Assembly: GCA_936941155.1 (NCBI GenBank)
Contig: CAKZJE010000108.1
Coordinates: 1 to 64,000 of the forward strand
Length of the DNA: 64,000 nt
Origin: an uncultured Methylomonas sp.
GTDB lineage: Bacteria > Pseudomonadota > Gammaproteobacteria > Methylococcales > Methylomonadaceae
Direction: 5' to 3'
Position 1 is the first letter of the stretch. Each line of letters opens with the position of its first letter. The translations under genes were made by a program, and so were the position numbers. The notes below the pieces were generated by a model, which was not told where the DNA came from, did no database searches, and worked only from the letters and a program-made list of their open reading frames with translations. Of the stretch, positions 1-64,000 are shown in pieces.

Positions 1-70
1 GAAGTGAAACCTCTTAGTGCCGATGATAGTGTGGCAGTTTGCCATGTGAAAGTAGGGAATTGCCAAGCTC
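1..70 (+). rRNA. rrf: 5S ribosomal RNA, 3' part
   Basis: The first 70 bases match the 3' two thirds of a bacterial 5S rRNA: GAAGTGAAAC, then CGATGATAGTGTGG, then GAGTAGGG-type AAAGTAGGGAATTGCCA. The 5' part lies outside the window, so an rRNA operon ends here. The exact 3' end is uncertain by a few bases. A strong terminator follows directly. Confidence 0.9.
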
Positions 71-80
71 TTAAATCTAA

Positions 81-113
81 AACCCGATTGCAGAAATGCG
101 GTCGGGTTTTTTT
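81..113 (+). terminator. Rho-independent terminator of the rRNA operon
   Basis: Twelve paired bases (81-92 with 97-108, two of them G-U) close a GAAA tetraloop, followed by a run of seven T. It lies about 10 bases after the 5S rRNA. Confidence 0.9.
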
Positions 114-132
114 ATGCCTGAAGTTTGAAACC

Positions 133-1110
133 TCAACCATTCCAACGATTTTTTATCTCTAAAATTTTCGGCAGAATCTCAATAAAAGCATCTACCAGCC
201 GTTTTTCTAAATGACTACCCGCCGATTCATGCAAAATAGGCAGGATTTGCTCCAATGGAAATGCTTCTTTATAAGGGCGACGCATGGAAAGCGCGTCAAA
301 AACATCCGCAACCGCCACAATCCGAGCCGACTCAGGAATATTTTCTCCAGAAATACCGTGCGGATAACCGCTGCCATCCCATTTTTCATGGTGATAAAGC
401 GCGATTTCAGCCGCGAGTTTAAATAACGGCGCGTTGCTTTTGCTGAGAATTTCAAAACCAATGGCGGAATGTTGCTTCATAATTTCCCATTCGTCTGCAT
501 CTAACTTGCCCGGCTTTTTCAAAATAGCATCAGGAATGCCAATTTTTCCCGTGTCGTGCATTGGTGCAGCCATTTCCAAAAGTTGCGCATCTCTTTTATT
601 CCAACCGATTTTTTCTGCAAGTAACCGACTATATGCCGCCATCCGCCAAATATGAACTCCCGTATCCGTGTCGTTGTAATGCCCAGCGGTAGCCAGCATA
701 TAAATAGCATCACGATGACTTGCTTCAAGTTGCGATGCGTTGACTAAAGAAATATGGGTTTTCACTCTAGCGCGGACAATATAAGGTGAAATCGGTTTGG
801 TAATGTAATCAACCCCGCCCACGCTAAAAGCAAGTTGTTCATCAATTTCATCCGATAAGCGAGTGATAAAAATAATCGGAATATGCGTTGTTGCTGGGTT
901 TTCTTTCAATTGCCTTGCCACTTCAAAGCCATCTTGATCTGGCATTAGCACATCAAGCAAAATCAAGGCTGGATTATGTTTGAGAGCAGCGGATAAAGCC
1001 CCCGCACCGTTTCTGGCAAATACCAATGGATAGTAATCTTGCAAAGTAGTACGCAACAACCGTAAGTTAATTGGGTCATCATCAACGCAGAGTATTGGGT
1101 GGGAAGGCAT
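133..1110 (-). CDS. Response regulator with HD-GYP domain (probable c-di-GMP phosphodiesterase)
   Basis: This is a 325-residue RpfG-like protein. Residues 1-120 form a receiver domain with acidic DDD at 10-12, phosphoacceptor Asp53 in LLDVLMPD, and Lys105. Residues 135-325 form an HD-GYP domain with HD at 185-186 (MHDTGKIG), a His pair at 240-241 and GYP at 248-250. The metal-binding His and Asp residues I can identify are present, so c-di-GMP hydrolysis controlled by phosphorylation is the expected activity. It lies 101 bp downstream of a large hybrid kinase on the same strand, the likely phosphodonor. Function is inferred from the family. Confidence 0.9.
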   Translation of the reverse strand: MPSHPILCVDDDPINLRLLRTTLQDYYPLVFARNGAGALSAALKHNPALILLDVLMPDQDGFEVARQLKENPATTHIPIIFITRLSDEIDEQLAFSVGGVDYITKPISPYIVRARVKTHISLVNASQLEASHRDAIYMLATAGHYNDTDTGVHIWRMAAYSRLLAEKIGWNKRDAQLLEMAAPMHDTGKIGIPDAILKKPGKLDADEWEIMKQHSAIGFEILSKSNAPLFKLAAEIALYHHEKWDGSGYPHGISGENIPESARIVAVADVFDALSMRRPYKEAFPLEQILPILHESAGSHLEKRLVDAFIEILPKILEIKNRWNG

Positions 1111-1211
1111 TAGTTGTCTCCTTGATGAAAGTCAAAATTCTCAGACAAGAGTTTATTGGCAAGCGATTCTGCACCGCGAAAATCAAAGTGGTTGATAAAA
1201 CTTTCTAAATC

Positions 1212-4200
1212 CTAAAATTGTTGCGCGGGTAATTTGCCTGTTAAAGCATAAAGCTTAGGTTCAATTAAGGCAGGATTATCCGTATCAAGTGTTTGAATAA
1301 ACTTCAATAATTCCTCTTTACTGCAACTCACTAGCGCAGGCTGTTCTGTTGTGCTGACGATGGGATTTTCACTGATAAGATAATTCTTGATAGCGGCAAT
1401 GGTTTCTGCCAGCGTTTCTTTAAACGCAACCAGCTGTTGTTCTTGAGGATTTTCGTCGTTGTTAAAGCAAGCTTCAATTTTTGCGGCAACGTGGACAAGT
1501 CTTTTTAACGCTAAATTTCCGCCCGAACCTAACAATTTATGCGTAATCGCTTTGGCGGTTTTAACATCGTTATCAAGAAGAGCTTGTTGGGTTTCAACCG
1601 CATTTTCACTGTTTTTTTCTGCAAAAATCCGCAAATATTTTTGATATATTTCAGCGTCGCCCCATCTTTTTAAACCATATTCAATATCAATCAGCGGCAG
1701 CGATGTTAGGTTTATCGAATCGGCTGGCGCAACTGTTTTTGGAATTATCATCATGGGTGTTTTATCTTCGTGCTTCGTTTTTGAAAATCGCTCAACGCGA
1801 GCGATTAACTCTTCCACATCAAAAGGTTTGCCAATAAAATCATCCATGCCTGCTTCCTGTGCAGAAAGCCGTTGACTGTTAAACGCGCCAGCAGTTAACG
1901 CAATAATCGGCAAATTTTTAAACTCTGGTGTGGCGCGAATTTGCCGCGTTGCCGTGTAACCGTCCATCACTGGCATTTGCACATCCATCAACACCACTTG
2001 AAAATAATCCGGTCTTGCCATTAAGCGCACCATCGCATCCTGCCCATTTTTTGCTGTTTCAACAGTTGCGCCTTCGCCTGTGAGAGTTTGATAAGCCACT
2101 TCGCGGTTGGTTTCGCTATCATCCACAACCAATAATGTCACACCTAACAGACGATTTTCATTCACAAGCTTATGAAGATTAAAAACCGCTTTGCCTTGTT
2201 TAATTTTCACGTCTAAAACGGCATTAAACAAAGAAGAACTGGTGACAGGTTTAGACAGAATTGCATCGGCAATATTGTTTGCAGGTTGTTCTAATAACAC
2301 CATTCTGTCATACGCGGTCATCATAATAATCAAAGGACAACGATCTTTGCCCAAACGAGTACGAATTTCCACCGCTGTTGGAACGCCATTCGCATTGGGC
2401 ATTTGCCAATCAATCAGTAAAAAATCAAAATGACCGATGCCATGTTCGGTAATGACTTGCAGAGCTTTCTCAGTGGAATCAACAAGATGAGCACTCCATC
2501 CTAAGCTTTGTATAGTTGACTCAAGCACCAAACGCGCCGTGTGATGATCATCGACAATTAATACGGTTTGATGTGGCAAGGCAGGAATAGAATTGTTCAC
2601 CGCCTCGGTGCGTGCAAAGGTTAATTCAAAGAAAAACTCAGAACCGACACCGATTTCACTGCGCAATTGCAATTGACCGCCCATTAATTCCACTAAATGT
2701 CGACTAATTGTCAACCCTAGCCCTGTGCCGCCATAAACGCGCGATGTGGAGGTGTCCGCTTGGGAAAAAGCCTGAAAAATCAGCTCTTGTTTTTCAGCGG
2801 GAATGCCAACGCCAGTATCACGCACTGAAAACCGCAATCGCACTTCATTGGTATTTGTTTCAGAATCAACGGCTTGCACATCAACGATGACATCACCTGA
2901 ATTGGTAAACTTAATCGCATTGCCAGCCAGATTAATCAGCACTTGCCCCAAACGAATCGCATCGCCGCTTAAGTAATCCGCACCTTCGGGCACAGGCGCA
3001 ATCAACAGCTCCAGATTTTTTTCTCCAGCCGATGAGCACATAATATTGGCAAGATTTTCAAGAATATCCGTCAGGCGAAAAGGAATATTTTCAAGACTCA
3101 ATTGATTGCTTTCAATTTTTGAAAAATCCAAACAGGTATTAATAATGCCCAGTAAAGAACGCCCTGCGAGGTCAATTTTTTCTACCATGCCGCGTTCTTC
3201 AGGCAACAAGGCTTTTTTCTGCAATAAATAAGCAAGCCCCAAAATTGCATTCATCGGCGTTCTGATTTCATGGCTCATATTCGCTAAAAAATCAGTTTTT
3301 GCGAGGCTGGCTTGTTCTGCAAGCTGCATTGCATTATTAAGTGCGGCGGTACGAATTTGAATCTGATACTCCAAGGAAGCATTCAAATCTTGTAATTCCT
3401 CTGTTTGTTTTTTATTTAACTCTTGAATGCGAGCTTCTGCGACTTTGATGTGAGTAATATCAAAATTGACTCCCACCATTTGTTTTGCATGACCTTGGGA
3501 ATCACGCTCAAGAATTGCCGCCGCTTTTAAATAGCGAATTTCACCATTGTTTAACACAATCCGAAATTCAGGGTCATAAATATCAGTGCCTGCAACTTGT
3601 CCGAAAATCTTTTTTTCAACATAACCCACATCATCAGGATGTAGGCGCGAATGCCAAAACTCATAATAAACGCCTGTTTCTTGCATACTTTCAGGCGCGT
3701 CATACAGCTCAAACATGCGCTTGTCCCAAATCAGCTGATTATCGGTCATTTGCCAAACCCACACGCCTAAATTCATGGAATCAACCGCCATTTTTAGTCG
3801 CCCTAAAGTGTTGTGCAGTTCCAATTGCAGTTGTTTTTGTTTGCCAATATCAATAATAGTTTTTGCCGAGCCAATCACGCGCTTATCTTTGTCTAAAATC
3901 GGTGAAAACATTACCGATACATCAATTAAGCGACCATCACGGGTTTTGCGAGTCGTGTCGTGGCGTGGAATAAATTCACCTTGTCTGATTTTGCTCAAAA
4001 GAGCCGCTTTTTGAGGCAGCATTTCATCAGGAAGAATTAACTCACAGACTTTTTTGCCAACCGCTTCACTGGCTGTGTAATCAAACATAAGATAAGCGGC
4101 ATTATTCCAAGTGGTTATTACGCCGTCTAAGTCTATGCTAATGATGGCATCATTCGCACTTTCCACAATTGCCGCTAAGCGCATTTGTCGCTGCGATTTT

Positions 4201-5378
4201 GCCAACAGTTGTTGCTGCGATTTCAAATAAAAATACAGCAAAACGGATAATAAAAATGAACAAATAGTGGTAAAACTCGCTAACCAAACAGGCGAAAGCT
4301 TTTCATGGTTGGCATAAAACTCTGGCTCAGCGCGGAGTTTAAATTCCCAAGTGCGTCCAAAAATAGTGCGCTTAAATTGGACTCGATGAGCCACGTTTTC
4401 TAGGTCTGCAAAGCCAGAGGGCGAATAAAAAGGCGGTTGGTTTGGATTAACGCTAACATCTGCAATTTGCAACGCGATTTGCCCAGTCTTTGCCCCAGCA
4501 CGTTCTAACACATCATCAATGACCATTGGCGCAAATGTCCAACCCAGAGTGGCTGCGGTTCGTTGTTTTTCGCTGTCAAGCGGCATGGTCAAGTTATAAA
4601 CAGGTAGCAACAACACAAATGAGCGCAGTGGTAAGCCAGAGGTTTGTACCAAGGTAAGCGGGGGAGTGAGTGTGGCTGTGCCTGATTCCATTGCTTGCTG
4701 TGCAGCATTGCGGCGCGGTTCTGCTGAAGCTAAATCCAAGCCAATCGCAGGACGGTTGCGACCTGTGGGTTCAAGATATTGAATAATATAGCGTTCACCG
4801 TTGTGCGGGGCGAATTCTTTAATCGCAAAATCGGGCATATCGTCGGCACGCGCTTTTTTGAGAAATTCCGCTTCATCGGCTCGCGCCACCCGCCGAATAA
4901 AACCAAAGCCCCGCGCTCCGGGAAATTCAAGATCCAAATTGCGTGATGCGCTATAGGTTCTAAACGCTTGGCGAGTAATGCTGTCATTGCCGTGCGCAAT
5001 CACCACACCCCGCGCACCTAATACGCCATATTTATAAGTTTCAATATAAGAAAGAATGGAACTGACCAGCGTTTTGGCTTCTTTATCAAATAAGCCTTGT
5101 AACTCCGCTTGATTGGTTATTTGCTGTTGCCGTGCTGAGACAACAGCCAAAACAATGCCAAACACAAAGATTAATGCTGAAAACAGTACGAGTGAGTATT
5201 TTGAGCGTTTTTTATACAATTCAAAAACCTTTAAAATCAATGAAATAAGTGTCTGTTGCCAGTATTTATCGTAATTTGGCACAGGGTAACATGGAAATTT
5301 TTTAAAAGCACTGCGACAGTGCAAAAAAATACTGATTTTTTTTGATAGAAAGATAGGCGTAATCGCGGGTTTGCGCAT
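1212..5378 (-). CDS. CHASE-PAS-PAS hybrid histidine kinase with two receivers and Hpt
   Basis: This is a membrane hybrid kinase of about 1388 residues. In order it has a TM segment (YSLVLFSALIFVFGIVLAVV), a periplasmic CHASE domain, a second TM (SFLLSVLLYFYL), two PAS domains, HisKA (NMSHEIRTPMN), HATPase with [14 protein letters not shown], a receiver with DWQMP, a second receiver with MDVQMP, and an Hpt domain (AITHKLLGSGG). All modules for an internal His-Asp-His-Asp relay are present. The frame can be opened at a TTG at 5414, but that codon lies inside a palindrome. The ATG at 5378 is preferred, although no strong ribosome site is visible. The REC-HD-GYP gene downstream is a likely target. 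The ligand is unknown. Confidence 0.9.
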   Translation of the reverse strand: MRKPAITPIFLSKKISIFLHCRSAFKKFPCYPVPNYDKYWQQTLISLILKVFELYKKRSKYSLVLFSALIFVFGIVLAVVSARQQQITNQAELQGLFDKEAKTLVSSILSYIETYKYGVLGARGVVIAHGNDSITRQAFRTYSASRNLDLEFPGARGFGFIRRVARADEAEFLKKARADDMPDFAIKEFAPHNGERYIIQYLEPTGRNRPAIGLDLASAEPRRNAAQQAMESGTATLTPPLTLVQTSGLPLRSFVLLLPVYNLTMPLDSEKQRTAATLGWTFAPMVIDDVLERAGAKTGQIALQIADVSVNPNQPPFYSPSGFADLENVAHRVQFKRTIFGRTWEFKLRAEPEFYANHEKLSPVWLASFTTICSFLLSVLLYFYLKSQQQLLAKSQRQMRLAAIVESANDAIISIDLDGVITTWNNAAYLMFDYTASEAVGKKVCELILPDEMLPQKAALLSKIRQGEFIPRHDTTRKTRDGRLIDVSVMFSPILDKDKRVIGSAKTIIDIGKQKQLQLELHNTLGRLKMAVDSMNLGVWVWQMTDNQLIWDKRMFELYDAPESMQETGVYYEFWHSRLHPDDVGYVEKKIFGQVAGTDIYDPEFRIVLNNGEIRYLKAAAILERDSQGHAKQMVGVNFDITHIKVAEARIQELNKKQTEELQDLNASLEYQIQIRTAALNNAMQLAEQASLAKTDFLANMSHEIRTPMNAILGLAYLLQKKALLPEERGMVEKIDLAGRSLLGIINTCLDFSKIESNQLSLENIPFRLTDILENLANIMCSSAGEKNLELLIAPVPEGADYLSGDAIRLGQVLINLAGNAIKFTNSGDVIVDVQAVDSETNTNEVRLRFSVRDTGVGIPAEKQELIFQAFSQADTSTSRVYGGTGLGLTISRHLVELMGGQLQLRSEIGVGSEFFFELTFARTEAVNNSIPALPHQTVLIVDDHHTARLVLESTIQSLGWSAHLVDSTEKALQVITEHGIGHFDFLLIDWQMPNANGVPTAVEIRTRLGKDRCPLIIMMTAYDRMVLLEQPANNIADAILSKPVTSSSLFNAVLDVKIKQGKAVFNLHKLVNENRLLGVTLLVVDDSETNREVAYQTLTGEGATVETAKNGQDAMVRLMARPDYFQVVLMDVQMPVMDGYTATRQIRATPEFKNLPIIALTAGAFNSQRLSAQEAGMDDFIGKPFDVEELIARVERFSKTKHEDKTPMMIIPKTVAPADSINLTSLPLIDIEYGLKRWGDAEIYQKYLRIFAEKNSENAVETQQALLDNDVKTAKAITHKLLGSGGNLALKRLVHVAAKIEACFNNDENPQEQQLVAFKETLAETIAAIKNYLISENPIVSTTEQPALVSCSKEELLKFIQTLDTDNPALIEPKLYALTGKLPAQQF

Positions 5379-5412
5379 TGAAAAAAATCCCACAAGAGTT
5401 TGAAATTTTCTC

Positions 5413-5430
5413 AAGACGACTGGTCGTCTT
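5413..5430. repeat. Palindrome AAGACGAC-TG-GTCGTCTT, copy 1 (operator-like)
   Basis: Two 8-bp arms, AAGACGAC and GTCGTCTT, flank TG. Read on the minus strand it is followed by GAGAAAATTT. It lies 35 bp upstream of the ATG at 5378 of the hybrid kinase, a usual place for an operator. Related copies are at 5701-5720 and 42790-42807. The symmetry resembles TetR-family operators; no regulator is identified. Confidence 0.6.
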
Positions 5431-5504
5431 AAAAAATCATCAGGAAACTTTCTAAAATAGTGCCGCTATTAAGTGAGAATAAGTTTCAAGACATTATGAA
5501 ATAC

Positions 5505-5550
5505 CGGAGGTCAGGCTTTGCCTGACATTGCAAGCAAAGCTTGCACTCCG
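5505..5550. repeat. Three-way-junction palindrome with two nested hairpins
   Basis: The outer arms CGGAG (5505-5509) and CTCCG (5546-5550) enclose two perfect hairpins: GTCAGGC-TTT-GCCTGAC (5510-5526) and GCAAGC-AAA-GCTTGC (5530-5544). No T tract follows, so it is not a simple terminator. It resembles the short interspersed palindromes found between genes in many genomes. I found no second copy in the window. Confidence 0.6.
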
Positions 5551-5700
5551 AGATACCGAAAAACTTTTGTTTAATTACTTGTGCAAGCGTTTATTTTTCC
5601 TCTTTGCAAAAAAATAATGCCTGTCGATGTAGGGCGAATTTATTCGCTGTTCGCATTGTTCGGATAAATCTTAACCAACATGTTTTCGCGCTAAAATTTA

Positions 5701-5720
5701 GAAAACGACCGGTCGTCTTG
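5701..5720. repeat. Palindrome ACGACC-GGTCGT, copy 2 (operator-like)
   Basis: A perfect 12-bp palindrome ACGACCGGTCGT (5705-5716) is followed by CTTGAAAAATTTT. It shares both the core and the A-rich right flank with the copies at 5413-5430 and 42790-42807 (those two read on the minus strand). It lies 177 bp upstream of the phosphatase start. Confidence 0.6.
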
Positions 5721-5896
5721 AAAAATTTTGTGAATAAAAAAACGATCTATTTTTGAATAGAGGCAGTTCACAAATCTTGGTCTATACTGGAATTCAGTTA
5801 TCATGCACAAACGTTAGTCAGCCTAAATCGGTAACAAGCTCAGACTGGTTTCACCGCAAAATTGATTATCACGGCAAAACAACCCACCCCACTCTT

Positions 5897-7543
5897 ATGA
5901 AAAAAATACTTTTAATTTCAAGTCTTTGGTTTTTTTGTAACACCGCCTATTGTGCAGACTCTGCAAAAACAAATTTTTCAAACAAACCTAAACTGGTTGT
6001 CGGTATCGTTGTAGATCAAATGAGGGCTGATTTTATCTATAAATATCGCGCTAAATATGGCAATGGCGGCTTTAAACGCTTAATGAATGAAGGTTTTTTC
6101 TTTAAAAACAGCCACTACAACTATGTGCCAACCTACACTGGTCCAGGACACGCCTCTATTTACAGCGGCGCAACTCCGGCTTTGCATGGCATTATTGCCA
6201 ATAACTGGTTTGACAAAGCGCGGAACAAAAAAATGTATTGCTCGGAAGATGCGACAGTTCACGCGCTCGGCGGTTCAGAAAAAGCTGGGCAAATGTCGCC
6301 TAAAAATATGCTCACCACCACAATTGGCGACCAATTAAAACTGTCTAACAACAATCAATCAAAAGTGATAGGCATTGCCTTGAAAGATCGCGGCGCAATT
6401 TTGCCAGCAGGTCATCTTGCGAATGCGGCGTATTGGTTTGACTCCGCCACAGGCAATTGGATGAGCAGCAGTTATTATATGGCGCAGCTGCCGGCGTGGG
6501 TGAATGACTTTAATAACAAAGGCTTAGCGAAAAATTATTTGAATCAAGAATGGCAAACGTTGTTGCCTTTAGCCGATTATAGCGAAAGCTTGCCGGATGA
6601 TAATTTGTTTGAAGGCGCGTTTAAAGGGGAGGCAAAACCGATATTTCCCCATGATTTGCCCAAATTAGCCGCGCATAATGATAATTTTGGCTTGCTAAGA
6701 ACTACGCCGTTTGGCAATACCTTAACCAGAGAATTTGCAATTCAAACAATTCAAGCAGAAAACCTCGGTAAACATGCTGTCACCGATATGCTGGCGATTA
6801 GTTTTTCTGCAACCGATTATGTCGGACATCAATTTGCGCCGCAATCCATTGAAGTTGAAGATACTTATCTGCGCCTTGATCAAGATTTGGCGCAATTACT
6901 CAAGTTTTTAGACAGTTGGTTAGGAAAAGAACAGGTTTTAGTTTTTTTAACCGCCGATCATGGCGCAGTTGAATCACCGAGTTATTTAGAAAGCGTGCGC
7001 ATTCCCGCCGGAAATATAAAAGTCAGCGAAATGGCAGGCACGATAGAAAAATTTTTGCAGGAAAAATACGGTGAAAACTTATTGTTAGATTATTCAAATC
7101 AACAAGTTTTTTTAGACCATAAAAAAATCGCCAATTTAAAAATTTCCGTTGCTGAAGTTACGAATACACTGACAGAATTTTTACTAACGATTAACGGCGT
7201 TGCTCAGACGGTGACTAAAACGGCGTTGGGAAATAGCTCTTTTAATACCGGAATAAATCATTACATTCAATTAGGATATAATGCGCAACGCTCAGGGGAT
7301 GTGGTGGTGACTTACGCGCCCGGTTGGATTGATGCGGATAAAGCCACCGGCACAACACATGGTTCAAGCTATAGCTATGATACGCATGTGCCATTGTTGT
7401 GGTACGGATGGAAAATCGCTCAAGGACAATCTTTTCAAACGGTAGAAATCACTGATATTGCCACAACATTGGCTTTGCTGTTAGATATCCAAGCTCCGAA
7501 TGGCAATTATGGACATTTTCTTCAGCCCCTGATTAGCAAATAA
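5897..7543 (+). CDS. Exported alkaline phosphatase of the PafA type
   Basis: The 548-residue protein starts at ATG 5897 with a signal peptide (KKILLISSLWFFCNTAYCA). The mature part shows the alkaline phosphatase fold: Asp40 in VVDQMRAD, the nucleophile motif TGPGHASIYSG with Thr81 as likely nucleophile, GHQFAPQSIEVEDTY, and TADHGAVE with metal-binding Asp and His. This pattern fits PafA-like periplasmic phosphomonoesterases or phosphodiesterases, so phosphate release from organic phosphate esters is the likely role. No Pho box was identified. TrmB follows 53 bp downstream and may be cotranscribed. Confidence 0.85.
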   Translation: MKKILLISSLWFFCNTAYCADSAKTNFSNKPKLVVGIVVDQMRADFIYKYRAKYGNGGFKRLMNEGFFFKNSHYNYVPTYTGPGHASIYSGATPALHGIIANNWFDKARNKKMYCSEDATVHALGGSEKAGQMSPKNMLTTTIGDQLKLSNNNQSKVIGIALKDRGAILPAGHLANAAYWFDSATGNWMSSSYYMAQLPAWVNDFNNKGLAKNYLNQEWQTLLPLADYSESLPDDNLFEGAFKGEAKPIFPHDLPKLAAHNDNFGLLRTTPFGNTLTREFAIQTIQAENLGKHAVTDMLAISFSATDYVGHQFAPQSIEVEDTYLRLDQDLAQLLKFLDSWLGKEQVLVFLTADHGAVESPSYLESVRIPAGNIKVSEMAGTIEKFLQEKYGENLLLDYSNQQVFLDHKKIANLKISVAEVTNTLTEFLLTINGVAQTVTKTALGNSSFNTGINHYIQLGYNAQRSGDVVVTYAPGWIDADKATGTTHGSSYSYDTHVPLLWYGWKIAQGQSFQTVEITDIATTLALLLDIQAPNGNYGHFLQPLISK

Positions 7544-7596
7544 AGTAGCAATAAATTCATGCGCTACACATTCATTTTTTCAAAACGTTAACAATT

Positions 7597-8283
7597 ATGT
7601 CTGATACTGAACAGTCGCTGCGACGAATTCGTAGTTTTATGCGTCGCCAAGGACGCGCAACGCTAAGTCAAAAAAATGCCTTAGAAAATCTTTGGGATAA
7701 ATATTGTTTAGACCCGACTCAATCCTATAATTTTGCAGAAGTTTTTCAACGGCAAGCTCCGCTGATTGTGGAAATTGGCTTTGGCAATGGTGATAGTTTG
7801 GCAGAAATGGCACAGGCAAATCCGCATTTGGATTATATTGGGATTGAGGTGCATAAACCCGGCTTGGGGCATTTGATGTTGTTGCTGGAACAAAAAGGTT
7901 TAAACAATGTCAGAATTTATCATCACGATGCGATTGAAATTTTAGAGCAACAAATTCCAGATCATAGCTTGGCGGGAGTGCAATTGTTTTTTCCTGATCC
8001 TTGGCAAAAACGCTGTCATCATAAACGCCGGATTGTAAAACCTAGTTTTGTGGAGCTGGTGACAAAAAAATTGAGTGCTGGCGGTTATTTTCATGCCGCA
8101 ACAGATTGGGAGCATTATGCAAAAGATATGTTGGCGGTTATTTCGGCGAATGAAAAATTGCTAAATACCAGTAAAACGCGCACTTTTTGCGAGCGACCAG
8201 ACTATAGACCGATGACGAAGTTTGAACAGCGCGGGATGCGCTTAGGACACGGGGTGTGGGATTTGATTTTTAAAACAACCTAG
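7597..8283 (+). CDS. trmB: tRNA (guanine-N7-)-methyltransferase
   Basis: The 228-residue protein has the TrmB hallmarks. It has an SAM-binding glycine motif (EIGFGNG, residues 59-65), the conserved FFPDPWQKRCHHKRR segment, and YFHAATDWEHYA near the C-terminus. TrmB methylates G46 in the tRNA variable loop using S-adenosylmethionine. Length is normal for the family. It lies 53 bp behind the phosphatase gene and converges with the dynamin-like gene. Confidence 0.95.
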   Translation: MSDTEQSLRRIRSFMRRQGRATLSQKNALENLWDKYCLDPTQSYNFAEVFQRQAPLIVEIGFGNGDSLAEMAQANPHLDYIGIEVHKPGLGHLMLLLEQKGLNNVRIYHHDAIEILEQQIPDHSLAGVQLFFPDPWQKRCHHKRRIVKPSFVELVTKKLSAGGYFHAATDWEHYAKDMLAVISANEKLLNTSKTRTFCERPDYRPMTKFEQRGMRLGHGVWDLIFKTT

Positions 8284-8315
8284 CGGTTAATTAATCTAAC
8301 CGCCGGTTGTTTTCT
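8283..8315. terminator. Hairpin between convergent genes
   Basis: GCGGTTA (8283-8289) pairs with TAACCGC (8297-8303) across a 7-base loop, followed by a T-rich stretch. It overlaps the trmB stop region and faces the end of the GTPase gene at 8323, so it could serve both strands. Confidence 0.45.
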
Positions 8316-8322
8316 TGGGAAT

Positions 8323-10278
8323 TTAAGAAGATGGTTTATTTTCTTTAATCTGCTTTTGAAATTCTTCGAGCTGCATTTCTTTGATAATAAACGCTAACTC
8401 TTTGCGCTGCATTTTTAAAGGCTCTAATTCTGCTTTTAGATGTGCAATATTATCTGCAACGCTGCCTTTTGATTCATTGATTTTTTTCAACATCATCAGG
8501 CGGCTTTCAATTTGTTTTTTGTGATCTTTGATTTGGTGCATTAAAGGTGTCAAAACACCATTGCTCCAAGTCAACGCATCTTTGTGAGCTTGTTTCAGTA
8601 CGTTTCGCGCTTTAATGATTAACGTGCCATACAATTTACTAACCACCACACTTTGTTCTGTCATGGTAGTTTTTGCACTGGTACGGAATGCCTCGCCCTC
8701 TTCAAAAATAGCTTCGAGTTCTTCTTGATATTGCTTAATCGAGAATAACTGAGGTTCTATTTCTTTAAAGCCATATTCATCTTGGAATTTTTTGTGAATG
8801 GCTTTAACTAAGCGACGTGTTTCATTGGTGATGTCAATTGAGTCTTGCAATAAATCACGCAATTCATCAAACAATTTGCGAATACATTTTTTCATCCCGT
8901 AAGTTGTTAAGCTTCTGCTCATCTCTTCACGGGTTTCTTTGGTAATTGTGTCAATTTTTTCTTTAGCAAACGAATCAATTAAAATTTTCGCTTGTACAGT
9001 AAACACGCGGCGGCTGGCTTGAAAGTTTTCCACGTTTGCCATGTATGCTTTTTGGCGATCGCGCGTTTCTGACATTAACTTGCCAGTCATGTCTTTATTT
9101 TCAAAATCCATTTTCATGAATTCTTCTAACTGTCTGCCTGCATTAGCTAATTTACTTTCAGTTAAGTTGAAAGACTCATTTACTAAAAAGCCAATGTCTC
9201 TGATAACTGATTCCATCAAAATGCGACGGCGTTGTTTTAAAATGTCATCAGAAAGATAGTTTTCCAAACTTGCTAAACGGCTTTTTTCTAATAACTCTGG
9301 GTTATTATTAATTTTCGCTAATAAAGCTTGTTTTGCAGAAACAGGGAAAATTAAATTAGGGTCGAGTTTTAAAACCGTTGCAGAGGTAGCGACTTGTTTT
9401 TTGATTGATGCTTCATAACCATTTTCACCTGCTAGGTCTTCCCACATCGCATCAATTTTGTTCATTACCACAGCAAGACCTTGTTTGCTGTTTCGTGCAC
9501 TGCAAATGTGAGTCCGCCACATTTCCAAATCACTTTTGGTAACGCCTGTATCAGCAGCTAACACAAACACAATCGCTTGCGCACTAGGCAACATGCTTAA
9601 GGTAAGTTCAGGCTCTGTTCCCAGCGCATTAAGTCCCGGTGTATCAAGAATACACAGTCCTTCCATTAATAAAGGATGCGGAAAACTGATTAATGCGTGT
9701 CGCCAATAAGGAATTTCAACGGTAGTGGCATTTGCCATGCCTTGCTCAGCCGCTTCGTGTTCATTCCAAAGCCCTAATTTATCTGCGACTTCTCGTGAAA
9801 CGACTTTTGTAGCAATCAACTGCTTAAATGCTTCCTGCATTTGTGTCGGTGATTCACAATCGAGGGTGATTTGCTTCCAGCATTCAGGACGTTGCTTGTA
9901 CTCAATTAAAGAGTCATCTTCAAGCCGCGTTTCAATATTCAAAACTCGAATATAACTGCCGCCGGTTTTATCGTAGAAAATTTCCGTAGGACACATTGTT
10001 GTGCGTCCTGGAGAAGAAGGTAGCAATCTAACCCCAGTTTCGGCAAAAAACAAAGCATTAATTAGTTCTGTTTTGCCGCGCGAAAACTCAGCTGCAAAAG
10101 CTAATGTAATCCTATCGTTTTCTAAGCCACTGAGAATATTTAAAATAGTATCGGTGCTGTGAAGATCGGTCATTCCATAACGACGACGCCACTCCCGATA
10201 CATTTCGATTGAACGCATCAGTTGTTCACGCCACTGCGAATACTCATGCAGTTGTTCTTTGAATTCCAAATTCCTCAT
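8323..10278 (-). CDS. Dynamin-like GTPase
   Basis: This is a 651-residue large GTPase. The N-terminal GTPase domain has a P-loop at residues 63-70 (AEFSRGKT, with Ala where Gly is usual), G3 in LDTPGLNALG, and G4 in MNKID. The C-terminal half is mostly charged helix and coiled coil (QEELEAIFEEGEA, KKQIESRLMMLKKI), as in bacterial dynamins that act on membranes. No clear TM segment is visible. Similar proteins are linked to membrane remodelling, division or stress, but the role here is unknown. It is transcribed alone or ahead of nothing obvious on its strand. Confidence 0.8.
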   Translation of the reverse strand: MRNLEFKEQLHEYSQWREQLMRSIEMYREWRRRYGMTDLHSTDTILNILSGLENDRITLAFAAEFSRGKTELINALFFAETGVRLLPSSPGRTTMCPTEIFYDKTGGSYIRVLNIETRLEDDSLIEYKQRPECWKQITLDCESPTQMQEAFKQLIATKVVSREVADKLGLWNEHEAAEQGMANATTVEIPYWRHALISFPHPLLMEGLCILDTPGLNALGTEPELTLSMLPSAQAIVFVLAADTGVTKSDLEMWRTHICSARNSKQGLAVVMNKIDAMWEDLAGENGYEASIKKQVATSATVLKLDPNLIFPVSAKQALLAKINNNPELLEKSRLASLENYLSDDILKQRRRILMESVIRDIGFLVNESFNLTESKLANAGRQLEEFMKMDFENKDMTGKLMSETRDRQKAYMANVENFQASRRVFTVQAKILIDSFAKEKIDTITKETREEMSRSLTTYGMKKCIRKLFDELRDLLQDSIDITNETRRLVKAIHKKFQDEYGFKEIEPQLFSIKQYQEELEAIFEEGEAFRTSAKTTMTEQSVVVSKLYGTLIIKARNVLKQAHKDALTWSNGVLTPLMHQIKDHKKQIESRLMMLKKINESKGSVADNIAHLKAELEPLKMQRKELAFIIKEMQLEEFQKQIKENKPSS

Positions 10279-10409
10279 GGTAAGCCTTTTGTGCTGACGC
10301 TCGTAAAATAATTAAAGATAGTTGTTGCTATTGCAATACATTGTAGACCAAATATTAAAAAGTGTTTAGATAAAGAAGGCTTTTTATTTGGCTATCTCAC
10401 AATTGAGCT

Positions 10410-11051
10410 TTAAATACCGTAGCATTGTTGATATTGCTCAATTGTAGTTAATTCGCTGCATTTATTTGAGTCTTCTTGTAAAAACTCAATGATATTGCTA
10501 AGAGAAATAATTGCTTTCACAGGCATAGAATATTGCTGCTCAACTTCCGCTACTGCACTTACATCATTAGTGCCTTTTTCCTGTCTATCTAAAGCAATTA
10601 ATACACCAACTGGCGTAGCTTTTGCATTGTGGATAATTTCAACAGATTCACGCACTGAAGTCCCCGCAGTAATCACATCGTCAAGAATCAGAGCGTTACC
10701 TTGTAAAGCAGAACCGACTAATACACCACCCTCACCATGATCTTTACTTTCTTTTCGGTTAAACGCAAACGGAATATCTTTTCCTGTGATGCGCGAATAA
10801 GCAATAGAGGTAGCACTGACTAGCGGAATACCTTTATAAGCAGGCCCATAAAGAATATCAACTTCAAGCCCAGAATTTATCAAGGCTTGTGCATAAAAGT
10901 GACCTAATTTGTCAAGTTTTGCCCCTGTGTTGAACAAACCTGTATTAAAAAAGTACGGACTGATACGACCTGATTTTAACTGGAATTGACCAAACTTAAG
11001 TACGCCACATTCAAGTGCGTAGCTGATGAACTCTTTTTGATAGTCAAGCAT
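10410..11051 (-). CDS. pyrE: Orotate phosphoribosyltransferase
   Basis: PyrE makes orotidine 5'-phosphate from orotate and PRPP in pyrimidine synthesis. The 213-residue protein shows the PRPP-binding motif LILDDVITAGTS, the N-terminal FQLKSGRISPYFFNTG segment and the loop KDHGEGG. The open frame extends 11 codons further, but ATG 11051 (MLDYQKEF) matches the family N-terminus. It lies 91 bp downstream of hemW on the same strand. Confidence 0.97.
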   Translation of the reverse strand: MLDYQKEFISYALECGVLKFGQFQLKSGRISPYFFNTGLFNTGAKLDKLGHFYAQALINSGLEVDILYGPAYKGIPLVSATSIAYSRITGKDIPFAFNRKESKDHGEGGVLVGSALQGNALILDDVITAGTSVRESVEIIHNAKATPVGVLIALDRQEKGTNDVSAVAEVEQQYSMPVKAIISLSNIIEFLQEDSNKCSELTTIEQYQQCYGI

Positions 11052-11142
11052 AAACGTTAAGTGGATAAGCAAAATATTCTGCAATTATAGCTCTATTAGT
11101 CTTTTTCATGGTAGTTTAAATCGTAAGCTTTTTGATTTAGAG

Positions 11143-12318
11143 TTAAATAAATTTTTGCAAAATAACGTCAAGAAAATTCCAACCTGTTTCAGAACAAAAA
11201 TAAAATTGTTCTTCTTGTATTAATAAACCTTCCGCAATTGCGTTTGATAAAGCCGGTTCTAGCGTATCTATTGATAGTCCCGTTGCTTTTTGATAACCGC
11301 TCAGACTAAAACCTTGCTTTAAACGTAAATGATTCATGACAAACTCTATCGGCAATTCTTTTTTGGGTATGAATGACTGAGTATCTGTTAAAAGAGTTGA
11401 TGCTTTTGCAACAGTCTCACCATGATTGTAAGAAGATAAATACGTTTGTGGACTTTTAGGTTTCATTGTGCGGACGATGTTATCGGGTAATGAACGACTG
11501 ATTTTGCCGTGTGCCCCTGCGCCAATCCCAATATAATCACCAAATTGCCAATAATTAAGGTTATGTTGGCAACGCGCACCTCTTTTGCTGTAAGCGGAAA
11601 CTTCATATTGTAAATAATCATGCTCGGCTAATAATTTTTGACAGCTTTGTTGCGCCGTAAAAATCAACTCATCTTCTGGCAGTTTTGGCGGATAGCGATG
11701 AAAATAAGTATTAGGTTCTAAAGTTAATTGGTAAAACGATAAATGCGGCGGATTTAAGGCGATAGCGGTTTTAATATCTGCCAAACTCTCATCGACAGTT
11801 TGTTCTGGGAGTCCAAACATTAAATCTAAATTAAAATTTTCAAAGCCAGCTTGTTGCGCCATATCTACAGCGATAAAAGCTTGTTTCGCATCATGGATTC
11901 GACCTAGTTTTTTTAAGTGTTTGTCATTAAAGCTTTGAATACCAATGGATAAACGATTAATGCCTAACGCCCTAAATTCTGCAAACTTATGGCTTTCAAA
12001 TGTGCCTGGATTGGCTTCTAAGGTGATTTCAGTTGTATTTTTCAAGCATAATAATTGCCGAACCCCAATCAATAACGCATCAATTGCTTCAGGTGAAAAT
12101 AAACTGGGTGTACCGCCACCGATAAAAATACTTTGAATCGGGCGGTCGATTGCAAAAAACTCAATATCACGTTGCAAATCGGTCAACAACGCTTGCACAT
12201 AGCGCATTTCTGGCAACGAATCTTTGACAGCGTGCGAGTTAAAATCACAATAAGGACATTTTTGAATGCACCAAGGAATGTGAATGTACAGACTTAACGG
12301 TGGCAATGCTGTTGTCAT
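11143..12318 (-). CDS. hemW: Radical SAM protein HemW (heme chaperone-like)
   Basis: The 391-residue protein starts at ATG 12318, whose ATGA overlaps the stop of the upstream kinase gene. It has the radical SAM CxxxCxxC cluster at residues 17-24 (CIQKCPYC), [16 protein letters not shown] and a C-terminal HemN_C-like region. HemW proteins resemble coproporphyrinogen III dehydrogenase HemN but bind heme and are thought to deliver it. The short N-terminus before the cysteine cluster favours HemW over HemN. Coupling to a histidine kinase gene is unusual. Confidence 0.9.
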
Positions 12319-15122
12319 TGCTCTGAGGGATTGGCGGTGTTGCAATCTGTTGTCTCTAAAGGTTTTTGAATAAGATTAACCGCACTAATAAAATTGACGA
12401 TTGCTTCAGCCAACAATGATAAAAGTTGTGCTTCATTATCCTGTTTTTGCTCGCGATATAACAATTCTAAGCTGCTCGCTAAAGAGGAAATTTTTTGCGC
12501 TCCTAAGTTAGCAGCAGTACCTTTAATTGCATGAGCTATAAAAGCGGCTTGTTTAAAATCATGATGCTTAAGTAAATGGCTTATTTGATTGATGCTATCT
12601 CCATGTTTTTCAATGAAAACATGGAGTAATTTAACATACAACTCTTGATTATTTCGCAGACGTTTTAAGCCATTTTGAAAGTCAATTCCTTCTACTTCTG
12701 GAAAAAGATAGCTGACGGTTTCATCTGGAGGTGGTTCAGTTTGTGTTTTTTCAATTTGACCTAAATATTGAATCAGCACTTGCAACAACAAATCAGGATC
12801 AACAGGTTTGCTAATGTGATTATTCATGCCGACTGAAAAACACTTTTCTCTATCTTCATCCAGCGCGTGAGCTGTCATTGCCACAATAGGTAGTTTTTCA
12901 AGTTGCAGTTCTTGGCGAATAATTTTAGCCGCTTCATAACCATCCATTTGCGGCATTTGAATATCCAAAAACACTAGGTCAAATGTTTGTTCCGAGAGTA
13001 GTTTAACGGTTTGCACGCCATCTTCAGCAACCGTGACTGATAAACCATGTGATTGCAAAAGCTCACAAACCACTTGCTGATTGATAAGATTGTCTTCAGC
13101 AACTAAAACGCGCTTTCCGGTGGAGTCTAGTACTTTATTGTTTTGATTTTGCGCGGAATGTATTTGCGTTCGTTTCTTTAATGCTTCACAAATTCCGCTA
13201 AACAAAATAGAAGCAGTCGCAGGTTTACTAATCACTTTTTCAACCGCAGTCAATGTGGTTTTTTGTTGTTCATGTACAGAAAATGCTGTCATTAGAACCA
13301 CAGGTAACGAATAGTTTTTCTTCAGGGATAAAAAAATCTGCAAGCAAAGGGTTTCGTTGATTGATTCTGTGGCGTTGCTGTTGACCAGCATTAAGGAGTA
13401 GCGCGGTTTATGAGGTGCTGAGGAAGGATTAAGATTGTTTAATTCCGCCCCGCGTTGTAACTCGGCAACAGCATCTTCTAAGCTTGAAACTGTTTGCACT
13501 GCTAAGGAAAATTGTCTGAGCGATTTTTCCAGAGCGATTTTTGATCGGCTATTATTATCGACTAGCAATACTTTGTCGCGGCGCAACAAGTTTTTTTCCG
13601 CCAAAATCGGATTGAGGGTGCTTTGTGGACTCTTTTTTAAGGTGAGAGTAAAAAAGAATTGGCTGCCTAGACCTTCTTGAGTCTCTACTTGAATATTGCC
13701 GCCCATAAGCTGCGCAATTTTTTGACTAATCGTTAACCCTAAACCTGTGCCACCATAATTGCGGGTGCTTGATAAATCTGCTTGAGAAAAAGCGGTAAAA
13801 AGTTCGTGCATATAATCAGAACGAATCCCAATGCCGGTATCTAACACCGAAAATGCGATGGTTACATCATCTTCTGATTGAGATTTTAAATCAATTGAAA
13901 CAACCACTTCACCTTGATGGGTAAACTTAATCGCATTTGCTACTAGATTATTTAAGATTTTCCCTAACGATAAAGCATCACCGATTAAGTTGTCTGGAAT
14001 ATCTAAAGAGCGATAAATAATCAGTTCTAAACCTTTTTCGTATGCTTTTACTGAAAAAATGGCAATCATACGTTCTAACAACTTGTCTAAGCTAAAATCA
14101 GCAGAGGCTAATTTCATTTTTCCAGCCTCAATCTTAGAAAAGTCCAAAATATCGTTAATGACTTCTAATAATACTGCTGCGCCTGTTGTAATTTTATTAA
14201 CATAATCAAGTTGTTGCGTGCTTAGTTTTGTTTTGGAAAGCAGGTGATTTAGACCGATGATAGCGTTCATTGGTGTGCGAAGTTCATGGCTCATATTCGC
14301 TAAGAAATCGCTTTTTGCTTTGCTGGCCTGCTCTGCTTCTACTTTAGCTTTGGATAATTCTTTAGTACGTTTTGCAACGGTTTCTTCTAAGCCGTCATCA
14401 CGCGATTGAATTTGCGCTAACATTTCATTAAAACAGCGGGTTAGCTCTCCAACTTCATCATTACTGCTGATTTTTGCGCGAATTTTATAATTTTGATCTT
14501 GCGCAATTTTGTTGGTGGTGTTGGATAAATCTAAAATAGGTTGGGTAATTTGGTCTACTAAACGGCGTGAAACATTGGCGGCTATTAGCCAAAAAAGCAT
14601 TGCAATTGCGCAATTGATTAGCGTGTTATGAAAGATTTCTTGCCATAAAGGATACAAATTGACTGTGATATACACATGTCCTTGTGTTGGGTTAGGATTG
14701 ATTGCGTCTCCTTCATAGGCAAACTTTTTATCAATGGTGTGTTGCGTGGAGATAAAATTTGGCAACGAGTCCCAGTGTTCATCATGTACAGGATTGCTAT
14801 AGTGAGCGGAGAAGGGTTTGTCTTTTGTGATAATAAAGACCGATACAATGCCTGTATCAGCTTTTAGAGCAGCAAGCGTTTCTGTTTCTGCACCATCCTT
14901 GTCATTAAACTTAATCGCGGCTTTAAGCTGTGCTGAAATAATATCTGCTTGTATTTCAATGCGATGATTTAGCTCTTTCCATTTGCGATCAATTTCCATC
15001 GCAGTCAGTATGATGAGCATGAGGATTAAAGCAATGCTCAAAACGCCTGAAATTAAGCGTGTGATTTTTTGCCGAATGGAAAAGAAAGGAAGGTTAGCCA
15101 TATTTAGTTCAAGGAATAACAT
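12315..15122 (-). CDS. CHASE8/HAMP hybrid histidine kinase with Hpt
   Basis: This is a 935-residue hybrid kinase (929 or fewer if ATG 15101, MANLPFF, is the true start). In order it has TM1 ([12 protein letters not shown]), a short periplasmic region resembling CHASE8 ([14 protein letters not shown]), TM2 ([15 protein letters not shown]), HAMP, HisKA ([11 protein letters not shown]), HATPase ([12 protein letters not shown]), two receivers and an Hpt ([13 protein letters not shown]). The first receiver looks degenerate: the expected phosphoacceptor region reads LMLVNSNAT, without the Asp. The second ([10 protein letters not shown]) is intact. The gene overlaps or abuts the YfiR-like gene upstream and overlaps hemW downstream by 4 bp. 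Confidence 0.9.
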
Positions 15123-15642
15123 CCATTAAACGCAGCAAATTAGAGCTAATCATTAAGCTTGATTGGCGCATGAGCTTTAAATTAATCCGCATCTTAACTT
15201 TTTTCTCACTATCGGTATAAAACTCAATCACGCCACCGCCGCTTGCTTTTGCAAATCCTGTCTCACTGCTGACACTTAAAATAGGCTCATTTCTTTGCAC
15301 CGCTTGTTGCAGTATTTTTTTATCGCCTACATCTTCAACGTATAAAATATGGCAAGTATTTATTCTTTCCGCAGAAACATTATAGATAATATCTAAAGGT
15401 TTATCTTTGACTAAGCGACCACGAATTTCCTCAAGCGGTTCACTCAGTGTGCTGTTTTTAGACAGGCAAATAGAAAAATTAGGCAGCTGCATTTTTGCAT
15501 CTGGCCAAGTGGTGAATTCACTTAAGTGGACAAGATAAGCGGCTTTGAGCTGGTTTTCTGCAACATCTGCAGCCTCTACACTTAAGAGTAGGCTAGTGCC
15601 AAATAACAAGCATAAATGTAGGAAGGCTAACGCTTTTAGCAT
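15109..15642 (-). CDS. YfiR-family (DUF4154) periplasmic protein
   Basis: The 177-residue product begins at ATG 15642 with a signal peptide ([18 protein letters not shown]). The mature part begins [19 protein letters not shown], typical of the YfiR/DUF4154 family, and ends with [13 protein letters not shown] and an LRLMDVIP tail. In Pseudomonas, YfiR is a periplasmic repressor of the diguanylate cyclase YfiN. Here the partner is more likely the CHASE8 kinase encoded immediately downstream. The TonB receptor is divergent. A longer reading from 15753 is less likely because it would place 37 residues ahead of the signal peptide. Confidence 0.85.
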
Positions 15643-15809
15643 AATGACAAGGAATTTGTAGCGCAACAAGAAGTGAGTTTTTGACGTGCAAACAACAGAT
15701 AATGTCCCCTTTCTTAAAATCAAACGATTAATAACAGACGGTTGATAGTACAAAAGAAAGTCGCTTTATTCAATAGTAGCAGATAGATTTAACCGCTAGA
15801 CTGAAGTAA

Positions 15810-15825
15810 TGTGAACTATATCACA
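15810..15825. promoter_or_regulatory. CRP-type operator TGTGA-N6-TCACA
   Basis: The palindrome TGTGAACTATATCACA is a perfect match to the CRP consensus half-sites TGTGA and TCACA with 6-bp spacing. It lies between divergent genes, centred about 102 bp upstream of the TonB receptor ATG and about 175 bp from the YfiR-like ATG. A Crp/Fnr-family protein could regulate one or both. Confidence 0.65.
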
Positions 15826-15919
15826 AATATTTAGATATTATTAGTATGCTAAAATTAAAACAGTATGTCATTATCACCTTGACTATAATGTTTTTACTAT
15901 CTTTTTCGTAAGCTTTGAA

Positions 15920-18007
15920 ATGAAACTTAAAAAATTAGCTATTGGCCTAGGGTTGTGTGTTTGTGTATCAGTGAAAGCTGACTCTTGTAAAATGAATGAG
16001 TTAGTCACGATGCCAATTGAAGAGTTAATGAATTTGACAGTTTCTTCTAGCAACAAAACTGCAACTTGCATCAGCCAAGCACCTAGCACGATTAGCACTT
16101 ACAACTATAAAGAAATTCATCATTTAGGGGCAAGAACCTTAAGCGATGTGTTGACGTTAGTTGCCGGCGTGCAAATGCAAACCATCCCTAATGGACGGCA
16201 AAGAATCTGGATGCGCGGCGTGCAGGCGGATTTTAATAACAAAGTTGCCTTGTTTATTGATAACGTTCCCATTAAAGATTCGTTTGGAGGCTTTGCAATT
16301 GATGAAGGATTGCCGGTAGAAAGCATTGAAAAAGTTGAAATTATTCGCGGCCCCGGTTCTGCGTTATATGGTTCAAATGCGTTTTCGGGAGTGATTAATA
16401 TTTTCACTTTCCAAGCGGGCAAAAAAAGCAGTGATGGCAACGATTCTGAGCAAAAACTGAAAAATACGCTAAAACTGGGTCTTGGCGAAGACAACACCTA
16501 TTTGGCATACGGCAGAGTAGAGCAAAATATCGCGGATGCGGTTGATGTGAATGTGGAAGGAAAATGGCTGGAAACCGATGGGCGCAAACCCGATTACAAT
16601 CGAAAAGGCGGCATAAACACACAATCTAACAGTCAAGAATTGGCTTATGCACATATCAGCATGTCAGCTTTAAACGGAGAATTATTATTTAATGGATTTT
16701 ATAATCAATTTGATAATCATCGTGTCGAAAAACCGCTGCCTACACAAAATACGGTGGTTGATAAAAACTTCCGTCTTTCCTTAACTTACAGACACGCTTT
16801 TTCCGATACATTAGGCATCAACATCAACGCTTATCATACGGATACACAGCGATTGGAGCACGAAATAACTAGCCGAACCAGTAACAATGTTTTTATCAGT
16901 CATACCAATTTAAGTGGTTTTTATTCAGCTCTCAACTATCAGCCGCATGAGTCAAATAAATTGATTGCAGGGTTTGAATTTAAACGTGAAGAAGAGCCAA
17001 CATCAGGAGTGATTAGCAAAATTGATGATAGTTTTAAAAACTCTACTGCCGATCCTGCCTATCAAGATTTAAGCCTTGCAACCTATAGTTTTTTTCTGCA
17101 AGACACACAAAATATTTTCACGCCAAAAACGCAATTAACAGTCGGTTTGCGTTATGAAGTTTTGGATTTATTCAATAACCAGTTTAACTATCGCTTAGGT
17201 TTAACGCATGGTTTTGACAATGGTGTGTATGCGAAACTGCTGTATGGCACGGCATATCGTGCACCCAGTTTTGTAGAATTTAGTCGCAATTTTATTGGTA
17301 TAGAGTTGCCAGATGTAGAAACTGTGGACACTTTGGAAGCGCAAATTGGTTATCAAACGCAAAAAATGCAAGTGAGCTTAACCGGTTATCGCAATAGTTA
17401 TGACAATGTTTTGCAACGTCGTAATAGCTTTAATAGCCCATCACGCACCGTAGAAGAAAGTGGAAACTTTAGCAATTTTGACCATCAAACAATTTTTGGA
17501 ACTGAATTTGAGGCGCAAATCACGTTTGATAAAAATTGGAAAAGTTTTTTAAACGCCAGTTGGTCACACGCTGCCAGTCGAGATGCGGCACAGAAAATTC
17601 CGTTGTTAGCTGATTGGACAGTTGCCACAGGTTTTGAGTGGAGCGAAAAAATTTATGGCGGCGATTTAGTTTTTAATAATCAATTGGTTGTGTATGGCAA
17701 GCGCAAAGATTGGCAAAGTAATTTGTGGGAAAATTCTATTGAGCTGCGTTTGCCAAATCGTAGCAGCAGTTTAACGGATGGATTTGCCACTTGGAACAGT
17801 TCTTTGCACTACAAATTGCCGATTGCAAGCAATAAACAAAGCTTAGATTTTGATTTAAGCGCGTTTAACATTTTGAATAAAACCTATTACACACAATCAT
17901 TAACCCCGCCGTCCACTCATGCTGCAACTCCAAGCGATCGAGTGGCTTTTTTTGACACGCAATATCAAGGGCGACAAGTGCGGTTTTCCGTTAGTTATTC
18001 TTGGTAG
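15920..18007 (+). CDS. TonB-dependent outer membrane receptor
   Basis: The 695-residue protein has a signal peptide (IGLGLCVCVSVKA), a plug domain (LSDVLTLVAGVQ, WMRGVQADFNNKVALFIDN, VEIIRGPGSALYGSNAFSGV) and a long beta-barrel ending in an aromatic residue (SVSYSW). No clear TonB box was seen. Such receptors import siderophores, cobalamin or other large substrates, but the substrate cannot be read from the sequence. Its divergent neighbours are a YfiR-like protein and a CHASE8 kinase. That set recurs in gammaproteobacteria, suggesting coupled sensing and signalling. Confidence 0.92.
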   Translation: MKLKKLAIGLGLCVCVSVKADSCKMNELVTMPIEELMNLTVSSSNKTATCISQAPSTISTYNYKEIHHLGARTLSDVLTLVAGVQMQTIPNGRQRIWMRGVQADFNNKVALFIDNVPIKDSFGGFAIDEGLPVESIEKVEIIRGPGSALYGSNAFSGVINIFTFQAGKKSSDGNDSEQKLKNTLKLGLGEDNTYLAYGRVEQNIADAVDVNVEGKWLETDGRKPDYNRKGGINTQSNSQELAYAHISMSALNGELLFNGFYNQFDNHRVEKPLPTQNTVVDKNFRLSLTYRHAFSDTLGININAYHTDTQRLEHEITSRTSNNVFISHTNLSGFYSALNYQPHESNKLIAGFEFKREEEPTSGVISKIDDSFKNSTADPAYQDLSLATYSFFLQDTQNIFTPKTQLTVGLRYEVLDLFNNQFNYRLGLTHGFDNGVYAKLLYGTAYRAPSFVEFSRNFIGIELPDVETVDTLEAQIGYQTQKMQVSLTGYRNSYDNVLQRRNSFNSPSRTVEESGNFSNFDHQTIFGTEFEAQITFDKNWKSFLNASWSHAASRDAAQKIPLLADWTVATGFEWSEKIYGGDLVFNNQLVVYGKRKDWQSNLWENSIELRLPNRSSSLTDGFATWNSSLHYKLPIASNKQSLDFDLSAFNILNKTYYTQSLTPPSTHAATPSDRVAFFDTQYQGRQVRFSVSYSW

Positions 18008-18028
18008 CCTTTCCAGGCAACTGCCAGT

Positions 18029-18054
18029 CTTGAAACGATTGACAGTCAGCATAT
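18029..18054 (+). promoter_or_regulatory. Candidate sigma-32 (heat shock) promoter of clpB
   Basis: CTTGAAA at 18029-18035 is identical to the sigma-32 -35 consensus. Eleven bases later CAGCATAT (18047-18054) matches CCCCATNT at five of the seven specified positions. It lies 78 bp upstream of clpB, a classic heat-shock gene. Confidence 0.55.
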
Positions 18055-18131
18055 TTCCTTTCCCATTGAAAAAAAATAATTAATAACCATGTTAGGAGTA
18101 ACTTAACTTACTTCACTAACAGGTTTTTTTT

Positions 18132-20702
18132 ATGAGAATGGATAAATTAACCAGCAAATTTCAAGAAGCTTTAGCCGACGCACAAAGTTTGGCGTTAGGC
18201 AAAGACCATCAATTTATTGCCCCTGCTCATTTAATGACCGCGCTGTTAAATCAGGAAGGCGGCACAATTCGCCCGTTATTGCAGCAAGCGGGCGCAAATC
18301 TTAATCAATTGCGCAATGGTTTGTCAGATGAATTAAATCGCATTGCAACCGTCAGTGGCACGGGCGGCGATGTGGTTTTATCTAATGACACGCAACGTTT
18401 ATTGAATTTAACCGACAAACTCGCACAACAACGCAGTGATGCGTTTATTTCCAGTGAATTGTTTTTATTGGCAATTTTTGAAAGTCGCGAACCGCTACAA
18501 GATTTATTAAAAAAAGTGGGTGTGACAAAACAAGCGTTGGAAAGAGCCATTGAAGCCATGCGTGGCGGTGATTCGGTGAATGATTCGAATGCCGAAGATC
18601 AACGCCAAGCCTTAAAAAAATACACGATTAATCTGACAGAACGCGCTGAGCTGGGCAAGTTAGACCCTGTGATTGGTCGCGATGATGAAATTCGCCGCAC
18701 TATTCAAGTTTTGCAACGTCGCACTAAAAACAATCCGGTGTTAATTGGCGAGCCGGGCGTGGGTAAAACCGCGATTGTTGAGGGTTTGGCGCAGCGGATT
18801 GTGAATGGCGAAGTGCCAGAAGGCTTGAAGTCGAAACAGGTTTTGTCTTTGGACATGGCGGCGTTAATCGCGGGGGCAAAATTTCGTGGTGAATTTGAAG
18901 AGCGTTTAAAAGCCGTGCTGAACGATTTAGCGAAACAAGAAGGGCAAGTGATTCTTTTTATTGATGAATTGCATACCATGGTGGGCGCGGGCAAAGCAGA
19001 AGGCGCAATGGATGCCGGAAATATGCTGAAACCTGCCTTGGCGCGTGGCGAATTGCATTGTGTGGGCGCGACCACCTTGGATGAATATCGCAAATACATT
19101 GAAAAAGATGCCGCTTTAGAACGGCGTTTTCAAAAAGTTTTGGTGGATGAGCCAACGGTTGAAGATACGATTGCGATTTTGCGCGGTTTAAAAGAGCGTT
19201 ACGAAGTCCATCACGGTGTGGATATTACCGACCCTGCGATTGTGGCGGCGGCAATTTTATCGCATCGTTATATCGCGGATCGACAATTGCCTGACAAAGC
19301 TATTGATTTGATTGATGAAGCGGCGAGTCGAATTCGGATGGAAATTGATTCTAAACCAGAGGTGATGGATAAATTAGAGCGGCGTTTAATTCAGCTAAAA
19401 ATTGAACAAGTGGCTTTGAAAAATGAAGATGATGCGGCTTCTAAAAAGCGGTTAGAAATTCTGGTCACAGAAATCGCCAGTTTGGAAAAAGAATATTCAG
19501 ATTTAGACGAAGTTTGGAAAGCCGAAAAAGTTGCGCTGCAAGGTTCTGCACATATTAAAGAACAATTGGAACGGGCAAAAATGGATTTGGAAGTTGCCAG
19601 CCGTTCCAGTGATTTGGCGAAAATGTCCGAATTGCAATACGGGATTATTCCTAAATTGGAAAAAGAACTGAAAGATGCCGACAGTGCGGAAGCGAAGCCT
19701 ATGACGTTGTTGCGCAATAAAGTGACTGAGGAAGAAATTGCTGAAGTGGTGTCAAAATGGACAGGGATTCCGGTTTCCAAAATGATGGAAGGCGAGCGCG
19801 ATAAATTATTGCGGATGGAAGATGAATTGCGTCAGCGCGTAGTCGGGCAAAATGAAGCTTTGAAAGCGGTGAGTAATGCGATTCGTCGTTCCCGCGCGGG
19901 TTTGTCAGACCCGAATCGCCCGAATGGTTCATTCTTATTTTTAGGGCCAACCGGCGTGGGTAAAACCGAACTGTGTAAAGCATTGGCGGGCTTTCTGTTT
20001 GATACGGAAGAAGCAATTGTGCGCGTGGATATGTCCGAATTTATGGAAAAACATTCGGTGGCACGCTTAATCGGTGCGCCTCCGGGCTATGTCGGCTATG
20101 AAGAAGGCGGTTATTTAACCGAAGCAGTACGCCGCAAGCCTTATTCAGTGATTTTGTTGGATGAAATCGAAAAAGCGCATCCTGATGTTTTCAATATTTT
20201 GCTGCAAGTGTTGGATGATGGCCGTTTGACTGATGGACAAGGCAGAACGGTAGATTTTAAAAATACCGTGATTGTGATGACTTCCAATTTAGGCTCAACC
20301 TATATTCAAGATTTGGCAGGCGAAGAAAATTATCAAGTGATGAAAGCGCAAGTAATGGCGGTGGTTGCTGGACATTTTCGCCCTGAATTTTTAAACAGGA
20401 TTGATGAAGTCGTGGTGTTTCATCCATTGGCGGCTGCACAAATTCGCGCGATTGCGAAAATTCAATTAGGTTATTTGCAAAAACGTTTGCAAGATAAAGA
20501 TATGCAGTTAGTGATTACCGATGCAGCGTTGGATAAATTGGGCGAGGCGGGATTTGATTCAGTTTATGGCGCAAGACCGTTAAAACGTGCAATTCAACAA
20601 CAATTGGAAAATCCGCTAGCGCAGGATATTTTGGCAGGGCGGTTTATTGCGGGTAGCACGATTCATGTCGATGTGGAACAAAATAGATTAAGTTTTTCTT
20701 AA
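18132..20702 (+). CDS. clpB: ATP-dependent disaggregase ClpB
   Basis: The 856-residue Hsp100 chaperone cooperates with DnaK to rescue aggregated proteins. It has a Clp N-domain (1-145), a first AAA+ domain with Walker [10 protein letters not shown] (206-214), a coiled-coil middle domain at about 400-530, and a second AAA+ domain with [21 protein letters not shown] and the C-terminal [10 protein letters not shown]. The middle domain and length identify ClpB rather than ClpA or ClpC. A start at either 18132 or 18138 is possible. A sigma-32-like promoter precedes it and a strong terminator follows. Confidence 0.97.
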
Positions 20703-20711
20703 CATCTCTGT

Positions 20712-20748
20712 AAACCTGTCAGGTCTTAAAGACCTGACAGGTTTTTTT
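20712..20748. terminator. Strong terminator between clpB and a convergent gene
   Basis: A perfect 14-bp stem (20712-20725 with 20731-20744) closes a TTAAA loop and is followed by T7 on the plus strand. The convergent regulator gene ends at 20751, so the structure may act in both directions. Confidence 0.9.
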
Positions 20749-20750
20749 GC

Positions 20751-22496
20751 CTAACTTGGGCGCGTACACATATACACCACATCCACTTTGTTGCCCGGTT
20801 CGCTATAAACCAAAGAATGACAAAGCTCATGCACCAAAAAAATACCTCTGCCACACAATGCCATCTCATTGGGATGCGCATAGCGTGTTAACACTTGTTC
20901 TATGTCAAAACCATTGCCGCTGTCTTCAATGGTAATATTGATTTTTAACTGACCGTTTTCATTTAGCCCGCGAAACGAAAAATTAATATAACCACTCTCC
21001 AAAGCACTCAAGCGTTTTTCGCGTTCATCAAAATAAATCTCAAAACCTTGCGGACTGCTTTTGAGTTGTGAATCAAGTTTTAACACGCCATGATCTAACG
21101 CATTGATATAAAGCTCAGTCAAAATGGTATATAAAGACTGCAAGCTATGCTCCAATTGATTATCTAACTCTTGTAACTGACTAATTAATATAGGAATTGG
21201 ATTGAGCTTGGCTAATTCATTTCCTTTTAAGGTGAGCTGATATTTCCAGTTCGAGTCTTGATCTAAGAAATCAAGCGTGCTTTCGTTAGCTTTATTGGCT
21301 TGAGCTGGCGCATCTAATCCAAGTTCACAAAAAAGGTCTTCGTCATAAGACTGAGAATTTAAAAACAAACTTTCTGTGCAAATAATTTCTGCCAAACTAA
21401 TATCATCGGTTTGAGCACCGCCGCCGCAAAACTCGCTGATGGCTTTTTCAACTCCATCAATCACAGAAACACATTCGCGATCGTTGATGATGTCTTCTAG
21501 GCGTTTTTCGCCGAATAGCTCGTGTTCAAAACTCACCGATTCTGTTACACCATCGCTGCATAAAATAATGCTGTCGCCTTCGGTGATCGAGACTTTTTCA
21601 AATAACGATTTAAAATCAATTTCCGTCACCACGCCTAATGCAAACGAAGCTGATTTTACGCGGTGTTTTATTTTGTGTTCGGTATGGTCGCGAATAAAAA
21701 CATCCGGCATTCCGCAGATGCAAATAGAAACATAATCAAAATCTTTGCGCACAATCAAATATTGCGCCGCCATAAACATGCCGATAGGCAGAATTTTTTT
21801 TAATTTTTTGTTAATGGAGGATAAGACTTTATCGCCAGAAAAACCTTTTGCCACCATTGCTTTAAAAACATCGGAGGCTGGAATTGCACCAAGTGCCGCG
21901 CCTAAACCGTGTCCTGTAAAATCTGCTAGCATCACATGCAATTCTCCGGCTGGCGAAAGCGCACTTAAAAACATATCGCCACTAAAGGTTTCAGCAGGTT
22001 GCAACAGAATTTTGATTTGATTGCAGATTTGCGTATCGTTAAAAATAACGCTGTTAAAGACATTTTTTGCCAATTCCTGATCGCGCTGAATCCGGCGCAC
22101 CATCGCAAAATGCGTGTCGTACAGCAGACTTAACCGCTCCATAGATTTAATTCGCGCACTGAGCACCTGCAAATCTACAGGTTTGGTAATAAAGTCATCG
22201 CCGCCAGACTCAATACACTCACTGAGTTTATTTTCATCAGAGACCGCAGTGACAAAAATAATCGGCACAAAAGAAGTTTTGTCACATATCGCCTTGATGC
22301 GCTTGCACGACTCAATGCCGTCCATGACAGGCATCATCAAATCCATAAAAATAATATTAGGTTGATGTAAGACGTATTTTTCAATGGCTTGCAAGCCGTC
22401 TTCAGCCTCAACGACCCTATAGCCATCACGTTTTAGTAACGCAGTGAGCAGGCAGCGATTTACATTATTATCATCAACAACTAACGCTGTTTTCAT
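20751..22496 (-). CDS. Response regulator with SpoIIE-type phosphatase and HATPase domain
   Basis: This is a 581-residue three-domain regulator. Residues 1-120 are a receiver (VVDDNNVN, MDLMMPVMDG, TKPVD). The middle is a PP2C/SpoIIE serine phosphatase (LADFTGHGLGAALGAIP, LCSDGVTES, GGAQTDDIS). The C-terminus is an RsbW-like HATPase (LTELYINALDHG, DSGNGFD, GRGIFLV). Such proteins control partner-switching with anti-sigma-factor antagonists. One protein could both dephosphorylate the antagonist and act as the kinase or anti-sigma-like partner. No STAS antagonist gene is visible nearby. Confidence 0.88.
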   Translation of the reverse strand: MKTALVVDDNNVNRCLLTALLKRDGYRVVEAEDGLQAIEKYVLHQPNIIFMDLMMPVMDGIESCKRIKAICDKTSFVPIIFVTAVSDENKLSECIESGGDDFITKPVDLQVLSARIKSMERLSLLYDTHFAMVRRIQRDQELAKNVFNSVIFNDTQICNQIKILLQPAETFSGDMFLSALSPAGELHVMLADFTGHGLGAALGAIPASDVFKAMVAKGFSGDKVLSSINKKLKKILPIGMFMAAQYLIVRKDFDYVSICICGMPDVFIRDHTEHKIKHRVKSASFALGVVTEIDFKSLFEKVSITEGDSIILCSDGVTESVSFEHELFGEKRLEDIINDRECVSVIDGVEKAISEFCGGGAQTDDISLAEIICTESLFLNSQSYDEDLFCELGLDAPAQANKANESTLDFLDQDSNWKYQLTLKGNELAKLNPIPILISQLQELDNQLEHSLQSLYTILTELYINALDHGVLKLDSQLKSSPQGFEIYFDEREKRLSALESGYINFSFRGLNENGQLKINITIEDSGNGFDIEQVLTRYAHPNEMALCGRGIFLVHELCHSLVYSEPGNKVDVVYMCTRPS

Positions 22497-22624
22497 AGCG
22501 AGAACTTCCCCTTTCTGTTTTTTTGTTTTTAGAGCCTGTCATGTCAATGAACAAAGCACTTTATATTCAGAGTATAATAGCGCACTTTTACACACGCCTA
22601 AACTCTATTAACAACGGTATATTT

Positions 22625-23014
22625 ATGAACAAACGAGTGCTTATTTTCTTCTGTATTTTATTTTTATCGGGTTGTGCTGATAAGGAAAATTATCAACAAG
22701 CTGTTTTAGAGCAGATGAAGGTAGAACAAGATGTGAAAGATTACAAAATAGACCCAGAGATGATTACTAAATGTATTGTGGATACTTCAACGCCAAAAAT
22801 GCCGGGTTTTTTCCCCTTTGATCCAGACCGCTTAATGGCATATCGCAATTATGTGAAAATGCTAACCTTGCAAAAATCTAAAGATCCTAAAAAAACGATG
22901 GATGAGTTGCGCACGGCTTTTGGTTCTCCTAAAGCTTTAGCAGAAGCACATACCAATTACACAGAAAGCATGATGGAGTGTATTTCTGCGGTATTGATAG
23001 AAAAAGAAAAATAA
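22625..23014 (+). CDS. Small lipoprotein of unknown function
   Basis: The 129-residue product starts at ATG 22625 and carries a lipoprotein signal, VLIFFCILFLSGC, with the lipobox Cys at about residue 17. The rest is soluble and helix-rich, with two further Cys residues (KCIVD and MECIS) that might pair. I do not recognise the family. An open frame extends 34 codons upstream but would bury the signal. A TATAAT at 22573-22578 could be its -10 element. Another exported protein follows 71 bp downstream. Confidence 0.7.
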   Translation: MNKRVLIFFCILFLSGCADKENYQQAVLEQMKVEQDVKDYKIDPEMITKCIVDTSTPKMPGFFPFDPDRLMAYRNYVKMLTLQKSKDPKKTMDELRTAFGSPKALAEAHTNYTESMMECISAVLIEKEK

Positions 23015-23085
23015 GCATGATTTAAAACAGATTTAAGTTTCCCCTAACAAAAGCTTTCTTAATCCCTTACTTTGGAGACTGCACC

Positions 23086-23508
23086 ATGAAAATAAAAAAA
23101 ACGGTTGCTCTTTGCATGAGCTTTTTTGCAGCATTAGCAGTGAGTCAAACATCAGTGGCCGACGAGGTTTGGGACAGCTCTTATGGCAAAGTGGTTTATG
23201 AAGCAGATATTGGCAAAATAGCGTTGTGGAATTACGACAATAAAGGCACGTTAGGGTTAATTTATATTGACAACCTTGCCGGTGTTTATAGTCATCGTGG
23301 CTCGTATAAAGGCTATTGGATTCAAGAAAACTCAGAAGTGAAATGCAAAAAACAGCGGATGATGAAAGATAAACCAACGTTTTATTGGGGCAAGTTTCAC
23401 ATTACGTTTTTAGACCCAAGTTTTCCGTCACGTTGGCAAGCAAAATGGAGTTATTGCGATAAAGCTCCAAAAGAAAATTGGGATGGAACGCCGGTAGTAG
23501 GAAATTGA
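23086..23508 (+). CDS. Secreted protein of unknown function
   Basis: The 140-residue protein has a signal peptide (TVALCMSFFAALAVSQTSVA, cleaved before DE). The mature part is rich in aromatics (WDSSYGKVVYEADIG, GYWIQENSEVKC, FYWGKFHITF) with two Cys residues that may form a disulfide. Its beta-rich look resembles small lipocalin- or glycine-zipper-like periplasmic proteins, but I do not recognise it. A good SD (TTGGAG) precedes ATG 23086. Confidence 0.7.
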   Translation: MKIKKTVALCMSFFAALAVSQTSVADEVWDSSYGKVVYEADIGKIALWNYDNKGTLGLIYIDNLAGVYSHRGSYKGYWIQENSEVKCKKQRMMKDKPTFYWGKFHITFLDPSFPSRWQAKWSYCDKAPKENWDGTPVVGN

Positions 23509-23516
23509 TTGGGCGT

Positions 23517-23541
23517 GGAGACGTTGCAGTGCAACGTCTCC
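23517..23541. repeat. GAGACG-type hairpin between convergent genes
   Basis: GGAGACGTTGC (23517-23527) and GCAACGTCTCC (23531-23541) form a perfect 11-bp stem with an AGT loop. Related hairpins with the same GAGACG/CGTCTC arms occur at 40550-40577 and 58533-58562. It sits between convergent genes and may act as a terminator. Confidence 0.7.
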
Positions 23542-23558
23542 AACCTGTTTACCCTGTT

Positions 23559-24944
23559 TTATTGATTAATTCCACCTGTGGTCAAATGCGCAGGTTCTAA
23601 AAGTTTTTCCAAATCATCACGGCTTAAATCTGTCATTTCCGCCGCCACATCAATAATCGGGCGACCTTGTTGATAAGCTGATTTTGCTATTTTTGCTGCT
23701 TTTGCATAGCCAATAATCGGATTTAACGCGGTCACTAAAATTGGATTTTTTGCCAATGCTTCCTGCAAGTGTGCTTCTCTAACGCTAAAATCAGCAATCG
23801 CTTTATCGGCTAATGCTACGCTAATATTTCCTAATAATTCAATGCTTTGCAAAATATTGTAAGCGACCAGTGGCAACATAACATTCAATTGAAAACTGCC
23901 GGATTGTCCCGCAATTGTAATCGTTGCATCATTTCCAATCACTTGTGCGGCAACCATCGCGGTTGCTTCAGGAATCACCGGATTCACTTTGCCCGGCATA
24001 ATGCTGCTGCCCGGTTGCAGAGCTGTGAGTTCAATTTCACCCAAACCCGCTAAAGGGCCGCTATTCATCCAGCGCAAATCATTGGCAATTTTCATCAAGC
24101 TCACTGCAATCACTTTGCATTGTCCTGATAATTCCACCATTGCATCTTGTGTGGCTAAGCTTTCAAAAAAAGAATCATTTGGCGTGAAAGGTAATTCTGT
24201 ATCGGCAGCTAAGGCGCGCGCAAATTTTTGTGCAAATTCAGGATGTGCATTAATGCCTGTGCCTACCGCTGTGCCGCCTTGTGCCAATTTATATACGCGC
24301 GGTAATGTGGCGTTGATTCGGTCAATACCATTACGAATTTGCAGTGCCCAGCCGCCTAGTTCTTGACTTAAGCGGATTGGCATTGCATCCATCAAATGCG
24401 TGCGTCCGGTTTTGATAACGCCATCCACTGTCGCGGCTTTTTTCTCAATGGTGTCGGCCAAATAAGCTAAATTAGGTAACAAATGTTGTTTACATTCCAA
24501 GGCGGCACTCACATGAATCGCGGTAGGAATCACATCATTACTGCTTTGTCCCATATTCACATGATCGTTTGCACTGATTTCCAAGCCTGCAATTTTACTG
24601 GCAAGATGTGCAATTACTTCATTGACATTCATATTAGTGCTAGTCGCAGAACCCGTTTGAAACACATCCAGCGGAAACTGTTCGGCATGTTTGCCAGCAA
24701 GAATTTGGTCGGCAGCGGCCACAATCGCATTGCCATATTCGGTTTTTAACTCACCTAATTCCATATTGACCAAAGCAGCCATTTTTTTAATCAGCGCGAC
24801 AGTTTTAATAAACGCAGGCGGCATGGTTAAGTTACTGATAAGAAAGTTATTTACCGCGCGTTGCGTTTGTGCGCCATATAAAGCAGAGCCTGGTACGCGC
24901 AATTCGCCCATGCTGTCTTTTTCAATTCTAAAATGTTCAGTCAT
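23559..24944 (-). CDS. fumC: Fumarate hydratase, class II
   Basis: The 461-residue protein belongs to the fumarase/aspartase superfamily. It has the signature GSSIMPGKVNPVIPEA and the TGRTHLMDAMPI, GQSSNDVIPTA and TSTNMNVNEV segments. It hydrates fumarate to malate in the TCA cycle without an iron-sulfur cluster. Length fits FumC. It overlaps the upstream thioredoxin-fold gene by 8 bp, so the two are cotranscribed. Confidence 0.95.
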   Translation of the reverse strand: MTEHFRIEKDSMGELRVPGSALYGAQTQRAVNNFLISNLTMPPAFIKTVALIKKMAALVNMELGELKTEYGNAIVAAADQILAGKHAEQFPLDVFQTGSATSTNMNVNEVIAHLASKIAGLEISANDHVNMGQSSNDVIPTAIHVSAALECKQHLLPNLAYLADTIEKKAATVDGVIKTGRTHLMDAMPIRLSQELGGWALQIRNGIDRINATLPRVYKLAQGGTAVGTGINAHPEFAQKFARALAADTELPFTPNDSFFESLATQDAMVELSGQCKVIAVSLMKIANDLRWMNSGPLAGLGEIELTALQPGSSIMPGKVNPVIPEATAMVAAQVIGNDATITIAGQSGSFQLNVMLPLVAYNILQSIELLGNISVALADKAIADFSVREAHLQEALAKNPILVTALNPIIGYAKAAKIAKSAYQQGRPIIDVAAEMTDLSRDDLEKLLEPAHLTTGGINQ

Positions 24945-25188
24945 TTTCTAACTCATTGATAAATTTAACTATAGCTGCGCTGTCAAAAGGCCAACTAAGT
25001 TCTTGTTGTGTTTGTGGGTGAAGTAAAACAGGAATTCTAATTGCGTATTGTTCTTGCCATTTCGTTTGTTCAGCAATATCAATCATTTCCAGCTGACAAG
25101 ACGGATGATTTTTTAAGAGCGGGATTAAAAGTTCGTGCGCCATTTCGCATAAATGGCAGGCGGAAGTGCCGAATAAGATAAGGTTCAT
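24937..25188 (-). CDS. Glutaredoxin-like (DUF836) thioredoxin-fold protein
   Basis: The 83-residue protein has the motif TSACHLCEMA, a CxxC redox pair at residues 11-14, then the RIPVLLHP cis-Pro segment typical of glutaredoxin-like DUF836 proteins. It probably acts as a thiol-disulfide reductase in the cytoplasm. The gene overlaps fumC by 8 bp. Confidence 0.85.
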   Translation of the reverse strand: MNLILFGTSACHLCEMAHELLIPLLKNHPSCQLEMIDIAEQTKWQEQYAIRIPVLLHPQTQQELSWPFDSAAIVKFINELEND

Positions 25189-25307
25189 AGGAAAAATTTA
25201 CTGGCTAAATTTAGTTCAATATCGCGTTTATTTTTATCCTTACCGTGCCTGCTTAGGGACGAGTACAAATCAACTTAGGCAAGTTTGTTTTTAAAATCGC
25301 TGAGGTC

Positions 25308-25340
25308 AGGACTGGCAGTCCTTTAAGGACTGCCAGTCCT
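25308..25340. repeat. Long perfect hairpin AGGACTGGCAGTCCT-TTA-AGGACTGCCAGTCCT
   Basis: Two perfect 15-bp arms (25308-25322 and 25326-25340) flank a TTA loop. Each arm is itself nearly palindromic. There is no T tract. It lies between the UPF0114 gene and the thioredoxin-fold gene, both on the minus strand, and resembles interspersed intergenic palindromes. Confidence 0.7.
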
Positions 25341-25371
25341 AAAGTTGCCGAGTTTATTTCGTGCGCATTCC

Positions 25372-25887
25372 TTAATGAGGAGGATGTTCCAATTTGCCTA
25401 AATATCCCATTAGCAAAGCGGACAATACAAAAGTCATGTGAATCACAACAAACCAGAACAATTTATCATTTTGAATATTCTCGACATTCATAAAAACTTT
25501 TAATAAATGAATCGAGGAAATTGCCACAATTGAGGTGGCGACTTTCATTTTTAACGAGTTGTAGTCGTGCGTACCTAACCAACTTAATTTTTCGGTATCT
25601 TCTTCAATATCTAACTGCGAAACAAAGTTTTCATAGCCGCTAAACATCACCATCACAATTAAACTGCCTACCAAGGTCAAATCCACTAAACTCAGCAGAC
25701 CTAAGACCAGATTGGCATCACTGATTTCTAAAATATGCGGTAATAAATGCCATAGTTCTTGAAAAAACTTAATGGCAATCGCAAGCAAGGTTAAACTCAT
25801 CCCTAAATAAACTGGAGCTAACAACCATCGGCTTGCATACATGCCTCGCTCAAGAGCAAATTCAATCATTTGTAACAATTGCGTCAT
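25372..25887 (-). CDS. UPF0114 (YqhA-like) inner membrane protein
   Basis: The 171-residue protein matches the YqhA/UPF0114 family: a conserved N-terminal [46 protein letters not shown], and [20 protein letters not shown]. Three or four TM segments are visible (about 18-40, 60-85, 115-135, 145-163). The function of the family is not established. The gene stands alone between two palindromes. Confidence 0.88.
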
Positions 25888-26011
25888 TTTTCTACCTATT
25901 TTGAGTAAAACTTTTAAAGTTTCTGTAAATTTTCACGGATTAAGGAAATAGACAAAAGTTTTAGTACGGTGAAAGAGAAAAGTGTATTAAAACTTATTGT
26001 GATTTATTGTC

Positions 26012-26039
26012 GTAGAATCGCGATGCGTCGCGACTCTAC
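26012..26039. repeat. GTAGA-type hairpin downstream of metH
   Basis: GTAGAATCGCGA (26012-26023) pairs with TCGCGACTCTAC (26028-26039), with one mismatch in 12 bp and a TGCG loop. It lies 14 bp past the metH stop, and could be its terminator or a dispersed palindrome related to those at 40550 and 58533. Confidence 0.6.
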
Positions 26040-26052
26040 ATAGCTTGAATAG

Positions 26053-29000
26053 TTAGTGATTTAAATGCGCAGACAGCCAACGCTCGGCAACTTCTTTAAG
26101 CATACCTTTACGTTTGGCATAATCTTCTAACTGATCATCTGCAATTTTGCCCACATTAAAATATTGTGATTCAGGATGCGAGAAATACCAGCCGCTCACC
26201 GCTGCGGTCGGATACATCGCAAAACTTTCAGTTAAAGTAATGCTGGTATTAGCTGTCACATCTAAAAGTGCGAACAGCTTTTCTTTTTCGGTATGGTCAG
26301 GACACGCCGGATAGCCTGGCGCAGGGCGGATGCCTTTATAGGCTTCTGCAATCAACTCTTCTGAGGTATGCTCCTCATCATCTGCATAACCCCAATGTTC
26401 TTTGCGCACCACTTGGTGCATGTATTCGGCAAACGCTTCAGCAAATCTATCTGCTAACGCTTTGAGCATAATCGCGCTGTAATCATCAAAATCCGCTTCA
26501 AATTCAGCCAGTTTTTCTTCAATGCCAATCCCTGTCGTTACTGCAAATCCGCCGATATAATCAGCTTTGCCACTGTCAATCGGGGCGATAAAATCCGATA
26601 AACAATAGTTTGGTCGTCCGGGTGCTTTCACATTTTGTTGCCGCAAATGGTGCAACGTTTCCAAAACTTCGCTGCGGCTGTCATCTTTGTATAACAAAAT
26701 ATCATCACCTACACTGTTAGCTGGGAAAAAACCAATCACGGCACGCGCGGTAATCCATTTTTCAGTAATAATTTGATGCAACATTGTTTGCGCTTCTGCG
26801 AACAGTTTTCGCGATTCTTCACCAATGAGTTCATCGTCAAAAATTTTCGGATAACTGCCCGATAACTCCCACGTTTGGAAAAATGGCGACCAATCAATAA
26901 ACCACACCAGTGTTTCTAATGGGAAATTATCAATCACTTTTGTGCCTAAAAAAGACGGCTTAACGGGCTGATGTTCTTCTGCCCAGTTAAATTTATTTGC
27001 CCGCGCTGCTTCCAAATTATGTTGTGGATTTTGCGCTTTCCGTCCTTTGTGATGTTCGCGCACTTGTGCATATTCAGCGCGGGTTTTCGACATAAAATCA
27101 TCTTTGAGTTCAGGGCTTAACAAGCTGCTAGCAACCCCGACCGCACGAGACGCATCAGGTACATAAATGGTTGCGCCGTGATAATGTTCTTCAATTTTCA
27201 CCGCCGTGTGCGCTCTCGAAGTCGTTGCGCCGCCTATCATCAAGGGGATTTCAAATTTTTGCCGCTCCATTTCTTTGGCAATATGCACCATTTCATCCAA
27301 TGACGGGGTAATCAAGCCGCTTAAACCGATAATATCCACGTTTTGTTCACGCGCAGTTTTCAAAATCGTTTCAGCGGGAACCATTACGCCTAAATCCACC
27401 ACTTCGTAGTTATTGCATTGCAACACCACGCCAACGATGTTTTTGCCGATGTCATGCACGTCGCCTTTGACGGTTGCCATCAAAATTTTGCCGTTGCGTT
27501 GCCGCTCACTTTCCACGCCAGCATCCATAAATGGCATCAAATACGCCACCGCTTTTTTCATCACCCGCGCGGATTTCACCACTTGTGGCAAAAACATTTT
27601 ACCCGCCCCAAATAAATCACCGACCACATTCATGCCGTCCATCAACGGCCCTTCGATGACATCGAGCGGTTTTCCGGCTTCAATTCGCGCTTGTTCGGTG
27701 TCTTCATCAATAAATTCAGTAATGCCTTTCACCAGCGCGTGTTCTAAGCGTTTATTCACCGGCAAACTACGCCACTGTTCATCTTCTTTTTTCGCCACAC
27801 TGCCATCACCGCGATACTTTTCTGCCAGCTCTAACAGTCTTTCTGTGCTTTCTGGGTTACGATTCAACACCACATCTTCAACGACATCGCGCAATTCCAA
27901 CGGAATATCTTCATAAATTGCCAATTGTCCGGCATTCACGATGCCCATGCTCATGCCAACTTTCACCGCATGGTATAAAAACACCGCGTGAATGGCTTCG
28001 CGCACCGGATTATTGCCGCGAAACGAAAACGACACATTCGACACGCCGCCTGAAATCAAAGCGTGTGGCAAGGTGCGTTTAATTTCTTCGGTGGCTTCAA
28101 TAAAATCAAGCCCGTAATTGTTGTGCTCTTCAATCCCAGTTGCAATCGCAAAAATATTCGGATCGAAAATAATATCTTCCGGTGGAAAACCAATTTGTTC
28201 GGTGAGAATTTTATAAGCGCGAGTACAAATTTCGACTTTTCTTTGCTTGGTATCGGCTTGTCCTTGCTCATCAAATGCCATCACAATCGCTGCCGCACCA
28301 TAACGACGAATCAATTTGGCTTGGCGAATAAAGTTTTCTTCGCCTTCTTTAATCGAAATCGAATTGACGATGCCTTTGCCTTGAATGCACTTTAAACCCG
28401 CTTCCAAAATATCCCATTTTGACGAATCGAGCATTACCGGAACTTTTGCAATATCCGGCTCTGAGGCGATCAGATGTAAAAACCGCACCATCGCTTCTTT
28501 CGATTCCAACATCCCTTCATCCATGTTGATGTCAATAATTTGCGCACCGTTTTCAACCTGCTCTTTCGCGACCGCTAACGCCGCTTCAAAATCGCCATTC
28601 ACAATCAAGCGTTTGAACACCGCAGAACCTGTGACGTTGGTGCGTTCACCGACATTCACAAATAACGAGCTGGGCGTAATGTTCATCGGTTCTAAACCTG
28701 CCAAGCGACATTGTTTTTCTAAGTCAGGAATTTTGCGTGGTGGATATTTGCTTACTGCACTGACAATTGCACGAATCGTGGCAGGCGATGTGCCGCAGCA
28801 GCCGCCGATAATGTTTAAATAACCCTGCGCCGCCCAATCCGCTAATTCTTCTGCCATTTGTTCTGGTGTTTCGTCATATTCGCCAAATTCATTCGGCAAA
28901 CCCGCGTTAGGATGGGCAGAAACATAAGTGTCTGCTATGCCAGATAATTCTTCGATATATTGACGCAATTCTTTTGCGCCGAGTGCGCAGTTAAAGCCGA

Positions 29001-29724
29001 AAGAAATCGGTTCAATATGACGCAAGGAATTCCAGAACGCCGCCGCTGTTTGTCCTGATAAAGTCCGCCCTGACGCATCCGTAATGGTGCCGGAAATCAT
29101 CACCGGTAATTTATAGCCAATTTTTTCAAAATACGCATCAACGGCAAAAATCGCAGCTTTTGCATTCAATGTATCGAATACGGTTTCAATCAGAATCGCG
29201 TCCGCGCCGCCATCAATCAGTCCTTTTGTTGCTAATGTGTAGGTTTCCACCAATTCATCAAAGGAGATATTTCTAAAGCCTGGGTCGTTGACATTCGGCG
29301 ACATGGAAGCCGTGCGGCTAGTAGGCCCTAACACCCCTGCAACAAAGCGCGGTTTATCAGGCGTTGCTAAGGTCATTTTTGCACACACTTCTTTGGCAAG
29401 TTTTGCCCCAGCAACGTTTAACTCATACACCAAATCCTGCATGTGATAATCACCCATGCCGATATTGTTTGAGTTAAACGTATTGGTTTCCAGAATATCC
29501 GCACCCGCGTCTAAATAAGCTTGGTGAATCGCTTGAATAATTTTAGGCTGCGTGAGCGACAATAAATCGTTATTGCCTTTTAAATCACTGTTCCAGTCGG
29601 CAAATCGCGCCCCGCGATAGTCAGCTTCTTCCAGTTTATAACTTTGAATCATCGTGCCCATTGCGCCGTCTAAAAACAAGATACGTTGAGCTAATTGGTC
29701 TTTTAATAATGTATTGTTAGTCAT
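26053..29724 (-). CDS. metH: Cobalamin-dependent methionine synthase
   Basis: The 1223-residue enzyme transfers the methyl group from methyltetrahydrofolate to homocysteine through cobalamin. Domains in order: homocysteine-binding barrel with zinc cysteines ([15 protein letters not shown]), pterin-binding barrel ([18 protein letters not shown]), cobalamin-binding domain with the axial-ligand motif [12 protein letters not shown] and the [10 protein letters not shown] segment, and a SAM-dependent reactivation domain near the C-terminus ([11 protein letters not shown]). All four modules are complete and the length is normal. I saw no cobalamin or SAH riboswitch in the 128 bp upstream. Confidence 0.97.
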
Positions 29725-29852
29725 AAGTTCTGTGCAAGGTAAAAGTGGAAACTGTCAGGAGAGAAACTCTATAATCGCTGAATATAATCATTGCTTAGAC
29801 CACAATCAAGCGATATTGTTAAGGTCATTTTTTAAACTTTGGGGAAAACATC

Positions 29853-30044
29853 ATGGCGCAACCGAGTATTTTACAGGTCTTGAAAAGCGTTTTGTCGGCT
29901 TTTATTGGGATACAGAGCAGGGAAAATAGAGAGCAGGATTTTACTCAAGGCAAGGTAAGTCATTACATTGTCATAGGTCTGATTGTTACTGTTTTGTTTA
30001 TTGTAACGCTGGTTTTTTTAGTTTCTAAAGTTATTGGCTCTTAA
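29853..30044 (+). CDS. DUF2970 small membrane protein
   Basis: The 63-residue protein has the DUF2970 pattern: SVLSAFIGIQSRENREQDF followed by a C-terminal TM segment (YIVIGLIVTVLFIVTLVFLV). The family is common in gamma- and betaproteobacteria and has no known function. A terminator follows immediately. It is divergent from metH with 128 bp between the starts. Confidence 0.85.
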   Translation: MAQPSILQVLKSVLSAFIGIQSRENREQDFTQGKVSHYIVIGLIVTVLFIVTLVFLVSKVIGS

Positions 30045-30050
30045 AAATAA

Positions 30051-30079
30051 AAAAGCCCAAGTCAATAACTTGGGCTTTT
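30051..30079. terminator. Terminator between convergent genes
   Basis: AAAAGCCCAAGT (30051-30062) and ACTTGGGCTTTT (30068-30079) form a perfect 12-bp stem with a CAATA loop. The A-rich left and T-rich right ends allow termination on both strands. Confidence 0.88.
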
Positions 30080-30115
30080 AGAGTTGTCTTAAAAAAGATT
30101 ATCGCTTTAAGGCGG

Positions 30116-30556
30116 TTATTCTTCTTCTCTTACTGTTGTGCTTTTAAAACTAGAGCCAATACTTGCAAACATTTCAGTAATACCACTAAATAAATTTGCA
30201 GGTGTAAAAGCGGCTTTTAAAATGAACTTAACTCTAACAAATGCAACAGCTAGGAAACCAGCAATAGGAGGCATTAATTCAAAAAATGAAGATAACAATA
30301 CGCCTTTCCAGCCTTCAAAACCGCCTTCATTTTTACGGTCGCCAACACTGACCATATCTCTTTCATAACCTTCAGTGCTTTCGCTACCTCTAAAAGATTC
30401 CAAGATGTAAATATCTAGCCATACGAACGCATACTGAACAACCAAGAAAGCCACAGCAGCTGCTGCAACCCAAAACAGCATGTTTTCAGTTTTTTCTCTT
30501 ACTGCAGTTTGGTATGCCCAAATTACTGCAAACACCATTACTATGCCACCAATCAT
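30116..30556 (-). CDS. Membrane protein of unknown function
   Basis: The 146-residue protein has three hydrophobic segments: the first 16 residues, FWVAAAAVAFLVVQYAFVWL at about 28-47, and FFELMPPIAGFLAVAFV at about 90-107. A charged loop (ESTEGYERDMVSVGDRKNEGG) separates the last two. The C-terminal tail is short and acidic. I do not recognise the family. It starts 32 bp after the stop of a secreted-protein gene on the same strand, so the two probably form an operon. An AGG ribosome site precedes ATG 30556. Confidence 0.7.
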   Translation of the reverse strand: MIGGIVMVFAVIWAYQTAVREKTENMLFWVAAAAVAFLVVQYAFVWLDIYILESFRGSESTEGYERDMVSVGDRKNEGGFEGWKGVLLSSFFELMPPIAGFLAVAFVRVKFILKAAFTPANLFSGITEMFASIGSSFKSTTVREEE

Positions 30557-30587
30557 TTTTTTGTTACCTCTGGTTAATTTGTTGTTA

Positions 30588-30968
30588 TTAATTTGTTTTT
30601 TTCATGAAAAGGTATAAACCCGGACAGCCCAAAATCATTTCAGCGTCTTGCTTTTCAACGGTACAACGGTCAAATTTACCAGGGCGGCCGGCTCTTTCTT
30701 TCATAATCGCGCCGTTTTCTATGTAATATTTTGTGGTTAAATCCAAGGTTTTAGTGCGAGGGTCTGTTGAAACAGCATGAAGAACTCCATCTGTTTTAAA
30801 CTCCCACAAATTATCAATCATTTTTTTTTCTTTATTTTTTGCGGCACTTTCTGCCCACACTTTCCATTTGCCGACAACGCCTAGTGTATCCTTGACTGTT
30901 TCTTGTGCATTTGCAGTGGATATAAACAAAAGCGAGGTTAGTGTTAGAATTGTTATTTTTTTAATCAT
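30588..30968 (-). CDS. Secreted protein of unknown function
   Basis: The 126-residue product starts at ATG 30968, eight bases after a GGAG ribosome site. A GTG nine bases upstream is less likely. The signal peptide is KKITILTLTSLLFISTANA, cleaved before QE. The mature part (GVVGKWKVWAESAAKN, NLWEFKTDGVLHAV, CTVEKQDAEMILGCPG) looks like a small beta-barrel of lipocalin-like type with two Cys. The family is not recognised. It is followed by the 146-residue membrane protein and is divergent from the 42-residue gene at 31183. Confidence 0.7.
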   Translation of the reverse strand: MIKKITILTLTSLLFISTANAQETVKDTLGVVGKWKVWAESAAKNKEKKMIDNLWEFKTDGVLHAVSTDPRTKTLDLTTKYYIENGAIMKERAGRPGKFDRCTVEKQDAEMILGCPGLYLFMKKTN

Positions 30969-31088
30969 GGTTATCACTCCAAAAAGTAGCCAAACACCAT
31001 ACTACTCATATTCTAGCAATATGGCAATTTCTATGCTGATTTTACTTACTTCTTGAGTCAGTTATTCAAAGCTTACTACTGATTTAGC

Positions 31089-31116
31089 TTGACTTTAAAT
31101 TCCTCTAAAGTAACAT
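31089..31116 (+). promoter_or_regulatory. Candidate sigma-70 promoter for the 42-residue gene
   Basis: TTGACT (31089-31094) and TAACAT (31111-31116) are separated by 16 bp. The start codon is 67 bp past the -10 element, giving a leader of about 60 nt. Confidence 0.4.
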
Positions 31117-31182
31117 ATAAATTCGGATGCCACATAACGGCACGTTCATTTACTTACAACACACAAAAAAGGTAGGATACTC

Positions 31183-31311
31183 ATGGGAGCGATTTTAGAC
31201 GTAACAGAAATGTTAAAAGAGCCAGCAGGCATGATTACAGCATTAGTGGTTATTGCTGCTGGTTATTTCTTCGTAAAATGGGTTTTCGCAGAGCCTAGCG
31301 ACGAAGAGTAA
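31183..31311 (+). CDS. 42-residue single-span membrane protein, unknown function
   Basis: ATG 31183 opens a 42-codon frame ending at TAA 31311. A purine-rich GGTAGGA ribosome site lies just upstream. The protein reads MGAILDVTEMLKEPAG, then a TM span (MITALVVIAAGYFFVKWVF), then an acidic tail AEPSDEE. A strong terminator follows 27 bp downstream, so this is a complete monocistronic unit. Candidate promoter, good ribosome site and strong terminator argue that it is real and perhaps well expressed. It is divergent from two unknown exported or membrane protein genes. It could be a small subunit of a membrane complex, but nothing shows which. Confidence 0.72.
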   Translation: MGAILDVTEMLKEPAGMITALVVIAAGYFFVKWVFAEPSDEE

Positions 31312-31337
31312 GCTTTACCGAATTCGATTTATCCCTA

Positions 31338-31376
31338 AAAACCGTCGCAAAGTCATTTGCGACGGTTTTTGTTTTT
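31338..31376 (+). terminator. Strong terminator after the 42-residue gene
   Basis: AAAACCGTCGCAAA (31338-31351) pairs perfectly with TTTGCGACGGTTTT across a GTCA loop. A T-rich run follows to about 31376. Confidence 0.92.
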
Positions 31377-31451
31377 TAAGCGGTCAGATTTCTTTAATTA
31401 CCCCACATCCTCTATACTTTATATATTTTTGCCACGCCTTGCGCCTCAAAA

Positions 31452-33356
31452 ATGTATAAATTACTCTCCACTAAGCTGTTTTCCTCATTAAAACATCAAG
31501 TTCCTGCTACTGGGCTTGGTTTATTTAGACTGTTATTCGGACTGGTTACGCTGCAAGAAGTGCTGTTTTTATTGTACTTTAATCATTTGATTTTTGACCC
31601 TATCCCATATATGGATGTTGAATTTCCCATGATTCACTTTTTTTTGTGTTTGTGGGCTGTTATTGCCGCTTTTATTGTCGTCGGTTATCGCTATCAAACT
31701 AGCATTATTGCCAATTATATTTTCTGGTTAGTGTTTGTTAATTTCACGCCAATGCAGCGCGACTTTGACGGCGGTTTTGACTTGTTTATGATTGGTGCAA
31801 ATCTGTTTTTAATTTTTTTGCCAGCAGATAAGGCTTTTTCAGTTGATAATTTACGTCGCAAATTGATTAATCCGTTTGTGCATTATCAAAACTATCAAAA
31901 AACCACGGTCAGTCTTTTAGCCTATTCATTGCCTGTGATGATTTGCTTAGGTTTTTTATATTTTGATTCGGTAATTCACAAAATGTTTGCCCCGCATTGG
32001 CGAAATGGTTTAGGTGGATGGTTGCCAGGAACAATGCCGTATTACGTTTCTGCAATTAATATGTCATGGCTATTAAATCAAGAAGTTTTACAAAAAATTA
32101 TTGGCTATACGATTATTATTTTTCAATTTACCTTTCTGTTTTTTGTTCATATTCGCCGTTTGCGCTTGATTTATGTTTTGGTTGGAATGTGTTTGCATTT
32201 AAGCATTATTTTTACCCTAAACATCTATCCGTTTGGATTTGGAATGCTGATTTTCTACACTTTGGTACTTCCTTTTTCTTGTTATCGCAAACTGGCTGAA
32301 TGGTTAATTGCCAAGCAACCTAGCTTAACCGTGTTTTACGACGAATTATGCCCGTTATGTAATCGTACTGTGCTAACACTCAATCATTTTGATATTTTTC
32401 ACTGTATCGACTTTAAAGGGGCGCAAAGTTTTGCAAAAAACTATCCTGCCTTGCAGTCAATTGATGAAAAAATGTTATTGACTGATTTGTACGCCTTGGA
32501 TGAAAAAAATAATTGTTATGCAGGTGTCGCTACTTACGCACAAATTTTAATTAAAATGCGGTATTTGGCTTTGTTTGGATATTTACTGAAAACTCCCGGA
32601 GTTTTTCAACTTGCAGAGCGTTATTATCGAAAAATAGCAGATTCCAGAGTTCGTATAAATTGTGATAGCGGTTGTCAAGTTTCAACAACTCCGCTTAAAC
32701 CGACCTTGTATGACAGATTCTTTGCTGTTTCTGACGAAAAACTATTAAAAAAACATAATCGCATTTTAACGAAAATAGTGTTGATTTTGTGTTTGTTTCA
32801 AATCAATAGCACCATTCATTATGGATTGTTGTATCGACTTAAAATAAATATGCAACAAACGCCGATAACAGCTGCACTGGATGCTGCAAGCAATGCTTTG
32901 ATTATATTTTCAGGTTCTTTTGTAGGTATTACCCCACACGCACTTTATTTGCATGACCATTTTCACGGCTATAATCGAATTTTGGCGATTACTTACATCG
33001 ACACAGAAGGAAAAGAGCAGTGGTTGCCCTTTGTGAATAGCGAAGGACGGATGCTTGCACCGAATTGGGGGCGTGTTCATTCGATGTGGGCAAACATTGC
33101 GGTGACTCCTAAAATTGATAATCGTCGCTTAAATAAATTCATTATGAAAGTTACGGCTTTTTGGGGAATCAACGCAGGGCTTGCCTTAGACAAGACAGTT
33201 TTCCACATAAAAATGAAGAAAATAGAGTCTTCAGACGAGTGGGTTTACGATCAGTTAAACCGCAATTTATCAGGCAAATGGGTAACGGTCGGTGCGGCAA
33301 GGTGGCACGATAAAGTTATTGATATTCAAATAGATAAAAATATCAATAATCTCTAA
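31452..33356 (+). CDS. HTTM-domain membrane protein fused to a DCC-type thiol domain
   Basis: This is a 634-residue fusion. Residues 10-290 carry about six to eight TM helices beginning GLGLFRLLFGLVTLQEVLF, the pattern of the HTTM (vitamin K-dependent carboxylase-related) family. Residues 293-420 resemble the DCC/DUF393 thiol-disulfide oxidoreductase family, with FYDELCPLCN (CxxC at about 298-301). The remaining 200 residues include another hydrophobic helix and an unassigned C-terminal domain. The link to disulfide chemistry is inferred from the CxxC. Its 3' end recurs, decayed, in the spacers of the lipoprotein array that follows. Confidence 0.8.
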   Translation: MYKLLSTKLFSSLKHQVPATGLGLFRLLFGLVTLQEVLFLLYFNHLIFDPIPYMDVEFPMIHFFLCLWAVIAAFIVVGYRYQTSIIANYIFWLVFVNFTPMQRDFDGGFDLFMIGANLFLIFLPADKAFSVDNLRRKLINPFVHYQNYQKTTVSLLAYSLPVMICLGFLYFDSVIHKMFAPHWRNGLGGWLPGTMPYYVSAINMSWLLNQEVLQKIIGYTIIIFQFTFLFFVHIRRLRLIYVLVGMCLHLSIIFTLNIYPFGFGMLIFYTLVLPFSCYRKLAEWLIAKQPSLTVFYDELCPLCNRTVLTLNHFDIFHCIDFKGAQSFAKNYPALQSIDEKMLLTDLYALDEKNNCYAGVATYAQILIKMRYLALFGYLLKTPGVFQLAERYYRKIADSRVRINCDSGCQVSTTPLKPTLYDRFFAVSDEKLLKKHNRILTKIVLILCLFQINSTIHYGLLYRLKINMQQTPITAALDAASNALIIFSGSFVGITPHALYLHDHFHGYNRILAITYIDTEGKEQWLPFVNSEGRMLAPNWGRVHSMWANIAVTPKIDNRRLNKFIMKVTAFWGINAGLALDKTVFHIKMKKIESSDEWVYDQLNRNLSGKWVTVGAARWHDKVIDIQIDKNINNL

Positions 33357-33369
33357 AGTAAATTTATTA

Positions 33370-33399
33370 TTGCCTGAATACCCAAAGCCATGATATAAA
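33370..33399 (+). promoter_or_regulatory. Promoter of lipoprotein copy 1
   Basis: TTGCCT (33370-33375), 18 bp, TATAAA (33394-33399). The same arrangement recurs upstream of copy 2 (33707-33736), with nearly identical sequence between and after the boxes. Confidence 0.6.
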
Positions 33400-33462
33400 T
33401 TTCAACGTGCTTAACACTTAGTACATTAATAAATAATAAATGCAAATTTTTTGGAGGATATT

Positions 33463-33594
33463 ATGAAAAAAGTATTGTCATTAATTGCGATGGCTTCTAT
33501 AGTTATTGGTTTAACAGGCTGCATGGATGATCCAGATGGCTCTAAACAATCAACAAAAAACGCACCATCAAAAATAGAAAATCCTTATAAATAA
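33463..33594 (+). CDS. Micro-lipoprotein, tandem copy 1 (43 residues)
   Basis: ATG 33463 follows a strong TTGGAGGAT ribosome site. The product begins MKKVLSLIAMASIVIG and has the lipobox LTGC with the Cys at residue 20. The mature peptide is only 24 residues: CMDDPDGSKQ, then a polar tail ending NPYK. Copies 2 and 3 share the signal sequence, the CMDxPDGSKQ core and the leader, and differ in the tail. The peptide is probably an outer-membrane lipopeptide. Function is unknown; size suggests a bacteriocin-release-like or entericidin-like role, but the sequence is not an evident match to either. Confidence 0.75.
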   Translation: MKKVLSLIAMASIVIGLTGCMDDPDGSKQSTKNAPSKIENPYK

Positions 33595-33706
33595 CACAAT
33601 TTGTTTTTTTCAACTTGGATGATTGTCAGGGAGTTGCAGTTAAGGCTATAAAACTTTTGATTTTCGTTTTCGAATAATTTAAATGCGTTATAAAATAATT
33701 TTATTA

Positions 33707-33736
33707 TTGCTTAGATACGTTAAGCCATGATATAAA
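33707..33736 (+). promoter_or_regulatory. Promoter of lipoprotein copy 2
   Basis: TTGCTT (33707-33712), 18 bp, TATAAA (33731-33736). AAGCCATGATATAAATT is shared exactly with the copy 1 promoter. Confidence 0.6.
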
Positions 33737-33797
33737 TTACATCGTGCTTAAACTAGTACATTAATAAAAAATATAAAAACCTTTATTGGAGGATGTT

Positions 33798-33920
33798 ATG
33801 AAAAAAGTATTATCACTTGTTGCAATGACCCTGATGATTGTTGGCTTAACAGGCTGCATGGATAGTCCAGATGGTTCTAAACAAAAAGTTTCAAACTCTA
33901 CTTCATCTATTCAGTTATAA
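33798..33920 (+). CDS. Micro-lipoprotein, tandem copy 2 (40 residues)
   Basis: ATG 33798 follows TTGGAGGATGTT. The product begins MKKVLSLVAMTLMIVG, has the lipobox LTGC (Cys20) and the core CMDSPDGSKQ. The tail is KVSNSTSSIQL. Its promoter and leader are close to those of copy 1. The spacer before it holds GCTATAAAACTTTTGAT, which resembles the 3' end of the HTTM gene, so the duplicated unit included the gene upstream. Confidence 0.75.
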   Translation: MKKVLSLVAMTLMIVGLTGCMDSPDGSKQKVSNSTSSIQL

Positions 33921-34071
33921 GTTAAGTTTGATTACAGTCAGAATAGCACGCTGGCACGATAAAACTTTTGATATTTGTAAAAGCTGAAAAATGTTGTGAA
34001 ACATAGTTAGTATTCAGCGGCACATAACATTTAGTACATTAAAAATATAAAACCTTTATTTGGAGGATGTT

Positions 34072-34212
34072 ATGAAAAAAGTATTATCAGTAGTTTCAGT
34101 GGCATTAATGATTGTTGGTTTAGCAGGCTGTATGGATAATCCAGATGGTTCTAAACAAACAACAAAAAGTGATCCATCTGGAGAAACTAAACACGTTTCA
34201 CAAAATAACTAA
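34072..34212 (+). CDS. Micro-lipoprotein, tandem copy 3 (46 residues)
   Basis: ATG 34072 follows TTGGAGGATGTT. The product begins MKKVLSVVSVALMIVG with lipobox LAGC (Cys20) and core CMDNPDGSKQ. The tail is longest (TTKSDPSGETKHVSQNN). The leader TTTAGTACATTAA is kept, but the upstream -35/-10 pair of copies 1 and 2 is not recognisable. This copy may rely on readthrough or a different promoter. A terminator follows 30 bp downstream and closes the array. Confidence 0.75.
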   Translation: MKKVLSVVSVALMIVGLAGCMDNPDGSKQTTKSDPSGETKHVSQNN

Positions 34213-34242
34213 TGTAAGTTAGTTGTTAGCTTAATAAATAAG

Positions 34243-34277
34243 AAAGGCTAATCAATTTATTGATTAGCCTTTTTTTA
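34243..34277 (+). terminator. Terminator closing the lipoprotein array
   Basis: AAAGGCTAATCA (34243-34254) pairs with TGATTAGCCTTT (34261-34272), followed by more T residues to 34277. Confidence 0.9.
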
Positions 34278-34384
34278 TGCCTGAATACTTTGCACCATTT
34301 CCCTATTGTGCTGTCATCTAGTTTAAATGTGGGATAATGCGATATTAAATAGTTTGAAAAACCTAGGTTATTCCCAAAAAAATA

Positions 34385-35923
34385 ATGCAATCTTATATAG
34401 AAAAAATTTTACGCGCTAAAGTTTACGACGTAGCGGTAGAAACTCCACTCGATTTTGCCCCTTCATTATCTACTCGATTAAACAACGCAGTTTATCTAAA
34501 ACGCGAAGACTTACAACCCGTTTTTTCGTTTAAATTACGCGGTGCTTATAACAAAATTGCCTCTCTTACAGAAGAAGAACGCGCCAAAGGTGTTATTGCA
34601 GCCTCTGCGGGAAACCATGCACAAGGCGTGGCATTATCTGCAAAAAAACTAGGCATTAAAGCGTTGATTGTGATGCCAAACACCACCCCTGAAATTAAAG
34701 TTAATTCTGTAAAAGCCAGAGGTGCGGAAACGATTTTGTTTGGAGATTCGTACGACGAAGCTTATGAACACGCCAAGCAAATTGCGCTGGAAAAAGACAT
34801 GACTTTTGTTCATCCTTATGATGATGCCGATGTGATTGCAGGGCAGGGCACAATTGCTATGGAAATTTTGCGGCAAAAAAACGATGCAATTAACGCAATT
34901 TTTGTCCCCGTAGGTGGTGGTGGTTTAATCGCAGGCATTGCGGTCTATATTAAATTTGTACGTCCTGAAATTAAAATCATCGGTGTAGAGCCAGAAGACT
35001 CAAATTGTTTGCAACAAGCACTGAGTGCAAAGCGGCGTGTGGTTTTAAAGCAAGTTGGATTATTTGCAGATGGTGTAGCAGTCAAACAAATTGGCAAAGA
35101 GCCTTTTCGCCTTGCTCATCATTATGTTGATGAAGTGATTACCGTTAGCACAGATGAAATTTGTGCAGCAATTAAAGATATTTTTGATGATACTCGATCA
35201 ATTGCAGAACCAGCGGGTGCATTATCGGTTGCAGGTTTAAAAAAATACGTTGATATAAAACAAGTCACAGGAGAAACATTAATCGCTATTGAAAGCGGGG
35301 CAAATGTTAATTTTGATAGGTTGCGCTATGTGGCAGAACGCTCTTTAGTCGGCGAACATCGAGAAATTTTATTAGCTGTATCAATTCCAGAGATTCCGGG
35401 GAGTTTCTTAAAGTTTTGTAAATTGTTAGGAGGGCGTAGTTTAACAGAGTTTAATTACCGCTATTTTGATAGTGCGATGGCGCAAGTTTTTGTGGGTATT
35501 TCCAGTAGTGGCAAAGAATCTGATCGCGCTCAATTAATTTCGCAGTTGCAGGAGCAAGGCTTTCCTGTCACAGATATGACCACTAATGAATTAGCCAAAG
35601 AGCATATTCGTTATATGGTAGGAGGTCACGCACCTTGTCAGTTAGGAGAAGTTATTTATAGTTTGCAATTTCCAGAGCGTCCAAACGCATTGCTAAATTT
35701 TTTAACCGCATTAGGTGGCAGTTGGAATATCAGCATGTTTCATTATCGCAATCATGGCGCGGCATTTGGCAAAGTCTTAATGGGAGTGCAAATGCCTAAA
35801 TCTGACCGCAAAGCCTTTCAACATTGTTTGGGTGCTTTAGGTTTTAATTATTGCGAAGAAAGCAGCAATCCTGCTTATCGTTTGTTTGTGGGCGGAAGTG
35901 AGCAAACCTGCCCTCCTGCCTAA
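34385..35923 (+). CDS. ilvA: Threonine dehydratase, biosynthetic
   Basis: The 512-residue enzyme deaminates threonine to 2-oxobutanoate, the first step of isoleucine synthesis. The PLP lysine is Lys50 in FSFKLRGAYN, and the cofactor phosphate loop is VPVGGGGLIAG. The C-terminal 180 residues carry two ACT-like regulatory domains (REILLAVSIPEIPGSF and LQFPERPNALLNFL), the mark of the isoleucine-inhibited IlvA rather than the short catabolic form. It is not in an ilv operon here. Confidence 0.95.
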   Translation: MQSYIEKILRAKVYDVAVETPLDFAPSLSTRLNNAVYLKREDLQPVFSFKLRGAYNKIASLTEEERAKGVIAASAGNHAQGVALSAKKLGIKALIVMPNTTPEIKVNSVKARGAETILFGDSYDEAYEHAKQIALEKDMTFVHPYDDADVIAGQGTIAMEILRQKNDAINAIFVPVGGGGLIAGIAVYIKFVRPEIKIIGVEPEDSNCLQQALSAKRRVVLKQVGLFADGVAVKQIGKEPFRLAHHYVDEVITVSTDEICAAIKDIFDDTRSIAEPAGALSVAGLKKYVDIKQVTGETLIAIESGANVNFDRLRYVAERSLVGEHREILLAVSIPEIPGSFLKFCKLLGGRSLTEFNYRYFDSAMAQVFVGISSSGKESDRAQLISQLQEQGFPVTDMTTNELAKEHIRYMVGGHAPCQLGEVIYSLQFPERPNALLNFLTALGGSWNISMFHYRNHGAAFGKVLMGVQMPKSDRKAFQHCLGALGFNYCEESSNPAYRLFVGGSEQTCPPA

Positions 35924-36013
35924 ATAGGGTGAAAAATAACAAGGGATTCGTGATGCCATTCACCATGTTTTGTCGATAAAGACTTGCCCGAGTCAAACCA
36001 TGAGCTTAAAACC

Positions 36014-37711
36014 ATGACACTATCAATTCAAAATTTGAAAAACGCAGCACTACATTTAGAAACAGTGTTTGCTTCGGCGTTAGATGCGATGGTTGTAACT
36101 GATGCACAAGGTGTGATTGCTGTGTTTAATCACGCCGCAGAACAAATGTTTGGTTATAGCAGTGATGAGGTTATAGGCTTGAATACCAGCATTTTAATGC
36201 CAATGCCAGACAGTTTGCATCATCATTTATACATGGAAAGATATATTGAAACTGGTCAAGCGCGAGTTCCAAGGAAAGGGCGGGAAGTGATTGCTAAGCA
36301 CCGAAACGGCGAAACTTTTTATGTCGATATTGCCATTAGTGATGTGCATGTAGAGGACGGAGTTATTTTTACAGCGGTCATTCGTGACATTAGTGCGCGA
36401 AAAGCCAAAGAAGAAAAAATTATGCGGTTGGCTTTTTTCGATCAAGAAACAGGTTTGCCGAATACTTATTATCTAATAGATAAACTAGAGTATTTTTTTA
36501 AACAAGCCTCCGATGACAATTTTCTGATTTTGATTTATATCGGTGATTTAACAAACTATATTAATATTTTTGGCTGCCAAGGCATTAAAGACGTAGTTAT
36601 CGCATTGGCGCATAGGTTAAAAATTCAACTGCCGAAGCAAAGCTTAATTGCGCGTTGTGACTCACGCCATTTAAAAGTGATTTATGCACCCGACAAAGGT
36701 GAGCAAGTCTGCGCTGAGCAATTGGCTAAACAAATTCAAGCGTGTTTGAATCAGCCATTAGAAATTGCAGGCAATCGAATTTTTTTAAATGCCTATTTTG
36801 GTATTTGCCAGATTATTCCGCAAATACACACCGTGAAATCCTTGCTCGATCACACTGATATTGCGCTGCATATTGCAAAGCAGCACATTGCACAAAACTA
36901 TGAGATTTTTCAAGAAAAGTTTGAAAGCACCTTACATCGTCGCGCTTTGCTGGTGCAAAAACTTTATCATGTGATGGAGAATCTTCCCTTTGAACTCTAT
37001 TTGCAACCGCAAATCAGTTTAAAAACAGAGCAAATTATCGGTGTAGAAGCTCTTATTCGTTGGCAAGATGTTGATGGAATGTGGATTTCACCTGCTGAGT
37101 TTATTCCGATTGCAGAAACGATAGGATTAATCAAAGACATTACGTTATGGACGTTAAAAAAAGCCAGCACTATTTTGAAAGATTGGCAGATTGCAGGACA
37201 GCAGCATTACCGGATTGCCATTAATATTTCTGCTCAAGTGATTTGTGCAGATACGTTTGTGGAAGAGATTAGTTGTTTTCTTGCTGAAACTCAAATTAAT
37301 CCGCGCATTTTAGAATTGGAAATTACAGAAACTGCATTAATGTTAAGCCTTGATACCGCAGTGAAAAACGTGGCGCAGTTATCAGCATTAGGCATTTCTA
37401 TTTCAATTGATGATTTTGGCACAGGATTATCATCATTGGCTTATCTAAAATGCTTTAAAGTAGATAGATTGAAGATAGATCAATCTTTTATTACTAATGC
37501 GTTGATGAATAAAGAAGATCAAGCGATGTTAGCGGGAATTATTGAATTTAGTCATGGCTTGGGTTATCAGGTGATCTGTGAAGGTGTGGAGCAGAAGGAG
37601 CAAGTGTTGTTACTTAAGCAATTAGGCTGTGATGAGATTCAAGGCTATTATTTTGCAAAACCGATGTTGCATACCGAGTTTTTGCAATTTGCTGAAAACT
37701 TTCGATTTTAA
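36014..37711 (+). CDS. PAS-GGDEF(degenerate)-EAL c-di-GMP phosphodiesterase
   Basis: The product is 565 residues from ATG 36014; an earlier TTG at 35984 is less likely. In order it has a PAS domain (VVTDAQGVIAVFNHAAEQMFGY), a GGDEF-like domain and an EAL domain. The GGDEF motif is lost: the segment expected to carry it reads ARCDSRHLKVIY, so cyclase activity is unlikely. The EAL domain keeps EALIRW, NISAQV, ELEITETALM, DDFGTGLSSL and QGYYFAKP, so c-di-GMP hydrolysis is expected. It lies just before a gene with a c-di-GMP riboswitch, on the opposite strand. Confidence 0.9.
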   Translation: MTLSIQNLKNAALHLETVFASALDAMVVTDAQGVIAVFNHAAEQMFGYSSDEVIGLNTSILMPMPDSLHHHLYMERYIETGQARVPRKGREVIAKHRNGETFYVDIAISDVHVEDGVIFTAVIRDISARKAKEEKIMRLAFFDQETGLPNTYYLIDKLEYFFKQASDDNFLILIYIGDLTNYINIFGCQGIKDVVIALAHRLKIQLPKQSLIARCDSRHLKVIYAPDKGEQVCAEQLAKQIQACLNQPLEIAGNRIFLNAYFGICQIIPQIHTVKSLLDHTDIALHIAKQHIAQNYEIFQEKFESTLHRRALLVQKLYHVMENLPFELYLQPQISLKTEQIIGVEALIRWQDVDGMWISPAEFIPIAETIGLIKDITLWTLKKASTILKDWQIAGQQHYRIAINISAQVICADTFVEEISCFLAETQINPRILELEITETALMLSLDTAVKNVAQLSALGISISIDDFGTGLSSLAYLKCFKVDRLKIDQSFITNALMNKEDQAMLAGIIEFSHGLGYQVICEGVEQKEQVLLLKQLGCDEIQGYYFAKPMLHTEFLQFAENFRF

Positions 37712-37782
37712 GAAAAAAAGAAAACTGGAGAGAATAAATCAATTCAGGTGTTGCTCAATTGATTTGTATTTATATTAGAAAC

Positions 37783-37820
37783 TCACCGCCTTATTACGAT
37801 TAAATCAAAGAAGGCGGTGA
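37783..37820 (-). terminator. Hairpin terminator of the PEP-CTERM gene
   Basis: TCACCGCCTT (37783-37792) pairs with AAGGCGGTGA (37811-37820). On the minus strand a T-rich segment follows. A weaker hairpin (37736-37765, AAATCAATT/AATTGATTT) lies nearer the convergent EAL gene. Confidence 0.5.
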
Positions 37821-37842
37821 ATTAATATAAAAAACATAACTC

Positions 37843-38370
37843 TTAAACAGTTGTGTTTTTACGACGTGACACGCTAACTAAACCAGCAATACCTGAACCG
37901 AACAACCAAAGAGCAGCAGGAATTGGTGTCGCAACAGCAGATATTTGATACTGAGAGGCGAGACGTGGTTTTAAAACCGAACCATCTATCGCAATTGTAT
38001 GTGAACCTGCCAGACTACTTAAGGCTGTGTATTGACCACTTACCAACGGCATATCAATACCATCTAATTTAACATAGTTGATTTTAAAATTTGTAGTTGG
38101 TAGTGGAACGGCAAAAGCATACACTTTAGACGCTGGATTAGATGTTAGCGTATAAATGTGCGAAAACAAACCGCTGAAAGTGTTTTTAAACGAAAACCAC
38201 CCATTGATTGCACTGTCATTATTTAGGCCTGATGTGAACTGCCCTTGAGCTGGAGTAGAGCCTGCTGGATTATTTGCACTCCAAGCTAAGGTTGCTGCTG
38301 AAGTTGATTGGACAAACAAAAAGCCCATTAATAAAACTACCGCAAATATTACTTTTTTCATGATATACAT
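37843..38370 (-). CDS. PEP-CTERM exported protein
   Basis: The 175-residue protein has an N-terminal signal peptide (KKVIFAVVLLMGFLFVQSTSA) and a C-terminal sorting signal. The tail reads TPIPAALWLFGSGIAGL followed by a basic cluster RRK, the VPxPAALWLFGSG variant of PEP-CTERM. Such proteins are processed by exosortase and commonly go to the cell surface or exopolysaccharide matrix. The middle has no recognised domain. Starts at 38370 or 38361 are both possible; the latter begins MKKVIF. A c-di-GMP-I riboswitch lies 38 nt upstream. No exosortase gene is in the window. Confidence 0.88.
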   Translation of the reverse strand: MYIMKKVIFAVVLLMGFLFVQSTSAATLAWSANNPAGSTPAQGQFTSGLNNDSAINGWFSFKNTFSGLFSHIYTLTSNPASKVYAFAVPLPTTNFKINYVKLDGIDMPLVSGQYTALSSLAGSHTIAIDGSVLKPRLASQYQISAVATPIPAALWLFGSGIAGLVSVSRRKNTTV

Positions 38371-38407
38371 CCCGAAATTTACAAATTATTTAAAAACTGA
38401 ATAATTC

Positions 38408-38482
38408 GCAACCCGGCTATCTTTTTACTTAACAAAAGACCCGCAGCTTTCCGTCCCTACTTCACAGTAGGTTTGGCTTTAT
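38408..38482 (-). promoter_or_regulatory. c-di-GMP-I (GEMM) riboswitch
   Basis: Read on the minus strand, the leader has the GEMM order of conserved blocks: GCCAAACC, a CTACT-GTGA-AGTAG hairpin closed by a GNRA tetraloop, GGGACG, AAAGC, GGGTCT, a variable loop, and GATAGCCGGGTTGC. These correspond to the binding core of known class I c-di-GMP riboswitches. It ends 38 nt before the PEP-CTERM start. Whether it switches on or off is not clear. Confidence 0.88.
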
Positions 38483-38927
38483 CTTCCTTGACTTGAGTCT
38501 ATATCAATTGACATAGTCCCAACTGTTACACTTTGAAGTAGCGAAAATATGTGTTTAAACGTAAGACGCATACTGTTCTTTTCTTCTCTAGCTGTTAATG
38601 TATGCTTAATGACGTAGAGGAGCATCATCCATTTGAGTGGTAAGGTGAAAACTGTGAATTACAACACCATTTATGTACTAGGAAACTATTAAATATTAGT
38701 AATGCACTGAAATTTATGCTCAATTACTTAGATAGTGAAAGAAAAATCATGTACAACGCTAAAATTACTGTATCGATAGTTTATAAATTAAGATTTTGTG
38801 CAGAAAAGCTTTAACATTTTCAAAATTGACTTTGAATCTATGACGCAATCTTAGATTCATTTAATAGCTTAAGGTTTTTCTGTTATATTTAAAAATAACT
38901 CACGATGACTTAATTGCTAATAAAAAA
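38483..38927. other. Intergenic region, promoters only
   Basis: The 445 bp between the riboswitch and the hemerythrin gene must hold two divergent promoters. No open frame with protein-like composition and no further structured RNA was seen on either strand. Confidence 0.5.
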
Positions 38928-39581
38928 ATGATGTTTGAAAACGAATGGTTTGAAAAATATAAAATTGGAGTGGCTTTAATTGATGCCGACCATTTAAATT
39001 TATTTAAGGAAGTTGAACGCTTTAATCAACACTTGCAAAGTGGCATGAGCACTGAAGAGCTTGGAAAATCCTTAAGCTTTCTTGATAAATACGTCGGGGC
39101 GCATTTTGCCCGCGAAGAAATCTTAATGCGTGAAAAAGGTTATCCCGACTATACGCAACACAAATCTTTGCATCTGCATTTAAAAAAAGTGGTATTTGCA
39201 GTGCGCCGTGTGTTTGAAACCGATATAGAAAAAGTTGATAAGGTAAAGCTGAATCAATTTTTGCATGATTGGTTAGTTGAACATATTTTAAGAGTGGATA
39301 CTGAATTAGTGCCTTATGTGAATGGCCCTTACGGAAGTAAAAACTCCTACGCAAATGAACGTTTGCAGTTTGAGCCTTTAAATGAAGAAGTGACTTTGGA
39401 CGAAGAGATGGTTGAGATTACCGTGAAAGTGCCTAAAAGTAAGCAAAAAGTCATTGAGCGTTGTGCATTTGCGTTAATGCAAAATACACCCGAAGCGCAA
39501 GATTTGGAAGAAATTGCGTTGGCGGCAACAGGCATGACTATTGAAGAAGCGTTAGAGCTTGCTGGCGCGGTGTTGTATTAG
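38928..39581 (+). CDS. Bacteriohemerythrin with C-terminal extension
   Basis: Residues 1-130 of 217 match hemerythrin: IDADHLNLF, HFAREEILMREKGYP, QHKSLHLHL and WLVEHILRVD supply the His, Glu and Asp ligands of a di-iron O2-binding site. The remaining 85 residues are acidic and helical (LDEEMVEITVKVP, LEEIALAATGMTIEEALEL) and are not part of the usual fold. Hemerythrins are frequent in methanotrophs, where delivery of O2 to methane monooxygenase has been proposed. The DUF5765-like gene downstream may or may not be cotranscribed. Confidence 0.9.
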   Translation: MMFENEWFEKYKIGVALIDADHLNLFKEVERFNQHLQSGMSTEELGKSLSFLDKYVGAHFAREEILMREKGYPDYTQHKSLHLHLKKVVFAVRRVFETDIEKVDKVKLNQFLHDWLVEHILRVDTELVPYVNGPYGSKNSYANERLQFEPLNEEVTLDEEMVEITVKVPKSKQKVIERCAFALMQNTPEAQDLEEIALAATGMTIEEALELAGAVLY

Positions 39582-39785
39582 ATATTGTCGTAAAAAATAG
39601 TGCAATTATGCTTACTTAACGGCAGGACTTAGTTATAAAAATAATCGCGCTTTACCTACCTATTTTTTGTAATACAATGCTCGGCTGTGTTTTAGTTGGC
39701 ATAGTGCTGATGATGGCATAGCCACTTCAATTAAAAATACACATCGAAGTGGTTAATTTTAATAAAAATAAAGAGGATAGAGTTT

Positions 39786-40538
39786 ATGTGTTGGAGTGGT
39801 GAAGCTTCAGGAGTTTTAGCAGCGGTAGGATTATGCACCTCTGCTTATGTTGCAATAAAGGGAGAATCAAAAGAGTTATGGATTCCTTTAACTTATTTTG
39901 CCTTAATGGAATTATTGCAAGCGTTTACTTACGTTTATATTGATTTGTGTCATAACCCCAATAATCAAATCTTGACGATGCTGGGATATTTGCATGTAGC
40001 GTTTCAACCGTTTTTTGTGAATATGGTGGCAATGTACTTTATTCCCGAAAGCGTTAAATTAAAAATTCGCACAGTGGTTTATACAATTTGCGCAATAGGA
40101 ACAATTTCCATGTTGCTGAAAATGTATCCATTTGATTGGGCTGGAAAATGTGTGATTGGCACAGAAGGTTTTTGTGGCCCTCATGTGTGTTCCGTATCGG
40201 GCGCATGGCATATTGCATGGCAAATGCCGTTGAATGGCTTAATGTCGCATCCAGTCGAATGGCTGTTTGGATTTAACTGGGGCTTGCACGCTTTCACTTA
40301 TATCTTAGTCGCGTTTTATTTGCCTGTGATGTATGGATCATACCGCTTTGTGGCATTCCATTATTTAATTGGCCCTTGGATTTCTGATGTTACAACCGAT
40401 GATCCTAATGAGTATGCGGCAGTTTGGTGTTTATTTTCGATTGCGCTGTGCGTTTCGGTGATTAAAACGCCGATTAGAAAATATCTGCATGTTAAAAAAT
40501 GGCCTTTTTATAACCGCACTGTTTCTGATTCGCTGTAA
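39786..40538 (+). CDS. DUF5765-like multi-span membrane protein
   Basis: The 250-residue protein starts MCWSGEASG, followed by about seven TM helices (for example GVLAAVGLCTSAYVAI, LWIPLTYFALMELLQAF, WGLHAFTYILVAFYLPVMYG). Conserved-looking features are CWSGEAS at the start, Trp and Cys pairs (GFCGPHVCS) in a loop and a basic tail. The pattern fits DUF5765, a family without known function. It stands alone and ends in a hairpin shared with the convergent ABM gene. Confidence 0.72.
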   Translation: MCWSGEASGVLAAVGLCTSAYVAIKGESKELWIPLTYFALMELLQAFTYVYIDLCHNPNNQILTMLGYLHVAFQPFFVNMVAMYFIPESVKLKIRTVVYTICAIGTISMLLKMYPFDWAGKCVIGTEGFCGPHVCSVSGAWHIAWQMPLNGLMSHPVEWLFGFNWGLHAFTYILVAFYLPVMYGSYRFVAFHYLIGPWISDVTTDDPNEYAAVWCLFSIALCVSVIKTPIRKYLHVKKWPFYNRTVSDSL

Positions 40539-40549
40539 TATTTCAGACG

Positions 40550-40577
40550 GTAGAGACGCAAGATTTTGCGTCTCTAC
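40550..40577. repeat. GTAGAGACGC hairpin between convergent genes
   Basis: GTAGAGACGCAA (40550-40561) pairs perfectly with TTGCGTCTCTAC (40566-40577) over a GATT loop, followed by GGTTTTATTTTA. It belongs with the GAGACG hairpins at 23517 and 58533 and probably terminates both neighbours. Confidence 0.75.
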
Positions 40578-40581
40578 GGTT

Positions 40582-40911
40582 TTATTTTAAAGCTTTCCCG
40601 GCGGTTTCCTGCAATACAATCGTCAATCCTTCAAACTCCGGCTTTTCATTAAACAGCACGGATGTATCTCCAAATTGCAGATGGGCTTTTACAAACGCAT
40701 CTGATTGTGTCCACGCTTCAAAATCTGCTTGAGTATTCCAAATAAACTGCGAAACGTAGGATGTATGGCGTTTTTCGGTTGCGCCACGCATTAAAAACAA
40801 GCCGCGATAACCTTGCATGGTGTGTAAATAGCTTTCGCGTTCTTTCCATAGCGTTTCAAATAACAGTTCTTGCCCTACAATAATTTTAAAATGGGTGATA
40901 GCTACATACAT
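40582..40911 (-). CDS. Antibiotic biosynthesis monooxygenase (ABM)-domain protein
   Basis: The 109-residue protein is a single ABM-type ferredoxin-like domain: YVAITHFKIIVGQE, then FLMRGATEK, SQFIWNTQADFEAWTQSDAF and AH. Proteins of this fold include small quinone monooxygenases and heme-degrading HmoA. The particular substrate cannot be read from the sequence. It lies downstream of the FAH-family gene on the same strand with 109 bp between. Confidence 0.8.
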   Translation of the reverse strand: MYVAITHFKIIVGQELLFETLWKERESYLHTMQGYRGLFLMRGATEKRHTSYVSQFIWNTQADFEAWTQSDAFVKAHLQFGDTSVLFNEKPEFEGLTIVLQETAGKALK

Positions 40912-41020
40912 GTTTAAACCCTGCGAAACGAGTTGAATGATGGAAACAAAGTAAAAAAAACTATAGTCGCTTAACTGAGGATGGTCAACACGAGTGGCTT
41001 TTTGCAGCGCATGGAAATTC

Positions 41021-41893
41021 TTAATAGCAAACTAAATCATCCGGCTCATTTATCACTAAATTAGTTAATGTGCCAATGCCTTCAATTTCAATGCGCACCG
41101 TTTGTCCGGCTTTCAAATAGCCACGCGGCTTCATTTTTACGCCAACGCCACTGGGAGTTCCTGTGGTAATGACATCGCCAGGTTCAAGCGTCATCACCGT
41201 GCTTAAATACGCCACCATTTCATAACAACTGAAAATCATCTGCTCAGTATTTGCATTTTGGCGTAATTCATCATCCACCCAGGTTTTTAAATTCAGTTGA
41301 TGAGGATTGACAATTTCATCCGCAGTCACCAACCAAGGCCCAAGCGGGCCGTGCGTATCAAAGGATTTTCCTAGTGTCCACGTTGGCGAGCGCACTTGCC
41401 AATCACGCACACTCACATCATTAGCAATGGTAAAACCTGCAATCACCTGCGCGGCTTTTTCCACTGGAACATGCCGACAACGTTTGCCAATCACAAAGGC
41501 TAATTCGCCTTCATAATCGACTTTATCAGAAACTTTTGGAATGTGGATTGCCTCGCCATCGGCAATCACACAAGTGGTTTGTTTGTTGAAAAATAACGGA
41601 TATTCAGGTTTTTCAGCACTGGTTTCGTTAATGTGTTCAGGATAATTCAAGCCCATTCCTAAATATTTGCCCGGTTTAGGGATAGGCGCGAATAGTTTTA
41701 CTTCATTCAAAGGCAAACGATTTTTGCCGCTGGCAATTTGCTCAGCCATTGCAGCAAGAGCAGTTTCACCTAAGCTTAAAAAATCCAACATCGTTGTTGG
41801 AATAGCGGCATTGCCTAAGCTATCAACAACTTCATTTTTAAGCACCGCGCCTACGCGCGTTTGATGATTATGGCTAAACGTAACTAATTTCAT
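41021..41893 (-). CDS. Fumarylacetoacetate hydrolase (FAH)-family protein
   Basis: The 290-residue protein has the FAH signature: KYLGMGLNYPEH, PLFFNKQTTC, VDYEGELAFVIGK (metal-binding Glu residues), FTIANDVSVRDWQ and TTGTPSGVGVKM. These enzymes cleave C-C bonds or hydrate 2-oxo acids, for example 2-hydroxyhepta-2,4-diene-1,7-dioate isomerase, acylpyruvase or oxaloacetate decarboxylase. The exact substrate is not clear and no aromatic-degradation genes are nearby. Confidence 0.9.
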   Translation of the reverse strand: MKLVTFSHNHQTRVGAVLKNEVVDSLGNAAIPTTMLDFLSLGETALAAMAEQIASGKNRLPLNEVKLFAPIPKPGKYLGMGLNYPEHINETSAEKPEYPLFFNKQTTCVIADGEAIHIPKVSDKVDYEGELAFVIGKRCRHVPVEKAAQVIAGFTIANDVSVRDWQVRSPTWTLGKSFDTHGPLGPWLVTADEIVNPHQLNLKTWVDDELRQNANTEQMIFSCYEMVAYLSTVMTLEPGDVITTGTPSGVGVKMKPRGYLKAGQTVRIEIEGIGTLTNLVINEPDDLVCY

Positions 41894-42080
41894 AGCGTGA
41901 ATTTCCTTAGGTTTGTATTTTAAAAAACAATCTGTGACCGCTATTTTAGCGCAAAGTCATTAGAAGTTTTTCTTGGCTGTAAAACTTATATTTTTTAATT
42001 TTTATACCGACAAGTGGCGAATTTTTGTGTTAAATTGAAACTTTCTATACCTATGTTTGCCTCTTAACGGGAGTGTTTAA

Positions 42081-42299
42081 ATGATGAATTCTTTTTTAAA
42101 ATCGCTATTAATTTTCACAGTATTTTTATTGGTTGCGTGTAATAAGGAAAAACCAGCCGAACCTCAACCTGCGGCAAAACCGGACGCGCCGATTTTGAAA
42201 GAAAAGATGGATGCTTTAAATCATGCAGAAGATGCCACTAAAGCAGCAAAAGAAGCTCTTGAGGCGCAGAAAAAACAATTGGATGACACAACGCAGTAA
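42081..42299 (+). CDS. Small lipoprotein with a charged helix
   Basis: The 72-residue product has a signal FLKSLLIFTVFLLVAC with the lipobox Cys at residue 20. It continues with a Pro-Ala linker (KPAEPQPAAKPDAP) and then a charged, Ala-rich helix (ALNHAEDATKAAKEALEAQKK). It resembles Lpp-like or tether-like lipoproteins in architecture but not in sequence. The start is probably the second Met, whichever of 42081 and 42084. MsrB follows 33 bp downstream. Confidence 0.75.
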   Translation: MMNSFLKSLLIFTVFLLVACNKEKPAEPQPAAKPDAPILKEKMDALNHAEDATKAAKEALEAQKKQLDDTTQ

Positions 42300-42332
42300 T
42301 TTTTTATTAAAGAAAGCGTGAGGTTTATAAAA

Positions 42333-42701
42333 ATGGCAGAGTCTGAAAATTTAACCGCAGAACAAATTTATGTTTGCAGAAACAAAGGCACGGAAGCTCC
42401 GTTCACTGGCAAATATACCGATTGTAAAACCGCTGGGATTTATCATTGCGTTTGTTGCGGTAACGCTTTGTTTGATTCAGAAACAAAATATAATTCCGGT
42501 TCAGGTTGGCCAAGTTTTTGGGATGTGTTGAGTGCCGACAGTGTTGCGGAAGTGAATGATAGTAGTCATGGGATGCGGCGCGTGGAAGTGGTTTGCAAAA
42601 GCTGCCAAGCGCATTTAGGGCATGTGTTTGAAGATGGCCCAAATCCTACGGGCTTGCGTTATTGTATTAATTCCGTGTCGCTGGATTTGAAAGAAAAATA
42701 A
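42333..42701 (+). CDS. msrB: Peptide methionine (R)-S-oxide reductase MsrB
   Basis: The 122-residue enzyme reduces methionine-R-sulfoxide. It has the zinc CxxC pairs (CVCCG and CKSC), the SGWPSFW motif, HLGHVF, and the catalytic Cys in [14 protein letters not shown] 42333 lies nine bases after GAGG; a GTG at 42318 is less likely. No MsrA is adjacent. A terminator follows. Confidence 0.95.
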
Positions 42702-42720
42702 TAAATTTCGCTGTGTCATT

Positions 42721-42748
42721 AAAGCCCTCGTTGAGGGCTTTTTTTTTG
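42721..42748 (+). terminator. Terminator of msrB
   Basis: AAAGCCCTC (42721-42729) pairs with GAGGGCTTT (42733-42741) over GTT and is followed by T residues to about 42748. Confidence 0.93.
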
Positions 42749-42789
42749 ATGGTTAGAAAGTGGCATTATTTTTTTCTGAAAAAATTTTC

Positions 42790-42807
42790 AAGACGACTGA
42801 TCGTCTT
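42790..42807. repeat. Palindrome AAGACGA-CTGA-TCGTCTT, copy 3
   Basis: Same element as at 5413-5430 and 5701-5720: 16 of 18 positions are symmetric. On the minus strand it continues GAAAATTTTT, as in the other two. It stands about 240 bp upstream of the toxin-antitoxin pair and is not adjacent to an obvious start, which favours a dispersed repeat. Confidence 0.55.
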
Positions 42808-42911
42808 AAAAAGTTTTATGAATTTTGAGCCTGCAAATAAAGTAATTTATATGTTTAGATTCAAATAGTTGTTAAAATAATAAGGCACTGAAACTATAAA
42901 CCGCTTTGCCG

Positions 42912-42940
42912 TTGACAGTTTGTTGACGCTTTTTTATTAA
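42912..42940 (+). promoter_or_regulatory. Promoter of the toxin-antitoxin pair
   Basis: TTGACA (42912-42917), 17 bp, TATTAA (42935-42940), about 108 bp before ATG 43048. A small inverted repeat CATAC-N7-GTATG (42970-42986) lies just after the expected start of transcription and could be an autoregulatory operator. Confidence 0.6.
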
Positions 42941-43047
42941 AGAGTTTTTTTTGAATGTTGGGTATAAGACATACTTTCAGGGTATGCTAAAACGTAGGCT
43001 CGACTCCTAATAAACCTCTATTTTTTATTTTGATTGAGTAAAAAAAC

Positions 43048-43326
43048 ATGCAAATAGCAATTAATATTCCTGACAACTTGCCCGCTGCTATTGTTCAGCA
43101 ACATATTAAATCTCTTGAAAGTTTGAATTCGGCTTTTATGGTTACGGTTTCGGTTTTTGATGGAATTTGGACAGCCGAATGTGATGCTTTAGGTTTAGTG
43201 ACTGAGGCTGAAACGTATGAGGTTTTAACAGATCGTGCGCGACAAATTGCGCCAGAATTGGCAGAATTGAATGGTTTTGGCACGGGGGCGGTTCGGTTGC
43301 GTTTTTTGCATGAGGTGCTTTCATGA
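43048..43326 (+). CDS. HicB-like antitoxin (DUF1902)
   Basis: The 92-residue protein combines a short N-terminal segment (MQIAINIPDNLPAAIVQQHI), seen in small antitoxins, with a DUF1902 domain (VTVSVFDGIWTAECDALGLVTEAETYEVL), a HicB relative. The following hicA-like gene overlaps by 4 bp (ATGA), the usual coupling of a toxin-antitoxin pair. The order is antitoxin first. Confidence 0.82.
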   Translation: MQIAINIPDNLPAAIVQQHIKSLESLNSAFMVTVSVFDGIWTAECDALGLVTEAETYEVLTDRARQIAPELAELNGFGTGAVRLRFLHEVLS

Positions 43327-43520
43327 CATCAACGCTTTATCCTGCATTGGTTGCAATATTACGCGCGAATGGTTGTATGTTTGTTCGTCAAGGTAAGGGT
43401 AGCCATGAAATTTGGCGTAGTCCGATGAGTGATAAAGTTTTTAGTGTGCCGTTTACGATTAAATCAAAACCAACTGCTAACGCGATTCTTAAACAGGCTG
43501 GTATTGATGCTAAAGTTTAA
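43323..43520 (+). CDS. hicA: HicA-like mRNA interferase toxin
   Basis: The 65-residue protein has the HicA pattern: LVAILRANGCMFVRQGKGSHEIW, with the catalytic His in GSHEIW, then VPFTIKSKPTANAILKQAG. HicA toxins bind and cleave mRNA and are neutralised by HicB. Overlap with the antitoxin gene and the matched partner family make the call firm. Confidence 0.88.
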   Translation: MTSTLYPALVAILRANGCMFVRQGKGSHEIWRSPMSDKVFSVPFTIKSKPTANAILKQAGIDAKV

Positions 43521-43570
43521 GCACTTCATACCTCACTGCCATTAAGTTAAGAAAAAACTATTCTAAATCT

Positions 43571-43692
43571 GTAGGTTGGGTTAGCTTATCAAGCGGTAGC
43601 GAGATAAGCGTAACCCAACATTCAGCATAAAATAAACGCACTTTGTTGGGTTACGCTTTTTTGCTAAAGCAAAAAATGCTAACCCAACCTAC
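43571..43692. mobile_element. 122-bp MITE-like inverted-repeat element
   Basis: Terminal arms GTAGGTTGGGTTAGC (43571-43585) and GCTAACCCAACCTAC (43678-43692) are perfect 15-bp inverted repeats. Inside are a second pair, AAGCGTAACCCAACA (43606-43620) and TGTTGGGTTACGCTT (43644-43658). There is no coding frame. The GTAGGTTGGGTTAGC type is a common dispersed element in bacterial genomes. It sits between the toxin-antitoxin pair and the broken type III mod gene, which fits an accessory region. No clear target-site duplication was seen. Confidence 0.75.
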
Positions 43693-43824
43693 AAATATAT
43701 TATTGAAAAATAACGAATAAACTCTTAGCTTAATGGCAGTGACTTCATACCTGCAAAGTATTTCTGCATCGAGTATTATTCTTCCCTCTACACAATTTAA
43801 CCCCGCTAAACCCCATAAAACACT

Positions 43825-44139
43825 ATGCCCACCCTAGATTGGCTGAATAACCAAGCCGCCAAACGCGCCGCCGTGCAAGTTCCTTATCGTTTGCTGGAAG
43901 CCGTGCCAGAACTTTGTGCAGGCGATGCAAACACCGAAAATATGCTGATTCAGGGCGATAATTTGCAGGCGTTGAAAAGTTTGTTGCCGTTGTATGCGGG
44001 AAAGGTGAACTGCATTTATATTGACCCGCCGTATAACACCCGCAGTGCGTTTGAGCATTATGACGATAATCTGGAGCATTCGTTGTGGCTGTCGATGATG
44101 TTCGCGATTAACAAAATATGGATGATAGAATTCTATTAA
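43825..44139 (+). pseudogene. Type III restriction-modification methylase (Mod), N-terminal fragment
   Basis: The 104-residue frame starts like type III Mod subunits. The segment LIQGDNLQALKSLLPLYAG and the catalytic motif DPPYNT (N6-adenine methylation) are followed by NLEHSLWLSMM. At about residue 93 the similarity stops and the frame ends ten residues later. A full Mod has roughly 550-650 residues, so over 80% of the gene is lost. The missing part coincides with the start of a type II restriction cassette. The fragment cannot be an active methylase. Confidence 0.85.
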
Positions 44140-44223
44140 ACAACGTTTCGTTAATCTGTCTGCGGATAGCATCTCCATTTGCGTTTATAATTTATTTTCA
44201 ATGACTTCTATTTTAGGTAAAAC

Positions 44224-45282
44224 ATGAATAATACACCAGCAGGTTTGTTTGGTTTGGTAAATTCAAACAGAGATTTTAAAAATGCTAATGCTTGGGGGAA
44301 AAATCAATTTAATTCAAGTTTTCCAGCTGCGTTATCTTGCTACCTTCATAGTAAAATGCTCAATGCCAATTACATTGCTATTTCAGCAAAACAATTTGGC
44401 ATAAAATCTATCAGCATAGAAAATATCTTTGCTATTAACCCTCTCTCACAGGACATTTATTTTGCGTTTGAAGCTCAACATATGCCCTTTCAAAAATATG
44501 TGATTGGTACGTTGCCAAGAACAGATTTGGTTATCCTCAATAAGTCAACAAATCAATGTCTGCGTGGTCTTGAAGTTAAATTAACTGCATTGCCTGACAA
44601 TACCACTTGCAATCTAAGTGATAATAAATTCGGCTCTGAAATTGTCATACGCCCTGATAGCATCGTTTATTTAGCAGCCAGTATTGCCAGTGCAAATATT
44701 GATACGGTCGAAAAACATATTCAAAACAGTGATGTAGTTATCTCTGATTGGTCGAACGCTGAAGAAGTTATTCAGAATATAAAAGCAATTGTTGCCTGTA
44801 TTTCAGAAATTAGCCTTAATATTGAATGTCAGCAATTACCTTTTTTATTACAGCCGGTATGGAAGACTACAGGTAAATCACCAAAACTTGCAGATAATTG
44901 TTTAGATGTTTTTGTCTGGAGTGATGCTGCATTTGCTTGGTTTATCGCTCAAGTATCAAAAAAAGAAGGAATCACAAATAAAATAACGCGACAAACAAGA
45001 ACCAGTATTTGGCTATATAAAATGCTGCTGGATATTGTTACACAAGGTAAATTCGACCACGCTGATATTATCGATAAACTTTCTTACAACACCAAAAACG
45101 ATAAAGCCTTTGCTTCTGCGGGTAATGTAACGAATCCTTACATGACTTGTGAAAATTTAACTACACCGAGAATTAAAAAAGAGGAAATAAAACATATTAT
45201 TCTGGGTGGTGGACAAAACTTACTAAGTCCAGAGCGTCGTTTTGATGCCATTATTTATAATTCTCCAGAGTTATTTTTATGA
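44224..45282 (+). CDS. Type II restriction endonuclease, HindVP-like
   Basis: The 352-residue protein begins GLFGLVNSNRDFKNANAWGK, then NQFNSSFPAALSCYL, the pattern I associate with HindVP endonuclease (recognises GRCGYC). A PD-(D/E)xK-like site is suggested by DLVILN followed by LEVKLT (Asp ... Glu-x-Lys). The cytosine methylase gene follows with a 4-bp overlap, completing a type II pair. The recognition sequence here is inferred only from the family. The gene lies inside a broken type III locus. Confidence 0.8.
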   Translation: MNNTPAGLFGLVNSNRDFKNANAWGKNQFNSSFPAALSCYLHSKMLNANYIAISAKQFGIKSISIENIFAINPLSQDIYFAFEAQHMPFQKYVIGTLPRTDLVILNKSTNQCLRGLEVKLTALPDNTTCNLSDNKFGSEIVIRPDSIVYLAASIASANIDTVEKHIQNSDVVISDWSNAEEVIQNIKAIVACISEISLNIECQQLPFLLQPVWKTTGKSPKLADNCLDVFVWSDAAFAWFIAQVSKKEGITNKITRQTRTSIWLYKMLLDIVTQGKFDHADIIDKLSYNTKNDKAFASAGNVTNPYMTCENLTTPRIKKEEIKHIILGGGQNLLSPERRFDAIIYNSPELFL

Positions 45283-46250
45283 TTTCTGCTGTTGATTTAT
45301 TTTGTGGTTGCGGTGGGCTGTCATTGGGTTTTCAAAAAGCTGGAGTAAATGTGTTAGCAGCAATGGATAATTGGGTTGCCGCACTGAATGTTTATCAGGA
45401 AAATTTTGACCATCCAGCAATACAACAAGATTTGCAAGATGAAAAAGCTGCGGTTGAAATCATCCGAAAAATTGCTCCAAATATGATTATTGGTGGCTCG
45501 CCTTGCCAAGATTTTTCTAGCGCAGGTAAGCGAGACATTACTAATGGTAAGGCGGCTTTAACTTATCATTTTGCCAACATTGTTTGTACTGTCAAACCGA
45601 CTTGGTTTGTTATGGAAAATGTACAAAGAATTACCAAAAGTCATGTTTTAACTGAAATAATTGAACAATTTACCCGAAATGGTTATGGCTTATCTGCTGT
45701 TATTTTAGACGCGTCTTTTTGCAATACACCACAAACGAGGTCACGTTTTTTTTTAATAGGTGAGCTTAATGGTAAGCATAATGCTTTAGTCAGTTTGCTT
45801 AAATCAAATTTGGCTACTAAGCCGATGACTATTCGTGATTACCTTGGTGATAAATTAAATCTACAATACTATTATCGCCATCCAAGAAGTTACGCACGAC
45901 GTGGTATTTTTTCTATTGATGAACCCAGTCCAACGATTCGAGGTGTAAACAGACCAATACCCCCTAACTATCAATTACACAGTGGTGACCCTGATAACAT
46001 TGACCTTGCTACAGTAAGACCGCTGTCAACATTAGAACGCAGTTACTTACAAACTTTTCCAGAATCATTTAACTTTTTTGGTACAAAAACTAATCTTGAG
46101 CAAATGATTGGTAACGCAGTCCCTGTTAATATGGCTGCATTCGTAGCTTCTGTTATTGTGAAGTATACAAAAATCTCTCATTCACCTGTGCTGTCTAATA
46201 AAGAAGTCTTCATTTTGCCTAATAACGCATTACATCGACAGGGAGGGTGA
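45279..46250 (+). CDS. DNA (cytosine-5-)-methyltransferase
   Basis: The 323-residue protein has the C5-methylase motifs in order: I (DLFCGCGGLSLGF), IV with catalytic Cys76 (GGSPCQDFSSAG), VI (MENV), VIII (QTRSRFF) and X (GNAVPVNMA). The target-recognition region lies between VIII and IX. It overlaps the endonuclease gene by ATGA, so the two are translated together. It protects the host sites of its partner, probably GRCGYC-like if the HindV assignment holds. Confidence 0.92.
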   Translation: MISAVDLFCGCGGLSLGFQKAGVNVLAAMDNWVAALNVYQENFDHPAIQQDLQDEKAAVEIIRKIAPNMIIGGSPCQDFSSAGKRDITNGKAALTYHFANIVCTVKPTWFVMENVQRITKSHVLTEIIEQFTRNGYGLSAVILDASFCNTPQTRSRFFLIGELNGKHNALVSLLKSNLATKPMTIRDYLGDKLNLQYYYRHPRSYARRGIFSIDEPSPTIRGVNRPIPPNYQLHSGDPDNIDLATVRPLSTLERSYLQTFPESFNFFGTKTNLEQMIGNAVPVNMAAFVASVIVKYTKISHSPVLSNKEVFILPNNALHRQGG

Positions 46251-46251
46251 C

Positions 46252-48116
46252 ATACGATTTAACAAGATAGTCGCAGAATTAAAAGCCGAACAAATGATTA
46301 AACTGCCAATTATTCTCACTGAACATGATGATTGGCAAGCAGCTGTATTAGCCGCCGTATTGACGGGCAAAAAACTGAATGAAGAAGCGCGAAAAGAATC
46401 CGACTACATTCGCCGATTGTGTTGTTTCAAGCCGAAGCCAAAAACGGCGCGGTGACAGTGGATGTTTTAAAAGCGCATCTCATCAATGACTTAAAAATTC
46501 CTGACAATGAAATTGCGGTTGCCACTGGCAATCAACGCGAATTAGACGGCATTGATTTATTTTCGCCCGCTTGCCTGTTTAAATACATCATCACGATGGA
46601 AGCCCTGAAAGAAGGCTGGGATTGTTCGTTTGCCTACGTTTTTTGTTCAGTAAAAGACGTGCGCTCCAGTAAAGATGCAGAACAGTTATTAGGGCGAGTG
46701 CTGAGAATGCCGTTTGCCAAAACCCGACAAACTGAAAGCTTAAATCGCGCTTATGCCCATTTAGCCTCGCCTACTTTTTCTGAAGCCGCAAAATTATTAA
46801 CTGATAAGTTAGTTTCTATGGGCTTTGAAGCAATGGAAGCCGCTACTTTGGTGAAACCAAGCACAAATCAGGATGATCTTTTTGGAGGGCAAGGCGTTAA
46901 ACCCGTTGAAAAACCGTTAGTGATTGAATTACCGCAAAAACCTGAAATCGCCAACGACACGGCGCATAAAGTGACAGAAACGGCTGCGGGAACTTATAAA
47001 GTAGAAATTATTGGCTCTGTTTCAGAACTCGTGACAGCGCAATTATTAAAAACCGTATCAGACACCGCAAAAAAACACCTTGCCGCACAAGTTGAAAGCC
47101 ATAATTTGCGCATTGAAGCGAATAAAGCCCCGTCTATGCGCGGCGAAGTTTTCGCGACACTGCCACAGTTGTGCTATGTGCAGGATGATTTGCCGGAGTT
47201 ACTAGAAACTGAAAGCTTTTTATATCTGCAAGGCGATTGGTGTTTGCAAGATTTCCCCGCTGAATTGCCGCAGTTTTCTCTGAAAGAAACCGCGAAAAAT
47301 TTTGAAGTAGATATTGAAGGCGAAAAAGTATTTTATAAAAATGCAGGTGAAACAGTCGTTTACAATTTGGATTTAGTCGAAAGTGATATTACAGAAACTG
47401 ATTTAATCCGCTGGCTAGATTTTCAAGTGCAACAATTAGATAAATACAAGGATGTAAATCAACCGAATCGCTTGTTGTTTCTGACTCAACTCATTCGCCA
47501 TCTTACTCAAGCCAAACAAATGCCTTTAACCGGATTAATCCGCAGTAAATATGTTTTAGCTAGAACCATTCATCAGCAAATTGGTCATTACAGAGAACAA
47601 GCGGCGAAAAAAGGTTTTCAATTTGCCTTATTTGAAAACGTAGCGGCACTGCAAACCAGTTTTGAGTTTTCTTACCAGTTTAAACCCGACAATTACCCCG
47701 CCAGACCGCCTTATTATCAGGGCAAGTTTAAATTCTCAAAGCATTACTATCCCATTATTGAAGAATTAAAAAGCACGGGGGAAGAGTTTGAATGTGCGAA
47801 AGCCATAGATTCAACAAGCCAAATTAAGCACTGGATTAGAAACTTAGTTCAGCGCGAAGAAGCTTCGTTTCGCTTGCCCTTAGCCAGCGGTTATTTTTAT
47901 CCTGATTTTATCGCTGAATTAGTTGATGGACGATTGTTGGTCGTGGAATACAAAGGCGAAGTTTATAAAACCAATGATGATTCGCGCGAAAAAAATCTGG
48001 TCGGTGAATGCTGGGCGAATAGAAGTGATGGAAAGTGTTTGTTTTTGATGGCAGTAGCTAAAGATGCAACTGGTAGAAATGTTTATCAGCAAATTGAGCA
48101 TGTGATTAAAAGATAA
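46252..48116 (+). pseudogene. Type III restriction endonuclease (Res), truncated and frameshifted
   Basis: The reading frame resumes at about 46252 (KIVAELKAEQMIKLPIILTE), a Res segment in the middle of the helicase region. The 5' third, with the Walker A and DECH motifs, is missing. At about 46414 a one-base loss shifts the frame: YIRRLCC appears where YIRPIVLF is expected. A frame from 46419 then encodes 565 residues with helicase motif VI (QLLGRVLRMP) and a C-terminal nuclease with a PD-ExK signature (FYPDFIAEL, VVEYKG). The helicase motor cannot work, so the gene is inactive as a type III Res. Confidence 0.85.
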
Positions 48117-48220
48117 GTCGCTTAGAATAATTCACTTGATAATCAAAAGCTTATCAACCAAGCACTTAAAAATCATTCATTATGTTTTTAGTGTGGTGGT
48201 CTAAATGTGGTCGTTGAGGC

Positions 48221-48256
48221 AAAAAAAACCCGCACTAAGGCGGGTATCTTTTTTTA
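48221..48256. terminator. Bidirectional hairpin between res remnant and tRNA-Lys
   Basis: ACCCGC (48229-48234) pairs with GCGGGT (48240-48245), with A-rich left and T-rich right sides. It could end both the plus-strand res transcript and the minus-strand tRNA transcript. Confidence 0.7.
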
Positions 48257-48281
48257 ACTGCTTGTTTTCTCTTTAGTTTTT

Positions 48282-48357
48282 TGGTGGGTCGTGCGCGATT
48301 CGAACGCGCGACCATCGCATTAAAAGTGCGGTGCTCTACCGACTGAGCTAACGACCC
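48282..48357 (-). tRNA. tRNA-Lys (anticodon UUU)
   Basis: On the minus strand the 76-nt gene reads GGGTCGT at the 5' end, TAGCTCAGTCGGTAGAGCA for the D arm, an anticodon loop CTTTTAA (anticodon TTT), a T arm with GTTCGAATC, and a 3' ACGACCC followed by an encoded CCA. All stems pair. Confidence 0.96.
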
Positions 48358-48371
48358 GCTAAAGAAATGTC

Positions 48372-48399
48372 ATTATATCAACATTTTCAGCTTATGCAA
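48372..48399 (-). promoter_or_regulatory. Promoter of tRNA-Lys
   Basis: On the minus strand, TTGCAT (48394-48399), 16 bp, TATAAT (48372-48377), 14 bp before the tRNA 5' end. This is close to the sigma-70 consensus. Confidence 0.75.
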
Positions 48400-48421
48400 G
48401 CTTTTTTTAAAAAATGTAATT

Positions 48422-49729
48422 TTAAGACGGTTTAATAGCAAACTCTACACGGTTTCGCCCTGCTTCTTTTGCCTTATACAGCGCATTGTCTGCCCGAATC
48501 AGAGCCGCATCACAATTGCTATCGGTAACTTCCATTGCTGCAATGCCAATACTCACGGTAATAGCAATCGCAACATCGCCGAGCATCAAAGGATTATTTT
48601 TTATATCAAGGTGCAATCGCTCAGCAAAAACTTTGGCGGCAAAAATAGGCGTATCAGGCAGCAAAACAGAAAATTCTTCACCGCCTAAACGACCTGCTAT
48701 GTCAGTTTTGCGCAAATTATTGCGTACCAGCATACTAAAATTTTTCAACAGCGCATCGCCGACGGCATGACCATAACCATCATTAACACGCTTAAAATAA
48801 TCTATATCCAGCATTAATACAGCAACATTATGATCTTCAAAGCGTTGCACTCGCGCAAATTCTTTTTCAAGTAAATCCATAAAATGCCGACGATTATAAA
48901 GACTGGTTAAAAAGTCCATTGTCGCCATTTCCCATAACTGCCCTTGCAATTGAATGCGTTCAGTAATGTCTTGTTTTATTCCAACAAAATGCCGAATTAC
49001 GCCTTTGTCATCTGTCACGGGCGTGATGCTTAATTCTTCGGTGTACAACGTTCCGTCTTTGCGTTTATTGGTGATTTTGCCGCACCATGTTTCGCCACTG
49101 AGAACAGTGCGCCACATGTCTTGATAAAACACTTCCTCTTGCTCACCTGACTTGACTAATTCAGACGGATTTTTGCCATAAGCTTCATTGAAACTATAGC
49201 CCGTTAGTTTTTCAAATGCGGGATTAACCCATTCAATTTTCGCGTCTATATCAGTAATCACAACGCCGTAACGCACGGCTTTTAACGCTGAAACCAACAG
49301 TCTGTCGCGTTCTTCTGATTTTTGTAAACGTTGTTCCAATTTGGCTCGGCTAATTGCGTAACGAATAGATCGCACCAAGCTATCGGTGTCAAAACTGCCT
49401 TTGATGATGTAATCTTGCGCTCCGGCTTCTAAAGCTTTTAGGGCAAAACTGGTGTCATCATGTCCTGTTAAAACAATAATCGGTAATGCGCCTGCAATAT
49501 GCCGTCCAGTTTTAACCGTTTCGATACCTGTGGAATCAGGCAGCGATAAATCGAGCAATAACACGGCAGGGGGATTGTCCGCTAATTGCTGTTCAACCTC
49601 GCCCATCGTTGTCACCCAAGTGATTTCAAAACGAATTTCACCTGCACCGCGCAGTGCTGAGCGCACCAGATGTGCGTCACTAGGGTCATCTTCTATCAAT
49701 AACACACGATAGCTTGTTGCCATGTTCAT
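48422..49729 (-). CDS. REC-PAS-GGDEF diguanylate cyclase
   Basis: The product is 435 residues from ATG 49729, which overlaps the stop of the upstream receiver gene (ATGA). In order it has a receiver (LIEDDPSDAHL, LLLDLSLPDSTG, DYIIKGSF), a PAS domain (VVITDIDAKIEWVNPAFEKLTGY) and a GGDEF domain (MLDIDYFKRVNDGYGHAVGD, RLGGEEFSVLLPD). The active-site GGEEF is intact, so it probably makes c-di-GMP. It is the last gene of a four-gene operon that starts with a 2032-residue kinase. Confidence 0.92.
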   Translation of the reverse strand: MNMATSYRVLLIEDDPSDAHLVRSALRGAGEIRFEITWVTTMGEVEQQLADNPPAVLLLDLSLPDSTGIETVKTGRHIAGALPIIVLTGHDDTSFALKALEAGAQDYIIKGSFDTDSLVRSIRYAISRAKLEQRLQKSEERDRLLVSALKAVRYGVVITDIDAKIEWVNPAFEKLTGYSFNEAYGKNPSELVKSGEQEEVFYQDMWRTVLSGETWCGKITNKRKDGTLYTEELSITPVTDDKGVIRHFVGIKQDITERIQLQGQLWEMATMDFLTSLYNRRHFMDLLEKEFARVQRFEDHNVAVLMLDIDYFKRVNDGYGHAVGDALLKNFSMLVRNNLRKTDIAGRLGGEEFSVLLPDTPIFAAKVFAERLHLDIKNNPLMLGDVAIAITVSIGIAAMEVTDSNCDAALIRADNALYKAKEAGRNRVEFAIKPS

Positions 49730-50181
49730 GATGCAACTCTTTTGGGCAATTTCACCAAGGCAAACCAATAATTATCGAGTTGACGAATGGCTTCAATAAA
49801 CTGATCTATATCAACGGGTTTGGTAATGTATCCTGCCGCGCCCTTTTGATAGGAGGTTCTGATATCTTGATCTGTGTCAGAGGTTGTGAGTACAACCACA
49901 GGAATTGCCGCCAACTTTTCATCGGCTTTTATCGCACTTAAAAATTCACACCCATTCATGCGCGGCATATTGATGTCTACTAAAATCAAATCAGGACGCG
50001 GTGCGTTGCTATTTTGAGAACCTTCACGCCGCAAAAACGCCAATCCTTCAATGCCATCAAAAACATGGTGCAAATGACAAAAAACTCGATTTTCCTTTAA
50101 AGCCAAACGCACTAAATTAGCATCCGCTGGCTCATCTTCTATGAGTAAAATTTCAAAAGGTTCTGTTATTTCGTAAATCAT
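49726..50181 (-). CDS. Single-domain response regulator (Rcp1-like)
   Basis: The 151-residue protein is one receiver domain: LLIEDEPADANLVRLAL, LILVDINMPRMNG with the phosphoacceptor Asp, VVLTTSD and ITKPVD. The pattern resembles Rcp1-type receivers that partner with phytochrome-like kinases. It starts 3 bp after the upstream kinase and overlaps the diguanylate cyclase gene by 4 bp, so all are cotranscribed. Confidence 0.93.
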   Translation of the reverse strand: MIYEITEPFEILLIEDEPADANLVRLALKENRVFCHLHHVFDGIEGLAFLRREGSQNSNAPRPDLILVDINMPRMNGCEFLSAIKADEKLAAIPVVVLTTSDTDQDIRTSYQKGAAGYITKPVDIDQFIEAIRQLDNYWFALVKLPKRVAS

Positions 50182-50184
50182 TAA

Positions 50185-52359
50185 TTAATCTCTATCGGGT
50201 AATTCAAAAATTACAGCTGTGCCAGACATAACGGAGCTTTCTATCCAAATTTTACCCGAACAGCTTTCCACTATTCTTCTAGCAATTGCAAGTCCAATTC
50301 CTGAACCTGATGTACTGTTGTGGTTTAAACGTTCAAAAATTTCAAATACGCGCTCACGGTATTCAACAGCAATGCCCGTGCCATTATCACTAATCGTATA
50401 GCGGCTTACTTTTCCGCTACGTTCGCCGTTAATGATAATTTTTGCAGTGGTATTGGCATTAATCGGCAGCCCATATTGCAAAGCATTATCTATGATTAGA
50501 TAGAATAAATCGAGCAAGCGAGGACGGTCTAAACAAATAACGGGTAAATTTTTTGTCACAATTTCAACTTTTAATGCGTTTGGCGTTGAGAGCAGATGTT
50601 TATGAATTTGCTCCATAATGCTTTCTACGGATTCTAGTTGTAAAGCACCTCGCGGCTCAGCGGCAGCTAGATAAAGTTGAATGTCGTGTACCATGCTGTG
50701 TAACTTTTGCGCATCTTTTTGCAAATACCCAAGACAGTTTTTAATTTCTTGTTCTACATCGTTCATCAGCGGCTGAGGACTCGATAAAAGCTTTGCTAAA
50801 TGCTGACTATAACTTCTTAAACGGCGCGTGGGTTCACTTAAATGATGGGCAGAAACCTTTGCAAAACGAGTTAAGGCGGCATTTGAAGATTGCAATGCCG
50901 CTTGGGTATTTTTAAATTCACTAATATCAATACATGAGCCAATAAAACCTGCAAATGCGCCTTGGGTGTCAAAACGCGGCACTCCCGAATCTAAAATCCA
51001 CCGATATTCACCATCATAGCGTCTTAGGCGATACTCCATGTTAAAACTTTTTTGCAGTTCAAAATGGCTTACATAATACTGAAGGCAACGTTGAAAATCA
51101 TCAGGATGCACACCTTCCGCCCAGCCATTGTTTAGCTCTTGCTCCAACGTTTTACCAGTAAAGACCAGCCACACTTTGTTAAACCAAATACAGCCTTTAT
51201 CAAGCCCTGCCACCCAAATCAGCACAGGTGCAGAATCCGCCATCATCCGAAATCGCGCTTCGCTTTCTGATAATTCTCGCGTCATTTTGGTTGCCAAAAC
51301 TAAAGCACGAGTGCGGCTAGTCAACAACTCCCAGCTCATTAAGGTCAAAAGCAGGGTTAGAAAAATGCCGCTAATAGCAATCACTTGTGCTTTTTGATTG
51401 TCTTCACTGGCTTCAAGAAGGGCAGTAGAGCAAATTGACACAGTCCAAAGATGCCCGCTCATTTCAATCTGCTGAATATTTTGGAGTAGCGTGTTTGAAG
51501 AATGGCAGGAGTTAGGCGTTCTATCACTGTCAAACATCCGCGATAAATCGCTCATAGTATTGCCGTCATAAACTTCCAGATTAATTTTTTTTAGCAAAAA
51601 AGTGCTTAATCCTTCCATAAAATCATCAATACGAAACGGCTCATAGACCCAACCGACGATATTTTCACGCCGCTCTGCCAAAGTATCATGCGGTAAGTTA
51701 TTTTTATAAACCGGCAGATACATTAAAAAACCTGCTTGCACATGCGTTTTAGTTTCTTGCACTAGCTTTACTTTTCCTGAAATAGCGGCTTGATTGAAAT
51801 CGCGAGCTCTTTGTAGGGCGACACGGCGAATGGGCTCTGAGTACATATCGTAGCCAAACGCGCGTAAGTTTCGACCTGCAAACGGTTCTAAATAAATAAT
51901 GGATGTGTAAAACTCTTGCTCACTTTCGCGGCGCATTTTATAGTTTGGAAAACCGTCTTTTTGAATTTGTGCAATATGTTGTTTTTCTTGTGTTTTTGGC
52001 ACAATCAAGGAAAATCCAACCCCTTGAATTCCCGGATATTTATCTGTTAAGTGTAATGTTTCAATGTACTTTTTAAACTCATCACGATCCACTGATTTTG
52101 ATGCGGTAAACAAACCACGCGCACCCCGCAACACCTGTTCATAAGTATCCATACGGTGTTTAATGCGTGTTGTAATTTCATATACTTGAAAATCAAACTC
52201 ATGTTGCAATTTATGCTGTGCTTCTTGCTTTGCGCTGTACCAAACTGAGTAAGTTAAAAACAACGAAACCGCTAAAATTATTACAGGAATAAACACGCCT
52301 GCGTGCTTGAAAAAATGTAAGTCTGACGATGAATTAACAGCCGAGTTTTTTCTTGTCAT
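50185..52359 (-). CDS. CHASE-PAS histidine kinase
   Basis: The 724-residue kinase has TM1 (VFIPVIILAVSLFLTYSVW), a periplasmic CHASE domain (GARGLFTASKSVDRDEFKKY, PGIQGVGFSLIVP), TM2 (VIAISGIFLTLLLTLMSW), a PAS domain (LIWVAGLDKGCIWFNKVWL) with PAC, a dimerisation region with SAHHLSEPTRRL and a HATPase (DNALQYGLP, SGSGIGLAIARRIVE). It overlaps the giant kinase gene by 4 bp and precedes the single-domain receiver, its likely substrate. Confidence 0.92.
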   Translation of the reverse strand: MTRKNSAVNSSSDLHFFKHAGVFIPVIILAVSLFLTYSVWYSAKQEAQHKLQHEFDFQVYEITTRIKHRMDTYEQVLRGARGLFTASKSVDRDEFKKYIETLHLTDKYPGIQGVGFSLIVPKTQEKQHIAQIQKDGFPNYKMRRESEQEFYTSIIYLEPFAGRNLRAFGYDMYSEPIRRVALQRARDFNQAAISGKVKLVQETKTHVQAGFLMYLPVYKNNLPHDTLAERRENIVGWVYEPFRIDDFMEGLSTFLLKKINLEVYDGNTMSDLSRMFDSDRTPNSCHSSNTLLQNIQQIEMSGHLWTVSICSTALLEASEDNQKAQVIAISGIFLTLLLTLMSWELLTSRTRALVLATKMTRELSESEARFRMMADSAPVLIWVAGLDKGCIWFNKVWLVFTGKTLEQELNNGWAEGVHPDDFQRCLQYYVSHFELQKSFNMEYRLRRYDGEYRWILDSGVPRFDTQGAFAGFIGSCIDISEFKNTQAALQSSNAALTRFAKVSAHHLSEPTRRLRSYSQHLAKLLSSPQPLMNDVEQEIKNCLGYLQKDAQKLHSMVHDIQLYLAAAEPRGALQLESVESIMEQIHKHLLSTPNALKVEIVTKNLPVICLDRPRLLDLFYLIIDNALQYGLPINANTTAKIIINGERSGKVSRYTISDNGTGIAVEYRERVFEIFERLNHNSTSGSGIGLAIARRIVESCSGKIWIESSVMSGTAVIFELPDRD

Positions 52360-55300
52360 TTGTCTGCCTCACTTTCAATGAGGGTGGTTTTTTTATCAGA
52401 TAATGGCAATTGAAAAGAAAAACAAGTCCCCATTCCCTCACCTGCCGATTCACACCAAATTTTTCCTTCGTGATGTTCTACGATGCGTTTACACAAAGCC
52501 AATCCCATGCCTGTACCTTCAAAGCGTGAGCGCGATTGCAGGCGACTAAAAAATTGAAACAGTCGGTTGATTTGTAGCGGATTAATGCCAATGCCATAAT
52601 CGCGGATGCTAACTTTCCAACTTTTAGCTTTCACAACTGAATGGATTTCCACTAACAATGGTTGATGCGGTTCGCGATATTTAATGGCATTGCCGATTAA
52701 ATTCATCAACAAACGAGTGAGTTCGTCATAGCTTGCAAATATTTCTGTCCATTCACCGCTTACATTCACAGTAATTTGCGCTTCAGTGATTGCTGGGGTT
52801 AAAAACATCAAAGCATCATCTAAAACTTCCCGACTATTAACCCACGCTTTTCTTTCGGTTTTACGACCGACGCGCGAATAATCAAGCAGCGATAAAATCA
52901 TGGTATCCATCCGCCTTGCGCCTTCCAATGCAAAATTTAAGTTTTCGCTCTCTTCCTCATCCAGTTTTTCTTTCAGCGATCGCGCTAAAAGTTGCAAATG
53001 CCCTGTCACGGAGCGCAAAGGTTGACGCATATCGTGTGAAACGCTATACGCAAATTGCTCTAAATCCGTATTGGAACGCAACAAATCTTGTTCTGCTTGC
53101 TTAAGTTGCGTAATGTCTCTACTAACGCCAAAAATACCAATCACTTTTTGAGTATCAAAATCAAAAACCGGCCATTTGCTGGTGCTCACCCAACCTTTTG
53201 AGCCATCTTCATTATAGTAAGGATCAATTTTGTTCAGCAGCGGAATGCCTTGTGTAAAAACGGGCAATTCTTCTTCATAATAAATTTGCGCAGTTTCCGC
53301 AGGAAAAACTTCTAAGTCATGCTTGCCAACCAGGTCACGCCAGCTGTCATGGTGAGTAATATTTGCCAGCGTTTGACTGCAAAAACGAATCCTGCTGTTT
53401 TCGTCTTTAAAATAAATAAAATCAGAAGTATTTTCTAAAAAAGTCACAAAATCGCGATTTAATTCGCGCAATTCCGCTTCTGCAAGTTTGCGTTGCGTAA
53501 CATCGCGAGTGACGGCAAGATGAACTATCTTACCATTTTCTAACATCGGTACTGCGTGGGTTTCCAACCAACGCCGTCCACCTTTTAAACCGCGCATTTC
53601 ATATTCAAATTCCTTTTTTTCTCCTGCCAATACCTGTTGGTGCATTTTTGCAAAAGCACTTTGGTATTCAGGCAAAATCAGCGTTTCTAGCTGCTTGCCG
53701 AGAACTTGTTCTTCCGACTCTGCTTCAATCATTGCCAAGCCTGCTGCGTTTATTTGCATTAAACAACCCTCCGCATCAACAATTTTGATACATTCAGGCT
53801 CGGTTTCAATAATAGTACGCAAACGTAATTCGCTATTTTGCAGTTTTTCTTCTATTTGTTTTCGTTCGCTAATGTCATACATCACCACCAAGCGCAAATC
53901 TTTGAATAATTTAGAAATACGAGACGCAGTAATTAACGCTGTTTTCATCGTGCCATTTTTGCAACAAATATTGATTTCTAGCGGTGTAAAAGGTTGTCCC
54001 TCACCTTCAGATTTATCTACAGTTGCCTGCCATATTTCTCCCACCCTCTGCCGATAAGTTTCATCAGGATAGGCTTTTGGCCACCAAGATTGCAGTGTTG
54101 GAATGTCATTTAAGTCATAACCAAAAGTTTGTACAAAAGCTGGATTTAAATAAGTGATATTTCCGGCATCATCATTTAGTGCCATTGGCACAGGCGAGAT
54201 TTCAATAATGGTACGAAAACGAGTTTCGCTGGCGGTCAATGCGAGTTCCATTAATTTGCGCTCAGTAATATCTTCATAAACGCCGAGCAAGCCAATTATT
54301 TGATTATATTGATTTTTCAGGGTGATTTTAGAAGTGCGCAGCCAAAGATTTCCCCCTGTTGGCGTTGTTTGCTGCTCATCATAAGAAATTTTGGAGATGT
54401 CCGAGGTAATCACCTCTTTGTCATCGTTACGGTAAAGCTCCGCTTGCTCCCTCCATGCCATTTGATAATCATCTTTTCCAATTAAATCAGTAGGATGTGA
54501 CATGCCGGCATCTTTGGCGAAAGCCATATTGCAACCTAAATAATTCAGATTGCAGTCTTTCCAAAAAACTCGCATTGGCACTGTATCAATAATTCTTAAC
54601 AATAGATTTTTAGATTCGGCTACAGCAATTTCGGCGGCTTTGCGTTCCGTAATATCACGCGAAAAACCCACCGTGCCGATAATTTCACCTTCAACAATCA
54701 CCGGTGATTTATACGTTTCAAACCAAACGCGCTCACCATTGACTTCAACTTGCTCTTCCACTGTTTTTGCCTTGCCACTTGCCATCACCAACTTGTCATC
54801 GGCTCGATAGCTTTTTGCCAATTCTTCAGGCCAAATATCAAAATCAGATTTGCCCAATAAGAAATCTTCTGAGGCATATCCACACGCTTTCGCAAAACCT
54901 TGATTCACCGCTAAAAATTGACAATTTATATCTTTGAGCCAAATTAAAAACGGAAAATTGTTTAACAAAGCGCGTTGATAGCCTTCGCGCTGGCGCAATT
55001 CCATCTCCAGCTGTTTGCGAGCAGTAATATCGCGCGAAGAGTTAAAAAGCACCGGTTTACCATCTAACTGTAACGGAAAGCCACTGACTTCAACAGTAAT
55101 TATCTTGCCGTTTTTGCAACGATGAAGCGTCTCGAAAATGGAAACTTCCTGTTTTGAAAATTGTGCTTTAACTATGTTTTTAAGCTCTTCATCATCCTCA
55201 AAACCTGCGTCCCAACGCCGCACATTCATTCCAATCATTTCTTCACGACTGTAGCCTAGACAAGCGCAGAATGAATCGCTGACTTCAAGAATATTGCCAT

Positions 55301-58300
55301 CCACATCCAAAATATGAATACCGTCACTGGCATTGCGCAACAGGGCGATATTTTTTTCGCTTTCGCGTTGTAAGGCGCATTGTGCCAAGGCTCGCTCGGT
55401 AATGTCGCGAAAACTCCAGACTCTGCCAACCACTTTATCGTTGATGCGTTGCGGCATTGAGCTTCGTTCAATAATTTTGCCGTTTTTAAAACTAAAAACA
55501 TCAAAAGAAATTGCCTCAGGATGTGCATATAACTCATGTACTCTTTGCAAAAAGCTCTCAGGGTCAACCAATTGCTCCAATATATTTTGCAGAGCAGCCA
55601 TATCGTCATTTTTAGCAATCACATCCGCACTGACATCCCACAATTGAATAAAGTTTTTATTATGCAAAACCCAATGATTGTTAAGATCAACCACCAAAAT
55701 GGCATCACTGGAAGATTCCAAGGTTGCATGAAGTAGCGATAAGGATTTTTCTATCTCAAGCTCTGTTTGTTTGCGCTCGGTGATGTCGGTAAAGGTGACT
55801 AATAAGCCATTTTCAAAGAAAATTCCTGAAATAATCATCACCTTAACATCGCCATTTTTGCAGGTGACATGATATTCAGCCGGAGGAATTTCTGAATTAT
55901 TCAGCGTTGCTTGATTAAGAGCTTCTGTCCAAATCACGGTTGCTTGTTGTCGATACGCCGGATCAGGATAAGCTAAGGCGTACCAATCTTCTATGGTAGG
56001 AATCTCGTCTATTGTGTAACCAAACATGCGCTTAAATCGCTCGTTGATATACAGCAATTTTCCACTCATATTTGTTAAACCTAATGCCAGCGGCATTTGT
56101 TCAATTAATAAACGCAGTTTTTGTTCGCTCGTGCGTAATTTTTCCTCCATCCGTTTGCGTTTGCCAATATCCACAACCGTGCCAATGTAGCCTGAAATCA
56201 CGTTTTTCTCGTCGCGAATTGGCGTATTTACCCCATAAACCCAAGTAATTTTGCCATTAGGTTGTTGAAAACGATATTCCAACGAAAAGTTTTTTTGTTC
56301 TCGTATTGAGATTTCCCATTCGCGATACACTTTTTCACGATCTTCAGGCATCAGGGCAGAAGCCCAGCCTGTGCCATGCGCTTGCTGATACGTTAAGCCG
56401 GCAATTTCGCACCATTTGGTGTTCACAAAAACGCAATTGCCTGTTGCGTCCGTTTGATAAATCCCTACCGGATTCACCTGCGTTAGCAATTGGAAGAAAT
56501 TTTTACTCTCTTGCAATTGCTGCGTTCTGCTGCGCAGTGCTTCTTCCATGATTTTGCGTTCCGTAATATCTTGCACAATGCCAATAAATTTCAGCGGTGT
56601 GCCATCATCGGCAAATAAAGCTCTTCCTGCGGAGCGAAACCAATGAATTTTGCCATCCGCTAAAATTGTGCGATATTCCACATCGTATTTTTCGCGTGTC
56701 GTTAAATGAGTATGATGAGCATCTAACACAAATTGTTTGTCGTCTGGATGAATCAAAGCCAAAAAATCATCCCATGTTGGCGATTCTTGAGCTGTTATTT
56801 GCGCTATGTGAAAAGTCATGCGCGACCAATTTTGCTTGTTGTGAACAAAATCATATTCCCACGAACCAATCTCGCCATATTCTTGGCTTAAATTCAGACT
56901 CTCTTCGCTGTCTTGTACTTTTTGTTCGCTGAGTTTTCGTTCTGTGATGTCAAAAAAAGTAGTGACAAAATAATTATTTACAAAAGGCGAGGTGGAAATA
57001 AAAAACCATTTTTGGCTAAGTGGGCTGAGCATTTCTATTTGCTCTGCTTGATTTAAAATTTGATGCTGTTGCCAAAATAAGGTGATGGATTCTGACGACA
57101 TGCCATACAGTTCGGTCGCTAAATTGCCAACAACATGCTCGGAACGGCGATCAGCCGTTGAATAAAAAGCTTTATTCACCTCAATAATTCGATAATCCAC
57201 CATCTGTTTATGTTCATCATAAACAATTTCATTCAGAGCAACGCCTTCGGTCATGGTGTCGAACAACAAACGAAACTTTTGCTCGCTGGCGCGTAATTCT
57301 GCCTCAGCATTTTTGCGTTCGGTAATGCTATTTATAAACACAAAAAAACGCTCTCCCAGAGTTTTTATATACAAAACATTCACTTCTACATCAGCAATTG
57401 AACCATCTTTGTGACGATGCTGTGTTTCAAACCTATCGTGTCCTGTTTCTATAATCTTTTGAATCCGTGCAGCTATTTCTTCAGGCATTTCTTTAGCTTC
57501 AATATCCGTAATTCTCATGTTCAATAATTCCGCACGAGAATAGCCCAGCATGTTGCAGAGCGAGGTGTTGACCTCTAAGAAATTCCCGCTAAAGTCATTA
57601 CTCCAAAAACCGCTGAAAGAGGCTTCAATAATCGTTTGATATTGAATGTCTTTTTGCTTTTGTTCGGTAATATCAATTCCTGTGCCTAGCAAATGTGTGT
57701 CATTATCTTGCTTTAAAACGTTGCCGATAAAATGAAAACTGCGAAAACTTCCGTCTGCAAGTTTCAATTCCGCCTGTACTTCAGTTTCTCCGTTAGCAAA
57801 CCCTTCTGCTATTTTTTCGGCTATCAACGTTTCATCGTGCGGAGCGATGATACTCAGCACATTGGCTTGCGCCATTTTTAAACCGTCTTTTCCCAATAAA
57901 TGCGCGAGTGTGTCATTGCAGTCGACTAAGCGTCCTTTTTCATCCAGCCGATAAAACACCCCCGGCAAGCTATCAATCAGCACTTTAGAAAATGCGATTT
58001 CTTGGCGCAAATTGGCTTCTATGGTTTCGCGCTCAGTGATTTCAAGCTTTAATTGTTGATTTAGGGCTTGCAGTTGTTCAGGATTAGGTAAATCTAATAA
58101 ATGCGGTAATAGCGGAAAAATATGGATAGCTGTATAGATGGAAATAATGGCGGTGATTGCAGCGAAGATTGTTTCTAACCAATACCAAGGCTGCCAATAA
58201 GTGATAACGTGGATTAAATGCGTTGTGCCACACGCCAAAATAAACGCGGCAAATAACCAGAGAATAAACTTAAATTCTTGTTCTTCGCGTTTTCTTCTCA

Positions 58301-58454
58301 GATATTCCAAAGCAATCGGAATTGAGAAATAAGCTATAAATATCAATAAATTACTAATAACAGAGATGGTTAATAGCACTTGAGAGTTTGCTATGCAAAA
58401 GCGGTGCGGCAAAAAAGAAGTTGCCGCGAAGAGTTCAACAAGCCAGTTCATCAT
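52356..58454 (-). CDS. Giant multi-PAS histidine kinase with ethylene-receptor-like membrane domain
   Basis: The 2032-residue kinase starts with a three-TM domain at residues 25-118 that resembles plant ETR1: ISNLLIFIAYFSIPIALEY and AFILACGTTHLIHV. ETR1 binds copper and ethylene through Cys65 and His69; here CGTTH puts Cys75 and His79 at the same spacing, and Ile72 and Tyr42 match ETR1 Ile62 and Tyr32. ETR1 Asp25, however, aligns with Asn35. About 13 PAS domains follow, from residue 150 to 1750, several with PAC motifs (RDITERK). The C-terminus has HisKA (SVSHDMRQPLRS) and HATPase (GTGMGLALCKRIVEHHEG). It heads a four-gene operon. Ethylene binding is not shown. Confidence 0.9.
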   Translation of the reverse strand: MMNWLVELFAATSFLPHRFCIANSQVLLTISVISNLLIFIAYFSIPIALEYLRRKREEQEFKFILWLFAAFILACGTTHLIHVITYWQPWYWLETIFAAITAIISIYTAIHIFPLLPHLLDLPNPEQLQALNQQLKLEITERETIEANLRQEIAFSKVLIDSLPGVFYRLDEKGRLVDCNDTLAHLLGKDGLKMAQANVLSIIAPHDETLIAEKIAEGFANGETEVQAELKLADGSFRSFHFIGNVLKQDNDTHLLGTGIDITEQKQKDIQYQTIIEASFSGFWSNDFSGNFLEVNTSLCNMLGYSRAELLNMRITDIEAKEMPEEIAARIQKIIETGHDRFETQHRHKDGSIADVEVNVLYIKTLGERFFVFINSITERKNAEAELRASEQKFRLLFDTMTEGVALNEIVYDEHKQMVDYRIIEVNKAFYSTADRRSEHVVGNLATELYGMSSESITLFWQQHQILNQAEQIEMLSPLSQKWFFISTSPFVNNYFVTTFFDITERKLSEQKVQDSEESLNLSQEYGEIGSWEYDFVHNKQNWSRMTFHIAQITAQESPTWDDFLALIHPDDKQFVLDAHHTHLTTREKYDVEYRTILADGKIHWFRSAGRALFADDGTPLKFIGIVQDITERKIMEEALRSRTQQLQESKNFFQLLTQVNPVGIYQTDATGNCVFVNTKWCEIAGLTYQQAHGTGWASALMPEDREKVYREWEISIREQKNFSLEYRFQQPNGKITWVYGVNTPIRDEKNVISGYIGTVVDIGKRKRMEEKLRTSEQKLRLLIEQMPLALGLTNMSGKLLYINERFKRMFGYTIDEIPTIEDWYALAYPDPAYRQQATVIWTEALNQATLNNSEIPPAEYHVTCKNGDVKVMIISGIFFENGLLVTFTDITERKQTELEIEKSLSLLHATLESSSDAILVVDLNNHWVLHNKNFIQLWDVSADVIAKNDDMAALQNILEQLVDPESFLQRVHELYAHPEAISFDVFSFKNGKIIERSSMPQRINDKVVGRVWSFRDITERALAQCALQRESEKNIALLRNASDGIHILDVDGNILEVSDSFCACLGYSREEMIGMNVRRWDAGFEDDEELKNIVKAQFSKQEVSIFETLHRCKNGKIITVEVSGFPLQLDGKPVLFNSSRDITARKQLEMELRQREGYQRALLNNFPFLIWLKDINCQFLAVNQGFAKACGYASEDFLLGKSDFDIWPEELAKSYRADDKLVMASGKAKTVEEQVEVNGERVWFETYKSPVIVEGEIIGTVGFSRDITERKAAEIAVAESKNLLLRIIDTVPMRVFWKDCNLNYLGCNMAFAKDAGMSHPTDLIGKDDYQMAWREQAELYRNDDKEVITSDISKISYDEQQTTPTGGNLWLRTSKITLKNQYNQIIGLLGVYEDITERKLMELALTASETRFRTIIEISPVPMALNDDAGNITYLNPAFVQTFGYDLNDIPTLQSWWPKAYPDETYRQRVGEIWQATVDKSEGEGQPFTPLEINICCKNGTMKTALITASRISKLFKDLRLVVMYDISERKQIEEKLQNSELRLRTIIETEPECIKIVDAEGCLMQINAAGLAMIEAESEEQVLGKQLETLILPEYQSAFAKMHQQVLAGEKKEFEYEMRGLKGGRRWLETHAVPMLENGKIVHLAVTRDVTQRKLAEAELRELNRDFVTFLENTSDFIYFKDENSRIRFCSQTLANITHHDSWRDLVGKHDLEVFPAETAQIYYEEELPVFTQGIPLLNKIDPYYNEDGSKGWVSTSKWPVFDFDTQKVIGIFGVSRDITQLKQAEQDLLRSNTDLEQFAYSVSHDMRQPLRSVTGHLQLLARSLKEKLDEEESENLNFALEGARRMDTMILSLLDYSRVGRKTERKAWVNSREVLDDALMFLTPAITEAQITVNVSGEWTEIFASYDELTRLLMNLIGNAIKYREPHQPLLVEIHSVVKAKSWKVSIRDYGIGINPLQINRLFQFFSRLQSRSRFEGTGMGLALCKRIVEHHEGKIWCESAGEGMGTCFSFQLPLSDKKTTLIESEADK

Positions 58455-58532
58455 AAGATTTTTTGAGTGTTTTATTTCAAACTGTTGATAAAACTTGTCT
58501 AATGTTAAGAAACATGGTTTTCAAGTTAGTTT

Positions 58533-58562
58533 TAGAGACGTAAAGAATGATTTACGTCTCTA
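58533..58562. repeat. TAGAGACGTAAA hairpin
   Basis: TAGAGACGTAAA (58533-58544) pairs perfectly with TTTACGTCTCTA (58551-58562) over GAATGA. It shares the GAGACG/CGTCTC arms with 23517-23541 and 40550-40577. It lies between the giant kinase operon and dhaK. It is not followed by a T tract. Confidence 0.7.
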
Positions 58563-58689
58563 GGCTAAGCTGTTTTTAACTATTTTGAAAAATGCGCTGT
58601 TTCTGAATAGATATTATTTATCTTAAAAAACATTAGTTTAGCGACGAAGCTGTTCTAATGTTAAACAAACAGAAGGTTTTGCGGATGCT

Positions 58690-59679
58690 TTAACAATGCC
58701 AACGTAAACTGGCGGTATGAACTGGCGCGTCCCACAATGCTAATAATTCATCATCCATTAAAGTCACTGTAATTGAACAACCTGCCATGTCGAGCGATGT
58801 GGTGTAATTGCCCACTAAGGAGCGTGCAATATTCAATCCCTGTTGTTGCAAAAGTTGTGCGGCAATTTCATACACCAGATAGAGTTCCATTGCTGGCGTT
58901 GCGCCGAAGCCATTGATGTGTAATAAAATTTGTTGATTTTTTTCAGGTTGCAAATCTTCCACAATTGCATGAATTAATTGCTCAACCATCGTGTTTGCGT
59001 TGCTCAGTTTTTGAGTTTGCCTTCCATGTTCGCCATGAATCCCCACGCCCATTTCAATCTCATCTTCTGCCAAAATAAAGGTTGGCTTTCCTAGAGCGGG
59101 AACAGTGCAGCTTGTTAATGCCAATCCCATTGATGCGGTGTTTGCATTGACTTTATCGCCTAAAGCTTTGCAAGTTGCTAAATCCGCACCTTGTTCGGCA
59201 GCCGCTCCAACTATTTTTTCCACGAGTAAAGTGCCTGCAACACCACGCCGTCCGGTGCTGTGGTTTTTCGGTAATGAAACATCATCAGCCACTAAAACAG
59301 TGGCATTTGCGCAATCTAGCATTTCGGCGGCGATTTCAAAATTCATCACATCGCCGGCATAATTTTTTACGATAAATAACACGCCGCCGCCATTTTCCAC
59401 CGCTTGTGCCGCTGCCAACATTTGATCGGGCGTTGGTGAAGTGAAAACTTGTCCGGGGCAAGCCGCATCTAACATGCCTAAGCCGACAAAACCTGTGTGT
59501 AAAGGCTCATGCCCTGAGCCGCCTCCTGAGATGAGTGCGACTTTTCCGGCGCGAGTTGGATTAGTGCGGGTTATAAAATGCGGCTGTTGATGAAACTGCA
59601 CAATATCCGCGTGAGCTTTCGCAAAACCGCTTAAACTTTCTTCTAACAATGTATCAATGGCGTTCAGAAATTTTTTCAT
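58690..59679 (-). CDS. dhaK: Dihydroxyacetone kinase subunit DhaK
   Basis: The 329-residue protein matches DhaK: GKVALISGGGSGHEPLH (substrate-binding), the segment TGRRGVAGTLLVEKI, and His215 in VGIHGEHGR, equivalent to the His that forms a hemiaminal with dihydroxyacetone. The subunit binds substrate but needs DhaL for ATP. No dhaL or dhaM is visible next to it. In methylotrophs, a dihydroxyacetone kinase can link formaldehyde or glycerol metabolism to glycolysis. A HAD phosphatase gene is 29 bp upstream, probably in one operon. Confidence 0.9.
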   Translation of the reverse strand: MKKFLNAIDTLLEESLSGFAKAHADIVQFHQQPHFITRTNPTRAGKVALISGGGSGHEPLHTGFVGLGMLDAACPGQVFTSPTPDQMLAAAQAVENGGGVLFIVKNYAGDVMNFEIAAEMLDCANATVLVADDVSLPKNHSTGRRGVAGTLLVEKIVGAAAEQGADLATCKALGDKVNANTASMGLALTSCTVPALGKPTFILAEDEIEMGVGIHGEHGRQTQKLSNANTMVEQLIHAIVEDLQPEKNQQILLHINGFGATPAMELYLVYEIAAQLLQQQGLNIARSLVGNYTTSLDMAGCSITVTLMDDELLALWDAPVHTASLRWHC

Positions 59680-59708
59680 AATTAAATCCCCTCATAAGGC
59701 ATGTTTTT

Positions 59709-60536
59709 TTAAAGAGCTTTTAGCTTTTCAGTCACTTCTTGTATATCTTCCATAATCCAAGTGGGTGCGTAATCGAGTGTTGTTAATTCTTCGCGCGTGG
59801 AAATTCCTGTTAAAACCAATAAGCTGCGAATACCTGCATTCACTGCGCCGAGAATATCAGTGTTTAATCTGTCGCCAATTGCAATGGTTTCTGCGGGATC
59901 AACACCTAATAAAGCAATTGCTTGTTGATACATAATGGGTTCAGGCTTTCCAACCACCGTTGGTGCAACATCGGTTGCTGCTTGAATTGCCGCTAAAATT
60001 GCGCCATTGCCATGAGTAATGCCGCGTTCTGTCGGCAAAGTAACATCCGCATTTGTGCCGACAAATTTTGCTCCCGCACGAATATTTAACGTTGCAGTCG
60101 CCAATTTATCCCACGACAAATTTTTATCTAATCCACATACCACAATATCTGCACCTGCATTCGGTGTTTCTGACGTGTTAATTTCATAAATATCAGTCAG
60201 AGTGAAACCTTTTTCTAGCAAAGGTCTTCTTGCACCTTCTGCACCGATCACAAACACTTTTGTTTCTGCTGGATTATGTTGCTGAGCAAGGTACAACGCC
60301 GTTGCCATACTGGAAGTAAGAATTTCACTCTGTGCAACAGCTACCCCCATCCGCGCCAATTTTGCCACATATTCATCTTGTGTCATTCCTGCATTGTTTG
60401 TTGCCAAAATAAAAGGCAATTTTTTATCACGCAGAAGTTGAAAAAACGGCACTAATCCCGGCAAAGGCTGTTCGCCATGCCATAACACACCATCCATGTC
60501 GATGATAAGAGCGCGGATATTGGTAAAGTTTTGCAT
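59709..60536 (-). CDS. HAD-IIA family phosphatase (NagD-like)
   Basis: The 275-residue protein has HAD motif I (IIDMDGVLWHG), motif II (ILATNNAG), and motifs III/IV (VGKPEPIMYQQA, IGDRLNTDI). The cap arrangement is that of the NagD/4-nitrophenylphosphatase group, which includes phosphoglycolate and ribonucleotide monophosphatases. It lies 29 bp upstream of dhaK. A role in handling a sugar-phosphate or phosphoglycolate is plausible but not shown. Confidence 0.88.
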   Translation of the reverse strand: MQNFTNIRALIIDMDGVLWHGEQPLPGLVPFFQLLRDKKLPFILATNNAGMTQDEYVAKLARMGVAVAQSEILTSSMATALYLAQQHNPAETKVFVIGAEGARRPLLEKGFTLTDIYEINTSETPNAGADIVVCGLDKNLSWDKLATATLNIRAGAKFVGTNADVTLPTERGITHGNGAILAAIQAATDVAPTVVGKPEPIMYQQAIALLGVDPAETIAIGDRLNTDILGAVNAGIRSLLVLTGISTREELTTLDYAPTWIMEDIQEVTEKLKAL

Positions 60537-61195
60537 AGAAGTAAATCTCGTTTGATATGAAGGGTAAGATTTAAGTTTACCTTAAAAATATAGGCTTGTG
60601 GCTTTAGATTTTTGCAGAAAAAAAGCAAGCTATTGAGTGATTAATTATTTTCGTTTTTTGGAAAGTATTTAAAATGAACAGAGAATGAACCAGAATTTAA
60701 ATGTAGGTAGTTTTGCCGCATCTTTACCTTAAACCGCAACAAATGCCGGAAAAATTTTAAAAAAATATTCAATATGAGCGTTAGCGGAATTTACAACACT
60801 TGTTGTTTTTTTGTTATTATTTTCGCTATTTAGCAAAAGTCTTTTATATTCAGATATTTATAAAAAACATTGACTCTACGCTGTTTTGCTTGGTTCAGCA
60901 GCAGCAAGCTAATAACGTAACCCTTTGAAATATAATTTTTTACAGCCATTCAACAGAGGATTTTATCTAGCAATTAGCAACTAAAAGTTGGCAAATAATA
61001 TGCTTTTTAAATTCAAAACATAACTTTGAGCTTATAGTGTTATTGCCAATATTAAATTGCGATTTCCTGTCCGCTTAGCTGTGCTTGATTCCTAATCAGC
61101 TTGGGCATTGACAGCCATGCCCTTTCTACTTTACAGTTACCCCCGCATAAACAAGTATGTAACCAACTATAATATAACCAATCGGAGCACATATC
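60537..61195. other. Long leader region upstream of the RuMP operon
   Basis: This 659-bp spacer is AT-rich and has no convincing gene. It holds the divergent promoters of the HAD gene and the RuMP operon. Candidate elements near the hps start are TTGACA 61108-61113 with TACAGT 61132-61137, and TATAAT 61168-61173. A small hairpin GGGCAT-N8-ATGCCC overlaps the first. No known riboswitch was recognised. The length suggests additional regulator binding sites. Confidence 0.5.
61108..61137 (+). promoter_or_regulatory. Candidate promoter of the hps-phi operon
   Basis: TTGACA (61108-61113), perfect -35, 18 bp, TACAGT (61132-61137) as -10, about 58 bp before ATG 61196. A perfect TATAAT (61168-61173) nearer the gene is an alternative -10 but lacks a good -35. 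Confidence 0.5.
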
Positions 61196-61837
61196 ATGGC
61201 AAAACCATTAATACAAATGGCATTAGATTCATTAGATTTCGACGCAACTGTCGCATTAGCAGCAACTGTTGCACCTTATGTTGATATTTTTGAAATCGGA
61301 ACTCCATGTATTAAACACAATGGCGTTAAGCTGGTTAAAGCATTAAGAGAAAAATTCCCAAGCCATCTGTTGTTAGTTGACTTAAAAACTATGGATGCTG
61401 GTGAATACGAAGCAACTCCTTTCTATGCTGCTGGCGCTGACATTTGTACAGTTTTAGGCGTATCTGGTCTTGCAACTTGCACTGGCGTTATCAAAGCTGC
61501 AAAAGCTCATGGTGCAGAAGCGCAAATTGACTTGATTAACGTTGATGACAAAGTAGCTTGCGCACGTGCAACTGTTGCTGCTGGTGCTCAAATCATGGGT
61601 ATTCACACAGGTTTGGATGCACAAGCTGCAGGTCACACTCCTTTTGCAGACTTAAATGCTATTGCAGCATTAGGTTTACCAGTTAGAATTTCAGTTGCTG
61701 GCGGTATTAAAGCATCTACAGTTCAAAACGTAGTAAGAGCAGGCGCACACATTATCGTTGTTGGTGCTGCAATTTACGGTGCACCATGCCCTGCAACAGC
61801 TGCAAAAGAGATTCGTGATTTAGCTAATGCTGCATGA
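61196..61837 (+). CDS. hxlA: 3-hexulose-6-phosphate synthase
   Basis: The 213-residue enzyme condenses formaldehyde with ribulose 5-phosphate, the entry step of the RuMP cycle. It has the OMPDC-superfamily active site DLKTMDAGE (residues 62-70), IGTPCIKHNG, and the phosphate-binding VAGGIKASTV and IIVVGAAIYG segments. GGAG at 61184-61187 lies 8 bases before the ATG. The isomerase gene follows 12 bp later. Codon use is smooth and GC3-poor with preferred codons (GCA, GTT), as expected for a strongly expressed gene. Confidence 0.97.
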   Translation: MAKPLIQMALDSLDFDATVALAATVAPYVDIFEIGTPCIKHNGVKLVKALREKFPSHLLLVDLKTMDAGEYEATPFYAAGADICTVLGVSGLATCTGVIKAAKAHGAEAQIDLINVDDKVACARATVAAGAQIMGIHTGLDAQAAGHTPFADLNAIAALGLPVRISVAGGIKASTVQNVVRAGAHIIVVGAAIYGAPCPATAAKEIRDLANAA

Positions 61838-61849
61838 ATAGGTAACCCC

Positions 61850-62383
61850 ATGCATCAGCAACTCATTTTAGACAAAATCACAAGTATTTTAACAGCAACG
61901 AATGATTCTTATGATGAAAAGTTAGTTGGAATGCTTGACAAGGCTTCACGCATTTTTGTCTCTGGCGCAGGACGTTCAAAATTAGTTGGCAGCTTTTTTG
62001 CCATGCGACTCATGCACAGCGGCTACGATGTAAGTTTCGTAGGTGAAATCGTGACACCGAGTATCAAACGCGGTGATTTATTGATTGTAATTTCTGGTTC
62101 TGGTGAAACAGAACAATTGCTAGCATTCACAAAAAAAGCGAAAGAAGTCGGAGCTGAGATTGTATTAATTTCGGCAAAAAGCAGCTCTACTATTGGCGAT
62201 TTAGCTAACAACGTTTTCCAAATCGGCAGTGCAGAACAATACGGTAAAGTCAAAGGTATGCCTATGGGTACTGTCTTTGAACTATCTACGTTAGTTTTTC
62301 TAGAAGCTATGATTTCTCATGTAATTCATGAGAAAGGTATTGCTGAAGAAGAAATGAGAGCTAGACACGCTAACTTGGAATAA
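61850..62383 (+). CDS. hxlB: 6-phospho-3-hexuloisomerase
   Basis: The 177-residue SIS-domain enzyme converts hexulose 6-phosphate to fructose 6-phosphate, the second RuMP step. It shows the sugar-phosphate-binding motifs VSGAGRSKLVGSFFAMRL and ISGSGETEQLLAF and the conserved C-terminal EEEMRARHANLE. It starts 12 bp after hps, and a strong interruptor-like hairpin follows. Neighbouring hps and tkt confirm the role. Confidence 0.97.
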   Translation: MHQQLILDKITSILTATNDSYDEKLVGMLDKASRIFVSGAGRSKLVGSFFAMRLMHSGYDVSFVGEIVTPSIKRGDLLIVISGSGETEQLLAFTKKAKEVGAEIVLISAKSSSTIGDLANNVFQIGSAEQYGKVKGMPMGTVFELSTLVFLEAMISHVIHEKGIAEEEMRARHANLE

Positions 62384-62389
62384 TGCTGA

Positions 62390-62423
62390 AAAGAACGGGT
62401 GGCTTTTGTGTCACTCGTTCTTT
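62390..62423 (+). terminator. Hairpin between hxlB and tkt (attenuator-like)
   Basis: AAAGAACGGGTG (62390-62401) pairs with CACTCGTTCTTT (62412-62423), with one G-T pair in 12. No long T tract follows. It may partly terminate or stabilise the hps-phi message and lower tkt expression. Confidence 0.5.
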
Positions 62424-62531
62424 ACTCTTTGAATAGAGTAACGCAAAACATCAAAAATATAGTCATAAAGTCGCCCGCTGATAAAAATCAGCTCTTAAAT
62501 AACTTACCAAACATTAATGAAGGAGAAGAAT

Positions 62532-64000
62532 ATGACTTCGCGTAGAACATTAGCGAACGCCATACGCGCTTTAAGCATGGATGCTGTACAGAAAGCAAAC
62601 TCTGGACACCCCGGTGCGCCAATGGGAATGGCGGATATTGCCGAGGTTTTGTGGAATGACCATTTGAGTCACAACCCAACCAACCCAAACTGGTCAAACC
62701 GTGACCGTTTTGTTCTTTCCAATGGCCATGGCTCAATGCTAATTTATTCATTGCTGCATTTGAGTGGCTATGACTTGCCTATGGAAGAGCTTGCCACTTT
62801 CCGCCAATTACATTCAAAATGTGCTGGACATCCTGAATATCACTATGCACCAGGTATCGAAACAACAACTGGTCCTTTAGGTCAAGGTATTACTAACGGT
62901 GTTGGTTTTGCAATGGCAGAAAAGTTGCTGGCAGACCAATTCAACCGTCCAGGACATGACATCGTCGATCATTACACCTATGTTTTTATGGGTGATGGTT
63001 GTTTGATGGAAGGCGTTTCGCATGAAGCATGTGCACTTGCGGGTACTTGGGGCTTAGGAAAGTTAGTAGCATTCTGGGATGACAATAACATCTCTATTGA
63101 CGGTCATATTGACGGTTGGTACACGGATGACACTGTAAGACGTTTTGAAGCTTACGGTTGGCACGTTATCTCTGTCGACGGACACGATTCTGAAGCAATC
63201 AATGCAGCTATCGTATTAGCGAAAAAAGTAACAGACAAACCTTCTTTAATTTGCTGTAAAACAATTATCGGCTACGGTTCACCTAACAAATCTGGAAGCC
63301 ATGATTGTCATGGTGCTGCATTAGGGTTAGCAGAAGTTGCGGCAACTCGCGAATTCTTAGGATGGACTCACGAACCTTTTGTTATTCCAGCAGAGGTTTA
63401 TACAGGTTGGGATGCAAAAGCAAAAGGCGCGAAAACAGAAGCAGAATGGGATGCTAAATTTGCAGCTTACGCGGCTGAATACCCAGCTGAAGCAGCCGAA
63501 TTCAAACGTCGTATGGCAGGTGAATTACCAGCGAATTGGGAAGTAGCAGCGAGTGCTTTAATTGCTGAAACTAATACAAAAGCTGAAAACTTAGCATCAC
63601 GTCAATCTTCACAAAAAGTAATTGCTGGATTAGCACCAACGTTACCTGAGTTTTTAGGTGGGTCTGCTGATTTAACTGGATCTAACTTAACCAGTTGCGC
63701 AAGCTTTAAACATGTTAGCGGAAAAGAGCCTGGTAACTACATTTCTTATGGCGTACGTGAATTCGGTATGTTCGCTATTATAAATGGCATGGCTTTGCAC
63801 GGTGGTTTATTGCCTTACGGTGGAACATTCCATATGTTCTCTGATTATGCAAAAAGTGCTTTGCGTATGGCTGCATTGATGAAAATACGCACTATCGCTG
63901 TTTTGACCCATGATTCTATCGGTCAAGGTGAAGATGGTCCAACGCATCAACCTATTGAGAACACTTCTGCAATGCGCTACATTCCAAATATGGATGTTTG
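62532..64000 (+). CDS. tkt: Transketolase, 5' part
   Basis: The frame opens at ATG 62532 after GAAGGAG and continues past the window end, with 489 complete codons seen. It shows the transketolase features: [32 protein letters not shown], the TPP motif [13 protein letters not shown] to DDNNISIDG, and the transketolase_2 segment with [18 protein letters not shown] and [17 protein letters not shown]. Transketolase rearranges sugar phosphates to regenerate ribulose 5-phosphate, so this gene completes the RuMP cluster. About 180 residues are missing from the 3' end. Confidence 0.95.

Follow-up and report, generated by a model that had tools for sequence, protein, structure and literature searches.

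c-di-GMP-I riboswitch elements lead ten of the eleven PEP-CTERM-type genes of an uncultured Methylomonas genome, a probable surface-protein regulon

Results

A c-di-GMP-I riboswitch aptamer was found in the leader of a gene for an exported PEP-CTERM-type protein on the minus strand of the window (the whole 64,000-nucleotide stretch of DNA that was analyzed), and this pair is one of ten in the genome, a scope that the initial annotation, which described the window pair, had understated. The pair is probably a single unit of a larger regulon in which c-di-GMP-I riboswitches govern XrtD-type surface proteins; a competing hairpin would act as the gate and c-di-GMP would turn expression on. The features concerned are as follows.

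38403-38487, minus strand: c-di-GMP-I riboswitch aptamer (RF01051, 65.9 bits; RF03167, 60.2 bits; residues read in the sequence)
38379-38411, minus strand: predicted competing hairpin, in which 38411-38400 pairs with 38390-38379 and which includes UGC(92) (minimum-energy fold, -7.4 kcal/mol)
38369-38374, minus strand: probable Shine-Dalgarno sequence CGGGAT, 7 nt 5' of the ATG at 38361 (sequence)
37843-38361, minus strand: exported 172-aa protein with a PEP-CTERM-type tail (37855-37932), a signal-peptide-like start (by eye) and no recognized domain (profile searches)
35984-37711, plus strand: PAS-GGDEF-EAL protein, convergent neighbor, with SRHLK at its GGDEF motif by eye (Pfam)
133-1110, minus strand: response regulator with an HD domain (domain search)
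48422-49768, minus strand: response regulator with PAS and GGDEF domains (domain search)

The aptamer and gene in the window

A search of the genome with RF01051 (c-di-GMP-I) matched 38404-38487 on the minus strand (gathering score 35, E = 1.8e-12), bearing out the class that the initial annotation had proposed, and the core GEMM blocks it had listed were all present in the sequence (AAACC, a GUGA loop closing P2, GGGACG, AAAGC, GGGUCU and AGCCGGGUUGC). RF03167 (c-di-GMP-I-GGC), a second Rfam model of the same clan, matched 38403-38486 on that strand when Rfam was run over the window (gathering score 59). The residues that we take to be the ligand residues of c-di-GMP-I, in what we assume to be Vc2 numbering, were read as G20 (38477), A47 (38450) and C92 (38408), the last of which presumably contacts the ligand; from these roles, c-di-GMP should be the ligand of the window aptamer. 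The alignment to RF03167 flagged the P1 pairs of the aptamer as non-standard; by eye, P1 may be shifted.

The element is a sense leader, as had been claimed, although the distance from the end of the RF01051 match to the ATG at 38361, on the same strand, was 42 nt and not 38 nt; an in-frame ATG at 38370, at 33 nt, overlaps the Shine-Dalgarno sequence, and 38361 is the likelier start. Both the switch class and its placement before a tail gene are well supported. For the protein, a PDB sequence search stayed at chance level (best E = 0.52) and the structure predicted from the single sequence had a mean pLDDT of 50. Its tail scored below the curated cut-offs (PF07589, 13.6 of 20.7; TIGR03370, 20.8 of 25.35; TIGR02595, 13.5 of 16), and it is called PEP-CTERM-type because it falls within the clear 11-member tail family of this genome. 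With this qualification, the earlier placement of the element as the leader of an exported PEP-CTERM protein is supported.

The PAS-GGDEF-EAL gene is convergent with the PEP-CTERM-type gene and lies 131 bases from its end, so that the EAL neighbor noted earlier is indeed present; as a general feature of riboswitch-PEP pairs it was rejected, since the ten pairs are spread over five contigs. The other c-di-GMP enzymes said to lie in the window were recovered as the two response regulators listed above. A bacteriohemerythrin gene (38928-39581, plus strand; 101.5 bits, cut-off 84) diverges from the riboswitch leader.

Distribution of elements and tail genes in the genome

The assembly (4.26 Mb, 124 contigs) contained 11 c-di-GMP-I elements and 11 tail genes, with an overlap of ten of each. 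Ten elements were followed, at 31-47 nt to the likely ATG, by an ORF of 167-217 aa whose PEP-CTERM-type tail resembles TPIPAAxWLFGSGLAGL..RRKK, while the eleventh (C87:3533) leads a 372-aa protein that carries an Lcl C-terminal domain. The tail search was performed with a profile of 14 rows, eight of them tails of this genome, including that of the window, and yielded 11 genes at or above 55.4 bits, the next match scoring 12.6; five of the 11 reach the TIGR02595 cut-off. Riboswitch-led tail genes were distributed over contigs C100 (n = 4), C34 (n = 2), C36 (n = 2), C112 (n = 1) and C108 (n = 1). No c-di-GMP-I match was obtained around the tail gene C100:43375, even at an E-value of 10. The probability of the overlap (4e-28) assumes 4000 genes and independence among genes, and the conclusion does not rest on it; the cassettes are paralogous, and the ten pairs therefore represent fewer independent events.

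The exosortase family PF09721 had one match in the genome, C100:24080, which was XrtD (VPLPA-type, TIGR04152; 531.6 bits of 400). Four tandem riboswitch-PEP cassettes lie 2-6 kb from xrtD, on a contig that also encodes a polysaccharide export protein, a bacterial sugar transferase, a Wzz-type chain-length protein and a large TPR protein, a gene content that would be expected for an exopolysaccharide-exosortase cluster. The genome resembles the XrtD type of PEP-CTERM/exosortase system in its XrtD above the cut-off and in its short hydrophobic tails ending in R/K, and differs from it in that the tails mostly read TPIPAA instead of VPLPA and mostly score near or below the curated cut-offs. The PEP-CTERM-box response regulator model TIGR02915 gave three matches in the genome, the best at 370.6 and none over the cut-off of 502.6.

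Other genes were observed around the array on C100. An NtrC-type regulator, a CDC48-type AAA ATPase, a GvpF-like protein (weak, 31 of 350 bits) and a histidine kinase lie beside it (L023:656-8683), perhaps as a gas-vesicle cluster adjoining the exosortase cluster. The interval from the array to xrtD holds a RepM-like replication protein (L023:13547-14716; 128.8 bits, cut-off 250), and close to the element-free tail gene there is, by eye, an ORF resembling a resolvase (L176:9837-10388); these are read as traces of mobile DNA in the cluster.

Competing hairpin and direction of switching

In the mechanism that we propose, a separate aptamer would head each mRNA. When c-di-GMP is absent, the aptamer's 3' end, including C92, would pair with the stretch immediately 5' of the ribosome site, whereas bound c-di-GMP would keep C92 in the aptamer, block the hairpin and raise translation; the PEP-CTERM-type proteins would thus be made at high c-di-GMP. 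If C92 contacts the ligand, as presumed above, the hairpin and the bound aptamer would be mutually exclusive. A scan of 37700-38900 detected no intrinsic terminator 3' of the element on the minus strand, its one site being on the plus strand inside the aptamer, and this favors translational control. We infer that the ligand is bound in the cell, that control is translational and that the proteins are sorted by XrtD.

The hairpin predicted in the window leader has a 12-bp stem, and its UGC had a pairing probability of 0.95 versus 0.48 in shuffled sequences (p = 0.07). Similar hairpins were predicted in 10 of the 11 leaders of the genome, that is, in nine of the ten PEP-CTERM leaders and in L006, L011 being the exception; in the PEP-CTERM leaders the downstream arm is immediately 5' of the Shine-Dalgarno region or overlaps it, and in L006 it is further off. 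Mean UGC pairing over the 11 leaders, which are related to each other, was 0.84 versus 0.47 in shuffles, and individual significance (p <= 0.05) was reached by two of the 11 leaders with this measure and by four with the duplex measure. In the arm-swap control, own arms (-8.43) were hardly better than swapped ones (-7.58); this and the duplex test covered the 11 leaders and 64 of 93 leaders from relatives (those with an ATG within 160 nt that opens at least 60 codons), and the UGC-pairing test covered the 11 and the 35 of those 64 that were of 75 nt or less. Among these relatives there was little excess, UGC pairing against shuffles being 0.56 versus 0.44 in 29 leaders of up to 60 nt, and 0.43 versus 0.52 in six of 61-75 nt. 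On these predictions, the competing hairpin is moderately supported.

Modeling of Shine-Dalgarno access upon hairpin release gave mixed results, and our preference for c-di-GMP as an ON signal is only somewhat better than even. Access rose clearly in L002, L004 and L010 and slightly in L003, L005, L006 and L008; the opposite sign, in which the same regulon is repressed by c-di-GMP and the proteins are made when it is low, is consistent with the unchanged access in the window leader (L001) and with the drop in L007, L009 and L011. c-di-GMP riboswitches occur with both signs, which also counts for that alternative. Transcript levels in Methylophaga nitratireducenticrescens GP59, as given in an excerpt of the published report, are divided too, one PEP-linked riboswitch being higher in planktonic cells and the other three in biofilm, where riboswitches of other classes were also higher (PMC12530212). 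The opposite sign, against which stand the three leaders in which release frees the Shine-Dalgarno sequence and the three riboswitches that were higher in biofilm, is unlikely, and activation by c-di-GMP is retained as the preferred reading.

Candidate promoters

Sites of the -24/-12 type (TGGCACG-N4-TTGC) conforming at 11 of 11 scored positions were found before L005, L008 and L009, ending 5 nt before the element, a spacing from which transcripts would start at or inside P1. Overall, a site scoring 9 or more accompanied 12 of 104 elements, inside the element in one case, compared with 0.16% in shuffles. The scan found no such site before the window element, and a sigma-70 scan of 37700-38900 gave three sites versus 4.6 expected from shuffles, none of them on the minus strand. 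A -24/-12 promoter has been mapped for pepA of Aquincola tertiaricarbonis, an RpoN-dependent PEP-CTERM gene, to which the three cassettes with perfect sites are comparable, whereas c-di-GMP and riboswitches go unmentioned in the excerpted text of that work (PMC9850573).

Presence of the pairing in related genomes

Among 60 relatives of its order, the Methylococcales, 22 genomes held 93 further elements, the contexts of which were all examined. A tail gene followed the element in 37 of the 93, in 12 of the 22 genomes, at a tail score of 15 bits, so that the riboswitch-PEP-CTERM arrangement which the initial annotation had suggested looking for does recur in related genomes; the counts were 44 of 93 in 15 genomes at 0 bits and 35 of 93 at 20 bits. 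The figure of 37 is probably low, since elements at the end of a stretch and tails recognized by eye were counted as misses (L086, L100 and L156, which end before any ORF; several ORFs running off the stretch; L124 and L144, with a PEP tail by eye). Searches in relatives and in the wider class used stricter filters that lose weak matches, and four of the 93 elements (L154-L157) are below the RF01051 cut-off.

Elsewhere in the class, the Gammaproteobacteria, one of 40 sampled elements leads a tail gene, at 19.3 bits and thus lost at 20. This sample was hand-picked (40 of 84 elements, from 26 of 42 genomes outside the order, with two to five elements from each of six multi-element genomes and one from each of twenty others), and the Fisher test of order against class (p = 2e-6) treats elements as independent. 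The contrast between 37 of 93 and 1 of 40 indicates that the riboswitch-tail link is characteristic of the lineage and not of the class. The link is not obligatory within the order: seven element-bearing relatives have no pair even at 0 bits, the 29 tail genes of one relative (G008) are accompanied by no element at all, and about an eighth of the 307 tail genes in the 22 element-bearing relatives are riboswitch-led, versus 10 of 11 here. A scan of genome contigs with a PEP-CTERM protein pair found nothing; with XrtD it found three metagenome-assembled genomes, two of Methylophaga and one of Pseudomonadales, at 39-47% identity, and no Rfam match over the gathering score was obtained in those three stretches.

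By eye, the ORFs that follow elements in relatives also include very large, exported, adhesin-like ones (L076, L077, L078, L083 and L104), several of them with a clean competing stem before the start, such as GGUUGCC with GGCAAC.

Diversity and exchange of elements

The ten PEP-led elements of the genome were 67-97% identical. In L008 and L009 the elements are 97% and the coding sequences less than 60% identical, and in L005 and L011 the coding sequences are 97% and the elements 72% identical; exchange has taken place between leaders and coding sequences, with the pairing of RNA and tail retained. G20, A47 and C92 are retained in 10 of the 11 elements, all except L011, and L007 and L010 show, by eye, a compensating outer P2 pair. 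These features argue against decayed or passenger leaders, copied along with their genes and with regulation lost, as do the like leaders before unlike genes, the unlike leaders before like genes and the recurrence of the pairing in 12 of the 22 element-bearing relatives. Such decay would account for the tandem paralogues, the weak P1 of the window element, the 90% identity of the element-free C100:43375 to a riboswitch-led coding sequence and a -24/-12 site of L003 that looks eroded by eye; on balance it is improbable, and leaders maintained as working c-di-GMP switches are preferred.

Variant elements were recorded as well. L011 (G000:C112:54395-54476) has G at position 47 and no competing hairpin, scored 54.0 bits with RF03167 (below the cut-off of 59) and 46.4 with RF01051, and is possibly a variant of the GGC type that responds differently. 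A subclass in relatives (24 loci, including L084, L091 and L126-L134), mostly before PEP-CTERM genes, reads GCCACACC...GGGCCGGAAAGCC and often has, by eye, C for A in both P2-flanking strands, a paired change that points to a separate aptamer subtype. Position 92, assigned by a simple offset rule, was U in seven of the 93 elements (L090, L096, L101, L108, L125, L137 and L146), several of which precede PEP-CTERM genes; either the reading is shifted by one base or the base that contacts the ligand has changed. Position 20 was A in two of the 93 (L093 and L105).

The GGC name is taken to mean G at position 47, which the RF03167 consensus itself has, and A at position 20 in GEMM-I is assumed to be the change for cAMP-GMP sensing. 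That the window aptamer senses the unknown ligand of the GGC variant or cAMP-GMP is highly improbable, for although RF03167 was the best cmscan match, just over its cut-off, and L011 has G47, the window element has A at 38450 and G at 38477, and its margin is larger with RF01051 (65.9 of 35) than with RF03167 (60.2 of 59). The GGC match was accordingly rejected as a sign of another ligand, on account of A47.

Discussion

The element adds a member to a known riboswitch class, within a probable regulon that is unusual and lineage-specific. It is like other c-di-GMP-I (GEMM-I, RF01051) riboswitches in its aptamer fold, its G20, A47 and C92 and its leader position, and unlike them in the weak P1 of the window element and in the gene set served, with eleven elements in one genome. 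PEP-CTERM genes as outputs of c-di-GMP riboswitches, which the initial annotation considered new, have precedent in the four such genes of GP59 (PMC12530212). According to the excerpt of that 2025 report, four of the seven c-di-GMP riboswitches of GP59 directly precede VPLPA- or PEP-CTERM genes, which cluster with exopolysaccharide genes as they do here, compared with 10 of 11 elements and 10 of 11 tail genes in our genome; the excerpt offers an annotation table and transcript levels, and no switch mechanism (PMC12530212). Geobacter GEMM-I elements are mentioned elsewhere in a passage from which PEP-CTERM is absent (PMC10599522). In the open-licence literature, where absence is weak evidence, no further paper linked, judging by its listing, a c-di-GMP riboswitch with PEP-CTERM, and the searches gave no case of near-complete riboswitch coverage of an exosortase substrate set.

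The chances are evenly balanced that nearly the whole exosortase-type surface proteome forms a c-di-GMP riboswitch regulon, in which each gene would have an aptamer and a C92-capturing hairpin, some behind sigma-54 promoters, with diverged aptamers and leaders exchanged as modules. If so, a single second messenger would adjust many surface proteins together at the RNA level, and the diverged aptamers would perhaps give different thresholds; the eleven natural aptamers of the same class in one genome provide a set for asking whether leaders that share a signal are tuned differently.

To our knowledge, the role of exosortase substrates and the timing of their production are poorly known. That nearly all the export-type proteins of this genome are riboswitch-led suggests one signal setting much of the surface coat, and if nearly all substrates answer to c-di-GMP through leader RNAs, they would be part of a surface or attachment programme. 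The genome encodes a PmoA-family protein (methane/ammonia monooxygenase subunit A; 352.5 bits, cut-off 318), a family that was also matched at E <= 0.001 in 34 of 40 relatives searched, and the host is therefore very probably a methane oxidizer. With hosts that are very probably methanotrophs, their aggregation bears on methane removal.
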